A stretch of DNA of 64,000 nucleotides, from positions 806,001-870,000 of the forward strand of contig NZ_WTYN01000001.1 of the NCBI RefSeq assembly GCF_009827535.1, written 5' to 3'. The stretch comes from Qipengyuania oceanensis (GTDB lineage Bacteria > Pseudomonadota > Alphaproteobacteria > Sphingomonadales > Sphingomonadaceae). This document shows positions 1-64,000 of this stretch, one piece after another. Numbering within the stretch: the first letter of the stretch is position 1; each line of letters begins with the position of its first letter. Position numbers and translations under genes: made by a program. Below the pieces are notes generated by a model that saw only the letters and a list, made by a program, of their open reading frames with translations, was not told the DNA's origin and ran no database searches.

Positions 1-492
1 GATCCCGATCATCGTGGCACCGTCGGGCACGTCGTCGGTGACCACGGCGTTGGCGCCGACGCGCGCACGCTCTCCGACGGTGATTGGCCCGATGATCTGC
101 GCGCCCGAACCGATGATGACGTTGTCCTTCAAGGTCGGGTGCCGTTTGCCGCGCACGCCATTGGTCGGGTTGGTGCCGCCGAGCGTGACGCATTGGTAGA
201 GCGTGACGTTGTCGCCGATCTCTGCCGTCTCGCCGATCACCGTGAAGCCGTGATCGATGAAGAAATTCTTCCCGATCGTGGCACCCGGATGGATATCGAT
301 CGCGGTCACCATGCGCGAGAAATGGTTCACCAGCCGGGCAAGGAAGAACAGCTTGGCCTCGAACAGCCAGTGCGCGATGCGATGATAGAACACCGCCCAG
401 ACGCCCGGATAAAGCAGCACTTCCCAGCGACTGCGCGGCGCGGGATCGCGCGCCTTGATCGAGTCCAGATAGGCCGTCACATTATCGAACAT
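1..492 (-). CDS. cysE: Serine O-acetyltransferase, partial (C-terminus beyond window)
   Basis: Acetylates L-serine with acetyl-CoA, the first committed step of cysteine synthesis, in the cytosol. The 164 visible codons start MFDNVTAYLDSIKARDPAP and lead into a left-handed beta-helix of hexapeptide repeats. The catalytic stretch FFIDHGFTVIGETAEIGDN contains the expected His-Gly, and GGTNPTNGVRGKRHPTL is typical of the short, EpsC-like CysE class. ATG at 492 is the only good start. The gene runs off the left edge, so the C-terminal tail is not seen. The next gene upstream, hdaA, ends at 520 on the same strand. Confidence 0.93.
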   Translation of the reverse strand, partial: MFDNVTAYLDSIKARDPAPRSRWEVLLYPGVWAVFYHRIAHWLFEAKLFFLARLVNHFSRMVTAIDIHPGATIGKNFFIDHGFTVIGETAEIGDNVTLYQCVTLGGTNPTNGVRGKRHPTLKDNVIIGSGAQIIGPITVGERARVGANAVVTDDVPDGATMIGI

Positions 493-519
493 CGACGGGA
501 TTCTCCCACTTTTACGGCC

Positions 520-1131
520 CTAAAGCAAGCTGGCCTGCTCCGGCCCTTCCACTGCATCCAGCGCCGCCCGCCAGATCGCCAGCGTCGCCGGAACCTTGCG
601 CTCGAGCGTCAGCCGATCGATCTCCTCGACCAGCTTCTCGATCGCCGCGAAGCTGCGGGTCGCCCGCGGTACCAGATAGGTAAGTGCGCCCTCGCCCAGC
701 GCAAGCCCGCGCTGCTGCGCGTGGGCTTCGATCAGCGAGGCGAGCATGTCGTCGTCGGGCGTCCCGATCTCGAGATGCAGCGCCGCTCCCAATCGCGAGC
801 GCAGGTCCGGCAGCGCGATGGTCCAGCCGCTAGCCGGACCGGCGAGAAGCAGCGTCTCGCCCTCTTCTTGCGCGCGGTTCCAGCGGTGGAACAGTTCGGT
901 TTCGTCGAGCCTATCGGCATCGTCCACGAAGGCCCCGCCTCCGGTCTGCTCGAACCATCTGCCGAGCAGGCTGCGGCCCGAGCGCGGCGGTCCTGCCAGG
1001 ATTGCGGTGCGAAACGGCCAGCCGGCCGGTTCGGCCAGGGCATCCACGGCCGCGCGATTGGCGTTGCCGGTCACGATGCGCAGCGAGTCGGCGCTCCGGC
1101 CCAGCGTCAGCGGAAGGACGATCTGCGACAC
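520..1131 (-). CDS. hdaA: DnaA regulatory inactivator (Hda/HdaA-like)
   Basis: A 203-residue DnaA-like AAA+ protein that, in its family, works with the beta clamp to drive hydrolysis of DnaA-ATP after initiation. The N-terminal SQIVLPL segment matches the clamp-binding motif. Walker A reads GPPRSGRS, with Arg where Lys is usual; Walker B reads AFVDDADR. The rest shows the short AAA+ lid of Hda proteins. I chose GTG at 1131 because it puts the clamp motif at the extreme N-terminus and has AGGAAG upstream; longer reading adds low-complexity residues overlapping the DUF2066 gene. It begins 16 bases after that gene ends, so the two are probably co-transcribed. Confidence 0.85.
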   Translation of the reverse strand: MSQIVLPLTLGRSADSLRIVTGNANRAAVDALAEPAGWPFRTAILAGPPRSGRSLLGRWFEQTGGGAFVDDADRLDETELFHRWNRAQEEGETLLLAGPASGWTIALPDLRSRLGAALHLEIGTPDDDMLASLIEAHAQQRGLALGEGALTYLVPRATRSFAAIEKLVEEIDRLTLERKVPATLAIWRAALDAVEGPEQASLL

Positions 1132-1147
1132 GGAAAACCCGCGCTTC

Positions 1148-2434
1148 CTAGCGGCTGATGGCGAGCGCGGTGCTGCCCTGATTGACGGTGAAGCCGGCTC
1201 CGCGCAGCGCCGCGGCGAGCTGGTCGAGCGAGCCCGCATAGGTCACCTGCATGACCGACGTGCCGCCGATCGCGGTGCTGCTGATCGAGGCCGATCGCAC
1301 CCCGCCGATGCCGCGCACCTGGCCGAGCGTCGCATCGAAAGCGGCTGCATTCGGCGTGGCGAACTGGACGGTGTGGCGGTTGAGTACCTGCGGCGCATCG
1401 GGCGTCGCGGTCGGGGCGGCGACAGGAGCGGGTGCGATCTCGTCGGCACGTTCGAGCAAGGCGTTCTCGCGGGCTCGCATCGCGCGACCGATCTCGATCA
1501 GGCGGGCGACCGCAGGATCGATTTCGCCCGAGCCCAGATTGAGCGTCGGATCGGGGGTGAGCTTGCCGTCGGCAAGTGCCTTGCGGAAGATCGCGTCGAA
1601 GCGCGTCACGGCGGTGTTCAGCATCGCCGGCAGGGCATCGGGCGACGCGGCTTCCAGCTCGAAACTGCCGAGCACGCGGCTGTCCGGGCCGTAGCGGGCG
1701 GTGAAGCGGCCCGCGACCGGACCGCCGGGATAGCGATAGTCGAGCTGTGCGACCGGCACGAGCACGTCGGCTGCGCCGAACTGGTCGAGGATGTTGCGCC
1801 ACCAGGTCCGGCTGCGACGCTGGATCTGGCCCGAGGTCAGCAGCAGCGAATCGCCGCCAGATCCGGTCGGGCGCACGTAATTGATCGGGCTGCGCCCCGG
1901 CTGGTACTCGGCCCAAGCGCGCTGCCACGGATTGCGCATCTCGTACACCGTCGCCGTACCGCCGGTGTAGGTCACGGGAAGCAGCAGCATCGGCGCCGAA
2001 GACTGCTGCGCCTGGTCGCCGCCCAGATAGGCGCTTGCCCGCGTCCGATCAAAGATGACGCCCAGCGTGGCGATATAGCGGCCGGGAGAAATCCGCTCCT
2101 GCTCGATGACGATTGCCGACACCAGCGATTCGAGCTGCGAATCGGCCAGCTTGGGCCCCTTGATCTTTTCCCACGCCTTGCGCTGCGCCTCGCGCCAGCC
2201 GTTTTCGCGCGCTTCCTCTGCGGACTTTCCGCGCACATCGACTTCGACGCCGTTGACCTCGATGTCGCTGCTGGCCGCAACCGGTGCGATCCCGCGCTCT
2301 CCGTCGACTTGTGCGAGCAGCGCGTCGAGCAGCAACCCGGCGCTCAGCGCTGCGAACAGCAGCGCAAGCAGCACCGGAAAGGATGCCGGGAACGACGGGC
2401 GCGCGTTGCGAGGGAGGGAAAGCGTATGGGCCAT
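1148..2434 (-). CDS. DUF2066 domain protein with N-terminal membrane segment
   Basis: A 428-residue protein of unknown function. Residues 10-40 hold a hydrophobic stretch ([20 protein letters not shown]) acting as a signal or anchor, so most of the protein should be periplasmic. The body matches the DUF2066 pattern ([18 protein letters not shown] early, then [14 protein letters not shown]). The last 75 residues resemble a small ferredoxin-like fold often annotated as heavy-metal-associated, but I see no CxxC metal site. It is divergent from purM and directly upstream of hdaA, an arrangement seen in other sphingomonads. ATG at 2434 is preferred to a TTG at 2479. Confidence 0.8.
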
Positions 2435-2502
2435 CGGGGAAATCGCGGGTCTTTTGCCCAATGGGGCGTGGAAATCCAAGCGCGAATAAGTATGGCAGCA
2501 GG

Positions 2503-3600
2503 ATGAGTTCGAACACCCCGTCCTATACCTACGCCGATGCCGGTGTATCGATCGATGCCGGCAATGCGCTCGTCAAGGCGATCGGGCCGCTGGTCAAGGC
2601 GACCATGCGCCCCGGCACGGACGGGGAAATCGGCGGCTTCGGCGGGTTCTTCGATCCCAAGGCAGCCGGTTACAAGGATCCGCTGCTGGTCGCGGCAAAC
2701 GACGGCGTAGGCACCAAGCTGAAGCTCGCGATCGATCACGACCGTCACGACCAGGTCGGCATCGATCTTGTCGCCATGTGCGTCAACGACCTGATCGTCC
2801 AGGGCGCGGAACCGCTGTTTTTCCTCGACTATTTCGCAACCGGAAAGCTCGAGAACGGCGTAGCCGAACGAGTCATCGCCGGGATCGCGGAAGGCTGCAA
2901 GCAGGCCGGCTGCGCGCTCATCGGTGGCGAGACTGCGGAAATGCCCGGAATGTACGCGCCCGGCGATTACGACCTGGCCGGCTTCTGCGTCGGCGCGGTC
3001 GAACGCGGCGAGCAACTGACCGGTGCACGCGTCGCCCCCGGGCACATCCTGCTCGGGCTGGCGAGCTCGGGTGTCCATTCCAACGGCTATTCGCTCGTCC
3101 GGCGGCTGGCGGCAGACAAGCTGTGGCGGCTCGATCGCCCCGCCCCGTTCGATCACGAGCGATTGCTGATCGATGCGCTGATCGAGCCGACGCGGATCTA
3201 TGTGAAGACGCTGCTGCCCCTGGTCCGCGACGGACTGGTCGATGCGATGGCCCACATCACCGGCGGCGGCCTCCTCGAGAATATCCCGCGTGTCCTTCCG
3301 GACGGCGCCCATGCTATTGTCGATGCGGACGGCTGGCCGCAGCCGCCGCTGATGGAGTTCCTCCAGGCGCAGGGCAATATCGAGCCGGGCGAAATGGCAC
3401 GGACGTTCAATTGCGGCGTCGGAATGGTGCTCGCCGTCGATCCCGCCCATGCCGAACTGGTCCGCTCGCGGCTGGAGGCGGCCGACGAAACTGTCCTCGC
3501 CGTCGGCCGCATCGAGGAGGGTCCACGCGGCTGCACCGTCGAAGGCTCCGCCGGCACCTGGAGCGCACGAGAAGGCTGGAAAGCCACTCATAATGCCTGA
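2503..3600 (+). CDS. purM: Phosphoribosylformylglycinamidine cyclo-ligase (AIR synthetase)
   Basis: Fifth step of purine synthesis: closes formylglycinamidine ribotide to aminoimidazole ribotide using ATP. The 365-residue product has normal family length. It starts [20 protein letters not shown] and carries the conserved [40 protein letters not shown] and [16 protein letters not shown] signatures. ATG at 2503 is the start; an open stretch upstream has no similarity. Its stop overlaps the purN start by 8 bases (purN ATG at 3593), so the two are translationally coupled. Confidence 0.97.
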
Positions 3601-4570
3601 AACCCGCGCGGCCAGAGCAAGGGTGGCCGTGCTCATTTCTGGTCGCGGGACCAATCTGGCGGCATTGCTCTACGCCAGCCGTTTGCCTGACTGCCCCTAC
3701 GAGATCGTCCTCGTCGCCAGCAATGATCCGCAAGCCGGCGGTCTAGCGATCGCCGAAGCGGAAGGCATAAAGACGTTCGCGCTGTCTCACCGGGGCATGG
3801 ACCGCACCGCGCACGACGATGCGATGGACGCGGCGATACGCTCATCGGGGGCGGATTACGTCGCGCTGGCAGGATACATGCGCGTCCTCGGCGACGCGAT
3901 GGTCGCGCGCTGGACTGGCCGGATGGTCAACATCCATCCCTCGCTCCTGCCCCTGTATCCCGGGCTCGACACCCATGCCCGGGCCATCGAAGCCGGCGAC
4001 AGCCACGGCGGCGCAACCGTCCATCTGGTGACCAGCGAGCTCGACAATGGCGAGCCGCTCGGCCGGATCGAAGTCGCGATCCTGCGCGGCGACACGCCCG
4101 ATACCCTCGCCGAGCGGGTGCTCTTCGCCGAACACCAGCTCTACCCCCGCGCGCTGGCAGATTACGTTTCGCGCTCCAGCGATCCAGAGCACTTGTTGGC
4201 CCGGGTGCGCGAATTGGCGCTCGCCTTGCCCAATACGCACGAACGGGAAAGCCACGGCTCGCCCGGCTGGCGCGTCGGCAGCGAGAAATCGGGCAAGTTC
4301 TTCGCCTATTTCTCCGACCATCATCACGGCACGCCGCATGTTTCGCTGCTCGCCAAGTGCGGGAGCATGGACGAGCTGGACGGGCTCGTCGAAGCGCAGC
4401 CGCACGCCTATCACAAGCCTGCCTATTACGGCGCGAGCGGATGGATCGGGGTCATCCTCAATCGCGAGGGGCTCGACTGGGACGATGTCTCGGACTGGCT
4501 GGAGCGCAGCTGGCGCCAGGTCGCACCCCGGTCCACGACCCGGTTGCTCGACGCCGCCGACGAATTCTGA
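3593..4570 (+). CDS. purN: Phosphoribosylglycinamide formyltransferase fused to a MmcQ/YjbR domain
   Basis: A 325-residue fusion. Residues 10-195 are GAR transformylase, which moves a formyl group from 10-formyltetrahydrofolate to glycinamide ribotide. They show [14 protein letters not shown], the catalytic NIHPSLLP (Asn113, His115) and Asp151 in [11 protein letters not shown]. Residues 197-325 are a MmcQ/YjbR (DUF419) domain: [40 protein letters not shown], then [13 protein letters not shown]. There is no stop or frame change between the halves. YjbR-type proteins are usually about 115 residues and separate; the role of the added domain in purine synthesis is not known to me. Confidence 0.93.
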
Positions 4571-4575
4571 CTGCG

Positions 4576-5772
4576 ATGGCCATCCCGCCACGCCCCCACC
4601 CTCTCGCCCGCTCGGCTTTCGCGCAGCGCCTCGACGGGCTGCTGGCCAAGAGCTGGACCTTGCCGGGCAATCCGCGCCCTCCGCTGTCGCCCGACTACCT
4701 GTGGCAGGTCGGAGCGAAGGGCTTCGATGCCGCCGACGAGCGCAGTAATCGCAGCGATGAGGATGTCGCCGATTTCCGCGAGCGACTGGCACGGTTGTGC
4801 AAGGCGCTGAACGAGCAGGCGAGGCTCAATTCGCTCGGTCATACCATGGCGTATGGACAACTGCGCGCGGCGATCCGCACGCGCCACGGGCTCGGCCAGC
4901 TTTGGCGTGACCGACCCGCGCTGGCGAACACGCCGATCGCCCCGCCGATCATCGTCGCCGGACAGATGCGGGCCGGCACAACGCGGGTTCATCGCCTGCT
5001 CGCCGCCGATCCGGCCCATGCGGGCACGCGGTTCTGCGACAGCTTCAATCCCGTCCCGCCGGTGCCGGATCACCGCCCGCTGAAATCGGCTCTCGCTCTT
5101 GCGATGGCGCGCAGGATCAACCCCTGGCTCGACGCCCTGCACCCCTTCGGATCGGCTCGCGAGGACGAGGAAATCGGCTGGCTCTCGCTCGCGCTTTCGC
5201 CTGCCGCCTACGAGGCGCAATGGCACATTCCCGCCTATATCGCGTGGAGCGAAGCGCGCGATCCTGCGCCCGTCTATCGCGAGTTCGCGCGGATCCTGCG
5301 CACCGATGCGGCGCTCGCCGGCAATGCCGACAGGCCCCGCGTTCTCAAGTGTCCGCAGTATGCGGAAGACCTGGAAGCGTTGGTGGAGCAGTTTCCGGAT
5401 GCGCGGATCGTCGTTCCGGAGCGGTCCCGCGAGGACATTCTCGAAAGTGCCGTCTCGCTCGTCGCGAGCCAGACGGCGGCGCAAAGCGACCATGCCGATC
5501 TGGCCGTCATCCGGCGCGAGTGGGAGCGCAAGCTGGACCTGCGACATCAACGCACGAAGCAGGCTCTCGGGCGGTTTGCAGGGCCGGTGGCGCACGTCCC
5601 GTTCGATAGCCTCAACCGGGACTGGGAAGCGGCCATGCGCAAACTCTACGCCGACCTCGGGCTCGCCTGGACCCTCGACGCGCAAGCCGCGACGCGCGGT
5701 GAACAGGCACGCGCGCAAAATCAGGATCACGACGCGCACCGCACGCAGATCGAAGGGTTTGACGCCGCCTAG
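4576..5772 (+). CDS. Sulfotransferase family protein
   Basis: A 398-residue protein of the PAPS-dependent sulfotransferase superfamily. The 5'-phosphosulfate loop is visible around residue 130 as IIVAGQMRAGTTRVHRLL, and a second conserved element is DARIVVPERSREDILESAVS near residue 280. The substrate cannot be told from sequence; bacterial members modify lipids, sugars or small molecules. It begins 5 bases after the purN stop, probably by co-transcription rather than shared function. The C-terminal 30 residues are polar and low in conservation. Confidence 0.8.
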   Translation: MAIPPRPHPLARSAFAQRLDGLLAKSWTLPGNPRPPLSPDYLWQVGAKGFDAADERSNRSDEDVADFRERLARLCKALNEQARLNSLGHTMAYGQLRAAIRTRHGLGQLWRDRPALANTPIAPPIIVAGQMRAGTTRVHRLLAADPAHAGTRFCDSFNPVPPVPDHRPLKSALALAMARRINPWLDALHPFGSAREDEEIGWLSLALSPAAYEAQWHIPAYIAWSEARDPAPVYREFARILRTDAALAGNADRPRVLKCPQYAEDLEALVEQFPDARIVVPERSREDILESAVSLVASQTAAQSDHADLAVIRREWERKLDLRHQRTKQALGRFAGPVAHVPFDSLNRDWEAAMRKLYADLGLAWTLDAQAATRGEQARAQNQDHDAHRTQIEGFDAA

Positions 5773-5801
5773 CTGCGACCAGATGCGCGTAAACTGCGCG
5801 C

Positions 5802-6239
5802 TCAGCCGTCCTCGTCGTCGCTTTCGGCTGCTCGGCGAGCGGCGAATTGCGGCAAGGTGAGCTCTCCGGGGGCCCGGGTAACGTCGATCGTCGCGATCAG
5901 ATCGTCCCGAAAGGTGCCACGCCACATCGCCTTGCCGGAAAGTTCTTCGGGCGCATTCTCGAAATGTCCGCGGACCAGCACATCGTCCTCCCGGAACTGG
6001 ATACTGTCGATCACGATGCGCGCACCGGGGGCGTGACGCATCATCTCGCGATCCGCCGCCAAGTACCGGTCCCGGCCACTCAGCACGGTTCCGCGCCCGT
6101 CGCTGATAGCGATGTCCGGCGTCAGATAGGCAGCCGCGGCCTCGTAATCGCGCCGGTTCAGGGCGTCAACGAGACCGCGCACGACGCGATCGTGTCGATC
6201 GTGGATCTTGGCCCGGCTGTGGTTCCAGAACTTGCGCAT
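5802..6239 (-). CDS. SnoaL/NTF2-like protein
   Basis: A 145-residue single-domain protein with the NTF2-like alpha+beta cone pattern: VVRGLVDALNRRDYEAAAAYLTPD, then DGRGTVLSGRDRYLAADREM, and a strand-rich end. Members are ligand-binding or isomerase-type folds with varied function; none can be assigned here. ATG at 6239 is chosen over a GTG three codons upstream. The last 13 residues are acidic and Arg-rich, ending ESDDEDG. It stands alone, convergent with the sulfotransferase gene. Confidence 0.7.
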   Translation of the reverse strand: MRKFWNHSRAKIHDRHDRVVRGLVDALNRRDYEAAAAYLTPDIAISDGRGTVLSGRDRYLAADREMMRHAPGARIVIDSIQFREDDVLVRGHFENAPEELSGKAMWRGTFRDDLIATIDVTRAPGELTLPQFAARRAAESDDEDG

Positions 6240-6292
6240 GAAGCGCACAGACTAGCGTCCGCGCAGCACGGGGTAAATTGTCCTATGAGGTA

Positions 6293-6312
6293 GGGCGGGA
6301 GTGCTCCCGCCC
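6293..6312 (-). terminator. GC-rich hairpin downstream of ndk
   Basis: A perfect 8-bp inverted repeat GGGCGGGA / TCCCGCCC with a 4-base loop lies 6 bases past the ndk stop. It could end or protect the ndk transcript. There is no T-run after it, so it is at best a weak intrinsic terminator. Confidence 0.5.
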
Positions 6313-6318
6313 CGCCGG

Positions 6319-6741
6319 TCAGCCGACGATTTCGTCCGCGTCGAAGAAATAGTCGATCTCGATCTTGGCGTTCTCGTCGCTGTCCGAGCCGTGGACCGAA
6401 TTGGCCTCGATGCTCTCGGCATAGGTCTTGCGGATCGTGCCGTCGGCGGCATCGGACGGATTGGTCGCGCCCATGACGTCGCGGTTGCGCTTCACGGCGT
6501 CTTCGCCTTCGAGGACCTGGACCACGACCGGGCCCGAGATCATGAAATCGACCAGTTCGCCGAAGAAGGGGCGTTCCTTGTGGACCGCATAGAAGCCCTC
6601 GGCCTGTTCCTTGGTCATGTGGATGCGCTTGGAAGCCACGACGCGCAGGCCGGCGTCTTCCAGCATCTTGGTGACGGCGCCGGTCAGATTGCGGCGCGTG
6701 GCATCGGGCTTGATGATCGAAAAGGTGCGGGTAACCGCCAT
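6319..6741 (-). CDS. ndk: Nucleoside diphosphate kinase
   Basis: Balances nucleoside triphosphate pools by moving the terminal phosphate through a phospho-histidine. The 140-residue product is of standard size. It starts [19 protein letters not shown]; the active-site region reads [19 protein letters not shown] with the catalytic His, and [18 protein letters not shown] is also conserved. ATG at 6741 has AAGGAA upstream; a longer reading from 6759 would add six residues that the family lacks. It lies downstream of the pepA-holC block. Confidence 0.97.
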
Positions 6742-6838
6742 GGGAAATTCCTTGGACACGATTGGGGGAATACAGGTTGCGCGCGCCCCTAGCCGCGCCG
6801 CCCCCGCTTCGCAAGACTTGGCGCTCGGCCCAAAAGGA

Positions 6839-7333
6839 TCAGAGCCCTTCGGCGACCATCAGCTGCGCCTGGCTCCCGCCTTCGCCGGGAGATGCGTTGA
6901 AGGTGAACTTGGTGCCCGCCTTGTTTTCGCCGACGATCGCCTGCTGATCACCCATCCTGGCATCCATGGTGATCTCGTACCCTGCCGCGCCGGCCTGCTT
7001 GCGATAGAATTCGACCAGTTTGGCCGGATCGTCCGTCGAGGTCATGTTGATGAGCGCGCCCTGCCCGCCGTCGCCCCCGAAACTCGTGTTGTTGGCGACA
7101 GTCGCGCCCGGATAGAGCGTAAAGCCTTCGGGCAGTTGGACCTTCACGTTCGGTCCCGATTTCAGCGTGGCCGTGCCATCGCCGTTCGTGACCGTCGCGA
7201 CCGTGGCATCGCCATCCTGGTCAACCGTGTAGCTGCCCTCGCCCCCTTCGCCATCGTCGAACGTGCCCGACTTTTCCGAACCGCAGGCTGCAAGCGCCAG
7301 CGGTGCGAGCGTGACGAGTGCAAGTTTCTTCAT
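6839..7333 (-). CDS. Putative lipoprotein of unknown function
   Basis: A 164-residue predicted lipoprotein: [20 protein letters not shown] gives a short signal peptide and the lipobox LAAC with Cys17. The mature part is Gly/Asp-rich at first ([17 protein letters not shown]), then has [20 protein letters not shown] and a segment [19 protein letters not shown], a pattern seen in many sphingomonad lipoproteins that I cannot link to a function. ATG at 7333 is certain from the signal peptide. It sits between holC and ndk on the same strand. Confidence 0.8.
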
Positions 7334-7389
7334 CGATAGTCTCCCGTGAAAGGCGAGCTTATCCCATCCCTGCGCAGGCTCAACCCCGT

Positions 7390-7827
7390 TCACGGCCCTT
7401 CGCGCCACTTGCCCCCGTCCTGCTTCCAGAAATGGCGATTGGCCCCCTCGATCGAATCCAGCATGCGCCAGACACCCCGCGTCTCTTCGATCCGCTCGTC
7501 GCCGAAGACGAGAAACACGCGCGCGAACCCGTTGGCTTCGTCGCGCCATTGGCCGTCGGCGAGCACGCAATACTTCGCGCCATTGTCGGACGTGCAGGCG
7601 CTCGCAAGCAGGATCGGCTGGCGTGCGGCGTGGGTCGTACCCTCTTCGCCGTGGGCGAGAAAAGCCTCCGGATGCGCGTCCCACAGTGCCGCATCGATCG
7701 CCGAGCGCAGTTGTGCATCCTCCGCCACCACCAGCAGCCGCTCGCCCGCCTGCAGGCTCGCGCGGGCCAGCAGGGGAACGACCTGTTCGGGCCCGTCCTG
7801 CGACAGCTGGTAGAAGTCCACTCTCAC
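7390..7827 (-). CDS. holC: DNA polymerase III chi subunit
   Basis: A 145-residue HolC protein, which links the clamp loader to single-strand binding protein in other bacteria. It has the usual [20 protein letters not shown] opening, [19 protein letters not shown], and the conserved [17 protein letters not shown] near the end. GTG at 7827 is the start, overlapping the stop of the upstream DUF2256 gene as GTGA. That implies translational coupling in a pepA-DUF2256-holC operon; the pepA-holC neighbourhood is conserved among proteobacteria. Confidence 0.92.
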
Positions 7828-7979
7828 GGGCTAGCCGAGTTCTTTTCGCGCCGGCATCGGTCGGAGCAGTATTTCACCTCGTCCCAGACGTCCGCCCATT
7901 TCTTGCGCCAGGCGAAGGGGCGATCGCACACCGGGCAGACCTTCGTCGGAAGATCGCCCTTGCGCCGCATCTTCGCCAT
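7824..7979 (-). CDS. Small DUF2256 zinc-finger-like protein (51 aa)
   Basis: A 51-residue protein, [20 protein letters not shown] then [19 protein letters not shown] and DRCRREK. Two Cys pairs (CPVC at 15-18; Cys38 and Cys42) could bind zinc, and the FxWRKKW segment is the DUF2256 hallmark. Function is unknown. It begins 9 bases after the pepA stop, and its TGA overlaps the GTG of holC. Confidence 0.88.
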
Positions 7980-7988
7980 GGCGGAAGA

Positions 7989-9443
7989 TCACTTCTCGAT
8001 CGTGTTGGCGACCAGCCGGTCGATCAGGCGCACGCCATAGCCGGTCGCACCCTTGCCCCACGTCGCGCCGGGCTTGTCGGACCAGACCATGCCCGCGATG
8101 TCGCAATGGGCCCAGGGCGTGCCATCGGCGATGAAGCGCTGGAGGAACTGCGCCGCGGTGATCGATCCGGCAGGCCGCGGGCCGACGTTCTTCATGTCGG
8201 CGATGGGGCTGTCGATCAGCTTGTCATAGGCCGGGCCGAGCGGCAGCCGCCACAGCTTGTCGCCCGATTGCTTGCCGGCAGCGAGCAGGTCTTCGGCAAG
8301 CGTATCGTCGTTGGCGAAGAGGCCGCCGTGCTCGTGACCGAGAGCGATGATCATCGCACCGGTCAAGGTGGCGAAATCGACGATCCGTGCCGGTTGGTAT
8401 TCCTGCTGCACCCAGTGAAGCGCGTCGCACAGCACCAGCCGCCCCTCGGCGTCGGTGTTGAGGACCTCGATCGTCTGCCCCGACATCGAAGTGACGACAT
8501 CGCCAGGCCGCTGCGCGCGCCCGTCGGGCATGTTCTCGACCAGGCCGACGACGCCGACGATATTGGCCTTCGCCTTGCGTTTCACCAGCGCGAGCATCGC
8601 ACCGACCACCGCGGCCGAACCACCCATGTCCCACTTCATGTCTTCCATGCCGGCAGCGGGCTTGATCGAGATACCGCCGGTATCGAAGGTCACGCCCTTG
8701 CCGACGAAAGCGGTCGGCGCAACGCCGGCCTCGCCGCCCTTCCAGACGATCGCGAGCAGGCGCGATTCGCGTTCGGAGCCCAGTCCGACGCCGAGTAGCG
8801 CGCCCATGCCAAGCTCTTCCATCTGCGCGTCGTCGAGCACCACTAGTTCGGCACCGGTCCCTTCGAATTTCGCACGGCACAATTCGACGAAGCTTTCCGG
8901 ATAGACGACATTCGCAGGCTCGGTGACGAGATCGCGCGCGAACTCGACCCCGTCCGCCAGATGGGCCGTCTGGACCCAGGCAGCCTCGGTGCCATCGGGA
9001 GCCCCGACGACTGTGACGCTCTCGAGCGTGCGCTTCTGCTCGTCCTTCATCTTGGTGCGATAGACGTCGTGACGCCAGCTGCGCAGCCTCAGGCCGAGCA
9101 ACACGGCAGCGATATCCTGCGCGGAGAGCTTTCCGGCATCGAGCGCCACGGTCTTTTCGCCAGAGGTCAGGTATTTCGCGGCGATCGCGCCGCCTGCCTT
9201 TTCCAGATTGGCCATGCGGCCTTCCGAGTCCGGCTTGCCCGCGCCAGCCAGCGCGACGCGGACCACCCGGTCATCCTGCTCTGTGAAACCGTCGAAAAGC
9301 TGGCCCGCAGAGCCGGTGAAGCGCGCTGCCGAAGCCCCTTCGCGCACCGTCCGGGCGATCTGTGCAGGAATCGAACCCTGGTCGAGTACATGCGCCACGA
9401 AACGCGCATCTGCGGGCAGGGAATCGGTGAATTTGACTTGCAT
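7989..9443 (-). CDS. pepA: Leucyl aminopeptidase (M17 family)
   Basis: A 484-residue cytosolic manganese/zinc aminopeptidase that removes N-terminal residues from peptides. The C-terminal catalytic domain shows VGKGVTFDTGGISIKPAAGM, DMKWDMGGSAAVVGAM and the signature NTDAEGRLVL, which together supply the metal ligands and active-site Lys and Arg. The N-terminal domain (residues 1-160) is weakly conserved, as usual. ATG at 9443 begins MQVKFTDSLPADA. It is divergent from lptD with about 100 bases between, and is first in the DUF2256-holC operon. Confidence 0.96.
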   Translation of the reverse strand: MQVKFTDSLPADARFVAHVLDQGSIPAQIARTVREGASAARFTGSAGQLFDGFTEQDDRVVRVALAGAGKPDSEGRMANLEKAGGAIAAKYLTSGEKTVALDAGKLSAQDIAAVLLGLRLRSWRHDVYRTKMKDEQKRTLESVTVVGAPDGTEAAWVQTAHLADGVEFARDLVTEPANVVYPESFVELCRAKFEGTGAELVVLDDAQMEELGMGALLGVGLGSERESRLLAIVWKGGEAGVAPTAFVGKGVTFDTGGISIKPAAGMEDMKWDMGGSAAVVGAMLALVKRKAKANIVGVVGLVENMPDGRAQRPGDVVTSMSGQTIEVLNTDAEGRLVLCDALHWVQQEYQPARIVDFATLTGAMIIALGHEHGGLFANDDTLAEDLLAAGKQSGDKLWRLPLGPAYDKLIDSPIADMKNVGPRPAGSITAAQFLQRFIADGTPWAHCDIAGMVWSDKPGATWGKGATGYGVRLIDRLVANTIEK

Positions 9444-9545
9444 GGAGACTCCGAAAGTTCTCAAGGGACCAGCCGCCACAAGAGGCGGGTTCGGCCGCGT
9501 TCAATGGCGATTGCGATTAGGGATAGAGGGTGCGATAGGCAAGTG

Positions 9546-11915
9546 ATGCTCCCCGCCAGCGCCAACTCCCAGCGAGCACCCTCGGTCCGCTTGCTCCGAT
9601 GCCATGCGACCCTCGCCGCGCTGATGCTGCTCGGCCTGCCCGTGGCAGGCGCGCTCGCGCAGGACGGCGCCGCTCCCGGCATGGGTACCACGCTCGAGCC
9701 GAGCGGAAGGCCGGGCGACAGCATCTCCGATCTGCCCCAGGACGAGCAGGCGCAAGATGCCGATCCGGCCATCTTCTCGGTCGAGATGGACAGACAGAAG
9801 GCTTCCGCCGGCGAGCGCACGATCGATTTCGAAGCCGACGATCTCGCCTATAATTCTCAGACCCAGGTCGTCACCGCATCGGGCAATGTGCTGCTGGTCA
9901 GCGACGACCGCTCGGTACGCGCCGACAACGTTCGCTGGGACCGGGCGAGCGGGGCGATCCTGGCCGAAGGCAACGTCCATTTCGTCGACGAGGACGGCAA
10001 CCAGCTTTTCACCGATTCCATCACCCTCACCGACGAGTTCGAGGCAGGCGCGATGGAAGACCTGCTCATCGCCTTGCGCGAAGGCGGAAGGCTGGCTGCC
10101 CGCAGCGGCGAGCGGGACGAAAACGGCGATGTCATCCTGACTCAGGCGGCCTATTCCGGGTGCGCGGTCGTCAACGAGGATGGCTGCCCCAAGACGCCGA
10201 GCTGGCGGATCACTGCCGAACGCGTCGTCTATGATGCGAAAGCCGACCGGATCAGGTTCCGCGGCGCATTCCTCGAGCTGTTCGGTGCGCGGCTGTTGCC
10301 GCTGCCCGGCCTGTCGATCCGCACCGACGGCAGCGCGGTTTCCGGTTTCCTCGTACCCGACCTCAGGATTTCGCAGAGCAACGGCGTCGAGATCACCGGC
10401 AGCTATTACGTGCGCGTGGCGGAGAATGCCGACCTGACGCTCGGCGGCTATCTCTATACCGAGGCCAATCCGATGGTGTCCGCCCAGTGGCGTCACCTGA
10501 CCGAGAAGGGCGCCTACCAGGTCACCGGCTACCTGACGCAGAGCCGCCGCATATCCGATTTCACCGGAGAGCCGACGAGCGAGCGCGACCTGCGCGGCTA
10601 TATTTTTGCCAACGGCAAGTTCCAGCTCGACCCGAACTGGAGCGTGACCGGGGCGATCCGGCGGGCAAGCGACCGGACGTTCCTGCGCCGCTACGACATC
10701 AGCCGCGACGACCGGCTGCGCTCGACCATCGAAGTCGAGCGGATCGATTCCGACAGCTATTTCAGCCTGGCCGGCTGGGCGACCCAGACGCTGCGCCTGA
10801 ACCAGGAGCAAGGCCAGGTGCCGGTGGCCCTGCCGGTCATGGACTACCGCCATCGCTTCGATGATCCGGTGCTGGGCGGCAAGGTCCAGTTGCAAGTCAA
10901 CTCGCTCAACATCGCGCGCGACGACGGGCAGGACACGCAGCGCGCCTTCGTAGGTGCGCGGTGGGATACGCGGCGGCTGACCGGGCTCGGCCAGGTCTTC
11001 ACCCTGAGCGCGCTGGTGCGCGCCGACGTCTATCACTCGGACGAGAACTATCTCACGGATACTGCCAGCTATCGCGGCAACCCGGGCTGGCAGACGCGTG
11101 GCATAGCAATCGGCGCGGTCGACATGCAGTGGCCCTTCGTCGGCGAGGTATTCGGCGGAACGCAGATCTTCACCCCGCGCATCCAGCTCGTCGCCAGCCC
11201 GCCGATCCGCAACCTCGCGATCCCGAACGAGGATTCGCGCGCGATCGACCTGGAGGATTCGAACCTCTTCGCGCTCAATCGCTTCCCCGGGTACGACCGG
11301 GTCGAGGAAGGCCCGCGCGTCGTCTACGGCTTCGACTGGCAGCTTCAGCGGCCCGGCTGGCGGATCGACACGACTTTCGGCCAGTCCTACAACCTCGATG
11401 CCGATCCGGGCATCCTGCCCGACGGGACCGGCCTTTCCGAGCGTGTGTCGGACTTCGTGGGGCGGACCGAGGTGCGCTATCGCGACTTCCTCAAGCTCAC
11501 CCACCGCTACCGGCTGGACAAGGACAATTTCGCCGTCCGGCGCAACGAGTTCGACGCGACCATCGGATCGCGCAAGACCTACGCCGAAATCGGCTATTTG
11601 CGCCTCAACCGCGACATCGACACGATCGAGGACTTGCAGGACCGCGAGGAATTGCGCGCCGCCGTGCGCGTGGCTTTCGCCAATTACTGGTCGGTCTTCG
11701 GATCGGGAATCGTCAACCTCACCGACCGTGCGGAAGACCCGACTTTCGATTCGGACGGGTTCGACCCAGTCCGCACAAGGCTCGGCATCGCCTATCAGGA
11801 CGATTGCCTCGAAATGGGCGTCACCTGGCGGCGCGATTACACCGACGCCGGCGATGCGCAGCGCGGCGACACCTTCCAGTTCTACTTCTCGCTTCGCAAT
11901 CTGGGGTTCCGTTAG
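9546..11915 (+). CDS. lptD: LPS-assembly protein LptD
   Basis: Outer-membrane beta-barrel that inserts lipopolysaccharide into the outer leaflet. The 789-residue product has a signal peptide (TLAALMLLGLPVAGALAQ). A periplasmic OstA-type domain follows at about residues 75-190 (TIDFEADDLAYNSQTQVVTA, ASGAILAEGNVHFVDEDGNQ), then a long LptD barrel with alternating strands ending in FYFSLRNLGFR, a terminal Phe-x-Arg. ATG at 9546 precedes the signal peptide. It heads the conserved lptD-surA-pdxA-rsmA block, all on this strand. Confidence 0.95.
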   Translation: MLPASANSQRAPSVRLLRCHATLAALMLLGLPVAGALAQDGAAPGMGTTLEPSGRPGDSISDLPQDEQAQDADPAIFSVEMDRQKASAGERTIDFEADDLAYNSQTQVVTASGNVLLVSDDRSVRADNVRWDRASGAILAEGNVHFVDEDGNQLFTDSITLTDEFEAGAMEDLLIALREGGRLAARSGERDENGDVILTQAAYSGCAVVNEDGCPKTPSWRITAERVVYDAKADRIRFRGAFLELFGARLLPLPGLSIRTDGSAVSGFLVPDLRISQSNGVEITGSYYVRVAENADLTLGGYLYTEANPMVSAQWRHLTEKGAYQVTGYLTQSRRISDFTGEPTSERDLRGYIFANGKFQLDPNWSVTGAIRRASDRTFLRRYDISRDDRLRSTIEVERIDSDSYFSLAGWATQTLRLNQEQGQVPVALPVMDYRHRFDDPVLGGKVQLQVNSLNIARDDGQDTQRAFVGARWDTRRLTGLGQVFTLSALVRADVYHSDENYLTDTASYRGNPGWQTRGIAIGAVDMQWPFVGEVFGGTQIFTPRIQLVASPPIRNLAIPNEDSRAIDLEDSNLFALNRFPGYDRVEEGPRVVYGFDWQLQRPGWRIDTTFGQSYNLDADPGILPDGTGLSERVSDFVGRTEVRYRDFLKLTHRYRLDKDNFAVRRNEFDATIGSRKTYAEIGYLRLNRDIDTIEDLQDREELRAAVRVAFANYWSVFGSGIVNLTDRAEDPTFDSDGFDPVRTRLGIAYQDDCLEMGVTWRRDYTDAGDAQRGDTFQFYFSLRNLGFR

Positions 11916-12015
11916 GCCGCCCGATTGGCAGCGCAGGGCAGATGCGCTATCGGCCCCGCTAACTCAGCTAGCGTTCAGCCGCTTCGCGGCAATCGCAGCG
12001 ACTTACAGGGCCCAG

Positions 12016-12048
12016 ATGACCGGGCTTGCAGACGGACAACCAGAGTGA
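12016..12048 (+). CDS. Possible 10-codon leader ORF before surA
   Basis: A short frame MTGLADGQPE starts at ATG 12016, with ACAGGG 5 bases before it, and ends in a TGA that overlaps the surA GTG start as GTGA. It could couple ribosomes into surA, whose own GTG lacks a good ribosome-binding site. No similarity is expected for such a short peptide, so this is only a proposal. Confidence 0.25.
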   Translation: MTGLADGQPE

Positions 12049-13385
12049 AGAACACGCGTCTTTCGAAATTGCTTTCGGGTCTTGCCGCAGCGAGCCTTGC
12101 GATCGTGCCGAGCGTGGCACAGGCGCAGGCATCGCCCGCAGCTGGCGGCATCGATCTGCCGGCGAACATCAACCTGCTGCGCGATAACGACCCCAATTTG
12201 CGCACCGCCACGGCGGTCGTGAACGGCCAGGTCATTACCCGCACCGACGTCGAACAGCGGATGGCGCTGATCACCAGCGCATCGGATACGCAGTTCGGCG
12301 ACGAGGAATTGCAGCGGCTGCGTACGCAGGTGCTGCGCAACCTCATCGACGAAACCCTGCAGGTCCAGGAAGCGGCCGCACAGGAAATCGTCATCGACCC
12401 GGCCGAGGTCGACCAGACCTATGCCCGTGTCGCAGCGCAGAACTTTGGCCAGAATGTCGACGCGATGGACGAATATCTCGTCTCCATCGGCTCCTCGCCG
12501 AGCTCGCTCAAGCGCCAGATCCAGGGCGAACTCGCCTGGCAGCGCCTGCTGCGGCGCAATATCCAGCCTTTCATCAGCGTGTCCGAAGAAGAGGTCAACG
12601 AGCTGCTCGAACGGCTCGAAGCCTCGCGCGGGACCGACGAGTATCGCCTGGGCGAAATCTTCCTGTCTGCCACCAGCGAGAGCGAAAAGGCGGCCTTCGA
12701 GAACGCACAGCGGATCGTAGAACAGCTTCGCCAGGGCGGCAGCTTCGTCGGCTATGCGCGGCAGTTCTCCGAAGCCTCGACTGCGGCAGTCGGCGGCGAC
12801 CTGGGCTGGATCCGTCTCGCCCAGTTGCCGAGCGAACTGGCGACCGTCGCACGCGAAATGCAGGTCGGCCAGCTGGTCGGCCCCGTGCAGATCCCGGGCG
12901 GCTTCTCGATCCTGTACCTGATCGACAAACGCCAGGTGCTGATGGCTGATCCGCGCGACGCCCTGCTGAGCCTCAAGCAGATCTCGATCGCGTTCGAACC
13001 GGGAATCAGCGAAGCGGCTGCGACCGCCAAGGTCGAAACCTTTGCCAACATGGTCCAGACCATTCGGGGTTGTGGCGATGCCGAACGGGCTGCCGGCGAA
13101 ATCGGTGCGACGGTAGTTTCCAACGATCAGATCGCCGTCCGCTCGCTGCCCGAACAGCTGCAGAGCGTGATGTTGCAATTGCAGGTCGGCCAGACCACTC
13201 CGCCCTTCGGCAGTGTCGAGGACGGTGTGCGCGTGCTGATGCTGTGCGGACGCGACGATCCGCAGGCCACTGCAGGTCCGACTTTCGACGACCTCATGGC
13301 GCAGCTGGAAGACGAGCGAATCAACAAGCGCGCCCAGCGATACCTGCGCGACCTGCGCAACGACGCTGTCATCGAATATAATTGA
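12045..13385 (+). CDS. surA: Periplasmic chaperone / peptidyl-prolyl isomerase SurA
   Basis: A 446-residue chaperone for outer-membrane proteins. The signal peptide is LLSGLAAASLAIVPSVAQAQ. A SurA N-terminal domain follows (ATAVVNGQVITRTDVEQRM, LRTQVLRNLIDETLQVQEA), then a parvulin domain at about 205-305 (FVGYARQFSEASTAAVGGDL, GPVQIPGGFSILYLIDKR) and a second, weaker parvulin-like segment up to the C-terminus. The start is GTG at 12045; no in-frame ATG gives a signal peptide. It probably serves LptD, encoded just upstream. Its stop overlaps the pdxA TTG. Confidence 0.93.
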   Translation: MKNTRLSKLLSGLAAASLAIVPSVAQAQASPAAGGIDLPANINLLRDNDPNLRTATAVVNGQVITRTDVEQRMALITSASDTQFGDEELQRLRTQVLRNLIDETLQVQEAAAQEIVIDPAEVDQTYARVAAQNFGQNVDAMDEYLVSIGSSPSSLKRQIQGELAWQRLLRRNIQPFISVSEEEVNELLERLEASRGTDEYRLGEIFLSATSESEKAAFENAQRIVEQLRQGGSFVGYARQFSEASTAAVGGDLGWIRLAQLPSELATVAREMQVGQLVGPVQIPGGFSILYLIDKRQVLMADPRDALLSLKQISIAFEPGISEAAATAKVETFANMVQTIRGCGDAERAAGEIGATVVSNDQIAVRSLPEQLQSVMLQLQVGQTTPPFGSVEDGVRVLMLCGRDDPQATAGPTFDDLMAQLEDERINKRAQRYLRDLRNDAVIEYN

Positions 13386-14410
13386 GCACGGTGCCCGATG
13401 CCCAGACCGGACGGCCGCTCGCCTGTTCGATCGGTGATCCGGCAGGCGTCGGTCCGGAGCTGATCTGCAAGGCCTGGACGCGGCGCGAGGCAGAAGGCCT
13501 GCCGCCGTTCTTCGTCGTCGGTGGCGCAGGCCTGCTCGCGCAGGCAGCGTCCGGCCGCGGCCTGGACGTCCCGATCGAGGTCATCGACGATGCCGCCGAC
13601 GCCGCCTCGGTGTTCGGCGAAGCGCTGCCGGTGCTGGGTTCCGGCGATATCGACTACAGCCCTGCCGAGCCGAGCCGCGGTGGCGCGAAGCTGGCGCTCG
13701 ATTCGCTCGAAAGCGCGACTGGGCTCGTCATGCTCGGTGAGGCAAGCGGCCTCGTCACCGGCCCGGTATCCAAGGGCCTGCTGGCAACGGTCGGCTTCGA
13801 GCATCCCGGCCAGACCGAGTTCCTGGCGCACGCATGCGGCATCGCCGCGGACGAAGCGGTGATGATGCTGGCCGGACCCAATCTCCGGACCGTACCGATC
13901 ACCGTCCACTGCGCGCTGGCAGAGGTCGCGGCCATGCTCAGCATCCGGCTCATCGGACGCAAGGCGATGATCGTCGCAGAAGCGCTGGCACGGGATTTCG
14001 GGATCGAACGGCCGCGCCTCGCGATCAGCGGGCTGAACCCGCATGCGGGCGAGGACGGCAAGTTCGGCGACGAGGAGGCGCGCATCATTGTGCCTGCGAT
14101 CGAGGCGCTGCGTGCCGCCGGGATCGAAGCGAGCGGGCCGCATCCCGCTGATGCCATGTTCACCCCTCGCGCCCGGGCGGGGTATGACGTGGCCATCTGC
14201 ATGTATCACGACCAGGCTCTCGTCCCTCTGAAAGCGCTCGATTTCGACGCGGGCGTGAACGTCACCCTCGGCCTGCCGATCGTGCGCACCAGCGCCGATC
14301 ACGGCACCGCCTTCGATATCGCAGGCAAGGGCATTGCCGATGCAGGGGCGACGATCGCCGCGATCCGCATGGCGGGCGAGATGGCTGCCCGGCGTGCCAT
14401 GCATGGCTGA
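13382..14410 (+). CDS. pdxA: 4-hydroxythreonine-4-phosphate dehydrogenase
   Basis: Oxidises 4-hydroxythreonine phosphate in the DXP-dependent pyridoxal-phosphate pathway. The 342-residue protein has [19 protein letters not shown] at the N-terminus, [20 protein letters not shown] in the middle, and the metal-binding/active-site region [17 protein letters not shown] followed by [17 protein letters not shown]. The start is TTG at 13382, overlapping the surA stop as TTGA; GTG at 13391 is an alternative that loses three residues. Confidence 0.95.
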
Positions 14411-15227
14411 TCTCCCGCCGCTGAGGGAAGTGATCGCCCGCCACGGGCTGTCCGCCAGCAAGGCGCTGGGCCAGAACTTCCTGTTCGACGAACAACTGCT
14501 CGACAGGATCGCCGCAATACCCGGCGATCTCGACGGCAAGCGCGTGCTCGAGATCGGCCCCGGCCCCGGTGGCCTCACCCGCGCGCTGCTGCGCGCCGGA
14601 GCGCAAGTGACCGCAATCGAGATGGACACCCGCTGCCTGCCGGCGCTGTCGGAATTGTCCTACGCCTTCCCGGAGCGTCTCCAGGTGATCGAAGGCGATG
14701 CGATGAAGCTCGATCACGATGCGATCATGGGCAGCGCGCCTTACGCCGTCGTCGCAAATTTGCCGTACAATGTCGGCACGGCACTGTTCGTGCGCTGGCT
14801 CGGCGGAGAAGCCTGGCCGCCGCAGTGGACCTCGCTGACGCTCATGTTCCAGCAGGAAGTCGCCCAGCGCATCGTCGCGCAAGCCGGCGGCTCGGCCTAT
14901 GGCAGGCTGGCGGTGCTGGCCCAGTGGCGCAGCCGTGCAAAGCTCGCGATGAAGGTTCACCGCAGCGCTTTCACCCCGCCGCCCAAGGTGATGAGCGCGA
15001 TCGTCCACGTCGAGCCGCGAGAAATGCCGGACGGTGTCTCTGCCAGGGTGCTCGAGCGCGTGACAGAGGCCGCCTTCGGCCAACGCCGCAAGATGCTGCG
15101 CCAGAGCCTCAAGCCCGTCACCGGCGCGCTCGACGCGCTGGCTGCGCTCGGCATCGACGAGACGCGCCGTGCCGAAACGCTCTCGGTCGAAGAATTCGTC
15201 GCGGTCGCCCGCGAACTGAGCGCCTAG
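14403..15227 (+). CDS. rsmA: 16S rRNA (adenine1518/1519-N6) dimethyltransferase
   Basis: Also called KsgA; it dimethylates two adenines near the 3' end of 16S rRNA as a late 30S assembly checkpoint. The 274 residues include [18 protein letters not shown], the SAM motif [16 protein letters not shown], motif [19 protein letters not shown], and a C-terminal helical domain ([14 protein letters not shown]). ATG at 14403 overlaps the pdxA stop by 8 bases. Its TAG stop shares the tetranucleotide CTAG with the convergent glcB stop. Confidence 0.96.
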
Positions 15228-17320
15228 CCCGCCTTCTTGACCTGCCGGTAGTGGTGCAGCAGCGGCTCGGTGTAGCCCGATGGCTGCTCCACCCCCTTGA
15301 ACACCAGATCCTTCGCAGCCTTGAAAGCCACGCCGTCCTCGTTGCCGGACAACGGCTCGTAGAACGGATCGCCCGCGTTCTGCTCGTCGACCTTGGCAGC
15401 CATCCGGCGCAGCGAATCCATCACCTGTTCTTCGGTGCAGATGCCATGGAGCAGCCAGTTGGCCATGTGCTGGCTGGAAATCCGCAGCGTCGCGCGGTCT
15501 TCCATCAGCCCGACATCGTTGATGTCCGGCACCTTGGAGCAGCCCACGCCCTGGTCGATCCAGCGAACGACATAGCCGAGGAGGCCCTGGGCATTGTTGT
15601 CGAGCTCTTCGCGCACCTCTTCTTCGGACCAGTTCACGCCGTCGGCCAAAGGTATCGTGAGCAGTGCATCGACGCCGGGCACCTCGCCCAGCCCCTTCTG
15701 GACAGCGAACACGTCCTTCTGATGGTAATGCAGCGCGTGGAGCGTCGCGGCGGTCGGCGAAGGGACCCAGGCGGTGTTGGCGCCCGCATCGAGGTGACCG
15801 ATCTTCTCGATCATCATCTGCCCCATCAGGTCGGGCGCGGGCCACATGCCCTTGCCGATCTGTGCGCGGCCCGACAGGCCATGTCGCAGCCCGATGCCGA
15901 CATTGCGTTTCTCGTAGGCGGGCAGCCATTCGCTCGACTTCATCTGCGCCTTGCGGACCATCGGGCCAGCCTGCATCGAGGTGTGGATCTCATCGCCGGT
16001 GCGGTCGAGGAAGCCGGTGTTGATGAATACGATGCGATCCTTCACCGCGTGGATGCAGGCGCCGAGATTGGCGCTGGTACGCCTCTCCTCGTCCATGACA
16101 CCGACCTTCATCGTGTGGCGCGGCAGGTCCATCAGGTCCTCGACCCGGTCGAACAGCTCGTTGGTGAAGGCGCATTCTTCCGGCCCGTGCATCTTGGGCT
16201 TGACGATGTAGATGCTGCCGCAGCGCGAGTTGCCGTACTTGCCCAGCCCACGCACGTCCTGCGCGCCGATCGCGCCGGTGATGACGGCATCCATGATGCC
16301 TTCGGGTATCTCGCTCCCGTCGGGAAGCAGGATCGCCGGATTGGTCATCAGGTGGCCGACGTTGCGCACGAACATCAGGCTGCGGCCAGGAAGGCTGTGC
16401 TCGTCACCTTCGTCGGTGGTGTAGCGCTTGTCGCCGTTCAGCGAGCGGGTCATCGTCGATCCGCCCTTCTCGAAGCTTTCCTCGAGATCGCCGCGGATGA
16501 TCCCCAGCCAGTTCGAATAGCCGACCAGCTTGTCCTCTGCATCCACTGCCGCGACCGAGTCTTCCAGGTCGGCGATGGTCGTGAGCGCGGCTTCGAGCAC
16601 GATGTCCGCGATGCTGGCCTTGTCGGTCTTGCCGACCTGGCTCCCGGGATCGAAGACAACCTCGATGTGCAAGCCATTGGACTTGAAGAGAAGGCCGCGC
16701 TCCGTCTTGCCGACGTACTGGCTCTCGTCCTTCAGCTTGCCATCGTGCGAACCCTCGATATCGGCCCAGCTGCCACTGGCCAGCGGCAGCGTCTCGTCGA
16801 GAAACTGCCGACCGCGGGCGATCACCGCCGCGCCGCGTTCCTCATCGTAGCCGCCCGGTCGTGCCGCCGGAGCATCGAGCGCGTCGGTGCCGTAGAGCGC
16901 GTCGTAGAGGCTGCCCCAGCGGGCATTCGCGGCATTCAGCAGGAAGCGCGCATTCAGGATCGGCACGACCAGTTGCGGCCCCGCCATGGTCGCGATTTCC
17001 GGGTCGACGTTCTGAGTCCCGATCGTGAAGTCACCCGGCTCCGGCACGAGATAGCCGATGTCCTGCAGGAAGGCCTTGTACTCGGCCATGTCGATCGGCT
17101 TGCCGCGACGGTCCTTGTGCCAGGCATCGATCCGGGCCTGCAACTCGTCACGCTTTTCGAGGAGCGCGCGATTCTTCGGGGTTAGTTCCGCAGCCAGCGC
17201 GGCAAAACCCGTCCAGAACATTTGCGGTTCGACGCCGAGCGGGCCGAGCACCTGCTCGTCAACGAAACGGGCCAGCGCGCTGTCCACGTCGAGGCCGGAC
17301 TTGTCGGTTCTGTCGCTCAT
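15224..17320 (-). CDS. glcB: Malate synthase G
   Basis: Condenses glyoxylate with acetyl-CoA to malate, the second step of the glyoxylate shunt or of glycolate use. The 698-residue product is close to the family length. Conserved stretches: [69 protein letters not shown] and [23 protein letters not shown] at 17320 begins [16 protein letters not shown]. No isocitrate lyase gene is in the window. It stands alone, convergent with rsmA and divergent from the M20 hydrolase gene. Confidence 0.97.
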
Positions 17321-17499
17321 CAATTCCTCGCTGATAGGTTCCGCGATGCGCATAGGGCATGCGGTCCGGGTTGCCATGTGGTTTTCCGGGGAGGAACGGG
17401 GAGCGCCTATGGCCAATCGTCGGGCGGATTGCAACCGGCAGCGGAAGGTCGCTGCGGCGGGGTTGGACTGGCGCAGCCGCGCGGCTAAGGCACATGCCG

Positions 17500-18711
17500 A
17501 TGCAACATCTCGAACCCTCGCAGAAGTCCCTGATCGATCCGATCGACGGCGATACCATGCTTGCCCAGACGCGCGAATGGGCCGCGATCAATACCGGCAC
17601 GGCAAATCTCGCCGGGCTCGCGCGGCAGGCGGCGGCGCTGGCGGACGCGTTCTCCGCGCTGCCCGGCGAGATCGAGCTGGTCGAACCCGCACCGGTCACG
17701 GTGGTCGATGCCGAAGGCCGTGAAGTCGAGAAAGGCCATGGTCGCCACATGGTCCTGCGGGTGCGTCCCGAAGCCGACCGGCGGCTGCTGTTCACCGGGC
17801 ACATGGACACTGTATTTCCGAAGGACCACCCGTTCCAGGAACAGGAATGGCTCGAAGACGGCGTGCTCAACGGCCCGGGCCTGGCCGACATGAAAGGCGG
17901 CCTCAACGTCATCCTCCATGCGCTCATCGCATTCGAGACCTCGCCCGACGCCGCAAGGATCGGCTACGACGTGATGGTCAATTCCGACGAGGAAACGGGA
18001 TCGCTCTCGAGCGCGGGGCTGATCGCGGAACTGGCACGCGGCAAGTACGCGGCACTGACTTACGAGCCGTCCGCCCTGCCCGACGGAACGCTCGCCCATG
18101 CGCGCGGCGGCAGTGGCAATTATTCGCTCACGATCACCGGCCAGTCGGCCCACGCGGGCCGCAACCCGGACGATGGCCGCAACGCGATAGTTGCCGCGGC
18201 GGACCTCGCGGTGCGCCTGAAGGCGATGCACGGCCCGCAACTGTCGGTGAACCCGGCGAAGATCGATGGCGGCGCGGCCAACAACGTCGTCCCCGATCTT
18301 GCCATCCTGCGCTTCAACATCCGCCCCAAGGCGGTCGAGGCGGCGGAGCAATTCGCGCGCGATCTGAAGGCACTGGTCGCCGAAATCGAGAAATCGCACG
18401 AAGTATCGATCCACACGCATGGCGGGGTCACCCGCCCGCCCAAGCCGGTCGACGAGCGCGCGCAGAAGCTGTTCGATCTGGTCAGGGACTGCGGCGCCGC
18501 GCTCGGCCAGAAGATCGGCTGGCAATCGACCGGCGGCGTTTGCGACGGCAACAATATCGCGGCTTGCGGTGTGCCGGTGGTCGACACGATGGGCGTGCGC
18601 GGAGGATCGATCCACTCGCCCCAGGAATTCCTCATCACCGCCTCGCTGGCGGAACGGGCCGCACTGAGCGCGCTCGTCCTGCAGCGGCTGGCATCGGGAG
18701 AACATCTTTGA
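17500..18711 (+). CDS. M20 family metallohydrolase in the arginine succinyltransferase block
   Basis: A 403-residue dizinc amidohydrolase. The full metal-site set is visible: [10 protein letters not shown] (His, Asp), [10 protein letters not shown] (bridging Asp), NSDEETGS (Glu pair) and GSIHSPQEF near the C-terminus, with the dimerisation-domain His in [13 protein letters not shown]. It resembles carboxypeptidase G2/ArgE-type enzymes that cleave N-acyl amino acids. Its stop overlaps the astA start, so it is in one operon with astA and astB. It may remove the succinyl group at the end of that pathway in place of AstE; that is inference. ATG at 17494 is an alternative start. Confidence 0.88.
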
Positions 18712-19724
18712 GTTTCGTGATCCGCGCCGCGCGCGCGAAAGACCTCGAGCCGCTGTACGAAATGGCCAAGCTGACCGGGGGCGGCTTCACCAACCTGCCC
18801 GCCGATCGCAATGCGCTGTCGGGCAAGCTCCAGCGGGCGGAAAACGCCTTTGATAACGATGCCGACGAACTCGCCGACGAACAATTCGTGCTGGTGCTCG
18901 AGAATGTGGAGAACAAGGCGGTGCGCGGCACCTGCCAGCTGATGACGCAGGTCGGCCAGCAGTGGCCTTTCTATTCCTATCGCATGACGACGCTGACCCA
19001 GCACAGCCAGGAGCTCGACCGGACGGTACGCGCCGAACTGCTCAGCCTGGTCACCGATCTGGAAGGCTGTTCGGAAGTGGGCGGGCTTTTCCTCCACCCC
19101 AACGAGCGCGCCGGCGGGCTCGGCCTGCTGCTCGCGCGTAGCCGTTACCTGTTCATCGCGATGCACCGCAAGCGGTTCGCGGAGCGGGTGCTGGCGGAGC
19201 TTCGCGGGATCATCGACGAGCGCGGTGGATCGCCTTTCTGGGACGGCGTCGCCGGGCGCTTCTTCGGAATGAACTTCCAGGAAGCCGATTACTTCAATGC
19301 GATCAACGGCAACCAGTTCATCGCCGACCTGATGCCCAAGCACCCCGTTTACATCGCCATGCTCGACGACGATGCGCGCGAGGTGATCGGCGTGCCCCAC
19401 CCGACAGGGCGCGCGGCGATGCGGATGCTCGAGAACGAGGGATTCGCCTTCGAAGGCTACGTCGACATCTTCGATGGCGGCCCGACCATGATCGCCAAGA
19501 CCGACCAGGTGAAAAGCGTCGCCGAAGCGGCTGAGCGACAAGTCTCCGCAGTCGACCTCGGCGAAGGAGAGCGGGCACTGCTGGCGACCGGCAAGCTGGC
19601 CGACTTCCGCTGCTGCTACGGCGCACGCTCGATCGGCGAGGACGGCACGATCGCGATCGACGCGCATAGCGCCGATATTCTCCACGTGAGCCCAGGCGAT
19701 ACGGTGTGGAGCGTGGTACGTTGA
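18708..19724 (+). CDS. astA: Arginine N-succinyltransferase
   Basis: First step of the arginine succinyltransferase (AST) pathway, succinylating the alpha-amino group of arginine with succinyl-CoA. The 338 residues show a GNAT-like N-terminus (FVIRAARAKDLEPLYEMAK), GGGFTNLPADR, LFLHPNERAGGLGLLLARSR and FWDGVAGRFFGMNFQEADY, all typical. The start is TTG at 18708: GGGAG lies 7 bases upstream and the codon overlaps the preceding TGA (TTGA). GTG at 18717 is the only near alternative. Confidence 0.95.
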   Translation: MSFVIRAARAKDLEPLYEMAKLTGGGFTNLPADRNALSGKLQRAENAFDNDADELADEQFVLVLENVENKAVRGTCQLMTQVGQQWPFYSYRMTTLTQHSQELDRTVRAELLSLVTDLEGCSEVGGLFLHPNERAGGLGLLLARSRYLFIAMHRKRFAERVLAELRGIIDERGGSPFWDGVAGRFFGMNFQEADYFNAINGNQFIADLMPKHPVYIAMLDDDAREVIGVPHPTGRAAMRMLENEGFAFEGYVDIFDGGPTMIAKTDQVKSVAEAAERQVSAVDLGEGERALLATGKLADFRCCYGARSIGEDGTIAIDAHSADILHVSPGDTVWSVVR

Positions 19725-20974
19725 GCACGCTGGTCGAAATCAACTTCGACGGGATCGTCGGCCCGTCGCACAACTATGCCGGGCTCAGCCTCGGCAATCT
19801 CGCCGCCACCAGCCATGCGGGCGATACTTCCTACCCGCGCGCCGCCGCGCTGCAGGGAATCGCCAAAATGCGCTCCAACATGGCGCTCGGCCTCGCGCAG
19901 GGTTTTCTGCTGCCGCTGCCGCGCCCCAATCATGTGCTGCTCGATCGGCTTGCCGTCGACGAGAATGCCGACCGTGCGCTGCTCGCCGCCGCGTGGTCGG
20001 CCAGCAGCATGTGGACCGCCAATGCCGCCACGGTCAGTCCCGCGCCCGACACGGCCGACGGGCGCTGCCACCTGACCCCAGCCAATCTGGTGACGATGCT
20101 GCACCGGGGACAGGAATGGCGCGACACGCAAGCGCAGCTGAAGATCGCGTTCGGCGACGATCGGCACTTCGCGGTCCACGAGGCCGTGCCCGACAGCTTC
20201 GGCGACGAAGGGGCGGCAAACCACATGCGCTTCTGCACCAGCCACGAGGAGCCTGGCGTCGAAGTCTTCGTCTATGGCCGTCCGGGCGGGCGTTTCCCCG
20301 CGCGCCAGCATGAACAGGCCAGCCGCGCGGTGGCTCGCCTCCACGGCCTCGCGCCGGATCGGTCGGTCTTCATCGAACAGAACCCGGTCGCGATCGAAGC
20401 CGGGGCATTCCACAACGATGTCGTCTCCGTGGCGAACGGGCGCGTGCTGTTCACGCACGAACAGGCCTTTGCCGAGCGCGAAACAGCCTACGACGCGATT
20501 CGAGCAGCTTTTCCGCAGCTCGAGGTTGTCGAGGTTCCAGCCGATGCGGTGAGCCTCGAAGAAGCGATCGCGACCTATCTTTTCAACGCCCAGCTCCTCA
20601 CCCTGCCGTCGGGCGAGATGGCGCTGGTTGTCCCGACCGAATGCCAGGAAAGCGCCGCGGTCTGGAGCTGGCTCGAACACATGCTCGCGGGCAACGGCCC
20701 GATCCGCCAGGTCATCCCGGTCGACGTGAAACAGTCGATGGCGAACGGCGGCGGCCCCGCCTGCTTGCGGCTTCGCGTAGTGGCGGATCCCGCCACGGTC
20801 GACCGGCGCTTCCTGCTGGACGATGCCAAGGCGACGCTGATCGAGAAGGTCGTGGCAGAGCACTGGCCCGAAACCATCGCGACCGCACAGCTCGGTTCCC
20901 CGGAACTGGAGGCGCGTGTCGTTTCGGCACGACGCGCGCTTCTCGACGCGCTCGACTTGCAGGAACTCGGTTAA
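19721..20974 (+). CDS. astB: N-succinylarginine dihydrolase
   Basis: Second AST step: hydrolyses succinylarginine to succinylornithine, two ammonia and CO2. The 417-residue product carries INFDGIVGPSHNYAGLSLGN, MWTANAATVSPAPDT, VEVFVYGRPGGRFPARQHEQ and the C-terminal MANGGGPACLRLRV with the likely catalytic Cys. TTG at 19721 overlaps the astA stop as TTGA, the second such junction in this operon. No astC, astD or astE lies in the window. Confidence 0.96.
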   Translation: MSTLVEINFDGIVGPSHNYAGLSLGNLAATSHAGDTSYPRAAALQGIAKMRSNMALGLAQGFLLPLPRPNHVLLDRLAVDENADRALLAAAWSASSMWTANAATVSPAPDTADGRCHLTPANLVTMLHRGQEWRDTQAQLKIAFGDDRHFAVHEAVPDSFGDEGAANHMRFCTSHEEPGVEVFVYGRPGGRFPARQHEQASRAVARLHGLAPDRSVFIEQNPVAIEAGAFHNDVVSVANGRVLFTHEQAFAERETAYDAIRAAFPQLEVVEVPADAVSLEEAIATYLFNAQLLTLPSGEMALVVPTECQESAAVWSWLEHMLAGNGPIRQVIPVDVKQSMANGGGPACLRLRVVADPATVDRRFLLDDAKATLIEKVVAEHWPETIATAQLGSPELEARVVSARRALLDALDLQELG

Positions 20975-21005
20975 CGCGCTTGCCACCATCTATCGCAGGC
21001 GTAAG

Positions 21006-21022
21006 GTAACCTCTTGTTAACC
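21006..21022 (+). promoter_or_regulatory. CtrA-like box (GTAA-N7-TTAACC)
   Basis: One mismatch from the alphaproteobacterial CtrA site TTAA-N7-TTAAC, 16 bases before the ATG of the small membrane protein at 21039. The short distance leaves no room for a normal promoter with the box over its -35, so it could be a repression site or a chance match. Confidence 0.35.
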
Positions 21023-21038
21023 ACCGACGAGAGGTTTC

Positions 21039-21293
21039 ATGCTCGCCAAGGTCAAGCGGCTGTTCACGATCAAGACGCGGTTCGAAGCGTATCTGATCAT
21101 ATACGCGCTGGCGCTGGGCGCGATGACCCGCGGCGCGCACTACACGGTCCAGTATCCCGGCTGGGGCGGCTGGATCCTGTTCGCAGCGACTGCCGGCGCG
21201 GTATTCCTCGGCGGCGCGAAGATCCTCGACGCCATCCGCTACGAACAGGCTGCAAACAAGGTGGTGGAAGCTGAGGCCATCGTCGAAAGCTGA
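21039..21293 (+). CDS. Small membrane protein, unknown function
   Basis: An 84-residue protein with two probable membrane segments, about residues 17-31 (YLIIYALALGAMTRG) and 43-62 (GGWILFAATAGAVFLGGAK), and a polar helical C-terminus (RYEQAANKVVEAEAIVES). ATG at 21039 has GAGAGG 5 bases upstream. I do not recognise a family; similar short proteins are common and unassigned in sphingomonads. It follows astB by 64 bases and faces ssrA. Confidence 0.65.
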   Translation: MLAKVKRLFTIKTRFEAYLIIYALALGAMTRGAHYTVQYPGWGGWILFAATAGAVFLGGAKILDAIRYEQAANKVVEAEAIVES

Positions 21294-21453
21294 GTGCCGC
21301 TTCGCAGCAAATTCCGCCTGATAGTAAATTGGCGCTGAGCGAAGGTGGGGGTTTCTGTTGCTAGCTACCCCCGGAGCCCCGGAATCCGCTTCTGTTGCCC
21401 GGTGGGTCCAACCGCGCTTTAGCTTTGTAAGATCAGGCCGTTAGGCCGTCAGG

Positions 21454-21489
21454 TTACGCAGCGATTGCGAGTGCTTCGTTATCGTTGGC
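21454..21489 (-). other. tmRNA proteolysis-tag reading frame
   Basis: Resume codon GCC followed by codons for NDNEALAIAA and a TAA stop. The AIAA end is the degron type read by ClpXP-like proteases. This frame fixes the strand and type of the RNA. Confidence 0.93.
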
Positions 21490-21574
21490 ACTTGTGTGTT
21501 TTGAGCCTTGAACGGGTTACTCAGCCCGGGCGAAAACAGTGTCTTTCAACACACGTCGATCCTGGTTCGGCCCC

Positions 21575-21602
21575 TTCACAAATGGCGGAAAACCGCCCTT
21601 TG
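21575..21602 (-). other. tmRNA intervening segment removed on maturation
   Basis: The 28 bases between the CCA end of the acceptor piece and the 5' end of the coding piece. They contain a GC stem (GGCGG-TTTT-CCGCC) extended by CAAA/TTTG, so precursor termini are held together by a hairpin, as expected for a permuted tmRNA precursor. Confidence 0.75.
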
Positions 21603-21691
21603 TGGTGGAGCCGCCGGGTACTGCCCCCGGGTCCGCTGTGCCTATTGCACACCGCAATTTATCGCCATAGCCCGCCGAAGCGAGCAGACCC

Positions 21692-21719
21692 TATATAGGC
21701 GCGCTCGCGTTAATGTGAA
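21692..21719 (-). promoter_or_regulatory. Probable ssrA promoter
   Basis: TTCACA (21719-21714) and TATATA (21697-21692) separated by 16 bases, a good housekeeping-type promoter, with an expected start near 21685 just at the tmRNA 5' end. It lies directly after the mscL stop, so ssrA does not depend on mscL transcription. Confidence 0.6.
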
Positions 21720-21729
21720 GTGTATCCGC

Positions 21730-22239
21730 TCACCCCATCGGACCCTTCTCGGGCGCGTAGTCCGGCTTCGCACCGTCGCCGTGGCGCAATTCGGCCAGAA
21801 TCTTCTTGAGCACGTCGAGCTGCGGATCGGTCGGCACCTCGTCGCTCTGCGAGCTGTCTTCCGTTTCCATCTGCTTTTTCTGCATTTCTTCGGTCACCTT
21901 GTTCACGCTGCGCACGAGCATGAAGAGAGCGAAGGCGACGATCAGGAAATTGATGACCGCGGTGATCAGCGCGCCGTAGCCGATCATGGCGACGCCGGCT
22001 TCCTTGAGTTGCTCGTAATTGTCGAGTGCCCCCTCGTACCCTTCGGGCACGTCACCCAGGCGGATGAACCAGTTGGAGAAATCGATCTCGCCGAAGATCC
22101 AGCCGATGACCGGCATGATGATCGCCTCGGTCAGCTGGGTCACGATCCCGCTGAACGCCGCCCCGATGACGACGCCGACCGCGAGGTCCACGACATTGCC
22201 GCGCGCGATGAATTTCTTGAACTCGGTCCCCAGGCTCAT
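21730..22239 (-). CDS. mscL: Large-conductance mechanosensitive channel
   Basis: Inner-membrane pentameric channel that opens under membrane tension to release solutes on osmotic downshock. The 169-residue product starts MSLGTEFKKFIARGNVVDLA, then AVGVVIGAAFSGIVTQL (first membrane helix) and GYGALITAVINFLIVAFALF (second helix). The cytoplasmic tail is longer and more acidic than in E. coli (ETEDSSQSDEVPTDPQ). ATG at 22239 is clear. It is divergent from lemA. Confidence 0.96.
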   Translation of the reverse strand: MSLGTEFKKFIARGNVVDLAVGVVIGAAFSGIVTQLTEAIIMPVIGWIFGEIDFSNWFIRLGDVPEGYEGALDNYEQLKEAGVAMIGYGALITAVINFLIVAFALFMLVRSVNKVTEEMQKKQMETEDSSQSDEVPTDPQLDVLKKILAELRHGDGAKPDYAPEKGPMG

Positions 22240-22389
22240 GGGCCACTCCCTGTCGGTGAATTGTCCGATCGCTTTGTGTCATTTGACATTCGGATTGCAA
22301 GCCCTCGATCCTTCTTGAAGCGCGGCGCAGGTGTGCTAACAAGGTAACACGCAGTCGGCTCGAGGCCGGCCCAAAGGGAGCACAATCGC

Positions 22390-22992
22390 ATGAACTTCAC
22401 TGCCATCCGCCGCTATGCGCTGGTCGCCATGGCCTCGTTCGGCCTCGCGGCCTGCGGGATCAACTCCGTCCCCGCCGCGGAAGAAAACGCCAAGGCGAAG
22501 TGGGCCGATGTCGAGGCGCAGTTCCAGCGCCGCGCCAACCTCATCCCGAACCTGGTCGAAGTGACCAAGGGCGCCGGCGAGAACGAGCGCGCGATCCTGA
22601 CCGAAGTCACGAATGCACGCGCCCGGGCGACCGGCATCAACATCCAGGGCGACGATCTGAGCGATCCCGAGAAAATGGCGGAATTCCAGGCGGCGCAGAA
22701 CCAGCTCGGCCAGGGTCTCGGCCGCCTGCTGGCGAGCTTCGAAGCCTATCCGCAAATCCAGTCGAACCAGAACTACCTCGCGCTGCAGAGCCAGCTCGAA
22801 GGGACCGAAAACCGCATTGCCGTGTCGATCCGCGACTACAACGAGGCGGTGCGCCAGTATAACACCACCATCCGCACCTTCCCCGACACGATCGGCGCGA
22901 ACATCATCCACGGTGCAGAGCCGATGGTGCCCTACAAGGCCACCACCGAAGGGGCCGAGGTCGCACCGACCATCGACATGACCGCCAACTGA
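22390..22992 (+). CDS. lemA: LemA family lipoprotein
   Basis: A 200-residue LemA protein with a lipoprotein signal (VAMASFGLAACGINS, Cys22 in the lipobox). The LemA core is visible as AEENAKAKWADVEAQFQRR, ANLIPNLVEVTKGAGENE and the end motif RDYNEAVRQYNTTIRTFPD. LemA function is unsettled. It is followed after 8 bases by a TPM-domain gene, the common LemA-TPM pairing in bacteria, which suggests joint work at the inner membrane or periplasm. Confidence 0.93.
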   Translation: MNFTAIRRYALVAMASFGLAACGINSVPAAEENAKAKWADVEAQFQRRANLIPNLVEVTKGAGENERAILTEVTNARARATGINIQGDDLSDPEKMAEFQAAQNQLGQGLGRLLASFEAYPQIQSNQNYLALQSQLEGTENRIAVSIRDYNEAVRQYNTTIRTFPDTIGANIIHGAEPMVPYKATTEGAEVAPTIDMTAN

Positions 22993-23000
22993 GCGGTTCG

Positions 23001-23801
23001 ATGCGCCGCCTCGCCCTCCTGTTCGCCCTCGTGGCGGGGCTTCTCGCCCTGCCCGCATGGGCGCAACCGAGCTTTCCCGAGCTGACCGGTCGCGTGGTCG
23101 ACAACGCCGACCTGCTCTCGCCGGAGGAAGAGGCGCAGCTGACAGCGCAGCTCGAAGGGCTGGAAACCCGCACCCAGCGCCAGCTCGTCGTCGCGACCAT
23201 CCCCGATCTCGAAGGCTACGACATCGCGGACTACGGCTACCAGCTGGGCCGGGCGTGGGGCATCGGCGATGCCGAGCGCAACGACGGTGCGCTGCTGATC
23301 GTCGCGCCGAACGATCGCAAGGTGCGCGTCGAAATCGGCTACGGGCTGGAAGGCGTAATGACCGATGCGCTTTCCTCGGTGATTATTCAGCAGGACATCC
23401 TCCCGCGCTTCCGCGACGGCGACATGGCTGGCGGGATCATCGCAGGGACCGATGCGCTGGTGCGCCAGCTCGAACTGCCCGAAGACGAGGCGCGGGCGGT
23501 GGTCCAGCAGGCCAGCGAGAGCCAGTCCGACGGCGGCTTTCCCATCGGGGCGATCATCTGGATCGCCTTCGTGTTCTTCTTTTTCGTGCTGCCCATGCTG
23601 AGGGGCGGCAAGCGCTATCGCCGCAGGGGTGTTGGCGGCGCGGTCGGCGACATCATCCTGTGGGAAGCCGGCAAGGCCATTGCCCGCGGCGCGAGCGGCG
23701 GGGGTGGCGGAGGCTGGGGCGGCGGCGGCTTCGGTGGCGGCGGGGGCTTCTCCGGCGGTGGCGGCAGTTTCGGAGGCGGCGGCGCCTCCGGGGGGTGGTG
23801 A
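23001..23801 (+). CDS. TPM-domain (YgcG-type) membrane protein
   Basis: A 266-residue protein with a signal peptide (LLFALVAGLLALPAWAQ) and a TPM domain at about 25-150 (PELTGRVVDNADLLSPEEEA, VATIPDLEGYDIADYGYQLG, KVRVEIGYGLEGVMTDAL). One membrane helix near 180-197 (IGAIIWIAFVFFFFVLPML) is followed by a Gly/Ser-rich cytoplasmic tail of about 45 residues (GGGGGGWGGGGFGGGGG and on). TPM domains occur in photosystem-repair and membrane-quality factors; the substrate here is unknown. The next gene encodes a second TPM protein. Confidence 0.9.
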   Translation: MRRLALLFALVAGLLALPAWAQPSFPELTGRVVDNADLLSPEEEAQLTAQLEGLETRTQRQLVVATIPDLEGYDIADYGYQLGRAWGIGDAERNDGALLIVAPNDRKVRVEIGYGLEGVMTDALSSVIIQQDILPRFRDGDMAGGIIAGTDALVRQLELPEDEARAVVQQASESQSDGGFPIGAIIWIAFVFFFFVLPMLRGGKRYRRRGVGGAVGDIILWEAGKAIARGASGGGGGGWGGGGFGGGGGFSGGGGSFGGGGASGGW

Positions 23802-23802
23802 C

Positions 23803-24480
23803 ATGGGGAAGTATCTGAGCGCGGAAGCGCATGACACGGTGACCGCTGCGGTCGCGGAAGCCGAACTCCATACTTCCGGCGAGATCGTGACTGTCCTCGC
23901 CGACCGGTCGGACGGTTACACTGACATCGCCCTGTGGTGGGCGATCGCCGCTGCCTTCACCGCGATGAGCCTGCTGGCGGCCCTGCCCGATGTTTTCCTG
24001 CCCGAGCTTGCCTGGCTGTGGGGCGGCTGGGTACCCGAATGGACGCTCGGCGAATTCGCGGCGCTGATCATCGGCTTCGGGCTGATGAAATTCGTCGGCG
24101 TGCTGCTGTTCCAGCTGTGGCAACCGCTCAAGTTCTGGCTCGTCCCGCCGCCGGTAAAGACCGCGCGGGTACACGACCGCGCCGTCGCGCATTTCAGGGT
24201 CGGAGCCGAACGCCGGACCCACGGGCGCACGGGCGTGCTGCTCTATCTCTCGATGCGCGAACACCGCGCCGAGATCGTTGCCGACGAACCGATCGCGGCC
24301 CTGGTTCCCGCCGAGGTCTGGGGAGAGGCGATGGCCGACATGCTGGTCGAGATCAAACAGGGCCGGATTGCGGAAGGCCTCGCCGCCGGGATCCGCGATG
24401 TGGGCGCGGTGCTGTCCGAACATTTCCCCCGGTCGGAGGACGACCAGAACGAACTGCCCGACCGGCTGATCGAGGTCTGA
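23803..24480 (+). CDS. Second TPM-domain protein with membrane hairpin
   Basis: A 225-residue protein without a signal peptide. It splits a TPM-like domain: residues 1-35 (LSAEAHDTVTAAVAEAELHT, SGEIVTVLADRSDGY), two or three membrane segments from about 40 to 110, then the remaining TPM part (VAHFRVGAERRTHGRTGVLL, YLSMREHRAEIVADEPIAAL). This is the usual build of LemA-linked TPM partners. ATG at 23803 follows the preceding stop by one base. It probably acts in one membrane complex with LemA and the first TPM protein. Confidence 0.85.
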   Translation: MGKYLSAEAHDTVTAAVAEAELHTSGEIVTVLADRSDGYTDIALWWAIAAAFTAMSLLAALPDVFLPELAWLWGGWVPEWTLGEFAALIIGFGLMKFVGVLLFQLWQPLKFWLVPPPVKTARVHDRAVAHFRVGAERRTHGRTGVLLYLSMREHRAEIVADEPIAALVPAEVWGEAMADMLVEIKQGRIAEGLAAGIRDVGAVLSEHFPRSEDDQNELPDRLIEV

Positions 24481-24482
24481 CC

Positions 24483-25025
24483 CTGTCCGTCCCCGATCAC
24501 GACGCGGACGAGCAGATCGTCTGGCAAGGAGATTTCGTCACCGCGAAGAAGCGCGGGCGCTGGGAATATGTCTCGCGCAGCAGGGGAATCAAGGCGGCGG
24601 TGATCCTCGCGGTCGAAGACGGTCACGTGCTTCTGGTCGAACAGTATCGCGTGCCGCTGGGTCGCAACTGCCTTGAACTGCCTGCCGGCCTGATCGGCGA
24701 CCACGACGAGAGCGAGAAGGACGATCCGCTGTCCGCGGCCGGACGCGAGCTCGAGGAAGAGACCGGCTATCGCGCCGCGCGGCTCAAGGATTGCGGCACC
24801 TATTTTTCCTCGCCCGGAATGCTCGGCGAGAGTTTCACGCTCGTTCGTGCAAGCGGACTGACCAGGGTCGGTGATGGCGGCGGCGTGCATGGCGAGAACA
24901 TCACCGTGCATCGCATCCCTGTTTCGGGCCTCGGCGAATTCTGCCGCAGCAAGCGCGAGGAAGGTTGCGGGATCGACGTGCGCCTGCTCATACTGCTGGC
25001 AAACGAGATTCTAGCGGGAGAGTAG
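24483..25025 (+). CDS. NUDIX hydrolase (ADP-ribose pyrophosphatase-like)
   Basis: A 180-residue NUDIX enzyme: beta-rich N-terminus (KKRGRWEYVSRSRGIKAAVI), LLVEQYRVPLGRNCLELPAG and a Nudix box ending AAGRELEEETGY. The segment between Gly and the catalytic REL is slightly longer than the canonical box (GDHDESEKDDPLS). The N-terminal pattern fits ADP-ribose or nucleoside-diphosphate-sugar hydrolases. There is no in-frame ATG, GTG or TTG between the previous gene and the conserved region; I propose CTG at 24483, with GAGG 7 bases upstream, or CTG at 24477 overlapping the previous TGA. Confidence 0.85.
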   Translation: MSVPDHDADEQIVWQGDFVTAKKRGRWEYVSRSRGIKAAVILAVEDGHVLLVEQYRVPLGRNCLELPAGLIGDHDESEKDDPLSAAGRELEEETGYRAARLKDCGTYFSSPGMLGESFTLVRASGLTRVGDGGGVHGENITVHRIPVSGLGEFCRSKREEGCGIDVRLLILLANEILAGE

Positions 25026-25027
25026 AG

Positions 25028-25810
25028 ATGGCAGGTCGGGTAGCGGGCAAGCTCGCATTGGTCACGGGCGCGGCGCAGGGTCTGGGTGCGGCGCATTGCA
25101 TGACGCTCGCGCGGGAAGGCGCGAGAGTTCTGTGTACCGATATCAACGGCGAAGGTGCGGCCGCGACGGCTGCGGCGATCAACGACGCGCATGGCGCGGA
25201 TACCGCCTTTTCGATGCAGCACGACGTCACCAGTCCCGAACAATGGGACGAGGCGATCGAGATGGCGGCAGACAAGCTCGGCGGCCTGTCGGTACTCGTC
25301 AACAACGCCGGGGTCGGCGTTCGCGGCAATATCGAGACCTGCACGCTGGAGGAATGGCGCAAGGGCTTCGCGATCAATGTCGATTCGGTGTTTCTTGGCT
25401 GCCAGAAGGCCTTGCCACTGATGAAGGACAACCAGCCCGGGTCGATCATCAACATCAGCTCGATCGCCGGTCTGATCGCCAGCGATACCATGCCGGGCTA
25501 CAATGCCAGCAAGGCGGCGGTGTGGATGCTGTCGAAATCGGTCGCCCTCTATTGCGGCAAGATGGGATGGAACATCCGCTGCAATTCGGTCCACCCGACG
25601 TTCGTCGATACACCGATCCTGGACGGGATCACGCGGAATTCTGGACATCCCAAGGACGTGGTGATGGGCAAGCTGGCGCGGCAGATTCCGCTCAAGCGGG
25701 TCGGCGTGCCGCAGGAAATCGCCGACGGGGTGCTGTTCCTCGCCAGCGACGAGAGCAGCTTCATGACCGGAGCCGAGCTCAAGCTCGACGGCGGCATCTC
25801 GGCCATGTGA
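25028..25810 (+). CDS. Short-chain dehydrogenase/reductase
   Basis: A 260-residue classical SDR. Cofactor motif LALVTGAAQGLGAAHCM and CTDIN at the end of beta-2 favour NAD(H). NNAG is at about 91, and the catalytic Ser-Tyr-Lys is in NISSIAGLIASDTMPGYNAS followed by KAAV. HPTFVDTPILDGIT and the end SSFMTGAELKLDGGISAM are typical of cyclohexanol or 3-hydroxysteroid-type members, but the substrate is not predictable. It starts 2 bases after the NUDIX stop. Confidence 0.92.
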   Translation: MAGRVAGKLALVTGAAQGLGAAHCMTLAREGARVLCTDINGEGAAATAAAINDAHGADTAFSMQHDVTSPEQWDEAIEMAADKLGGLSVLVNNAGVGVRGNIETCTLEEWRKGFAINVDSVFLGCQKALPLMKDNQPGSIINISSIAGLIASDTMPGYNASKAAVWMLSKSVALYCGKMGWNIRCNSVHPTFVDTPILDGITRNSGHPKDVVMGKLARQIPLKRVGVPQEIADGVLFLASDESSFMTGAELKLDGGISAM

Positions 25811-25820
25811 GAATGGTGAG

Positions 25821-25846
25821 GAGGAGGTCCCTCGCGGGACCCCCTC
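25821..25846. terminator. Hairpin between convergent SDR and pspC genes
   Basis: Inverted repeat GAGGAGGTCCC / GGGACCCCCTC, 11 bp with one mismatch and a TCGC loop. It lies 10 bases after the SDR stop and touches the pspC stop. It has no T-run, so it is a weak or factor-assisted terminator at best. Confidence 0.5.
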
Positions 25847-26060
25847 AGTCTGCGATCAGGGCGATCGCGAGGTAGACCAGGATCAGCGAACCGAAGCCGA
25901 TCAGCGTGCCGAGCACGAAGCCGATGCGGACCATGGTCGCGTCGATCCCGAAGTAGTTGGCGATCCCCGAGCATACGCCCCAGATCTTGCCGTTGTTTCG
26001 GTCGAGACGAAACTCGCGCGAAGGCGGGGTACCAACCGGGCGGACGTCGAGTTTGCTCAT
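25845..26060 (-). CDS. pspC: PspC-domain membrane protein
   Basis: A 71-residue PspC-domain protein: RLDRNNGKIWGVCSGIANYF, then GIDATMVRIGFVLGTLIGFG and LILVYLAIALIAD form the usual helical pair in the inner membrane. PspC proteins take part in the phage-shock response to membrane stress, often with PspA and PspB. Its ATG overlaps the stop of the 39-residue gene upstream (ATGA), and both lie behind a sigma-54-like promoter. No pspA or pspF is in the window. Confidence 0.9.
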   Translation of the reverse strand: MSKLDVRPVGTPPSREFRLDRNNGKIWGVCSGIANYFGIDATMVRIGFVLGTLIGFGSLILVYLAIALIAD

Positions 26061-26176
26061 GCGAGAACTCCCGAGCCGACGAGGCTGGGCGAAGCGGGCG
26101 CAATCGCCATGGCGAGGAAGACGGCCGAGAAAGCGATCGAGCTTACGGCTGCAAGAAAACGGTTGGAGAGTGACAT
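26057..26176 (-). CDS. 39-residue membrane peptide coupled to pspC
   Basis: MSLSNRFLAAVSSIAFSAVF then LAMAIAPASPSLVGSGVLA: a short basic N-terminus and one hydrophobic helix (about 8-26), either a membrane anchor or an uncleaved signal. ATG at 26176 has AAAGGG upstream, and the TGA overlaps the pspC ATG, so translation is coupled. It is too small for homology to be certain; the overlap and shared promoter are the main support. Confidence 0.7.
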   Translation of the reverse strand: MSLSNRFLAAVSSIAFSAVFLAMAIAPASPSLVGSGVLA

Positions 26177-26234
26177 GGTATTTTTTCCCTTTTTACCTGC
26201 CGGCGGAGTGATTTCCACCGACACCCAACTCTTT

Positions 26235-26250
26235 GCATAGGGTGTGCCAA
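26235..26250 (-). promoter_or_regulatory. Sigma-54 (RpoN) -24/-12 promoter
   Basis: The minus strand reads TTGGCACACCCTATGCAA: GG, exactly 10 bases, GC, inside a close match to the TTGGCAC-N5-TTGC consensus. Transcription would start near 26224, 48 bases before the ATG of the 39-residue gene. Sigma-54 control is the rule for psp operons in enterobacteria. Confidence 0.75.
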
Positions 26251-26322
26251 TTCGCGCAAATGACGGAATTCAGCCATTGTTCATCCTAGCGACGCGTTTT
26301 TGACCATCGCTCGACGCCGATT

Positions 26323-26341
26323 GTTGGTGAAAATGACCAAC
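26323..26341 (-). promoter_or_regulatory. Putative enhancer palindrome for a sigma-54 activator
   Basis: Perfect inverted repeat GTTGGT-N7-ACCAAC about 100 bases upstream of the predicted sigma-54 start. A related half-site (GATGGTCA, at 26302-26309) lies between it and the promoter. The position and repetition fit an upstream activating sequence for a PspF-like enhancer-binding protein. Confidence 0.5.
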
Positions 26342-26405
26342 TTTCGGAAATCGCCCTTTTAGTGGCTATCCGAGCCCGCGCTGGCTACCAGCAGCACGAC
26401 CCGAA

Positions 26406-27485
26406 ATGCTCGACCGCATCGCCCTCTCCCGCTTCCGCAATCATGCCGAAACCGCGCTCGATGGTGCGGGCAAGCTCAACCTGTTGCTGGGCGAGAACGG
26501 CGCGGGCAAGACCAACGTTCTCGAAGCCTTGTCGCTCTTCGCGCCCGGACGCGGACTGCGCAGGAACCGTCCGTCCGATATGGCTTCGAATGGGGGTGAC
26601 GGCGGCTTCGCGATCGGCGCATCGCTGGCGACCGGCGGGGAAAGCGTGCGCCTCGCGACCTTCGTGGAAGCAGCCCACCCGAACAGGCGGAACGTCCAGA
26701 TTAACGGCGCGCCCTCCCCGGCGACGGCGCTCGGCGAATGGGTCGCGGTGAGCTGGCTGACGCCTGCAATGGATGGCCTCTTCGCCGACAGTGCCGGTGC
26801 GCGGCGACGCTACATGGACCGGCTTGCCGTGGCGCTCGACCCGCTTCATGCCCGCCACGCGGCCCGGTACGAGCAGGGTTTGCGCGAACGCAACCGGCTG
26901 CTCGCGGACGATGCCGCGCCCGATCCGGCCTGGCTCGACGGCATCGAGGCGCAGATGGCTGAACACGGGTTTGCGCTGGCAACAGGGCGAGCACGGCTGG
27001 TTGCCGACCTCGTCGAAGCGCTATCGCACCTGCCGGACGAGCCCTTCGCACGCCCTGCTCTCTCCTATGACGCGGGTGGTCCGCTAGACCGCGCAGAACT
27101 CGCCGCCCGCTGGCATTCCAACCGGCAGCGCGACCGTGCCGCCGGACGCACGCTCACCGGTCCCCAGCGCGACGAGCTGTCGGTGACGATGTCCCGCAAT
27201 GCGATGCCTGCCGCCGATTGTTCGACCGGTGAACAGAAGGCGATGCTGATCGCCATGACGCTGGCCCATTCGGAACTGGCCGCGCGCGGGCGGCCGAGCG
27301 TGTTGCTCCTCGACGAGGTTGCTGCCCATCTCGATCCGCGTCGCCGCGCGGCACTGTTCGAGCGCCTGAACGAAGGCGCAGCCCAGGTCTGGATGACGGG
27401 AACCGAACCTGCTCCATTCGACGAAATTGTCGGATCGAGCGCCTATTGGCGCGTGGCCGGCGGATCGGTGCGCAAGATCGGCTAG
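26406..27485 (+). CDS. recF: DNA replication and repair protein RecF
   Basis: An SMC-like ATPase that helps load RecA at gaps with RecO and RecR. The 359 residues show IALSRFRNHAETALDG, Walker A LLLGENGAGKTNVLEALS, the signature DCSTGEQKAMLIAMTLAHSE and Walker B PSVLLLDEVAAHLDPRRRAA. It is not beside dnaA/dnaN/gyrB here. Its TAG stop shares CTAG with the convergent arylesterase stop. Confidence 0.96.
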   Translation: MLDRIALSRFRNHAETALDGAGKLNLLLGENGAGKTNVLEALSLFAPGRGLRRNRPSDMASNGGDGGFAIGASLATGGESVRLATFVEAAHPNRRNVQINGAPSPATALGEWVAVSWLTPAMDGLFADSAGARRRYMDRLAVALDPLHARHAARYEQGLRERNRLLADDAAPDPAWLDGIEAQMAEHGFALATGRARLVADLVEALSHLPDEPFARPALSYDAGGPLDRAELAARWHSNRQRDRAAGRTLTGPQRDELSVTMSRNAMPAADCSTGEQKAMLIAMTLAHSELAARGRPSVLLLDEVAAHLDPRRRAALFERLNEGAAQVWMTGTEPAPFDEIVGSSAYWRVAGGSVRKIG

Positions 27486-28189
27486 TTGTCGTTCGCCGCG
27501 TCCGGCAGCGCTTCGGCGACCTGCGACACGGTCGCGCCGACGATCTCCTCTATCCCCACCGCGGTCGGGTGGATCCGGTCGTCCTGGAAAAGCTCCGGCC
27601 TCTGGTAGATAGCCTCGAGGAAGAACGGGACCAGTTCCGCGCCATACTGGCGGGCGATGTCGCCATAGAGTGCATCGAAACGCTGCTGATAATCGGGGCC
27701 GAGATTGGGCGGCGCACGCATCCCCATCAGCAGCACCGGAATATCGCGATCGGTGATCTCGTCCAGGATGGCGGCGAGATTTTCGCGCGTCTGCGCCGGA
27801 TCGATGCTGCGCAGCAGGTCGTTGCCGCCAAGTTCGACGATAACCAGATCGGGCTTCTTCTCCTGCGCGTCGAGTGTGAAGGCGATCCGCTGGCGCCCGG
27901 CGGCGGTCGTGTCGCCCGACACACCTGCATTGGCGATCTGTGCATTGATGCCGCGCGCCCGCAGGGCTGCTTGCAGCCGCTCCGGATAGCTTTCGCCCGG
28001 GCCAAGACCATAGCCTGCGAACAGGCTGTCGCCGAAAGCGACTATATGGCGTTCGGGTCCCATGACCGGCACCTCGTCGGGAGAGACCTGCGCGCTCGGC
28101 TCGCCGGTTTCCCCTTCCTGCGCCCCGCCACAACCGGCCAGCACCAGCGCGGCAGCGAAGGGAACGATCGACGAAAAGCGCAGGCGCAT
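27482..28189 (-). CDS. Arylesterase / TesA-type SGNH hydrolase lipoprotein
   Basis: A 235-residue SGNH-family esterase with a lipoprotein signal (SIVPFAAALVLAGCGGAQ, lipobox LAGC). The catalytic blocks are HIVAFGDSLFAGYGLGPGES (Ser), NAGVSGDTTAAG (Gly), VELGGNDLLRSIDP (Asn) and FQDDRIHPTAVG (Asp-x-x-His). It is related to E. coli TesA. It is divergent from an ABC pair, and tesA next to ybbA-ybbP is a widely conserved arrangement. Confidence 0.92.
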   Translation of the reverse strand: MRLRFSSIVPFAAALVLAGCGGAQEGETGEPSAQVSPDEVPVMGPERHIVAFGDSLFAGYGLGPGESYPERLQAALRARGINAQIANAGVSGDTTAAGRQRIAFTLDAQEKKPDLVIVELGGNDLLRSIDPAQTRENLAAILDEITDRDIPVLLMGMRAPPNLGPDYQQRFDALYGDIARQYGAELVPFFLEAIYQRPELFQDDRIHPTAVGIEEIVGATVSQVAEALPDAANDN

Positions 28190-28256
28190 CTGCGGACTCC
28201 TTGAAACTGGCGTGAGCGGGCTTGTGCGGTTCCCATGCCTATGCCATCGCACGGCT

Positions 28257-28949
28257 GTGGCAAGCCCTCCCCCTGCAATTTCCGCCCGTAACGTCACCCT
28301 CACGCTCGGCAGCCGGAGCGCGCCGGTCGAGATCCTGCGCGGGATCGACCTCGATGTGGCAAAGGGCGAAACGCTCGCACTGCTGGGGCCCTCGGGGTCG
28401 GGCAAGAGCAGCCTGATGGCAGTCATGTCCGGCCTGGAAAGGGCTACCGGCGGATCGCTGGACGTCGCCGGCCAGGATTTCGCGGCGATGGACGAGGACG
28501 GTCTCGCGCTCGCCCGGCGGGGGCGGATCGGCATCGTGCTGCAGGCATTCCACCTGCTGCCGACCATGACCGCGCTCGAAAACGTCGCCACCCCGATGGA
28601 ACTGGCCGGGATGGAAGGCGCGCGCGAACGCGCCGCGGAAGAATTGCAAGCCGTCGGCCTCGGCCACCGGCTCGACCATTACCCGACCCAGCTTTCGGGC
28701 GGCGAGCAGCAACGCGTCGCCATAGCCCGCGCGATCGCCCCGCGCCCGGACCTCATCTTCGCCGACGAGCCGACCGGCAACCTCGACGCGGCAACCGGAC
28801 ACGAGATTGTCGACATCCTCTTCGCACGTCGCGCGGAAACCGGCGCGACGCTGGTCGTCATCACGCACGATCCGGAACTGGCGGAGCATTGCGACCGCGT
28901 GGTCACGCTGGCCGACGGGCGCATCGCCACCGATACGGGAGCGAGATGA
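28257..28949 (+). CDS. ybbA: ABC transporter ATP-binding protein (YbbA-like)
   Basis: A 230-residue ATPase: Walker A LLGPSGSGKSSLMAVM, Q-loop QAFHLLPTMTALENV, signature QLSGGEQQRVAIARAI, Walker B DLIFADEPTGNLDAATG and the switch His in LVVITHDPELAEHCD. It belongs to the LolD/MacB class that partners FtsX-type permeases. The likely start is GTG at 28257; no in-frame ATG exists upstream of the first strand. Its TGA overlaps the permease ATG (ATGA). Confidence 0.93.
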   Translation: MASPPPAISARNVTLTLGSRSAPVEILRGIDLDVAKGETLALLGPSGSGKSSLMAVMSGLERATGGSLDVAGQDFAAMDEDGLALARRGRIGIVLQAFHLLPTMTALENVATPMELAGMEGARERAAEELQAVGLGHRLDHYPTQLSGGEQQRVAIARAIAPRPDLIFADEPTGNLDAATGHEIVDILFARRAETGATLVVITHDPELAEHCDRVVTLADGRIATDTGAR

Positions 28950-31468
28950 ACGCCAACCTGCCATGGCGCACTGCCTGGACGATCGCGCGGCGCGATCTCA
29001 ATGGCCGGTTCAAGGGGTTGCGCCTGCTGCTCGTCTGTCTGTTTCTCGGCACCGGAGCGATTGCTGCCATCGGGACGCTGACGACCGCGATCGAGACCGA
29101 GCTTTCCGATCGCGGGCAGGCACTGCTGGGCGGGGACATCCAGGTGTCGGTCTGGCAGCGGCTTCCCAACGAGGAGGAACTGGCTGCCTTCCGCGAACTG
29201 GGCACGGTTTCCGGCGGGACGCGGCTGCAGGTCGTCGCGCGCGCAGGGGAGAACAACGCGCCGGTCGAACTGAAGGCAGTCGACGCGAAATACCCGTTAT
29301 ATGGCCGTTTCGTGCTGGAGGACGGTCGCGAGGTCGGCGCACCGCCACCGGGCCGGGCCTGGCTGGCGCAAGGGGCACTCGACCGGCTCGGCCTCAAGGT
29401 CGGCGACAGTTTCGAGGTCGGCACGGCGAGCCTGCGCGTCGGCGGGATCATCCGCACCGAGCCCGACCGGCTGGGCGAAGGTTTCCAGCTCGGGCCGACG
29501 GTGATCGTCGCCGACGACGTACCGCAAGCCGCCGGCCTGCTCGCGCCCGGGTCGATGTTTCGCAGCAAGTATCGCATTGCGCTCGAGGATCCGGCGACCG
29601 ATCTCGAGGCAACGACCGAAGTGCTCGACCAGCGCTTCCCGCTCTCCGGTTTCGAGCTGCGCACGCGTGATCGCGCTTCGCCCGGTGCGGACCGCTTCGT
29701 CGACCGGATGGGAGAATTCCTGACCCTGGTCGGTCTTGCCGCGCTGATCATCGCCGGCATCGGGATCGGCGGCGGGGTGACATCCTATCTCGAAGCGCGA
29801 CGGACCAGTATCGCGACGCTGAAGGTACTGGGCGCGACCAGCACCGACATCGCGCGCATCTACGTCCTCCAGATTGGCGCGGCGGCGCTCGTCGGTTCGC
29901 TTGCAGGCCTGGCGGTCGGCGTAGCGGTGACCCCGCTTCTCGCCGGTGCGCTGTCCGGGCTGCTGCCGGTGGAGGGCGGCGTCACCGTCGCTCCGCTCGC
30001 ACTCCTGAGTGCGCTGGCCTACGGGCTGCTGGTGGCGCTCGTGTTCGCAGCGACGCCGATTATCCGCGCGCGAAACTTTCCGGCCATGGCGCTGATGCGC
30101 GCCCGCGTTGCGCCGCTCAGCCGCGACCGGACGGCATTGCGCTGGGTCGGCGGCGGACTGCTGGCGATCATCGCGCTGGCGCTGCTGAGCGCCGCACAAC
30201 CGCTGCTGACCGCAGGTTTCCTCGCCGGCGCCGCAGCGGTGCTGGCGCTGCTGGGCCTGATCGGCTGGGCCATTCGCAAGGGTGTCGGCGCGCTTCCCCG
30301 GCCGGGCAATCCGATCCTGCGTAATGCAATGGCAAACCTCCACCGGCCTGGCTCGAACACCGGAGCGCTGGTCACGGCCCTTGGCTTCGGCCTTGCCGCC
30401 TTCGTGGTGCTGGCGGCGATCCAGACCGCGATCGACGGAAACATCGAGCGGCGCGTACCAGACGAGGCTCCGGATTATTTCGTGCTCGACATCCCGCGCG
30501 ACCGGATCGACGAATTCGGAACGCTGGTCCGCTCAGAGCAGCCCGAGGCCGCCATCCGCACCGTTCCCGCGTTACGCGGCTCGATCACTGCCTACGGCCC
30601 GCGCGATGCGATGACGCAGGTCGCCGAACTGGAGGAAATCCCGGATGGCGCCTGGCCGCTGCGGGGCGAGCGCGGCCTCACCTATTCGGAAGACTTGCCG
30701 GTCGGCAACACGATCCTCGACGGGACCTGGTGGCCGAACGGCTATGACGGCGAACCTCTGGTCTCGGTCGACGAGGAGTTTGCCGCCGCTATCGATCTCC
30801 AGATCGGCGATTACCTGACGGTCGCCCTGCTCGGTGTCGAGCGCACCGTGCGCGTCGCCAACCTGCGACGTATCGACTGGGAAAGCATGGGCTTCAACTA
30901 CGTACTCGTCTTCTCGCCCAACGCTCTGGAGGATGCGCCGCACAATATCGCGGCGACGATCGAGCTGCCCGGCGAAACTCCCACCGGGCCGCTGCTGCGC
31001 GCGCTGGTCAATGCCTTCCCGTCGAGCTCGGTGATCGAGATCGGGCAGGTGCTCGCCCAGGCACGCACGATCCTGACCCAAGTCGGCCTTGCGACCTTCG
31101 CCGCTGCCTCGGTCGCGGTTCTGGCAGGTCTGGCCGTATTGCTCGGGAGCATCGCAGCCGCACGGGCCGCGCGCACCTACGATACCGTCGTATTGCGCGT
31201 GCTTGGTGCGAGCCGTGGCCAGATCCTGCTCATGCAATTCGCGGAATATGCCTTGCTGGCACTGGTCCTCGCGGTCGTCGCGCTCGGTCTCGGGAGCCTG
31301 ACCGCCTGGCTGGTCGTCACCCAGTTGTTCGAGTTCGACTGGCTGCCCGACTGGCCGACCGTGCTGGCCGTACTCGGTGCCGGCATCGCGGTGGTCCTCG
31401 GCTTCGCGATCGGCGGCTCGCTGCCGTTGCTGCGGGCTCGGCCTGCACAGGCGCTCCGCTCGCTCTAG
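28946..31468 (+). CDS. ybbP: FtsX-type ABC permease (YbbP-like)
   Basis: An 840-residue permease. There is an N-terminal helix (GLRLLLVCLFLGTGAIAAIG), a periplasmic domain to about 250, and three FtsX helices (FLTLVGLAALIIAGIGIGGG onward). A middle group follows at about 400-510 (ALRWVGGGLLAIIALALLS), then a second periplasmic domain and a last FtsX unit (TFAAASVAVLAGLAVLLGS to GFAIGGSLPLLRARP). This is the ten-helix YbbP/YknZ-like build. The transported or extruded substrate is unknown; the partner arylesterase hints at lipid or acyl compounds. Confidence 0.92.
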   Translation: MNANLPWRTAWTIARRDLNGRFKGLRLLLVCLFLGTGAIAAIGTLTTAIETELSDRGQALLGGDIQVSVWQRLPNEEELAAFRELGTVSGGTRLQVVARAGENNAPVELKAVDAKYPLYGRFVLEDGREVGAPPPGRAWLAQGALDRLGLKVGDSFEVGTASLRVGGIIRTEPDRLGEGFQLGPTVIVADDVPQAAGLLAPGSMFRSKYRIALEDPATDLEATTEVLDQRFPLSGFELRTRDRASPGADRFVDRMGEFLTLVGLAALIIAGIGIGGGVTSYLEARRTSIATLKVLGATSTDIARIYVLQIGAAALVGSLAGLAVGVAVTPLLAGALSGLLPVEGGVTVAPLALLSALAYGLLVALVFAATPIIRARNFPAMALMRARVAPLSRDRTALRWVGGGLLAIIALALLSAAQPLLTAGFLAGAAAVLALLGLIGWAIRKGVGALPRPGNPILRNAMANLHRPGSNTGALVTALGFGLAAFVVLAAIQTAIDGNIERRVPDEAPDYFVLDIPRDRIDEFGTLVRSEQPEAAIRTVPALRGSITAYGPRDAMTQVAELEEIPDGAWPLRGERGLTYSEDLPVGNTILDGTWWPNGYDGEPLVSVDEEFAAAIDLQIGDYLTVALLGVERTVRVANLRRIDWESMGFNYVLVFSPNALEDAPHNIAATIELPGETPTGPLLRALVNAFPSSSVIEIGQVLAQARTILTQVGLATFAAASVAVLAGLAVLLGSIAAARAARTYDTVVLRVLGASRGQILLMQFAEYALLALVLAVVALGLGSLTAWLVVTQLFEFDWLPDWPTVLAVLGAGIAVVLGFAIGGSLPLLRARPAQALRSL

Positions 31469-31483
31469 AGAGTCTCGGGCAAA

Positions 31484-31525
31484 GAAAAAGGGCCCCGCCA
31501 TCGCCGGCGAGGCCCTCCCCTTTTT
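31484..31525. terminator. Bidirectional intrinsic terminator
   Basis: Stem GGGCCCCGCC / GGCGAGGCCC (one mismatch) with loop ATCGCC. On the minus strand it is followed at once by CTTTTTC, a good terminator for the TonB-receptor gene. On the plus strand TTTTT follows after a few bases, serving the ybbP operon. Confidence 0.88.
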
Positions 31526-31541
31526 AACGCTATGCGCCGCT

Positions 31542-34199
31542 TCAGAAGCGGTAGCGCGCAGTCACACCATAAGTGCGCGGCTGGCTCGGATAGCCCGAGA
31601 TCGTGCCCGGCTGGGCGACACCCGGGAAGATCGTCGTCAGATAACGCTCGTTGGTGAGGTTGCGGACCCAGCCCGCGATCTCGAAGCCAGCGTCGGCGAC
31701 GAAGGTGAGCGAGCCGTTCACCTGGTTCACTTCGCGGCGATAGTTGCGCGCGATGCCGATCGGGTCCGGGAAGCCCGGGATGCCGTCGAGGATCTGCGTG
31801 TTGCTCTCGTGGTAGTAGTCGAGGCGACCGATCAGCAGGTTACCCGTGGTGCCGAATTCGTGCGTGTAGGTCGCCGAGGTCGCGATCGAGAACTCGGGAA
31901 CACCCGCTACCGGCTGGCCGGTCAGGTCGCCGACTGCCGAACCCGGGAAGCTGTCGTACTTCGAATCGAGATAGGTCAGCGCGAAGGTCAGGACGAGCGG
32001 ATCGACCGGGTTGACCGAGGAATCGAGCTCGAAACCGCGGACCGACTGCGAACCCGCATTGGCGAGCGCGAAACCGGTGCCGGTGAAGGCGTTCGACTGG
32101 AACCCGTCGATCGTCTGGTCGAACAGCGCGAGGTTGAAGCCGAAGCGATCGAATTCGCCCTTCAGGCCGACTTCCCAGACCTTGGCCTTTTCCGGTCCGG
32201 CGAAGCGCGAACCGGTGGTGAGGTTGGGCACTGCCAGACCGGCATCGCGGATCGGCGAGGACGGCGCGAGGATCGTGCTGCCGAACGGACCGGCGGTGTA
32301 ATCGGTGTTCGTCGGGCGGCTGTCACGCGACAGGTTCACCGAGCTCGCCTTGAAGCCCGTTGCATAGGTCACATAGGCGTTCAGCGAGTCGGTCAGCTCG
32401 TAGGCCGCACGCAGCGTGTAGCTGAAGTTGTCGTCGCGGGTCTTGCCCGGTTCGACGGCGTTCGGCACCGCGAGGAACGGCGGCAGGAACTGCAGCTGCT
32501 GCAGCGGCAGAAGCTGGTTGCAGAACGGCGGCGGCGAAGTCGGCGAACACGGCGTCGTCGCGATGGTCGTGATCTGCTGGAAGCCGGCCGGAGCATTGGT
32601 CGCGAAGTTCTGGATCACGGTCGGAGTGACCGCCGACGCCGGGATGTTGAGTGCCTGTGCGATGCCGCCGACGATCACGGCGTCGACGAAGTTCACGCTG
32701 GCAAACGGATCGAGCGACTGCTGCGAGAGCGCGAAATCCTTCTTGTCCTTGGTGTAGTTGAAGCCGCCGGTCAGCGTCAGGCGATCGGTGACTTCGAAAT
32801 CGACCGTGCCGAAGATCGACCACGAGGTGTTGTCGAGTTGGAAGCTCTCGCGCGTCGTCGGGCCCTGCGCGAAGGATGCACCAACCGGAATGCCGAGCTG
32901 CGATTCGACGAAGCCGATCGTTCCGGGCGTGCCGCTGCCGGCCAGCAGGTCGAAGAACAGGCGGCTGTTCGCGCCGTTGTCGAGACCGCTGTTCTGGTCG
33001 ACCGATTCGTCGAAGTAGAAGCCGCCGAGCAGGAAGTTGAGCGGGCCGTCGAAGTCCGAAGCGACGCGCAGTTCCTGCGTGAAGGTGTCGACCGCCTGGT
33101 CGGTGATCTGGTTGACGATGTCGGCGCTGGTGAAATCGACGTCCTGCACGTTGTAGCTGCGCAGTTCGCGATAGGACGTGATCGAGGTGAAGCTCAGCGC
33201 GCCGGCTTCGTAGTCTGCCTGCACCGAGCCGCCGTAGCTCTCGATATCGTTGAGCGGCAGGACGTTGAGATAGGCCTTGTCGGAAAACGGCGATTCGACG
33301 TCGACTGCGCCGCCGACACCGAAGATCAGCGGAACGGTCGTGCCGGCGCGGACATTGGCCGCGTGGCAGCACAGTTCGTCGATCTTCGAATAGTCGCCGA
33401 TCGCGCGCAGGCGGAACGCACCGCCGTTGTCGAACAGGAGCTGGCCGCGCAGCACGTAGCGGTCGCGATCGTTGATCTTCTCGTCGAGGTTCACGACGTC
33501 GACGTATCCGTCACGCTTGTTGTAGGTGCCGTCGAGCGAGAAGGCGATGGAATCGGTGATCGGGCCGGTCACGTCGGCCTTGGCGACGATATTGTCGTAA
33601 TTGCCGTAGGTGAGGCTCACCGAACCGCCGAAGTCGAACTGCGGCTCGCGGGTGACGACGGAGATGACGCCGGCGCTGGCGTTCTTGCCGAACAGCGTGT
33701 TCTGCGGGCCGCGCAGGACTTCGATCCGCTGGACGTTGGCGAGATCGTTGATCGAGCTGGCCGAGCGCGAGCGGAACACGCCGTCGATGAAGACGCCGAC
33801 CGACGGCTCGATACCGAAGTTGTTGGCGCCGTTACCGAAACCGCGGATGATGAAGGTGGTGTTCGCACTGCTCTGGAGCGTGCTGACGCGCAGCGAGGGC
33901 GCGACCGTCTGCAGATCGGCGAGATCGCGGATTTCCGCGCGCTCGAGCGTTTCGCCGCTGGTCACGCTGACCGAGACAGGGGTTTCCTGGAGCGTCTGTT
34001 CGCGCTTGGTCGCGGTAACGATGATGACGTTGGCTTGCGCGTCCGACGCGTCGTTGATGTTATCGCCGTCGGTGTCGATTTCTTCCTGGACGTCTTCGAT
34101 GACGTCAGCATCCTGCGCATGGGCGACGCCGGGCAAGGCGACGATGGCCGCACCGGTCAGAAGGGCGGCACGCGCGGTGTTGTAAGCGATAGATCGCAT
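31542..34199 (-). CDS. TonB-dependent outer-membrane receptor
   Basis: An 885-residue receptor that imports a ligand using TonB energy. Signal peptide: TARAALLTGAAIVALPGVAHA. Residues 30-56 are acidic with DTDGDNINDASDA, a calcium-loop-like motif, before the TonB box (VIIVTATKR). The plug domain follows at about 65-180 (TPVSVSVTSGETLERAEIRD, IEVLRGPQNTLFGKNASAG), then a 22-strand barrel with an internal Cys-containing loop (CSPTSPPPFCNQ) and a terminal Phe (GVTARYRF). The plug fits the wide family seen in sphingomonads; the ligand cannot be told. It is alone, divergent from typA. Confidence 0.93.
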   Translation of the reverse strand: MRSIAYNTARAALLTGAAIVALPGVAHAQDADVIEDVQEEIDTDGDNINDASDAQANVIIVTATKREQTLQETPVSVSVTSGETLERAEIRDLADLQTVAPSLRVSTLQSSANTTFIIRGFGNGANNFGIEPSVGVFIDGVFRSRSASSINDLANVQRIEVLRGPQNTLFGKNASAGVISVVTREPQFDFGGSVSLTYGNYDNIVAKADVTGPITDSIAFSLDGTYNKRDGYVDVVNLDEKINDRDRYVLRGQLLFDNGGAFRLRAIGDYSKIDELCCHAANVRAGTTVPLIFGVGGAVDVESPFSDKAYLNVLPLNDIESYGGSVQADYEAGALSFTSITSYRELRSYNVQDVDFTSADIVNQITDQAVDTFTQELRVASDFDGPLNFLLGGFYFDESVDQNSGLDNGANSRLFFDLLAGSGTPGTIGFVESQLGIPVGASFAQGPTTRESFQLDNTSWSIFGTVDFEVTDRLTLTGGFNYTKDKKDFALSQQSLDPFASVNFVDAVIVGGIAQALNIPASAVTPTVIQNFATNAPAGFQQITTIATTPCSPTSPPPFCNQLLPLQQLQFLPPFLAVPNAVEPGKTRDDNFSYTLRAAYELTDSLNAYVTYATGFKASSVNLSRDSRPTNTDYTAGPFGSTILAPSSPIRDAGLAVPNLTTGSRFAGPEKAKVWEVGLKGEFDRFGFNLALFDQTIDGFQSNAFTGTGFALANAGSQSVRGFELDSSVNPVDPLVLTFALTYLDSKYDSFPGSAVGDLTGQPVAGVPEFSIATSATYTHEFGTTGNLLIGRLDYYHESNTQILDGIPGFPDPIGIARNYRREVNQVNGSLTFVADAGFEIAGWVRNLTNERYLTTIFPGVAQPGTISGYPSQPRTYGVTARYRF

Positions 34200-34276
34200 G
34201 AAGTTCTCTCTCTGTTGGGATTTTCGGGCGCCATCTCTGCTTCGGCGACGCCTCTGGTTCTCATTGACGGGCGGCT

Positions 34277-34311
34277 CTTACGGTTAGGTAAACGGGGGGA
34301 CAATCCGTAAG
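34277..34311. repeat. Inverted repeat CTTACGG-N21-CCGTAAG
   Basis: Seven-bp perfect arms in the 275-base divergent region between the TonB-receptor and typA, 78 bases before the receptor start. It could be an operator for the receptor gene. Nothing else in 34200-34474 stands out. Confidence 0.4.
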
Positions 34312-34474
34312 TTTCGGACGATTCAACGGGTTTTCGCCAGTTGTGACCTTGGCGCAACACCCATGCCGCGCTTGCCGCATTGCAGCATCGGCGTCGAGCG
34401 GCTAGGGGCGCGAACGAAATGCTGGCGCGCCATCTGGCTGCGCCTCCTCCCCGTTTTCGAAAGCTCCGTTCCTC

Positions 34475-36307
34475 ATGACCACTTCGCAGCGCAATATCGC
34501 GATCATCGCCCACGTCGACCACGGCAAGACGACGCTGGTCGACCAGCTGTTCCGCCAATCCGGGACCTTCCGCGACAACCAGCGCGTGGAAGAGCGCGCC
34601 ATGGATTCCAACGACCTCGAAAAGGAACGCGGGATTACCATCCTCGCCAAGCCGACGAGCGTCGAATGGGTTTCGTCGAAGGGCGAGAACTTCCACATCA
34701 ACATCGTCGACACGCCCGGCCACGCCGACTTCGGGGCCGAGGTCGAGCGGATCCTGAGCATGGTCGACGGCGTCATCCTGCTCGTCGACGCAGCCGAAGG
34801 GCCGATGCCGCAGACCAAGTTCGTGACCGGCAAGGCGCTCGGCCTCGGGCTCAAGCCGATCGTGGTCGTGAACAAGATCGATCGCGGCGATGCCCGCCCC
34901 TCCGAAGTGCTCGACGAAGTGTTCGACCTGTTCGTTTCGCTCGATGCCAACGACGAGCAGCTCGACTTCCCCGTGCTCTACGCCTCCGGCCGCTCGGGCT
35001 TTGCCAGCGACGACGAGAACGCACGCGAAGGCGACTTGCTGCCGCTGTTCGAACTCATCACCAGCCACGTTCCGGCACCGGGCCTCGACCAGGACGGCGC
35101 CTTCTCGATGCTGGCAACCCTGCTCGACCGCGACAGCTTCCTCGGCCGTATCCTGACCGGCCGGATCGAGAGCGGCACGCTCGAAGTCGGCATGCCGATC
35201 AAGGCGCTCGACGTGAACGGCAAGCTGGTCGAAAGCGGCCGCGCCACCAAGGTCTTCGCCTACGAGGGTCTCGAACGTGTTCCGGTCGACCGCGCCAAGG
35301 CCGGCGACATCGTCGCCATTGCCGGGCTGACCGAAGCGACCGTCTCCAACACGCTGTGCGATCCGCAGGTCACCGAGCCGATCGCCGCGCAGCCGATCGA
35401 TCCGCCGACGCTGGCAATGACCTTCACCGTCAACGACAGCCCCTATGCCGGGCGCGAGGGCGACAAGGTCCAGAGCCGCGTGATCCGGGACCGGCTCGAG
35501 CGGGAAGCGGAAGGCAATGTCGCCATCCGCATCTCCGAGAGTGCCGACAAGGACGCGTTCGAAGTCGCGGGTCGCGGCGAACTGCAGCTGGGCGTGCTCA
35601 TCGAAACGATGCGGCGCGAAGGCTTCGAGCTGTCGATCAGCCGCCCGCGCGTGCTGTTCCGTGACGGTCCCGATGGTCGCGAAGAGCCCTATGAAACGGT
35701 GGTCATCGACGTCGACGACGAGTTTTCGGGCACGGTCGTCGAGAAGATGGCCATGCGCAAGGCCGAGATGACCGATATGCGCCCGTCCGGTTCCGGAAAG
35801 ACCCGGATCACCTTCTCGGCGCCGAGCCGTGGCCTGATCGGCTATCACGGTGAATTCCTGTCGGACACGCGCGGCACGGGCATCATGAACCGCCTGTTCG
35901 AGAAATACGGGCCTTACAGGGGTAAGATCGAAGGCCGCCAGAACGGCGCGATGATCTCGATGGAACAGGGCGAAGCCGTCGCCTACGCGCTCAATTCGTT
36001 CGAAGACCGCGGCGTCCTGTTCGTCTCGCCGGGCGACAAGCTTTACGAAGGCATGATCATAGGCGAAAACGCCAAGCCGCAGGACCTCGAAGTCAATCCG
36101 CTGAAGTCCAAGCAGCTTACGAACTTCCGCTCGACCGGAAAGGACGACGCGGTGCGCCTCACTCCGCCGCGCCGGATGACTCTGGAGCAGGCCATCGCCT
36201 ATATCCAGGACGACGAGCTGGTCGAAGTCACACCAAAGACGATCCGCCTGCGCAAGCGCTATCTCGATCCGCACGAGCGCAAGCGCCAGTCGCGCAAGTC
36301 GGAGTAG
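34475..36307 (+). CDS. typA: Translational GTPase TypA/BipA
   Basis: A ribosome-binding GTPase of the EF-G class, involved in 50S assembly and stress or cold adaptation. The 610-residue product has G1 [19 protein letters not shown], switch and G2 [13 protein letters not shown]3 [12 protein letters not shown] and G4 VVNKIDR, followed by EF-G-like domains II, III and V and the BipA-specific C-terminal domain ([20 protein letters not shown]). ATG at 34475 is clear. Probably monocistronic. Confidence 0.97.
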
Positions 36308-36365
36308 GCGGTAGGTCCGGAGCCAGATTGGCCAGAGCCGGTTTCGTCTGTTACCAGCCGCGCCC

Positions 36366-37844
36366 ATGCAAACCGGAACACTCGTTACCCTCGCCCTCTA
36401 CTTCATCCTGATGATCGGCATCGGGCTCTTCGCCTGGCGCAAGTCGACCGACACGAGCGAAGGCTACATGCTCGCCGGGCGCAACCTGTCGCCCGGCGTC
36501 GCTGCCCTCAGCGCCGGCGCTTCCGACATGAGCGGCTGGCTCCTGCTCGGCCTGCCGGGCGCGCTCTATGCGAGCGGCCTGGTCGAGGCGTGGATCGCGA
36601 TCGGCCTTTTCGCAGGGGCGATCGCCAACTGGGTCATCGTCGCCCCGCGCCTGCGCCAGCAGACGGAAGAGCTCGGCAATGCGCTGACCATTCCCGAATT
36701 CCTGGCCAATCGCTTTCCCGACAAGGCGGTTGCACTGCGGGTCATTTCCGCGATCGTCATCGTGCTGTTCTTCACCGTGTACACGGCCGCAGGGCTGGTC
36801 GGCGGCGGCAAGCTGTTCGAGACGGCCTTCGCCGGAATCCTGCCCAACGTTGCGATGAGCGATTACATGCTCGGCATCTGGATCACGGCGGGCGTCGTCC
36901 TTGCCTACACCATGGTCGGCGGGTTCCTCGCGGTGAGCCTTACCGACTTCGTGCAAGGCTGCATCATGGTTGTCGCACTGGTGCTGATGCCGCTCGTGGT
37001 GATGTTCGGCGAAGGCGGTAGCGCAGGCGGATCGATCCTGGCGGTCGCGGCCGAGCAACCCGGCTTCCTCAGCCTGACCGAAGGGCTGACTTTCCTCGGC
37101 TTCGTCAGCGCGGTGACCTGGGGACTCGGCTATTTCGGGCAGCCGCACATCATCGTGCGCTTCATGGCGATCCGCAGCGTCGCCGACGTGGCTACCGCCC
37201 GCAACATCGGCCTGACGTGGATGGCGGTGTCGGTGATCGGTGCAGTCGGCCTCGGCATCGCCGGCCGCGCCTACGCCATGCGCAACGGCCTGGTGGTCGA
37301 GGATCCGGAGACGATCTTTATCGTGCTGTCCGAACTCCTGTTCCATCCGCTCATCACCGGCTTCCTCTTTGCCGCGCTGCTCGCCGCGATCATGTCGACG
37401 ATCAGCTCGCAGCTGCTGGTTTCGTCCAGCTCGCTGACCGAGGATTTCTACCGCCTGTTCCTGCGCCAGAATGCCAGCGAGCGCGAGGCGGTGAACGTCG
37501 GGCGCGTGTGCGTCGCACTGGTCGCGCTCGCCGCCATCGTCATCGCGCAGGATCCCGAGAGCGAAGTTCTCGGCCTCGTGTCCAACGCCTGGGCCGGTTT
37601 CGGTGCGGCTTTCGGCCCGCTGATTGTGCTGTCGCTGACCTGGGACCGGATGACCGGCACCGGCGCCGTCGCAGGACTGGTTACCGGCGCGGTGGTGGTT
37701 GCGCTGTGGATCGCGCTGGGCTGGAACGCGGATTTCGTCGGTGGCCGTGGTCTTTACGAGATCGTGCCGGGCTTCATCGCGGCGTGGCTGGCGATCTGGC
37801 TGGTCAGCAAGGCAACCTATCGGCACAAGGTCGCGACAGCTTAG
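36366..37844 (+). CDS. putP: Sodium/proline symporter
   Basis: A 492-residue inner-membrane symporter of the SSS family, importing proline with sodium. About 13 helices are visible, with the conserved SAGASDMSGWLLLGLPGALY, YTAAGLVGGGKLFE, and FLFAALLAAIMSTISSQLLV followed by SSSSLTEDFYR, as in PutP. Residues YTMVGGFLAVSLTDFVQG fit the sodium-site region. ATG at 36366 is the start. The downstream gamma-glutamyltransferase (11 bases on) may feed amino acids for uptake. Confidence 0.95.
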   Translation: MQTGTLVTLALYFILMIGIGLFAWRKSTDTSEGYMLAGRNLSPGVAALSAGASDMSGWLLLGLPGALYASGLVEAWIAIGLFAGAIANWVIVAPRLRQQTEELGNALTIPEFLANRFPDKAVALRVISAIVIVLFFTVYTAAGLVGGGKLFETAFAGILPNVAMSDYMLGIWITAGVVLAYTMVGGFLAVSLTDFVQGCIMVVALVLMPLVVMFGEGGSAGGSILAVAAEQPGFLSLTEGLTFLGFVSAVTWGLGYFGQPHIIVRFMAIRSVADVATARNIGLTWMAVSVIGAVGLGIAGRAYAMRNGLVVEDPETIFIVLSELLFHPLITGFLFAALLAAIMSTISSQLLVSSSSLTEDFYRLFLRQNASEREAVNVGRVCVALVALAAIVIAQDPESEVLGLVSNAWAGFGAAFGPLIVLSLTWDRMTGTGAVAGLVTGAVVVALWIALGWNADFVGGRGLYEIVPGFIAAWLAIWLVSKATYRHKVATA

Positions 37845-37855
37845 GAGATCTGCCC

Positions 37856-39646
37856 ATGAACCGGATTCTGGCCGCTATCGGTCTCGCCAGCCTCGCCCTG
37901 CCCGTCGCAGCACAGGAGCAAGCCGGCAAGGAGGCGCTGCCGCCGGTCGACCAGCAGATCGGAGCCGGTGGACGGCCAGTCGGCGCGAGCTGGAGCCGAA
38001 GCCCCGTCATCGCGCAGCACGGCATGGCGGCGACCGAACAGCCGCTGGCGACGCAAGTCGCGCTCGACATCCTGAAAGCCGGCGGAACCGCAGTGGACGC
38101 GGCAATCGCGGCCAATGCCGCGATGGGCCTGATGCATCCGACCGGCAACGGCATTGGCGGCGACCTGTTCGCGATCATCTACGATCCGGCGACCCAGCAA
38201 CTCTACGGGATCAACGGCTCGGGCCGCTCCCCGAAGGGCCAGACTCTCGACCAGCTGAAAGCCAAGCTCGGCGATGCCGATGCCCTGCCCTCGGTCGGCG
38301 CGCTTCCCGTCACCATCCCCGGCACGATCGATGCCTGGTTCACGATGCACGGCAGGTTCGGCAAGCTGCCGATGGACCGCCTGCTCGCGCCGACGGTGAC
38401 CTATGCCCGCGATGGATTTCCGGTATCGCCGGTCGTGGCCGCCTATCTCGCCGGAAACCTGCGTGCGTTCGAACGGATGTCCGACCAGTTCGACTTCACC
38501 AATGCGCGGGCGACATGGTTTGCCGATGGCGAGGCGCCGAAGGCGGGCGAGATCTTCAAGAACCCCGATCTTGCACGAACTCTCCAGAGCATCGGCGCAT
38601 CGGGTCGCGATGCCTTCTACGACGGCGAGCTGACCGACCGGATGGTCGATTATCTCCGGGCGCAGGGCTCGGCCTTCACGCGTGCCGACTTCGCAGCACA
38701 CCGTAGCGAATGGGTCGAGCCGGCCTGCGCCGCCTATCGCAAAGGGTTCGAGCTGTGCGAACTGCCGCCCAACGGCCAGGGATTTGCCGCCCTGCAAATG
38801 GTCAATATCCTCAAGAACGTCGATCTGGCGCAATGGGAGCGCGGCAGCCCCGAGGCGATGCACTTCATGGTCGAGGCCAAGCGCCTGGCGTACGAGGATG
38901 TCGCACGCTTCTACGCCGATCCCGATTTCGCCAGCTTTCCGCTCGATCTCCTCTCCGAAAGTTACGGCAAGGCCCGATTCGCGCTGATCGACAGGACGCG
39001 GGCCAACCCCGAATTCGGACCTGGAGAACCCAAGCTGGAGGGGCCGGGCGATACGACCTATCTCACCGTGGTTGACGGCACGGGGATGATGGTCAGCCTC
39101 ATCCAGTCGAATTATCGCGGCATGGGGAGCGGGCTCACCGCGCCGGGGACCGGCTTCATGTTCCAGGATCGGGGCGAGCTTTACAGTCTCGATCCGGCGC
39201 ATCCCAATGCCTATGCTCCGGCCAAGCGACCGTTCCAGACCATCATCCCCGCCTTCGTGAAGAAGGACGGCGAGCCCTACATGACGCTGGGGCTGATGGG
39301 TGGCGGAATGCAGCCGCAGGGCCATGTGCAGGTGCTCGTCAACATCGTCGATTACGGCATGAACCTGCAGGAAGCGGGCGATGCGGCGCGCTTCAATCAC
39401 GATGGCGGACGCCAGCCGACCGAGCCGCTCGAGGGGCCGACCGCCGATCCGCTCGGCACGCTTTACGTCGAGGCCGGCATCCCGGCGGAAACGGTCGAGG
39501 CGCTCCGGGCGCTGGGGCACAAGGTGGTGGTCGATCCGACGGGGGTCCAGTTCGGCGGATACGAAGCGATCGCCCGCGATCCGGAAACCGGCGTCCTGAC
39601 CGGCGCAACCGAAATGCGCAAGGACGGCCAGGCGGCCGGGTACTGA
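37856..39646 (+). CDS. ggt: Gamma-glutamyltransferase, periplasmic
   Basis: Cleaves glutathione and other gamma-glutamyl compounds, or transfers the glutamyl group. The 596-residue precursor has a signal peptide (LAAIGLASLALPVAAQ). Large-subunit motifs are SGGTAVDAAIAANAAM-like (KAGGTAVDAAIAANAAMGLM) and HPTGNGIGGDLFAIIY. The autocatalytic site is GPGDTTYLTVVDGTGMMVSL with the nucleophile Thr, and GLMGGGMQPQGHVQVLVNIV follows. GGAG lies upstream of ATG 37856. It follows putP closely. Confidence 0.95.
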   Translation: MNRILAAIGLASLALPVAAQEQAGKEALPPVDQQIGAGGRPVGASWSRSPVIAQHGMAATEQPLATQVALDILKAGGTAVDAAIAANAAMGLMHPTGNGIGGDLFAIIYDPATQQLYGINGSGRSPKGQTLDQLKAKLGDADALPSVGALPVTIPGTIDAWFTMHGRFGKLPMDRLLAPTVTYARDGFPVSPVVAAYLAGNLRAFERMSDQFDFTNARATWFADGEAPKAGEIFKNPDLARTLQSIGASGRDAFYDGELTDRMVDYLRAQGSAFTRADFAAHRSEWVEPACAAYRKGFELCELPPNGQGFAALQMVNILKNVDLAQWERGSPEAMHFMVEAKRLAYEDVARFYADPDFASFPLDLLSESYGKARFALIDRTRANPEFGPGEPKLEGPGDTTYLTVVDGTGMMVSLIQSNYRGMGSGLTAPGTGFMFQDRGELYSLDPAHPNAYAPAKRPFQTIIPAFVKKDGEPYMTLGLMGGGMQPQGHVQVLVNIVDYGMNLQEAGDAARFNHDGGRQPTEPLEGPTADPLGTLYVEAGIPAETVEALRALGHKVVVDPTGVQFGGYEAIARDPETGVLTGATEMRKDGQAAGY

Positions 39647-39657
39647 GGAGAAAGCCG

Positions 39658-40032
39658 ATGGCGAAAATAACCGGGCTCGGCGGCATCTTTTACGTGGTCG
39701 AGGACCCCGAGGCGACGCGCGCATGGTATCGCGACGTCCTCGGCATCGACGGCGAGTACGGACCGCAACTGCCGTGGTCGGAAGAAACCTGCGACAAGCC
39801 CTACTCGCTCATCAGCCATTTTTCCGACGACACCTATCTCAATCCGGGAACGGCGGGCTTCATGATCAATCTGCGGGTCGATGATCTCGACGGTTTCGTC
39901 GCGGAGCTCGCCGCCAAGGGGATCGAGGTTCTCGACACGGCAGACGAAGGCTACGGAAAGTTCGCCTGGCTGCTCGATCCCAACGGGGTCAAGATCGAAC
40001 TCTGGGAACAGTGCGCGCCGCCGCCTTCGTGA
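39658..40032 (+). CDS. VOC (glyoxalase-fold) family protein
   Basis: A 124-residue VOC protein: GLGGIFYVVEDPEATRAWYR then DVLGIDGEYGPQL and a C-terminal module FMINLRVDDLDGFVAELAAK with KFAWLLDPNGVKIELWE. The final Glu in IELWE is the usual metal ligand of the second beta-alpha-beta unit; the N-terminal unit lacks the first His. Function is unknown. It is 11 bases after ggt, probably the same transcript. Confidence 0.88.
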   Translation: MAKITGLGGIFYVVEDPEATRAWYRDVLGIDGEYGPQLPWSEETCDKPYSLISHFSDDTYLNPGTAGFMINLRVDDLDGFVAELAAKGIEVLDTADEGYGKFAWLLDPNGVKIELWEQCAPPPS

Positions 40033-40058
40033 TGCTTGCAGATGAAGGAGGGCGCCGG

Positions 40059-40075
40059 TTAGCATTGCGTTAACC
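40059..40075 (+). promoter_or_regulatory. CtrA-like box (TTAG-N7-TTAACC)
   Basis: One mismatch from TTAA-N7-TTAAC, 21 bases before the ATG of the extensin-like gene. The distance to the ATG is like that of the similar box at 21006-21022. Confidence 0.4.
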
Positions 40076-40096
40076 ATCCTTGGCGAAACTGGCCGC

Positions 40097-40786
40097 ATGA
40101 CCCGATTGCTCGCCACGGCCCTACTGTCCTTCGCTCTCGCATCCTGCGGGGCCGTGCCTGAAGGTCGTCAGGCCCAGCGCCCGGCGGCAACGCAGGCGCG
40201 TATGCCGACCGCCACTGCACCGATTTCCCGACCGAGCCAGGATACTCAGATGTGTTTGGCGACGCTGGGAGCGAGCGGCGCTCGCTTCGAGCCGCTGCCC
40301 GACCGCTATCTCGGCCCAGGGTGCCACCAGCTCGGCACCGTCAAGCTCGAGCGACTATCCTCGGACGCAGACCGGATCGAGCTCAGCAGCCTCGGCCCGC
40401 TGTCCTGCCCCGTCGCCAACACACTGGCAGGCTGGGTTCGCTTCGGCGTAGACCGGGCCGCGCGCCAGTATCTCGGTAGCGGCATTGCGCGGATCGAGAC
40501 GATGGGCAGCTATTCCTGCCGCAATGTCGCGGGATCCTCGCGCCTGTCCGCCCATGCCACGGCCGAAGCCGTCGACATCGCCGCTTTCCTGCTCGAGGAC
40601 GGTCGGCGGGTCAGCGTCAAGCAGGACTGGAGTGAGGGATCGAGCGCAGAACAATCGTTCCTTCGCGTTGTTCACCAGAGCGCCTGCAAGCGCTTCGGCA
40701 CGGTCCTCGGCCCGGATTACAATGCTGCCCATGCCGATCATCTCCATGTCGAGAGAACGGGGCAGGGAAAGAGCTTCTGTCGCTGA
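40097..40786 (+). CDS. Extensin-like (DUF) lipoprotein, probable peptidoglycan enzyme
   Basis: A 229-residue lipoprotein (LLATALLSFALASCGAVP, lipobox LASC) with the bacterial extensin-like C-terminal domain, which has a LAS/DD-carboxypeptidase-type fold. Likely metal and catalytic residues are in SSRLSAHATAEAVDIAAF and NAAHADHLHVERTGQG. Cys residues at several places (SCGAV, GPGCHQ, LSCPV, YSCRN, SACKR) may form disulfides in the periplasm. It probably trims or binds cell-wall peptides; activity is not shown. A CtrA-like box precedes it. Confidence 0.85.
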   Translation: MTRLLATALLSFALASCGAVPEGRQAQRPAATQARMPTATAPISRPSQDTQMCLATLGASGARFEPLPDRYLGPGCHQLGTVKLERLSSDADRIELSSLGPLSCPVANTLAGWVRFGVDRAARQYLGSGIARIETMGSYSCRNVAGSSRLSAHATAEAVDIAAFLLEDGRRVSVKQDWSEGSSAEQSFLRVVHQSACKRFGTVLGPDYNAAHADHLHVERTGQGKSFCR

Positions 40787-40834
40787 GCGGTCTTGTACCC
40801 GAAGAGCTCGTGCAGGCGACATCGACCCGATCGC

Positions 40835-41440
40835 CTACCCCAGACCGGCTTCCAGTTGCAGCCGGACGGCATCCGCCGGATGGTTGGCGCCCAGCTTGGT
40901 CATCATGTTCGCACGGTGGATCTCGACGGTGCGCGGGCTGATCGCCAGTTCGCGCGCGATGGCCTTGTTGCTGCTCCCGCGGCTGAGCCAGTCGAGCACC
41001 TCGCGCTCGCGATTGGACAGCGTCGAGATGCGGCTGCGCGCCTCGATCATCCGCTGGCGCGCCGCTGCATAGGCCTCCGCTTCGGCCGCGATATTGTCGA
41101 GAACGCGCGAGAGATAGTTCGCGTCGATCGGCAGCGAGAGATAGTCGAGCGCCCCGGCCTTGATCGCATCTACGACCCGACCGGTTTCCGGCGACGTATC
41201 CATCGCCAGCACCGGCAGGCCGACGTCGTGATCGGCCAGGCTGCGGATCACGTCGTGCAGGCCGAAATAGGTCGGCTCGTCGCGCAGCAGCAGGATGCCG
41301 TCGCGCGGCGGCCGCTCGACCAGTTCGGCGATGTCGGCATAGACTTCGGCGTGGTGACCGAGATCGAAGACCATCCGCGCAAGCTCGCCTCGCGTGCGAG
41401 TCGATCGGTCGACGATGTGAAGCGTTGTCCTGGTGTCCAT
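40835..41440 (-). CDS. FixJ/LuxR-type regulator with degenerate receiver
   Basis: A 201-residue regulator. Residues 1-125 fold like a receiver but lack the key residues: the N-terminal acidic pair reads VDRS instead of VDDD, the beta-3 end reads ILLLRDEP with Leu at the usual phospho-Asp position, and the conserved Lys-Pro reads SLP. Residues 135-195 are an intact LuxR helix-turn-helix (LSNREREVLDWLSRGSSNKA then IARELAISPRTVEIHRANMM). It probably works without phosphorylation. It is downstream of the Anbu operon, with a 184-base gap. Confidence 0.9.
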   Translation of the reverse strand: MDTRTTLHIVDRSTRTRGELARMVFDLGHHAEVYADIAELVERPPRDGILLLRDEPTYFGLHDVIRSLADHDVGLPVLAMDTSPETGRVVDAIKAGALDYLSLPIDANYLSRVLDNIAAEAEAYAAARQRMIEARSRISTLSNREREVLDWLSRGSSNKAIARELAISPRTVEIHRANMMTKLGANHPADAVRLQLEAGLG

Positions 41441-41602
41441 GCGACGCATGCTGCGCGCAAAGCCGGCATGCAATCACGCGCGATTACAACCACTTCAGAC
41501 CCATATTGCGGGAGACCCGCCGCCGTTTCGCGTTGAGCCTTCGTGAAAACCCGTAATCCGGAATGGAGGCAATTTACGCCGTTCTACGCATCCGAAAGAC
41601 TG

Positions 41603-41622
41603 CCTAGGCACCTCCGCCTAGG
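41603..41622. repeat. Paired CCTAGG sites upstream of the regulator
   Basis: Two CCTAGG palindromes separated by 8 bases, in the 184-base gap between the Anbu stop and the regulator start. On the minus strand the sequence continues as CAGTCTTTCGGATGCGTAG. The spacing of about 1.4 turns suits a dimeric LuxR-type factor, so it may be an autoregulatory operator. The rest of 41441-41602 shows nothing clear. Confidence 0.4.
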
Positions 41623-41624
41623 TA

Positions 41625-42371
41625 TTAGTCCTCAGCGTAGAAGCTGTAGTCTGGCAGCGCGTGAAACGCATGGCGCAGCGCATCGGCCCAGGTCGAGGAA
41701 ACCGCCTGGAAATAATGGTCGTCGTGCATGATCCGCCGCTCGTGCGTCGGCTCGAAACCGTCGCGCTCGATTACCAGCAGGTCGAGCGGCAGTCCGACCG
41801 AAAGGTTCGCCTTGAGGGTCGAATCGAAGCTGACCATCAGCAGCTTGACCGCATCCTCGAAGCTCATCGTCTTGTCGTAGCCGCGCAGGATGATCGGGCG
41901 GCCGTACTTGGTCTCGCCGATCTGGAAGAACGGCGTGTCGAAGCTCGCCTCGATGAAATTGCCTTCGGGGTAGATCAGGAACAGGCGCGGCTCCATCCCC
42001 TTGATCTGGCCGGCGAGGATGATCGAGGCGGTGAAGCGCCCCCTGCCCTTCACGCCATTGCTTTCCTGGGTCTGCTTGACCGTCTCGCGCAGCAGCTTGC
42101 CGATTTCGGTCGCGACCTGAAACATGGTGTCGGCCTTCAGCAGCGTATTGTCGCGGTCTTCCGGGGCCTTGGTCCGCTCCTCCAGCTGGCTGATCACCGC
42201 CTGCGTGGTGGCGAGATTGCCGGCGGTCATGACCGAGATGATCCGCTCTCCCGGCACCTTCCAGTAGAACATCTTGCGGAATACCGAGATGTTGTCGACG
42301 CCCGAGTTCGTCCGGGTATCGCTCATCATCACGAGGCCCTTGTCGAGCACCATTCCCACGCAATAGGTCAT
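41625..42371 (-). CDS. Anbu-type proteasome-like peptidase
   Basis: A 248-residue Ntn-hydrolase of the Anbu (ancestral beta subunit) family. MTYCVGMVLDKGLVMMSDTR places Thr2 as nucleophile after Met removal, with Asp18 and Lys33 (SVFRKMF) completing the proteasome-type site; GNLATTQAVISQLEER and FDSTLKANLSVGLPLDLLVI are also conserved. Anbu forms helical or ring assemblies in other bacteria; the substrate is unknown. It is last in an operon with transglutaminase, alpha-E and ATP-grasp genes, as in many genomes. Confidence 0.94.
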   Translation of the reverse strand: MTYCVGMVLDKGLVMMSDTRTNSGVDNISVFRKMFYWKVPGERIISVMTAGNLATTQAVISQLEERTKAPEDRDNTLLKADTMFQVATEIGKLLRETVKQTQESNGVKGRGRFTASIILAGQIKGMEPRLFLIYPEGNFIEASFDTPFFQIGETKYGRPIILRGYDKTMSFEDAVKLLMVSFDSTLKANLSVGLPLDLLVIERDGFEPTHERRIMHDDHYFQAVSSTWADALRHAFHALPDYSFYAED

Positions 42372-42444
42372 TCTCTCTCCGTTCGTCCGGCTGGCGCGAA
42401 GTGGCGCGCCTCGCGGGCGCTGCCAAGTCCCTGCCGTCAATTCT

Positions 42445-43254
42445 TCACTGTTGTTGCTGTTCCACCGCGACGTCCACCTTGAGGGCCTGGGTGGTGGTTC
42501 CGAAGCTGATGCCGGTAATCGGTGCGGCATCGCGGTAGTCGCGGCCGGTCGCCACGCGGACATAGCGGGCATCCGGGCTGATCCCGTTCGAAATGTCGAA
42601 CCCGACCCAGCCCAACCCCTCGATGAAAGCTTCCGCCCAGGCGTGAGTCGCTTCCTGGTCGATCCGGTCGTTCATCATCAGGTAGCCGCTGACGTAGCGG
42701 GCCGGACAGTCCAGCAACCGCGCAGCGCCGACAAAGATATGCGCATGGTCCTGGCATACGCCGGCGCCCTGCTCGACAGCCTCTTCGGCGGTCGTCCCGA
42801 CGTGAGTGGCGCCGACCTTGTATTCGACTTGGGCGAGCACGCCCGCGGACAGGAGATGCAACTGTTCCAGCTTGTCGCTGGTGTTCTTCTCGATGTCGCG
42901 GACCAGCGACCGGATGACCGGTCCCGGCCTCGTCAGCGGGGTCTGGCCGAGAAAGCTCCACAAGGGCATGTGGCCCGAATGGCGCCCGATCACGCCGGCA
43001 TTGTCCTCGGTATCGACGATCCCGTGGCAGGTGACGACCACTTCGGTCGCCTCCGGTTCGGCCGAAACGAGCGTGACGGTGTTGAAATGCTGGTCGTCGT
43101 AGCTGAGTTCGGGCGACGCGTTCTCGTACTCCATCGCCCATTCGACGATCTCCTGCCCCTGCGTGTGCTTGGGGGTCAGGCGCAGGCGCTGGAGAGCGTG
43201 CACGACCGGCTTCGAATAGGTGTAGCGCGTGGTATGGCGGATCGCGAGTCTCAT
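42445..43254 (-). CDS. Transglutaminase-like cysteine peptidase (Anbu operon)
   Basis: A 269-residue protein of the bacterial transglutaminase family. It has the N-terminal domain AIRHTTRYTYSKPVVHALQR that precedes these enzymes, and the catalytic triad Cys167 (QGAGVCQDHAHIFVGA), His204 (QEATHAWAEAFIEGLG) and Asp220 (GWVGFDISNG). It lacks a signal peptide, so it acts in the cytosol. The family either cleaves or forms amide bonds. ATG at 43254 is 4 bases after the alpha-E stop. The C-terminus is Gln-rich (VEQQQQ). Confidence 0.93.
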   Translation of the reverse strand: MRLAIRHTTRYTYSKPVVHALQRLRLTPKHTQGQEIVEWAMEYENASPELSYDDQHFNTVTLVSAEPEATEVVVTCHGIVDTEDNAGVIGRHSGHMPLWSFLGQTPLTRPGPVIRSLVRDIEKNTSDKLEQLHLLSAGVLAQVEYKVGATHVGTTAEEAVEQGAGVCQDHAHIFVGAARLLDCPARYVSGYLMMNDRIDQEATHAWAEAFIEGLGWVGFDISNGISPDARYVRVATGRDYRDAAPITGISFGTTTQALKVDVAVEQQQQ

Positions 43255-43258
43255 AGGG

Positions 43259-44203
43259 TCAGGCCAGAAATCTGTAATCGTCCGAGATCGCCTGGGCGAT
43301 CGCGGCGTTGCTGCGGTTGAATTCCACCAGGAACTGGTGAAGCCCGGTCTCGAAAATCTCCTCGACGTCGACATCGGACAGGCGGATGTCGGCTTCGCGC
43401 ATCAACTCGTTGGACCTGCCTTCGCGGCCGTGAAGCTTGGCAAGCGCGGCGAGGTTTTCTCGCAAGGCTGAATGGCAGAAGGCGAGACTGCGCGGAAACC
43501 GGTCGTCGAGCACGAGGAATTCGACGATATGCCGGGCATCGATCTGCCCGCCGTGGATATAGCGATAGGCTCGGTCGCCGGACACCGAGCGCAGGATATT
43601 GTCCCACTGGCCCGTATCGAGGCTGGAGCCGACGTAGGACAGCGAAGGCAGCAGCAGGTAATACTTGATGTCTAGGATGCGCGCGATGCTGTCCGCCCGC
43701 TCGAGATACGTGCCTGCGCGGGCAAAGTGGAACGTCTCGTCACGCAGCAAGGTGCCGGCCATCGCGCCGTGGGCGAGCGTTCCGGCCTGCCGAACCATCG
43801 CCACCACTTCGCCGACGTTGTTCTGCGTGACCGGCTTCGCGACCGCGTCCTCGATCTGCATCCAGCTTTCGTTGATCGCTTCCCACAATTCGCCACTGAT
43901 GACACTTCGGGCGAGCCGCGCATTGTTGCGGACCAAGCCGAGCATTTCGCGCACGCTTGCAGGATTGCTCTTGTCGCGAAGCAGGAAGTTCCACGCCTGC
44001 AGGCCGGTATAGGTGCCATGCCGGTTCTCGTAGCCGGCGCGCTGGCCGGACGTCTCGATGACCGACCGCCATTCTTCCTCGGCGGTGACGAGGTCGCGCG
44101 TCAGCGACATCCGCAGCCCTGCGTCGATCAGCCGCGCGGTGTTTTCCGACCGCTCGAGATAGCGGAACATCCAGAACAGGCCGTTGGCAGTCCGACCTAG
44201 CAT
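43259..44203 (-). CDS. Alpha-E domain protein (DUF403)
   Basis: A 314-residue all-helical alpha-E protein: MLGRTANGLFWMFRYLERSE (with the conserved RYLERSENTARL), GELWEAINESW, FARAGTYLERADSIARILDI and a C-terminal ADIRLSDVDVEEIFETGLHQ. Its function is unknown. It occurs next to circularly permuted ATP-grasp and transglutaminase genes in predicted peptide-synthesis operons, and may bind their peptide or tRNA-like partner. It begins 16 bases after the ATP-grasp stop. Confidence 0.93.
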   Translation of the reverse strand: MLGRTANGLFWMFRYLERSENTARLIDAGLRMSLTRDLVTAEEEWRSVIETSGQRAGYENRHGTYTGLQAWNFLLRDKSNPASVREMLGLVRNNARLARSVISGELWEAINESWMQIEDAVAKPVTQNNVGEVVAMVRQAGTLAHGAMAGTLLRDETFHFARAGTYLERADSIARILDIKYYLLLPSLSYVGSSLDTGQWDNILRSVSGDRAYRYIHGGQIDARHIVEFLVLDDRFPRSLAFCHSALRENLAALAKLHGREGRSNELMREADIRLSDVDVEEIFETGLHQFLVEFNRSNAAIAQAISDDYRFLA

Positions 44204-44219
44204 GGCGTTTCCCCTGCCA

Positions 44220-45647
44220 TCAGTCCTTCAGCACCCAGGTATCTTTGGTGCCGCCGCCCTGGCTCGAATTGACGACCAGCGAGCCCTTCTTGAGCGCGAC
44301 CCGCGTCAGCCCGCCGGGCGTGATGTCGATCTTGTCGGGCGAGACGAGAACGAAGGGCCTCAGGTCCACGTGACGCGGTGCAAGGCCGTTTTTGGTCAGG
44401 ATCGGACAGGTCGAGAGCGACAGCGTCGGCTGCGCAATGTAGTTGGCCGGCCGTGCCTCGAGCTTCTTGCGGAACTCCGCGATTTCGCCCTTGGTCGCCG
44501 TCGGCCCGATAAGCATCCCGTACCCGCCGGATCCGTGGACTTCCTTGACCACCAATTCGGCAAGGTTGTCGAGCACGTATTTGAGGCTTTCGGGATCGGC
44601 GCAGCGATGCGTCTCGACATTGGGCAGCAATGGCTTCTCGCCGGTGTAGAATTCCACGATCTCGGGCATGAAGGAATAGATCGCCTTGTCGTCGGCGACC
44701 CCGGTTCCGGGCGCATTGGCGATGGTGACGCCGCCGTCGCGATAGACGTCCATCAGCCCCGGCACGCCCAGGACGCTATCCGGGTTGAAGGTCATCGGGT
44801 CGAGGAATTCGTCGTCCACGCGCCGGTAAATGACGTCGACCGGCTCGTAGCCGCGCGTCGTGCGCATGGCGACACGGCCGTCGACGACCCTCAGGTCGCT
44901 TCCCTCGACCAGCTCCGCACCCATCTGGTCGGCGAGAAAGGCATGTTCGAAATAGGCGGAATTGTAGATGCCCGGCGTCAGCACGGCGACCACCGGCTTG
45001 CCGGTCGTCTTGTTCGGCGCGCAGGCCGCGAGGCTCTTGGCCAGCCGCCGCGGATAGTCGGACACCGTTTCGATCGGCACGCGCATGAACAGGTCGGGGA
45101 ACATGCGCATCATCGTTTCGCGATTTTCGAGCATGTAGCTTACGCCCGATGGCGTGCGCGCATTGTCCTCCAGCACGTAGAATTCGTCGGGCCCGGTGCG
45201 TACCAGGTCGATCCCGACGATATGGGTGTAGACCCCGCCCGGCGGCGTGAAACCGACCATGTTCGGAAGCCAGGCCGCGTTGTCGCGCAGCAGCCTTTCC
45301 GGAATACGACCGGCGCGAACGATCTCCTGCCGGTGATACAGATCGTGCATGAAGGCGTTGAGCGCGCTCACGCGCTGCTCGATCCCGCGCGTCAGCTTGC
45401 GCCATTCCTGCGCGGAGATGATCCGCGGCACCATGTCGAAGGGGATCAGCCGCTCTTCGGCTTCGTCGTCGCCGTAGACATTGAAGGTGATGCCGGTCTT
45501 GCGGAAACTGGACTCCGCCTCGTCATGCTTGCGGCGGAGGGCCTTGTTGTCCTGGCCTTCGAACCAGTCGCAGTAGTCGGCGTAGGCGTCGCGTATGCCG
45601 CCGCCGGAGCGGTGCATCTCGTCGAAATTGTCGTCCCAGTTCGCCAT
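44220..45647 (-). CDS. Circularly permuted ATP-grasp type 2 protein (DUF404/DUF407)
   Basis: A 475-residue ligase-like protein. Residues 20-110 are the DUF407 start (ESSFRKTGITFNVYGDDEAE, RIISAQEWRKLTRGIEQR). ATP-grasp elements follow as VGIDLVRTGPDEFYVLEDNA, RTPSGVSYMLENRETMMRMF, and LVVKEVHGSGGYGMLIGP near the end (glycine-rich ATP loop). Such enzymes form amide bonds with ATP; family members are predicted to make short peptides. ATG at 45647 starts MANWDDNFDEMHRSGG; it is the first gene of the Anbu operon. Confidence 0.94.
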   Translation of the reverse strand: MANWDDNFDEMHRSGGGIRDAYADYCDWFEGQDNKALRRKHDEAESSFRKTGITFNVYGDDEAEERLIPFDMVPRIISAQEWRKLTRGIEQRVSALNAFMHDLYHRQEIVRAGRIPERLLRDNAAWLPNMVGFTPPGGVYTHIVGIDLVRTGPDEFYVLEDNARTPSGVSYMLENRETMMRMFPDLFMRVPIETVSDYPRRLAKSLAACAPNKTTGKPVVAVLTPGIYNSAYFEHAFLADQMGAELVEGSDLRVVDGRVAMRTTRGYEPVDVIYRRVDDEFLDPMTFNPDSVLGVPGLMDVYRDGGVTIANAPGTGVADDKAIYSFMPEIVEFYTGEKPLLPNVETHRCADPESLKYVLDNLAELVVKEVHGSGGYGMLIGPTATKGEIAEFRKKLEARPANYIAQPTLSLSTCPILTKNGLAPRHVDLRPFVLVSPDKIDITPGGLTRVALKKGSLVVNSSQGGGTKDTWVLKD

Positions 45648-45730
45648 CAACCCCCGCGATTTGTGCAATGCACCATAGATGGAAAAAGGCCGCTGGCAAG
45701 CCGCCTCACCCTATTAAGGCGCGAAACAGG

Positions 45731-46489
45731 CTAGAGTTCCGCCAGCACCGCGCGGATCGCCTCGGGTGAAAAGGAAAAGCCCATGTGCGTACACCGCAGC
45801 GCGATCGCGCGATCGCGCTCGCCGGGCCTGCCGCAGGCACTGCGCGGACTGACCACCCCGTCGCACGGGCTCCACAAGGCCACCGTTTCGACCGGCGGCT
45901 TGCCGGCGATGTCCGCTTCGATCGGGGGCGAATCGACCCGGTGCCCGGTTACGAACTGGTAGGCACGCCAGGCATTGTTGGCCCTCTGGCTGCCGGAAAA
46001 GGGCGAGCCCATGGTAATGACCTTGTCGACGCACTGGGGATGGCGCTTCGCCAGCTCGCGCGCGAATATCCCGCCGAGGCTCCAGCCCACGAGCGTCACC
46101 TTACCCTCGTACCGCGTGCATATGTCAGCCAGCCGCTTCTCGAGCACGTCGAAGCGTTCCTGCGTCGGTCCCAGGTTGAGGCCCAGGCCCCAGCGTTTGA
46201 CGGTGTGGCCGGCCCGCTCGATCTGCCGTGCCATGTAGCGCATCCGCAGCGGATGGGCGGCGAAGCCGGGCAGCATCATGACCGTTTTCGGGTTATCGGA
46301 CGTGGCAATGTCGAGCGGGCCACGCCGCTTGCGGCGGACCGGCTCTGCCATCCAGTCGAGTTCGCGCAGCAGCAGCTTGAGCGGTGGGGAGGAGACTTGC
46401 TCGGGGCATGGCTCGACCGCGAGCGCCCAGCGCCGGGCAAGTTCCTGGCGATTGGCCGCGACGCTGGTCATGATCGATAGGCTTGCCAT
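45731..46489 (-). CDS. Alpha/beta hydrolase
   Basis: A 252-residue alpha/beta-hydrolase-fold protein: VMMLPGFAAHPLRMRYMARQ, then the nucleophile elbow VTLVGWSLGGIFARELAK (Gly-Trp-Ser-Leu-Gly), MGSPFSGSQRANN, and a C-terminal TVALWSPCDGVVSPRSACGR (Asp) with ALRCTHMGFSF (His). No signal peptide. Function is unknown; the His and Asp positions fit an active esterase. The start is uncertain: ATG at 46489 has GGAG nearby, while 46516 and 46471 are alternatives. It is divergent from uvrB. Confidence 0.82.
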   Translation of the reverse strand: MASLSIMTSVAANRQELARRWALAVEPCPEQVSSPPLKLLLRELDWMAEPVRRKRRGPLDIATSDNPKTVMMLPGFAAHPLRMRYMARQIERAGHTVKRWGLGLNLGPTQERFDVLEKRLADICTRYEGKVTLVGWSLGGIFARELAKRHPQCVDKVITMGSPFSGSQRANNAWRAYQFVTGHRVDSPPIEADIAGKPPVETVALWSPCDGVVSPRSACGRPGERDRAIALRCTHMGFSFSPEAIRAVLAEL

Positions 46490-46637
46490 CACCCTCCAAT
46501 AATGCACGAGTGCCATGAACGGCTCCCGGCCGGTGGCGTCATCTGCCGTTCAACCGCCGACCGAAAACGGGCCTCGGGGCCTGCTCGGCTCGCAAACCGC
46601 CGTTGCACCGGACCGCAGTGTTCCCCATATGTGCGTC

Positions 46638-48833
46638 ATGGCCGAATTGGTGATCAGACGCGGACTGGACGAGCCGGACACGACCGGCGAGTTCGTCCCC
46701 CATAAGCCCGCCCGCCCCGAAAAATCGATGGGCGGACGAAGGTTCGAACTGGTGTCGGATTACGAGCCGGCAGGCGACCAGCCGACCGCGATCGCCGAAC
46801 TGGTGGCGAGCGCGCGCGAGGGGGAGCAGACCCAGACCCTGCTCGGCGTGACCGGCAGCGGCAAGACGTTCACCATGGCCAAGGTGATCGAGGAGTTGCA
46901 GCGCCCGGCCCTGATCCTCGCGCCCAACAAGATCCTCGCCGCCCAGCTCTACGGCGAGTTCAAGAGCTTCTTCCCGAACAACGCGGTCGAGTATTTCGTC
47001 AGCTATTACGACTATTACCAGCCGGAAGCCTACGTGCCGCGGTCGGACACCTACATCGAGAAGGAAAGCTCGGTGAACGAGGCGATCGACCGGATGCGCC
47101 ACTCGGCCACCCGCGCCCTGCTGGAACGCGACGACGTTATCATCGTCGCCTCGGTGTCGTGTCTCTACGGGATCGGCTCGGTCGAGACCTATTCGGCGAT
47201 GATCTTCGATATCAAGACCGGCGAGAGCGTCGACCAGCGCGAGCTGATCCGCAAGCTCGTCGCGCTCCAGTACAAGCGCAATGATGCCGCCTTCGCGCGC
47301 GGCAATTTCCGCGTGCGTGGCGACAATCTGGAACTGTTCCCGAGCCACCTCGAGGATACCGCCTGGCGCATCAGCTTCTTCGGCGACGAGATCGAGGAGA
47401 TCGCCGAATTCGACCCGTTGACGGGCAAGAAGGGCGCGGTGCTGGACAAGGTGCGGGTCTATGCGAATTCGCACTACGTCACGCCGGGACCGACGATGAA
47501 ACAGGCCAGCGCGGCCATCAAGTTCGAGCTCGAGGAACGGCTCAAGGAACTGCACGAGGAAGGCCGCCTGCTCGAAGCCCAGCGGCTGGAGCAGCGGACC
47601 AATTTCGACCTCGAGATGATCGCTGCCACGGGCTCGTGCGCGGGAATCGAGAACTACAGCCGCTTCCTGACCGGGCGGTTGCCCGGCGAACCGCCGCCGA
47701 CGCTGTTCGAGTATTTGCCCGAGAACGCGCTGCTATTCGTCGACGAAAGCCACCAGACCGTGCCGCAGGTCGGCGCGATGGCGCGCGGCGACCACCGCCG
47801 AAAGATCACGCTGGCCGAGTACGGCTTTCGCCTGCCGAGCTGCATCGACAACCGGCCCTTGCGGTTCAACGAATGGGACGCGATGCGCCCGCAGACCTTC
47901 TGCGTTTCGGCGACGCCCGGATCGTGGGAAATGGAACAGACCGGCGGCGTCTTCGCCGAACAGGTTATCCGGCCGACCGGGCTGATCGACCCGCCGGTCG
48001 AGATCAAGCCGGTCGAGGACCAGGTCCAGGATTGCATCGAGGAATGCAAGAAGACTGCGGCCAAGGGATATCGCACGCTCGTCACCACGTTGACCAAGCG
48101 GATGGCGGAAGACCTGACCGAGTTCATGCACGAGGCAGGCGTGCGCGTCCGCTACATGCATTCCGATGTCGAGACGCTTGAACGCATCGAGCTGATCCGC
48201 GACCTGCGGCTCGGCGTCTACGACGTGCTGGTCGGCATCAATCTGCTGCGCGAAGGGCTCGACATCCCTGAATGCGGGCTGGTCTGCATTCTGGATGCCG
48301 ACAAGGAAGGTTTCCTGCGCTCCGAAACCTCGCTCATCCAGACGATCGGACGTGCTGCCCGCAACGTCGACGGGCGGGTGATCCTCTATGCCGACCGGAT
48401 TACTGGCAGCATGGAACGCGCGATGGCGGAAACCGAGCGCCGCCGCGAGAAGCAGCGTGCCTACAACGAGGAACACGGCATCACGCCGACGACGATCAAG
48501 CGCCAGATCGCCGATATCGTCGCGCATACCGCGTCCCAGGACGGGGTGACGGTCGATACCGGTGACGATGAACGCAACAACCTCGTCGGACACAATCTTC
48601 GCGCCTATATCGAGGATCTGGAAAAGCGGATGCGCAATGCCGCGGCCGATCTCGAGTTCGAGGAGGCCGGTCGGCTCCGCGACGAGATACGCCGGCTCGA
48701 AAACGACGAGCTCGGCCTGTCCGATCACGAAAAGAAGGCACCGCTCGTCGGGCGAAGCAACGAAGGCAAGCCGGGGACGCGCAAGACCCGTTACGGGAAG
48801 ACTCGCTACAAGAGGATGGGCGGCAAGCCCTGA
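46638..48833 (+). CDS. uvrB: UvrABC excinuclease subunit B
   Basis: DNA damage-verifying helicase of nucleotide excision repair. The 731 residues contain Walker [21 protein letters not shown], the beta-hairpin region [34 protein letters not shown] (motif II type DESH), [20 protein letters not shown] and the C-terminal UVR motif ([20 protein letters not shown]). ATG at 46638 is used; it is preceded by 35 residues of family-absent N-terminal extension ([18 protein letters not shown]). I see no LexA box (GAAC-N7-GTTC) between 46490 and 46637. Confidence 0.96.
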
Positions 48834-48855
48834 CCCGAAAAGTGGGCAAGTCGCG

Positions 48856-48878
48856 GCAACGCGATTGCCACGCGTTGC
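48856..48878 (+). repeat. Perfect hairpin between uvrB and lipoprotein gene
   Basis: GCAACGCG-N7-CGCGTTGC, an 8-bp perfect stem 22 bases after the uvrB stop, without a T-run. It may stabilise or end the uvrB transcript. Confidence 0.45.
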
Positions 48879-48902
48879 GCGCGATGGAATAGCGCCGACA
48901 CC

Positions 48903-49493
48903 ATGCGCCCAGCCTTCCCCCTCGGCCTGCTCGCCCTTGCCGCGTGCCAGCCGCCCGCTGCCGACAGCTATGTCGAGCGCAGCGATATCCGCCCGGCCAC
49001 CCGCCAGGCGAGCAAACCCTTGCCCTCGCCCGACACGCAGGGCGCGGTCTGGGCCGAAGTCGAGGGACAGGATCGACTGATCTACGGAAAACCGGGCAAG
49101 GCACCGCTGTTCGCCATCGCCTGCGTCCTGGATGGCGACCAGGTGGGCTTGCGCCTCACCCGCTATTCGCCCGCGGACCGCGGCGCGAAGGCATTCATGG
49201 CAGTCATCGGCAACGGCCATGTCGCGCGGCTGAAAGTCGATGCCGTTCCGGTCGGCGACGTGACGCTATGGCAGGGCGAGACATCGATCGACAATCAGCG
49301 GCTGGAGGCGCTGACCGGTGCGCGCGGCGTGGAAGCCACGGTGCCGGGTGCCGGAACGCTCAAGCTCAATGCCAGCAACCGGCCCGGCGTGCTGATCGAA
49401 CGCTGCCGCGCGATGCAGCGCTCCATCCTGAAGGCTAAGGCTAAGGCCGAGGCCGAGGCCGAGCGGCCAGCTGCGCAAGACCCTCCGGCGTAA
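48903..49493 (+). CDS. Predicted lipoprotein, unknown function
   Basis: A 196-residue lipoprotein (FPLGLLALAACQPPA, lipobox LAAC). The mature region is beta-rich with GAVWAEVEGQDRLIYGKPG, APLFAIACVLDGDQVGLRLT and a Cys pair (AIAC, ERCR) that may be disulfide-bonded. The C-terminus is a repeat-derived tail, KAKAKAEAEAERPAAQDPPA, coded by 6-base repeats at 49431-49463. The last 53 bases overlap the end of the convergent dsbD gene. I do not recognise the family. Confidence 0.75.
   Translation: MRPAFPLGLLALAACQPPAADSYVERSDIRPATRQASKPLPSPDTQGAVWAEVEGQDRLIYGKPGKAPLFAIACVLDGDQVGLRLTRYSPADRGAKAFMAVIGNGHVARLKVDAVPVGDVTLWQGETSIDNQRLEALTGARGVEATVPGAGTLKLNASNRPGVLIERCRAMQRSILKAKAKAEAEAERPAAQDPPA
49431..49463. 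repeat. Tandem 6-base repeat at the overlap of two genes
   Basis: Units aaggct, aaggct, aaggcc, gaggcc, gaggcc and gag in a row. In the plus frame they give KAKAKAEAEAE of the lipoprotein; in the minus frame they give the PRPRP end and TAG stop of dsbD. Confidence 0.85.
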
Positions 49494-51534
49494 GCACCTG
49501 AGGCAATTGCTCGGCGTCGCCACCGGGCTCGTACCAAAGGTAGAGCGGAACGCCCGCCGCACCTTGGCGGGCGAGGAACTCGGCGATTTCCGGATTGCGC
49601 CGCGTGTAGTCGCCGCGAAGACTGATTACCCCGGCCTTATCGAAAGCGGTCTTGGTCGTTTCGCGCTCGATCGCGACCCGCTCGTTGACCTTGCAGGTGA
49701 CGCACCAGTCGGCAGTGAACCACACGAACACGGGCTTTCCGCTCGCCCGCGCAGCGGCCAGTGCGGCCCCGGAAAACGGCTGCGGGGCGAGCAGGCTCTC
49801 GTCCGCTTCCATCGCCTCGCCGGGGCCAGCGCGTGGCACGGTCAAACTGGCGATGATCGCCAGGGCCACGACCGCTCCTGCGAAAATTGTCTGTCCCGGT
49901 GCGCCTTGCCTTTGGCGCTTGCCGAGCGTCGCAAGCAATCCGACGATCACCAGCGCGACCAGTGCTGCCGCGACCAGCGGCACTGTTCCGCCGAATCGCC
50001 ACAGCAGCCAGAAAAGAGCTGCCGCCGTCAGCCCCATGGGCAGAGCCATCCACCGGCGGAACGTCACCATCCAGCCACCGGGCCTGGGCAGCAATCCGCG
50101 TAGCGCAGGAACGAAGCCGATCAGCAGGAACGGAAGCGCAAGCCCGATGCCCAGCGCCACGAACAGCAGCATAGCTTCCAGCGGCGGCAACAGCAGAGCA
50201 GCGCCAAGCGCCGCAGCCATGAACGGCCCCGTGCAGGGCGTCGCCACGAATGCCGCGAGCAGCCCGGTCGCAAAGCTGCCCCGGCTGGTGGGCGGTCCAC
50301 CGGAAATCGACATGCCCGGAACCTCGAACAGGCCCAGGAAGTTGGCCGTTATCGCGACCGCGAGCAGGAACAGCGCGACCACAACTGCCGGCTCCTGCAG
50401 CTGGAAGGCCCAGCCGACCTGCTCGCCCGCCGATCGCAGCAGGAGCAGTCCCGCGCCGAGCGCCGCACAGGCGATCACCACACCTGCGGTATAGGCCAGC
50501 GCATCGCGTCGCGCAGAAATGGCGTCCCCGCCCGCCTTGGCCAGCGCCAGCGCCTTGAGGCTGAGGATCGGGAACACGCAGGGCATCACGTTGAGCAGCA
50601 AGCCGCCTGCCAGCGCTGCCAAGAGCAGGACGAGCAGCGCCGGCGTCTGTGCGCCCGAAGCGAGCGGCTCGCCCCCTTCGAGCGGTACGTCGCCCGGCAG
50701 CGCGGTGAACCGCACGCCTTGGCCTTCGCCGAACGACAGGATCCCGCCGAACTCGCGAAGTTCTCCGGTCGCGGTCTGCCCGGCCCCGGGCGACATCGCG
50801 CCGTCCTTGATCGGCACTTCCGCGACCAGCAGGTCGCCATTGCGTATGAAGGTCTGGATCGCCGCGTAGTCGACCTGGCGACCCTCGCCCAGATCGGGAG
50901 ACGCGACGAAGACGTGCGGCTCGCCAAGACCGATACTCGCAGGAAGCGGGATGCCTATTCTGAGGCGGTTGCCCGAAAATTCGAAGCGCGGATTGCTGTC
51001 GAGTTGCGGCGCGATTGCCGCCCGCCAGGCACCAAAGCGCCCGTCGGTGCGGCTCGTCGCGGGGTCGAGCACGAGCCGGGCGGATTGCGGCACGCAGACC
51101 CTGTCGGTGCAGGCGAGGTAGTCGATCGACAACTCGACGGGTTCGCGATCGGCGACGTTTGCGTTCCGCGGCACCGTGACCGGCACGAGGACGGCGTAGT
51201 CGCCTTCGTAGATGTGGTTCATCAATCCGCCGATCAGCAGCGTTTCGGGAACCGGATAAAGCGGCTCGCCGACCTTCCAGCCCGGCGGCAGCCGCCAGTC
51301 CAGCGTCATGCCCAGCCCCGCATCGCCCGGATTGGACCAGTAGCCGTGCCATTCGGGCGAGCTCGGCGTGAAGTGGAGGGCGAGCAGCCACTCGCTGCCC
51401 GGCTCCGGCTGTCCGTCCGCGACAAGTTCGACGGCCATCTTGCTGCTGTCGAGGCGCGGTTGCGCGTCGGCAGACGGTGCCAACAGGGCAAACAGCAGCA
51501 GGCAGAGCGCCGCCAGCTTGCGCAACCCGTCCAT
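49441..51534 (-). CDS. dsbD: Thiol:disulfide interchange protein DsbD (ScsB-like)
   Basis: Carries electrons from cytosolic thioredoxin to periplasmic thiols. The 697-residue protein has a signal peptide (LAALCLLLFALLAPSADAQ) and an N-terminal periplasmic domain with the pair in LSIDYLACTDRVCVPQSARL. Eight membrane helices follow with the redox Cys in LLNVMPCVFPILSLKAL and AFVATPCTGPFMAAAL, and a C-terminal thioredoxin domain with WFTADWCVTCKVNE. ATG at 51534 precedes the signal peptide. The extreme C-terminus RPRPRP comes from a tandem repeat shared with the convergent lipoprotein gene. Confidence 0.94.
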   Translation of the reverse strand: MDGLRKLAALCLLLFALLAPSADAQPRLDSSKMAVELVADGQPEPGSEWLLALHFTPSSPEWHGYWSNPGDAGLGMTLDWRLPPGWKVGEPLYPVPETLLIGGLMNHIYEGDYAVLVPVTVPRNANVADREPVELSIDYLACTDRVCVPQSARLVLDPATSRTDGRFGAWRAAIAPQLDSNPRFEFSGNRLRIGIPLPASIGLGEPHVFVASPDLGEGRQVDYAAIQTFIRNGDLLVAEVPIKDGAMSPGAGQTATGELREFGGILSFGEGQGVRFTALPGDVPLEGGEPLASGAQTPALLVLLLAALAGGLLLNVMPCVFPILSLKALALAKAGGDAISARRDALAYTAGVVIACAALGAGLLLLRSAGEQVGWAFQLQEPAVVVALFLLAVAITANFLGLFEVPGMSISGGPPTSRGSFATGLLAAFVATPCTGPFMAAALGAALLLPPLEAMLLFVALGIGLALPFLLIGFVPALRGLLPRPGGWMVTFRRWMALPMGLTAAALFWLLWRFGGTVPLVAAALVALVIVGLLATLGKRQRQGAPGQTIFAGAVVALAIIASLTVPRAGPGEAMEADESLLAPQPFSGAALAAARASGKPVFVWFTADWCVTCKVNERVAIERETTKTAFDKAGVISLRGDYTRRNPEIAEFLARQGAAGVPLYLWYEPGGDAEQLPQVLTPEGLAQLAARPRPRP

Positions 51535-51577
51535 TTGCCTTGCCTCGGTCACGGCGCTGGCTCTAGGGATGCAGCCG

Positions 51578-52792
51578 ATGGACGACAAGAAAGACCTTCT
51601 GATCCTGGGCGGCGGCCTCGTCGGCATGACGCTTGCGCTCGCTGCGGCGAAGAAAGGCATTTCCAGCCACGTGGTGGATCGCGCCGATCCGGCCGAACTC
51701 ACCGATGAAGGCTTCGACGGGCGCGCTTCGGCGATTTCCACCGCGAGCTGGAGCCTGTTCCGCAACATCGGGCTCGCCGACAGGCTGGAACCGCACGCCT
51801 GCCACATCGCCTCTATCGCGGTGACCGACCAGATGAAGCCCGGCCGGATCGACTTCCAGCCCGAATCTCACGAGCCGTCGCTCGGACGCATGTTCGCCAA
51901 TCGCGAACTGCGGCTCGCCTTGTTCGAAGCCGCGCGCGAAGAGCCGCTCATTGCCTGGCATTCCAGGGCCGAGATAGTCGAACGGCACCGGGACGATTTC
52001 GGCGTTGCCGCCATTCTTGCCGACGGCAGACGGCTCGAAGCCGCGCTCATGATCGCCGCCGAGGGGCGCGGATCGCCGACGCGCGAGGATGCCGGAATCT
52101 CGATCGCCAAGTGGGATTATTCGCACCGCGCGATCATCGCCGGACTGGTTCATGAAAAGCCGCACGACAATGTCGCGTGGGAAATCTTCTACCCCGCCGG
52201 GCCCTTCGCCCTGCTCCCGATGCTGGACACCGAAAGCGGCGAGCACCGCAGCGCGCTGGTCTGGACCGTGAGCGAAAGCGATGCCGCAGGCACACTCAAG
52301 CTCGGTGACCGCGCCTTCCTCGCCGAAGTCGAGAAGCGGATGGGCGGCATGTTCGGTGAAATCCGCAGCGTGGGTCCGCGCTCGTCCTTCCCGCTCGGGT
52401 TCCACCACACGGCCAGGATCACCGGGCAGCGGCTGGCGCTGATCGGCGATGCCGCGCACGGCATCCACCCGATCGCCGGCCAGGGCCTCAACCTCGGGCT
52501 GAGGGATGTAGGCACGCTGGTCGAGGTGCTCGACGAAGGGCTCAGGCTCGGGCTCGACATCGGCGATGCGCAACTGCTCGCGCGCTACGAACGCTGGCGC
52601 GGCCTCGACAGCTTCATGGTCGCGCTGGCGACCGACGGCCTCACGCGCCTGTTCGGCGTCCCCGGTCAGGCGGCCTCGGCGATCCGGCGCGCAGGCATGG
52701 GCGCGGTCGAACGCATGCCGATGCTCAAGCGCTGGTTCATGGACGAGGCGCGCGGCGTCTCGGGAGACTTGCCGGAACTCTTGAAGAGCTGA
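51578..52792 (+). CDS. UbiH/UbiF-type FAD monooxygenase
   Basis: A 404-residue flavin hydroxylase of the ubiquinone-synthesis family, adding a hydroxyl to the quinone ring precursor. Rossmann motif LLILGGGLVGMTLALAAAKK, RASAISTASWSLFRNIGL, and the FAD-binding RLALIGDAAHGIHPIAGQGL then NLGLRDVGTLVEVLDEG are present. ATG at 51578 has AGGG 9 bases upstream; ATG 51569 is an alternative. Which ring position it hydroxylates (UbiH, UbiI, UbiF or UbiL) cannot be told here. It stands between dsbD (divergent) and the Mic60 homologue (convergent). Confidence 0.9.
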   Translation: MDDKKDLLILGGGLVGMTLALAAAKKGISSHVVDRADPAELTDEGFDGRASAISTASWSLFRNIGLADRLEPHACHIASIAVTDQMKPGRIDFQPESHEPSLGRMFANRELRLALFEAAREEPLIAWHSRAEIVERHRDDFGVAAILADGRRLEAALMIAAEGRGSPTREDAGISIAKWDYSHRAIIAGLVHEKPHDNVAWEIFYPAGPFALLPMLDTESGEHRSALVWTVSESDAAGTLKLGDRAFLAEVEKRMGGMFGEIRSVGPRSSFPLGFHHTARITGQRLALIGDAAHGIHPIAGQGLNLGLRDVGTLVEVLDEGLRLGLDIGDAQLLARYERWRGLDSFMVALATDGLTRLFGVPGQAASAIRRAGMGAVERMPMLKRWFMDEARGVSGDLPELLKS

Positions 52793-52805
52793 CCGGCCAG
52801 ACCGC

Positions 52806-53699
52806 TCAGTTTTCCCGGGCTTCCCCGGCGAGTGGACTGGGCTGGTCGATCCGGTTGCCCGACCCGTCACGCAGCAGGCGGGGTTCGAGAACGGCAGAGG
52901 TTTCGATCAATTCCAGCGCCCGCTGGGCCCCGGCATAGCGCTCCGCATCGGCGATCCACTGGTCGGCCCGATCTGCGCCCGGCAGATTGCGGACTTCCTC
53001 GATCGCTGCCTCGACGCGCCCGCTTTCCAGGAACAGCCGCGCGCGTTCGAGCCGCTTTTCCGGCTGGGGTGAAGGTGCATCCTCGCGGCGGATCACGAAC
53101 AGGCTGCCGAGATCGTTCCACAGCTTGCCGAAACTCGGCTGGTCCTCGCCTTGCGACAGTTCCGGTGCGAGCCCTTCGAGCCGGGCGATCAGCTGATCGA
53201 GCGTGATCGGCTTTCGCGACGCGGCAATAACCGTGCGAACGGCGTTCGGCAGCGCATCACCGAACCGCAGCCGCAGCTGGTCGGCGAGATAGCCGAGCTC
53301 GGCACCGCGTTCCAGCGCGCGCCTGGTGGCAAAAGCGATCAGCAGGCCTTCGGCACGCGCGGCATTGCCGGCCGCCGCTTCCGACTGGAGGTCGAGCCGG
53401 GCAAGCCGCTGTTCGGCGGCCGCAAGCCGTTGCTCGATCCCGCCCTGCTGTTCGGCCACGCGCTCTGCAGCTTCGCTGGCGGTCGCGCTGGGCGACGGGG
53501 TCGGCGACACGCTTTGCGATGGCAAGGGGGATGCAGGGACTTCCGAGGCAACCGTGGCAGGCTCCTCGCCACCCAGCAGCCCGTCGCGCTGGGTGAAATA
53601 GGCGACCACCGCTGCTCCGAAGAGAAACGAGATCAACGCCACGCCGAAAAAGGCGCGTGAAGGGCCGCTCGTTCGGCTCTCGCTCACGAATTTGTCCAT
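52806..53699 (-). CDS. Alphaproteobacterial mitofilin (Mic60) homologue, COG4223
   Basis: A 297-residue inner-membrane protein: one helix at about 17-36 (AFFGVALISFLFGAAVVAY), a Pro/Ser-rich linker (SPLPSQSVSPTPSPSATAS), a short coiled coil at about 78-115, and a mitofilin C-terminal domain. That domain reads GLLIAFATRRALERGAELGY, FGKLWNDLGSLFVIRREDAP, RLERARLFLESGRVEAAIEE and WIADAERYAGAQRALELIET. Mic60 homologues are known next to hemD in alphaproteobacteria and shape inner-membrane curvature. The coiled coil here is much shorter than in most. hemD lies 58 bases upstream. Confidence 0.85.
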   Translation of the reverse strand: MDKFVSESRTSGPSRAFFGVALISFLFGAAVVAYFTQRDGLLGGEEPATVASEVPASPLPSQSVSPTPSPSATASEAAERVAEQQGGIEQRLAAAEQRLARLDLQSEAAAGNAARAEGLLIAFATRRALERGAELGYLADQLRLRFGDALPNAVRTVIAASRKPITLDQLIARLEGLAPELSQGEDQPSFGKLWNDLGSLFVIRREDAPSPQPEKRLERARLFLESGRVEAAIEEVRNLPGADRADQWIADAERYAGAQRALELIETSAVLEPRLLRDGSGNRIDQPSPLAGEAREN

Positions 53700-53757
53700 C
53701 CCGACCTGTTCCACGACCCTAATTCCCGCAGTCTCCCGCTGCAGTGTGTCCGCAGGC

Positions 53758-54435
53758 TCATTGGCACATAGTGCGGGCCAAAGCCAGCAAAGCCGCATCA
53801 TTTGGTGAGTCGGCGCTTTCGACGCAGGCCCAGCCCTCGCCCGCAGCGCTGGCAATGCGGGGGCCGAGACAGGCCAGCGAAATGCTGGGCAGAGAGATGT
53901 CCAGCCGCTCGCAGTTCCTGCGAAAACTGCGTGCGGCACCTGCCGAATGGAGCGCCACGGCGGCGTCTTTGCCCAGCACGCCTGCCTCTTCCGCCGTCAG
54001 CTCGATGTCGACCAGCCGGTACGCGGCTGCTTCGACGACATTCACATGCTCCGGCAGGTCGAGGGGTACCCGCTCCTCCCCGCCGATGCGCAGCAGCCGG
54101 TGATGCTTGTCGGCGGGAAGCGCGTCGATCACCGCCTGGAGGCCGCCTACCCCGGTCGATGCAACGCGGTAGCCGGAACTCTGCGCCGCCGCCGCAGTGG
54201 TCGCGCCGACTGCGTGGACCGGAAGGTGGCGGGTTTCGTCGAGCATGGCGGAGGGGAAGGCGAAGGCCATCGCGCTGCCGACCAGCAGGCCATCGAAGTC
54301 GCCCCGCGGCATGTGCCATTCGACAGGTTCGTATTCCTGCACCGGCATCGCAACCGCGACCAGACCTTGCGCGCTCGCCGCCTCGACGGTGCGGAGAGCG
54401 CCGGGCAGCGGGCGGACGACGACCAGGCGCTTCAT
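53758..54435 (-). CDS. hemD: Uroporphyrinogen-III synthase
   Basis: Closes and inverts ring D of hydroxymethylbilane to uroporphyrinogen III in haem, sirohaem and cobalamin synthesis. The 225-residue protein has the low conservation typical of HemD: VVVRPLPGALRTVEAASAQG, GLLVGSAMAFAFPSAM, AVGATTAAAAQSSGYRVAST and ALHSAGAARSFRRNCERLDI. ATG at 54435 directly follows the hemC TGA, with no bases between. Confidence 0.9.
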   Translation of the reverse strand: MKRLVVVRPLPGALRTVEAASAQGLVAVAMPVQEYEPVEWHMPRGDFDGLLVGSAMAFAFPSAMLDETRHLPVHAVGATTAAAAQSSGYRVASTGVGGLQAVIDALPADKHHRLLRIGGEERVPLDLPEHVNVVEAAAYRLVDIELTAEEAGVLGKDAAVALHSAGAARSFRRNCERLDISLPSISLACLGPRIASAAGEGWACVESADSPNDAALLALARTMCQ

Positions 54436-55359
54436 TCAGCCTCCGAAAAGCCGGGTAACATTGGTCGAAGCCCGTGCGAGAAGATCCTCCGCCAGCCGTT
54501 CTGCACCATCGGTGTCGCCTGCCCGAAGCGTGATCGTGCCTTCGAACCGCTCGGAACCGTCCTCGGCGAATATGGCCGCGCGCAAGCCGATCGTCTCCCC
54601 CTCGATCCACGACAAGGCGGCCACCGGACTGTGACAGGTGCCTTCGAGACTGGCGAGCAGCCCGCGCTCCGCTTCGACCCGCCAACGGCTTTCGGCATGG
54701 TCGATCGCAGCCAGCAACTCCCGCGTTCGTGCATCACCGCTGCGGCATTCGAGCCCGATCGCGCCCTGCGAGGGAGCAGGCAACCATTCTTCGGGATCGA
54801 GCCGCGTCCCCACGCCGTGTTCGCCCAGCCGGTCGAGCCCGGCGGCGGCAAGCAGTGTCACGTCCGCTTCGCCAGCCTGCAGCTTGGCGAGACGGGTGGC
54901 GACATTGCCGCGAATGCCGACGATGGTGCAGTCGGGCCGGTGGTGGAGCATCTGCGCGGCACGGCGCGGCGCGCTGGTTCCCACGCGCGCGCCTTGCGGG
55001 ATGCCGCGGATCGACGCTGCGCCGACCAGGACGTCGGCAACATCGGCGCGTGGCAGGATCGCACCGATCGCGATTTCCGCCGGACGCAGAGTTTCCACAT
55101 CCTTCATCGAGTGAACTGCGGCATCGATCCGGCCCTCGACCAGCCAGGCATCCAGTTCCTTCGTCCACAGCGCCTTCCCGCCGATCTCGGCGAGCGGGCG
55201 CTCCTGGATTCGGTCGCCGCTGGCGATTACCGGAACCAGTTCGACGGCATGTACGTCCCAGCCATGCGCCCTGCACAGGCGGTCGCGAGCTTCATGCGCC
55301 TGCGCCATCGCAAGCGGTGACTGGCGGGTTCCGAGGCGGAGTCTGGGCGTATCGGTCAT
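54436..55359 (-). CDS. hemC: Hydroxymethylbilane synthase (porphobilinogen deaminase)
   Basis: Links four porphobilinogens on a dipyrromethane cofactor. The 307-residue protein shows LRLGTRQSPLAMAQAHEARD, ELVPVIASGDRIQERPLAEI, GRIDAAVHSMKDVETLRPAE, and the cofactor Cys in LASLEGTCHSPVAALS. ATG at 55359 is clear. It is divergent from tsaD with 45 bases between; hemC-hemD-mitofilin gene order is an alphaproteobacterial trait. Confidence 0.97.
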   Translation of the reverse strand: MTDTPRLRLGTRQSPLAMAQAHEARDRLCRAHGWDVHAVELVPVIASGDRIQERPLAEIGGKALWTKELDAWLVEGRIDAAVHSMKDVETLRPAEIAIGAILPRADVADVLVGAASIRGIPQGARVGTSAPRRAAQMLHHRPDCTIVGIRGNVATRLAKLQAGEADVTLLAAAGLDRLGEHGVGTRLDPEEWLPAPSQGAIGLECRSGDARTRELLAAIDHAESRWRVEAERGLLASLEGTCHSPVAALSWIEGETIGLRAAIFAEDGSERFEGTITLRAGDTDGAERLAEDLLARASTNVTRLFGG

Positions 55360-55404
55360 AGGGCGCGCTTGCCCTAGCCCCGCATCTGGTTCAGGGGAAG
55401 CCGC

Positions 55405-56451
55405 ATGGCCGTCGTCCTGGGCATAGAGTCAAGCTGCGACGAAACCGCAGTCGCCGTCGTCGACAGCGATCGGCGCATCATCGCGCAGCGCATCGCGAGC
55501 CAGGATGCGGCACATGCTCCCTATGGCGGCGTCGTCCCGGAAATCGCGGCCCGCGCCCATGCCGAAAAGCTCGCGCCGATGATCGAGGGGGTCCTTGCCG
55601 AGAGCGGGATCGCCCTTCCCGACTTCGACGCGATCGCCGCGACCGCCGGTCCCGGCCTGATCGGCGGCGTGATGGTCGGCCTCGTCAGCGCCAAGGCGCT
55701 CGCGATGGCAAGCGACGTGCCGCTGTTGGCGGTCAATCACCTCGAAGGTCACGCGCTATCGCCCCGCCTTGCCGATGCGGGCATCGCATTTCCTTATTTG
55801 CTGCTGCTGGTTTCCGGCGGGCATTGCCAGATCCTGCGGGTCGAGGGAGTCGGTCGATATCGGCGGCTCGCGACCACGATCGACGATGCACTGGGCGAAG
55901 CCTTTGACAAGACCGCCAAGATCCTCGGCCTGGGCTATCCGGGTGGGCCCGCGGTCGAGCGGTTGGCACGCGAGGGCAATGCCGCTGCCGTGCCCCTGCC
56001 CCGGCCGCTGGCAGGCTCGAAGGAGCCACATTTCTCCTTTGCCGGGCTCAAGAGCGCGGTGATGCGCGCGCATGAAAGCGGCGAACACGCGGTCGCCGAT
56101 ATTGCCGCGAGTTTCCAGCAAGCGGCAATGGACTGCGTCGTCGACCGGTTGGAGTATTCGCTCGCCCGGACCGATCCGGTGGCGACGCTGGTCGTCGCGG
56201 GAGGCGTGGCCGCCAACCAGGCGATCCGAACGGCGCTCGAGAGACTGGCCGAACGCCACGACATGCGGTTCTCCGCGCCGCCGCTGGCCCTTTGCACCGA
56301 TAACGCGGCCATGATCGCATGGGCCGGGCTGGAGCGTCTGGCGGCAGAGGGCGACGCGTTCCGCTCCGACCCGCTCGACCTTGCGGCGCGTCCGCGCTGG
56401 CCGCTCGACCCGGAAGCGGAGCCGGTGCGCGGCGCGGGTTACAAGGCTTGA
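55405..56451 (+). CDS. tsaD: tRNA threonylcarbamoyladenosine transferase TsaD
   Basis: Transfers threonylcarbamoyl to A37 of ANN-reading tRNAs, as part of the TsaBDE complex. The 348 residues hold [19 protein letters not shown], the metal site [52 protein letters not shown] and [18 protein letters not shown] at 55405 is clear. gpsA follows after 13 bases, a widespread pairing. Confidence 0.97.
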
Positions 56452-56464
56452 GGAGGAACCGGCG

Positions 56465-57463
56465 ATGACCCAACCAAGAACCGGCGTGCTCGGAGCGGGC
56501 GCGTGGGGCACCGCGCTGGCGCAAATGCTCGCTTCGGACGGACGCGACGTGCTGCTGTGGGCGCGCGAGAGCGATCTCGTGGAGGAGATCAATACGCAGC
56601 ATCGCAACACGCCATTCCTTCCCTCCGCGGTGCTGTCCGACAATATCCGTGCGACCGGCGACCTGGCCGAGATGGCGGAGCTGGATATGCTCCTGGTGGT
56701 GACGCCTGCGCAGCATTTGGGCAGCGTGCTGGGCGAGATGCCGGCCCACCCGCTCGACCTCGTGCTGTGTTCCAAGGGTATCGAGCGCGGGACCGGGCGC
56801 CTGATGAACGAGGTCGCCAAGGCGATCGCTCCCGACAGCGCGATCGCCGTCCTGTCCGGACCGACCTTCGCCCATGAAGTCGCGGACGGCCTGCCGACGG
56901 CAGTGACCCTCGCCTGCGGTGGCAAAGAAGCGCAATGGCAGCGCCTCGCGCCGCAGATCGCACGCAAAAACTTCCGGCCCTATTACACGACCGATGTCGC
57001 CGGTGCGGAAGTCGGCGGGTCGGTGAAGAACGTGCTCGCGATCGCCTGCGGCGTGGTCGAGGGTCTTGGCATGGGGCAGAACGCCCGCGCCGCGCTGATC
57101 GCCCGTGGCTATGCCGAAATGCTGCGGTTCGGCGAGGAACTGGGCGCAGAGCGCGAAACGCTTGCCGGCTTGTGCGGCCTCGGCGACCTGGTGCTGACTT
57201 GCAATTCGACCTCGAGTCGCAATTTCTCGCTCGGCAAGGCCCTGGGTGAAGGCCGCACCGCCGAAGAATTGATGGCCGACCGCAAGACCGTGGCCGAGGG
57301 CGCGCATACCGCGCCGGTGCTGGCCGAGCTTGCACGGGACAAGGGCATCGCCATGCCGATCGTCTTCGCGGTCGAGCGGCTGCTCGAGGGCGATCCGGTG
57401 GACGAGGTCGTCAGCGCGCTGCTCGCCCGGCCACTGCGCGCGGAAAATCCGCCGCAGGACTGA
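56465..57463 (+). CDS. gpsA: Glycerol-3-phosphate dehydrogenase [NAD(P)+]
   Basis: Reduces dihydroxyacetone phosphate to glycerol-3-phosphate for phospholipid synthesis. The 332-residue enzyme shows the cofactor site GVLGAGAWGTALAQMLAS, LCSKGIERGTGRLMNEVAK, VLSGPTFAHEVADGLPTAV, the catalytic Lys region GGSVKNVLAIACGVVEGLGM and GLGDLVLTCNSTSSRNFSLG. ATG at 56465 is preceded by GAGGA. The next gene starts 10 bases after its stop. Confidence 0.97.
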   Translation: MTQPRTGVLGAGAWGTALAQMLASDGRDVLLWARESDLVEEINTQHRNTPFLPSAVLSDNIRATGDLAEMAELDMLLVVTPAQHLGSVLGEMPAHPLDLVLCSKGIERGTGRLMNEVAKAIAPDSAIAVLSGPTFAHEVADGLPTAVTLACGGKEAQWQRLAPQIARKNFRPYYTTDVAGAEVGGSVKNVLAIACGVVEGLGMGQNARAALIARGYAEMLRFGEELGAERETLAGLCGLGDLVLTCNSTSSRNFSLGKALGEGRTAEELMADRKTVAEGAHTAPVLAELARDKGIAMPIVFAVERLLEGDPVDEVVSALLARPLRAENPPQD

Positions 57464-57473
57464 TGGTCCGGCC

Positions 57474-59006
57474 ATGACCGATACAGCGAGCCCTCCCGGC
57501 CCCGACAAGGGCATCGACGACACCAGCGACCTCGCCGCGCTCGCCAAGGGCGGACGAACCAATTTCATCGGCTTCCTGCTGCGGCTGCTGGCGCGCATCC
57601 CGTTCCTGTTCATCGCGGGCAGGCTGTACGGCCTCGACGCGACCGGGCGTTTCGCATCGGCGCTGGTGCTGGTGGAGTTGACCGCGCTGGTCTGCGCGAT
57701 GGGCGAAAAGCGCGGGCTGGCCCAGCGGCTGACCGACGACGACGAGCGGCATCCGGCAAATCTCGTCTACGACGGGATGCTCCTCGCGCTGCTGTTCTCC
57801 GGCATCGCCGCGGCGTTCTTCTGGTTCGTGCCGGGCCCTCTCTTCCCGAGCGGAGAATTTACCGCGCTCGACCGGCTCATCGTGCTGGCGATACCGGGTT
57901 ACGCGCTGACCGAGATCGTGCTCGCCGCGCAGGCCTATCGCTACGATATCGCGACCACTGTCAGGGCCCGGGCAGTCGTCGAGCCCTGGACGATCTCGAT
58001 CGTGGCCGGTGCGCTCTATTTCGTACCGGCGCTTTCGCAATCGGGCCTCTCGCTCGCCTACCTCGCCTCGATCTACGCAGGACTCGCGACGGCACTATGG
58101 GCCTTCTTCCGCAGCTACGGACGCCCGCTCGCCTGGCGACCCAGACCCCGCTACCTGCACAAGGTGGTGATGCGCGCCCTTCCCCTTGCCACGGCAGATG
58201 CCGTCGAGTGGGGCACACGCAGGGTCGACGTGTTCATCCTCGGCCTGTTCGCCGCCCCGGCCGCCGTCGGCATCTATTACATGGCCCAGCAGGTCGCGAG
58301 CCTGCCGCAGAAGCTGAAGACCAGTTTTGAGCCGATCCTCGGGCCGGTCATCACCAAGAACCTCAAGACGAAGAACTACGAGGCGATCGCGAAACAGGTC
58401 TGCCAGGTCGGGTTCTGGATCATCGCGGCGCAGGCCGGGATCGGTCTGGCGCTGGGCGTTCCGGGCGAAGCGGTCATGGGCCTGTTCGGGCCGCAGGCCG
58501 TGGGCGGAACCGGCGCGCTGGCCTTCCTGCTGATGGCCGAAGTGGTCGCCGCGACCGCCGTCGTTTCCGAAGCGGTGCTGGTCTATGTCGCGCGCGGGCG
58601 GAACCTCCTGATCTCGCTTGCGACGATCGTGCTGCAGGTCGTGCTCACCATCGTGCTGATCGAGACGATGGTGGCGTATGGATACGGCGAGCCTTTCAAG
58701 GCGGCCGCGGCGGCGATCGCGCTGATGATCTCGCTCGGCCTGGCAAGCCTCGTCAAGGCCACCCTGCTTACGCGGATCCTCGGCCATGGCATCAACAACT
58801 GGCGCTGGGCGCTGGTCTATGCCGCGGCGCCGGCAGTGCTGGTCGGCTGGCTCGCGACCTTCCTGCCCGAATGGGCGGAGCTCGCGCTGGGCGTCCCCGC
58901 GATATTGCTGACATACGGTGCGGTAATCTGGCGCAGGGGATTCGGCCCGGAAGACCGCGTCCTATTCCGGCGCGGCGTGTCCGCCCAAGCATCTGACAAC
59001 GCCTAG
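57474..59006 (+). CDS. Lipopolysaccharide/polysaccharide flippase (MOP superfamily)
   Basis: A 510-residue membrane protein with 12-14 helices, such as LASIYAGLATALWAFFRSYG, FLLMAEVVAATAVVSEAVLV and ISLATIVLQVVLTIVLIETM. It reads as a Wzx/MATE-type oligosaccharide flippase with conserved EWGTRRVDVFILGLFAAPA and YYMAQQVASLPQKLKTSFEP. A charged, Pro-rich cytosolic N-terminus (TDTASPPGPDKGIDD) precedes the first helix. The lipid-linked sugar is unknown and no glycosyltransferase genes are near. It is in the tsaD-gpsA transcript. Confidence 0.87.
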   Translation: MTDTASPPGPDKGIDDTSDLAALAKGGRTNFIGFLLRLLARIPFLFIAGRLYGLDATGRFASALVLVELTALVCAMGEKRGLAQRLTDDDERHPANLVYDGMLLALLFSGIAAAFFWFVPGPLFPSGEFTALDRLIVLAIPGYALTEIVLAAQAYRYDIATTVRARAVVEPWTISIVAGALYFVPALSQSGLSLAYLASIYAGLATALWAFFRSYGRPLAWRPRPRYLHKVVMRALPLATADAVEWGTRRVDVFILGLFAAPAAVGIYYMAQQVASLPQKLKTSFEPILGPVITKNLKTKNYEAIAKQVCQVGFWIIAAQAGIGLALGVPGEAVMGLFGPQAVGGTGALAFLLMAEVVAATAVVSEAVLVYVARGRNLLISLATIVLQVVLTIVLIETMVAYGYGEPFKAAAAAIALMISLGLASLVKATLLTRILGHGINNWRWALVYAAAPAVLVGWLATFLPEWAELALGVPAILLTYGAVIWRRGFGPEDRVLFRRGVSAQASDNA

Positions 59007-59091
59007 CAATTCGTCGCACGCCAGGGGCGTTCAGTCGCCGTTCAAGTCAAGATACAATGTTACATGGCATCACGCCCATGGGGAGAATGCC

Positions 59092-60804
59092 GTGACCAAG
59101 ACCGTTCGACTGATAGCCGCCGCGTCGCTGATCGCCCTCGCGACAGGGTGCGCGCGAACCTCCGACGATCGGATCGTCCTGACGGGTGCCAAGCCCGCCC
59201 AATCCCAGGACGAGGCTGCCCCCCTTCCGCCGCCGCCTCCCCCGCCACCATCGCCGCCTCCTTCGCCGGTGATCGGTGCGCCTGCGCTTGCCGAGCAGTC
59301 GATCAAGGTCACGGCTTCGACGCGGACATCGGCCCCCACCTATTACGTTCCGCCGGTGATGATCGCGCAGGATCCCGGCCGGGAGCGCTACGAGGGCGAG
59401 GAAGTCTCGCCCGTCCGGCTCGTGCAGCAGGAGCCCGTCAGCACCTTCTCGGTCGATGTCGACACCGGCGCCTATGCCAATACGCGGCGCTTTCTCACTC
59501 TCGGCCAGATGCCGCCGCGCGATGCCGTCCGGACAGAAGAACTGATCAACTATTTTCGCTACGACTACGCCGCGCCGAAGGACCGTAGCCAGCCCTTCAC
59601 GGTGACCAGCGACATGGCGCTGACGCCGTGGAACCCGAATACGCGGCTGCTGCGGATAGGCCTGCGGGGCTACGACCTGCCGCGTTCCGAGCGACCCCCG
59701 GCCAACCTCGTTTTCCTGATGGACGTATCCGGCTCAATGCGCTCGCCGGACAAGCTGCCGCTGGTCAAGACCGCGCTCAAGGGACTCGCCGCCGGACTGT
59801 CGCCGAAGGACAAGGTTTCCATCGTGGTCTACGCCGGTGCTGCCGGCCTGGTGCTCGAACCGACCAGCGACACGCAAAAGATCCGCAGCGCGCTCGACCG
59901 GCTGGAGGCCGGCGGTTCGACCGCGGGCGGCGCGGGGCTGCAGCTTGCCTACCAGATCGCCCAGGACAATTTCATCGAGGGCGGCGTCAACCGCGTCCTG
60001 ATCGCGACCGACGGTGACTTCAACGTCGGCCAGACGGACCGCGACGCGCTGGTCGAGATGATCGAGGACAAGCGCGACAGCGGCATCACCCTGACGACGC
60101 TGGGCTTCGGCACCGGCAATTACAACGAGGCGATGATGGAACAGATCGCCGATCACGGTAACGGCAATTACGCCTATATCGACAGCGCACTCGAAGCGGA
60201 GAAAGTGCTCGGCGACGAGATGGGATCGACGCTGTTCACGATCGCCAAGGACGTGAAGATCCAGGTCGAATTCAACCCCGCGCGGGTGAGCCAGTATCGC
60301 CTGATCGGCTACGAGAACCGGGCCCTGCGCGAAGAGGATTTCGACAACGACAAGGTCGATGCGGGCGACATCGGTGCCGGCCACCAGGTGACCGCGATCT
60401 ACGAGATCGTGCCGGCCGGCCAGAAGGGCTGGATCGCGCCGCGTCGCTATGGCGAGCAGCTTCCGGCCGCTGCGGTTCGCCAGTCGGGCGAGATCGCGCA
60501 TGTCAAGTTGCGCTACAAGCTGCCCGACGGCGAGACTTCGCGACTGATCGAGAGGGTCGTGCCGGCCGCTGCGCTCGGCAGTGCCAAGGCACCGCGGGGC
60601 GACTTCGCCTTCGCGACGGCGGTCGCAGCCTACGGGCAATTGCTGCGCGGCGACGACTTGCTGGGAGGCTTCGGGTTCGGCGATGTCCGGCGCCTTGCCG
60701 GCCAGCAGGAGGGATACTGGCGGCAGGAATTCCTGCGGCTGGCCGGGGTCGCCGACAGCCTAAGCAGCACTGCGGGCCCTGAAACCGAGCGAACCGGCGG
60801 CTGA
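59092..60804 (+). CDS. VWA-domain lipoprotein (YfbK-like)
   Basis: A 570-residue lipoprotein (AAASLIALATGCARTSDD, lipobox ATGC) with a polyproline run (LPPPPPPPPSPPPSP) that bridges from the membrane. A conserved N-terminal domain follows (FSVDVDTGAYANTRRFLTLG, DAVRTEELINYFRYDY). The von Willebrand A domain at about 210-390 has the metal-ion site FLMDVSGSMRSPDKLPLVK, GGSTAGGAGLQLAYQIA and LIATDGDFNVG. The C-terminal domain is DUF3520-like. GTG at 59092 has GGGGAGA upstream. It probably binds protein partners at the envelope; function is unknown. Confidence 0.9.
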   Translation: MTKTVRLIAAASLIALATGCARTSDDRIVLTGAKPAQSQDEAAPLPPPPPPPPSPPPSPVIGAPALAEQSIKVTASTRTSAPTYYVPPVMIAQDPGRERYEGEEVSPVRLVQQEPVSTFSVDVDTGAYANTRRFLTLGQMPPRDAVRTEELINYFRYDYAAPKDRSQPFTVTSDMALTPWNPNTRLLRIGLRGYDLPRSERPPANLVFLMDVSGSMRSPDKLPLVKTALKGLAAGLSPKDKVSIVVYAGAAGLVLEPTSDTQKIRSALDRLEAGGSTAGGAGLQLAYQIAQDNFIEGGVNRVLIATDGDFNVGQTDRDALVEMIEDKRDSGITLTTLGFGTGNYNEAMMEQIADHGNGNYAYIDSALEAEKVLGDEMGSTLFTIAKDVKIQVEFNPARVSQYRLIGYENRALREEDFDNDKVDAGDIGAGHQVTAIYEIVPAGQKGWIAPRRYGEQLPAAAVRQSGEIAHVKLRYKLPDGETSRLIERVVPAAALGSAKAPRGDFAFATAVAAYGQLLRGDDLLGGFGFGDVRRLAGQQEGYWRQEFLRLAGVADSLSSTAGPETERTGG

Positions 60805-60843
60805 CCCCTTTCGCGCAAGGGCGTGGCTCGCTAAGGCGCGGGC

Positions 60844-61584
60844 ATGTTTTCGCGCACCAGCCTGATCGCAACCCTTGGCGCGCTGTTGGTCGCAGCCATC
60901 GGGTTCCTGGTCGCGACGACATCCGACGATGCGCTCGCAGACCGGCTGTCGCGCGATGCAGAGCGCGCGATAGCTCAGGCAGGGGCTGAGGGTGTCGTGG
61001 CGAGTTTCCGCACCGCGAGCGGCTGGCCGACGCGGCATCCGCTGCTGACCGGCGGCCAGGCGTTGGACGAAGGCTTGCGCGCAAAGGTCGCCCGTGCCGT
61101 CTACGGGCTGGACGGCGTCGGTGGGGTCATCTGGGCCGACGGGACGATCATGGCCGAAGCTGCCGCCACCCAGTACAAGCCGCTGCACTGCCAGGAGGAC
61201 GTCGAGGCCCTGCTGCGCGCTCGCACGATCCGCTTCGAGGAGGCGAGCAGCCGCATCGATGCGAACAGCAGCGAACTGCTCGATGAGGTGGCGACCGCGC
61301 TCAGGCCGTGCCTCGGCAGCATCATCGCGATCGAAGGGCATACCGACAGTTCCGGGCCCGAACCGGGTAATCTCGCCCTGTCGCAGGAGCGCGCGGATTC
61401 GATCGAGCAGGCGCTGGTGGAACGCGGCATCCCGGCAGACGGCCTGCGCCCGCGCGGGTTCGGCTCGAGCGAGCCGGTCGAGGGCCTCGAGCCGGAAGAC
61501 CCGGCCAACCGTCGGATCGAGTTTTCGGTCATCGCGACGGAACCTCTTCTGCCCACGCCCATAGATACGCCGGGGGCACGCTGA
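60844..61584 (+). CDS. OmpA-family protein with N-terminal membrane anchor
   Basis: A 246-residue protein: hydrophobic helix 5-25 (TSLIATLGALLVAAIGFLVA), an approximately 90-residue periplasmic domain (VASFRTASGWPTRHPLLTGG), and an OmpA-C peptidoglycan-binding domain with IAIEGHTDSSGPEPGNLALS, ERADSIEQALVERGI, RGFGSSEPVEGLE and ANRRIEFSV. It lacks a beta barrel. It heads a four-gene run with the 35-residue, HHH and response-regulator genes. Confidence 0.88.
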   Translation: MFSRTSLIATLGALLVAAIGFLVATTSDDALADRLSRDAERAIAQAGAEGVVASFRTASGWPTRHPLLTGGQALDEGLRAKVARAVYGLDGVGGVIWADGTIMAEAAATQYKPLHCQEDVEALLRARTIRFEEASSRIDANSSELLDEVATALRPCLGSIIAIEGHTDSSGPEPGNLALSQERADSIEQALVERGIPADGLRPRGFGSSEPVEGLEPEDPANRRIEFSVIATEPLLPTPIDTPGAR

Positions 61585-61585
61585 G

Positions 61586-61693
61586 ATGCCGATCGCATTC
61601 GAAGTCGTCGCCCTCGTCGTCCTTGCCTATCTGCTCGGGATGGCAATTGGCTGGATCGTCTGGTCCTCCCTCCCGAACGACACTGGAGACTGA
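61586..61693 (+). CDS. 35-residue single-pass membrane peptide
   Basis: MPIAFEVVALVVLAYLLGMA then IGWIVWSSLPNDTGD: almost all of it is one membrane helix, with a short polar tail. ATG at 61586 is one base after the OmpA-family TGA, and the next gene follows after 6 bases, so it fills the gap exactly. Function is unknown; no Cys or His for cofactors is present. Confidence 0.7.
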   Translation: MPIAFEVVALVVLAYLLGMAIGWIVWSSLPNDTGD

Positions 61694-61699
61694 ACTTTC

Positions 61700-62251
61700 A
61701 TGCTTCCGCTTCTAGAAACCTACTGGCCGCTGCTGGTTGCAGCGCTCGTTTTCGGCGTGGTCGTCGCCTGGTTCCTGTTTGCATCCAACCGCAAGACACG
61801 GGTCGAGGCCGACCGGCGCGACGTGCTCGACGAAGGTGCCGCCCCGGCGCAGCGCAACCAGGCGCTGATCGACAGCAAGGCAGAGGCGGCGGAGCTCGAG
61901 CAAGCGGCCAATTCGCAGCAAGTCGCCCATGCGACGGCCGAAGCCGACGCGGAAGCCGGGCCCGAAATCGTGCCGACGACATCGACGCCGCAGGCGCCTG
62001 CCAGCGGCGCTGAAGGAGACGATCTGACGCGGATCAAGGGGCTTGGCCCCAAGCTCGCAGCCATGCTGGGCACGCTCAACGTCACCCGTTTCGAGCAGAT
62101 CGCCGCCTGGGACGATGCCGAAATCGACCGGATCGACAGCAAGCTCGGCAGGTTCCAAGGCCGCATCAGGCGCGACAACTGGACCGAGCAGGCGCGCCTC
62201 CTGGCCGACGGCAAGGTCGACGAATTCGACAGCAAGTTCGGAAACAGCTGA
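61700..62251 (+). CDS. Membrane-anchored helix-hairpin-helix protein
   Basis: A 183-residue protein. Residues 8-28 form a membrane helix (YWPLLVAALVFGVVVAWFLF). Residues 30-110 are charged and Ala/Glu-rich, likely a linker or coiled coil (LIDSKAEAAELEQAANSQQV). The C-terminal 75 residues carry a HhH-like fold (DDLTRIKGLGPKLAAMLGTL, FEQIAAWDDAEIDRIDSKLG, FQGRIRRDNWTEQARLLADG). Such domains also occur in NuoE-linked and LSU-binding proteins. A DNA- or protein-binding function is possible but untested. Confidence 0.78.
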   Translation: MLPLLETYWPLLVAALVFGVVVAWFLFASNRKTRVEADRRDVLDEGAAPAQRNQALIDSKAEAAELEQAANSQQVAHATAEADAEAGPEIVPTTSTPQAPASGAEGDDLTRIKGLGPKLAAMLGTLNVTRFEQIAAWDDAEIDRIDSKLGRFQGRIRRDNWTEQARLLADGKVDEFDSKFGNS

Positions 62252-62321
62252 CCCGCCGGAACCGATCGGCGTCCTCCGTGTTGAATTTTGCAGGGTCGTC
62301 GCAGCTAGTGGAGGGTCGTTC

Positions 62322-62678
62322 ATGACTCAGCCTACCGTCCTGGTCGCCGAAGACGACTTCATCATCGCCTGCGATCTGTGCGATACCGTCGAAGAAGCCG
62401 GTTTCTGCGTCGAGGGTCCGCACAACGACGTCTCCTCGGCGATGCTGGCGTTCCAGAAGCACAAACCCGATCTCGCGATCCTCGACATCCACCTCGGTGA
62501 CGATGTCGTCTATCCGCTTGCCGAGCGGCTGATGGCCGAGAACGTGCCGGTCATTTTCCATTCCGGGCTGGCCGATCCCAAGGACGTGCACGCGCGCTAT
62601 CCGCAATCGAGCACCCTCTCCAAGCCCTGCCCGCCGAACGAGGTGATCGAGACCATGTCCCGCGCGCTCTGCGCCTGA
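62322..62678 (+). CDS. Single-domain response regulator
   Basis: A 118-residue receiver with no output domain: VLVAEDDFIIACDLCDTVEE (acidic pair), AILDIHLGDD (phospho-Asp), VIFHSGLAD, and SKPCPPNEV (Lys). All catalytic residues are present, so it should accept phosphate and act by protein-protein contact, as DivK or stress-relay receivers do. No histidine kinase lies in the window. acs starts 84 bases later. Confidence 0.92.
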   Translation: MTQPTVLVAEDDFIIACDLCDTVEEAGFCVEGPHNDVSSAMLAFQKHKPDLAILDIHLGDDVVYPLAERLMAENVPVIFHSGLADPKDVHARYPQSSTLSKPCPPNEVIETMSRALCA

Positions 62679-62762
62679 TCGACCGGTCCCTCGTACTTCC
62701 GCCACTGGCAAAACATCACCGGTTCACCTATCGCTGGCTTCTGAGAAACACAGGAGAGAGCG

Positions 62763-64000
62763 ATGAGTGCAGCGGTGTTCCCCGTTCCCGAGGACTGGGC
62801 CGACAAGGCCCTGATCGGCGAGGACAGTTACGCCGAACGCTACGCTCGCTCGATCGCCGACCCGGACGGCTTCTGGCGCGAGGAAGCCAAGAGGATCACC
62901 TGGCTCGAGCCGTTCGACACGGTCAAGGACACCAGCTTCGACAAGGCCGATTTCCACATTCGCTGGTTCACCGGCGGCAAGTTGAACATCTGCGCCAATG
63001 CGCTGGACCGGCACCTCGTCGAACGCGGCGAGCAGATCGCGATCATCTGGGAGCCCGATTCCCCCGGCGATCCGGTGCGCCGGATCACCTATCGTGAACT
63101 TCACCGCGATGTATCCCGCTTCGCCAACGCCCTGAAGGAACGTGGTGTAGCGAAAGGCGACCGGGTCACGATTTACCTGCCGATGGTCCCTGAAGCCGCG
63201 ATTGCTATGCTTGCCTGCGCCCGGATCGGCGCGATCCACTCGGTCGTCTTCGCCGGCTTTTCTCCCGATGCGCTCGCCGGACGGATCGAGGATTGCGGAT
63301 CGCGCATCGTCGTGACCGCCGACGAGGGCCTGCGGGGCGGCAAGACGGTCCCGCTCAAGGCCAATGTGGACGCAGCGCTGGAAAAGGTCGCGGTCGATAC
63401 GGTGGTCGTCTTCAATCACACGGGCGCGGACGTGCCGATGGTCGAAGGTCGGGACGTCAGCTGGTCGGACGCCGTGGCCGGCGTGGCAGAGGACTGCGCC
63501 CCAGAACCGATGGACGCTGAAGACCCGCTTTTCATTCTCTACACTTCCGGCTCCACGGGCAAGCCCAAGGGCGTACTCCACACCACTGGCGGCTACGCCG
63601 TCTGGACCAGCATGACCCACCAGTACGTGTTCGACTACCAGCCGAACGAGGACGGCTCGATGCCGGTCTACTGGTGCGCGGCCGATGTCGGCTGGGTCAC
63701 CGGCCACAGCTATGTCGTCTATGCGCCGCTGATGAACGGCGCGACGCAGGTGATGTTCGAAGGCGTGCCGAACTTTCCGGATCATTCGCGGTTCTGGGAC
63801 ATCGTCGACAAGCACCAGGTCGAAATCTTCTATGCCGCGCCCACCGCATTGCGGGCCCTGATGCGCGAGGGCGACGAATACGTCACGCGCACCAGCCGCG
63901 CGTCTCTCAAGCTGCTTGGCTCGGTCGGCGAACCGATCAACCCCGAGGCGTGGGACTGGTACCACCGGGTCGTAGGCGAGCGGCGCTGCCCGATCGTCGA
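62763..64000 (+). CDS. acs: Acetyl-CoA synthetase, partial (3' end beyond window)
   Basis: Activates acetate to acetyl-CoA with ATP. The 412 visible codons start [20 protein letters not shown] and show [58 protein letters not shown] (phosphate loop) and [20 protein letters not shown], all specific to Acs. The acyl-adenylate C-terminal domain and the acetylated Lys region are beyond the edge. GGAG lies before ATG 62763. The glcB gene at 15224-17320 would use its product on acetate. Confidence 0.97.

Follow-up and report, generated by a model that had tools for sequence, protein, structure and literature searches.

The transcription unit described here lies on the minus strand of a 64-kb window (the whole stretch of DNA that was analyzed; contig C1) of the 2.87-Mb genome of Qipengyuania oceanensis, where it is flanked by the divergent recF gene (26406-27485, plus strand) and a convergent SDR gene (plus strand, end at 25810). 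Read 5′ to 3′, it consists of a perfect palindrome, a sigma-54 element, a hairpin in the 5′-UTR, an ORF of 39 codons, and an ORF of 71 codons for a PspC-domain protein, the two ORFs sharing an ATGA in which the stop codon of the first overlaps the start codon of the second. At a distance of a few kb, three envelope-related proteins are encoded, an MscL-like (21730-22239, minus strand), a LemA-like (22390-22992, plus strand), and a TPM-domain protein (23001-23801, plus strand), all of which appeared ordinary when inspected by eye.

The predicted −24/−12 promoter TTGGCACACCCTATGCAA (26250-26233, minus strand) shows the GG-N10-GC arrangement that an earlier note on this DNA had recognized, and the “48 bases” given there correspond to the distance from the predicted transcription start (+1, near 26224) to the ATG at 26176. 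By itself, the motif is not rarer than chance, its exact matches in the genome (13) being no commoner than those of the reversed pattern (16), and the sigma-54 consensus was therefore dropped as stand-alone evidence. Instead, the significance of the promoter derives from its conservation, as it was kept as YTGGCACR-N5-TGCAA in 19 of 19 inspected loci of relatives, and from the constant distance that separates it from the enhancer.

The palindrome GTTGGT-N7-ACCAAC (GTTGGTCATTTTCACCAAC; 26341-26323, minus strand) is indeed perfect, as had been claimed, and starts 91 bp upstream of the −24 TTGG. It is predicted to be an enhancer (upstream activating sequence) for PspF because its motif matches that of the pspA enhancer: GTTGGTNATTTTCAC is matched perfectly at exactly two places in 2.87 Mb, one being the palindrome in the window and the other lying in the pspF-pspA intergenic region. 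To score such sites, a palindromic matrix of 19 bp was seeded with two sites, that of pspA in Q. oceanensis itself and its counterpart in the pspA promoter of E. coli; only pspA promoters (29, from 29 genomes) were used for training, and the recF-side promoters were held out. The window palindrome scores 17.9 with this matrix; the enhancer stretch of E. coli MG1655 pspA (GTTAGTGTAATTCGCTAAC) scores 18.3, while also being one of the two seeds. In each of the 19 held-out recF-side promoters, the best site exceeded those of dinucleotide shuffles (p between 0.002 and 0.036), with a combined Fisher p of 4e-28, which overstates the evidence as relatives are not independent samples. Sixteen of these 19 sites are located at −90 or −91 from the −24 TTGG, which is also the commonest position in pspA promoters. 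After the addition of 30 further units from named genomes, sites at −90 to −92 were found in 46 of 49 recF-side units, and the score was at least 14 bits in 43 of them. At the level of sequence, this constant spacing, maintained while the interior bases change, is more telling than the combined p. In relatives, the palindrome recurs with the motif and the distance seen between pspF and pspA, as expected of a PspF enhancer upstream of a −24/−12 promoter. The “related half-site in between” (GATGGTCAAAAACG, at −58), on the other hand, did not hold up: its score with the enhancer matrix is −0.7, and the 49 units share no conserved second site.

Both regulatory proteins that such an arrangement calls for, and for which the earlier note had proposed to search, are encoded in the genome: RpoN (PF04552, 230 bits) and PspF (TIGR02974, 474 bits; cut-off, 443.55). 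A classical psp locus is present on contig C4 (L011), with pspF divergent to a sigma-54 promoter that is followed by a small peptide ORF, pspA, pspB, and a full-length pspC. PspF scored above the cut-off in 29 of the 30 family genomes examined, and the only genome devoid of it (G017), a single negative case, is also devoid of any PspC match. As far as it is visible by sequence, the PspF regulon of Q. oceanensis is two units.

In nearly all relatives, a small hydrophobic peptide heads the main psp operon. This leader is signal-like and comprises 45-66 aa (4554-4390, minus strand, in L011 of Q. oceanensis; psp loci L064-L092 in relatives), and it often overlaps by GTGA or ATGA the start of an N-terminally extended PspA (..SRLDEEVERLRRSPTPTQ..MGIFSRTRDII). 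In two genomes (L064 of G024 and L072 of G027), the leader ORF extends to 162-172 aa, presumably encoding a periplasmic domain after the signal-like helix. Judged by their sequences, the main-operon leader peptides appear related in design to the recF-side peptide, homology being unproven.

The predicted recF-side mRNA starts with a hairpin (TGTCGGTGGA AATCAC TCCGCCGGCA; 26198-26223, minus strand) folding at −17.3 kcal/mol. Across the 49 units, the mean z at this place was −2.28, with 43 of them below −1, compared with −0.06 and +0.82 for control stretches. The sequence of the hairpin is variable among recF-side mRNAs, and the structure is weaker in pspA mRNAs; possibly, it acts as an mRNA stabilizer. 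Directly upstream of the −24 element, a second palindrome survives as a degenerate remnant (ATGGCTGAATTCCGTCAT; 26260-26277, minus strand). In ∼15 relatives (many Erythrobacteraceae units), a near-perfect version (ATGGCGGAATTCCGCCAT, AATGGCGGAATTCCGCCATT) occupies the equivalent place. It is a candidate for an operator or a terminator-like element.

The first ORF (26176-26057, minus strand) encodes the membrane-type peptide of 39 residues, MSLSNRFLAAVSSIAFSAVFLAMAIAPASPSLVGSGVLA, with either a single transmembrane or a signal-peptide-like segment, and its overlap with pspC via ATGA is as had been described. This tiny gene is conserved, its divergence being lower at the amino acid than at the synonymous level (dN/dS of close pairs, 0.06-0.56; median over all usable pairs, 0.31). 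A small ORF whose first ATG follows 68-83 nt after the −24 element was present in 19 of 19 loci. An alternative GTG start at 26224 (55-aa form) was rejected, as translation would begin at the predicted +1, whereas both the conserved distance and a Shine-Dalgarno (SD) sequence go with the ATG start. The peptide is built from a polar N-terminal stretch with Arg, an Ala/Ser/Val/Phe helix, an AIxPASP motif, and a short tail. Its last codons carry the SD sequence of pspC (GGAG), and the tail GVxA encodes that of the next gene, so the C-terminal conservation is partly that of an SD sequence. When only ORFs before pspC were counted, one copy of the peptide was found in 30 of the 49 units, two in 15, and three in 4; two or three tandem copies are thus present in 19 of 49. 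Searches of Pfam and NCBIfam returned no family for the peptide, those of the small Psp membrane proteins PspG, PspB, and PspD included, and related peptides yielded only noise below the thresholds. Members detected with a peptide profile were located almost solely at the recF-side locus; the Ala-rich hydrophobic helix makes homology of distant members hard to prove.

The second ORF (26060-25845, minus strand) encodes a PspC of 71 aa (hereafter mini-PspC), which consists of the PspC domain only (PF04024, E = 5.7e-18; 64.9 bits, gathering score 25). It does not reach the threshold of the PspC equivalog TIGR02978 (57.4 bits vs 104), matching only positions 2-59 of the 121 in that profile. Alignment with the full-length PspC of the same organism and with E. 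coli PspC showed that mini-PspC ends where the PspC domain ends. In E. coli PspC, this domain corresponds to residues 1-68, the zipper at 77-98 is required for contact with PspA, and the fragment 40-68 still binds PspG (PMC3068692). The counterpart of the zipper is absent from mini-PspC; the transmembrane part is kept, including Gly55, the equivalent of G48. Across all 49 units, mini-PspC measures 58-84 aa. In other Sphingomonadales, a short-type PspC is encoded within the psp operon itself, flanked by pspB and pspC, which provides a second tie of mini-PspC to the Psp system.

A pspC unit with a sigma-54 box and a small ORF was found at each of the 19 inspected loci, and recF was present in the stretch examined at most of these. 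Named genomes from which the unit was recovered belong to Erythrobacter, Altererythrobacter, Pelagerythrobacter, Qipengyuania, Croceibacterium, Aurantiacibacter, Blastomonas, Novosphingobium, Sphingorhabdus, and Sphingobium. At one locus in Novosphingobium and at those in Sphingobium, no recF was seen in the stretch examined. These named Sphingomonadales keep the sigma-54 box together with the 5′ hairpin, the peptide, and mini-PspC.

Based on comparative sequence analysis, the recF-side unit is very probably a second transcription unit under PspF/sigma-54 control, belonging to the phage-shock (Psp) regulon for envelope stress in Sphingomonadales. The earlier interpretation as a phage-shock-type response arm was largely right, given that rpoN, PspF, a classical psp operon, and a shared enhancer motif are all present in the genome. 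Regulation is strongly supported by the comparative evidence, and control by PspF is predicted with near certainty; the role at the protein level is one that we infer, an effector function of the peptide and mini-PspC appearing, by analogy, reasonably probable. In E. coli, PspA keeps PspF inactive, and membrane stress releases PspF. By the same logic, PspA would hold PspF inactive in unstressed cells of Q. oceanensis, and stress at the inner membrane would free it to bind the palindrome at −91 and to activate RNA polymerase-sigma54 at the −24/−12 element, together with the pspABC operon. The resulting transcript would begin with the 5′ hairpin and encode the membrane peptide of ∼40 residues, from which translational coupling via ATGA would lead to a PspC domain without the C-terminal signaling part. 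In the inner membrane, peptide and mini-PspC may then modulate the Psp complex or serve as its effectors, similar to PspG of E. coli, with the peptide presumably being needed in quantity (hence the tandem copies) and beyond serving as a mere leader for pspC. A farther-reaching reading, to which we assign nearly, though not quite, an even chance, is that both PspF/sigma-54 transcripts in Sphingomonadales, that of the recF-side unit and that of pspABC, are headed by members of one undescribed microprotein family under PspF control, and that this family constitutes a high-copy membrane effector of the Psp response, with the stripped-down PspC as its intramembrane partner.

As four other clear sigma-54 activators are encoded in the genome, the promoter might be driven by one of them (NtrC, NtrX, or PrsR-like), with the palindrome serving that protein instead of PspF. 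This is highly improbable, considering that the palindrome equals the pspF-pspA enhancer and differs from other sigma-54 sites: only two of the 13 exact sigma-54-like sites in the genome have the enhancer, those of the window unit (17.9) and of pspA (18.3), and the next-best site, ahead of a P-II-like gene, scores 6.8. Furthermore, the matrix accommodates the PspF enhancer of E. coli as well as the window palindrome.

The small ORF, in turn, might be nothing but a translational leader, whose translation exposes the pspC start via ATGA coupling while the peptide itself has no role. The overlap with pspC by ATGA or GTGA in 14 of 19 loci would agree with this notion, as would the conserved C-terminal GVxA residues encoding the pspC SD sequence. 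However, other units have retained the peptide without the overlap, peptide dN/dS is well below 1 in close pairs, and the tandem ORFs in 19 of 49 units have their own SD sequences. Moreover, G019 (L216) represents a natural loss, in which the same kind of promoter, the hairpin, and two peptides are retained and the pspC gene is missing; the peptide is, thus, not merely a pspC leader. The tandem copies and this PspC-less unit make an exclusive leader role distinctly unlikely. Somewhat less unlikely, yet still not favored, is that the peptide is a cleaved secretion signal, its short C-terminal tail being released to act in the periplasm, in signaling or protection, rather than residing in the membrane. 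The layout resembles that of a Sec signal, with small residues ahead of a possible A-x-A site, and the leader proteins of the sister psp operon have clear signal-peptide ends (..AMA-A..), in two genomes followed by a presumably periplasmic part of 160-170 aa. In contrast, the tail of the recF-side peptide after the helix is ∼10 residues long, variable, and partly dictated by the SD sequence of the next gene; it is the helix and the AIxPASP junction that are conserved.

The recF-side unit resembles E. coli pspG, an orphan PspF/sigma-54 unit whose product is a small inner-membrane Psp effector that binds the membrane segment of PspC (PMC3068692, PMC9239133, PMC3709507), in being a predicted remote second PspF target with its own sigma-54 promoter, a single enhancer, and a small putative membrane protein. 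Unlike PspG, the peptide has only ∼40 aa and one hydrophobic helix, belongs to no Pfam or NCBIfam family, is often encoded in tandem, and is predicted to be cotranscribed with a PspC-domain protein; also, the clade is that of Alphaproteobacteria. The unit shares the enhancer motif, the −91 spacing, and the sigma-54 box with the organism's own pspF-pspABC region (L011). As in pspABC, a small membrane peptide leads the transcript, and the coupling of a membrane protein to PspC by overlap resembles pspBC; unlike pspABC, the recF-side unit lacks PspA and PspB, and its PspC lacks the C-terminal region. YohP of E. coli is a stress-induced small membrane protein of <50 residues with a hydrophobic helix. 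The recF-side peptide would share size, helix, and presumed stress induction with YohP; operon and regulator differ.

A literature search found no description of the recF-side unit, and no unit of this kind is among the PspC variants in the accessible part of the catalogue in PMC11237479. Earlier literature notes that PspF of the Psp type had been described from Enterobacteriaceae only. Comparative sequence data now point to PspF control in the Sphingomonadales, an order of Alphaproteobacteria, where the second PspF target encodes undescribed microproteins, often amplified in tandem, and a PspC that lacks the C-terminal region. The unit may offer a small and defined system for probing tiny Psp peptides and the membrane portion of PspC in the absence of contact with PspA.
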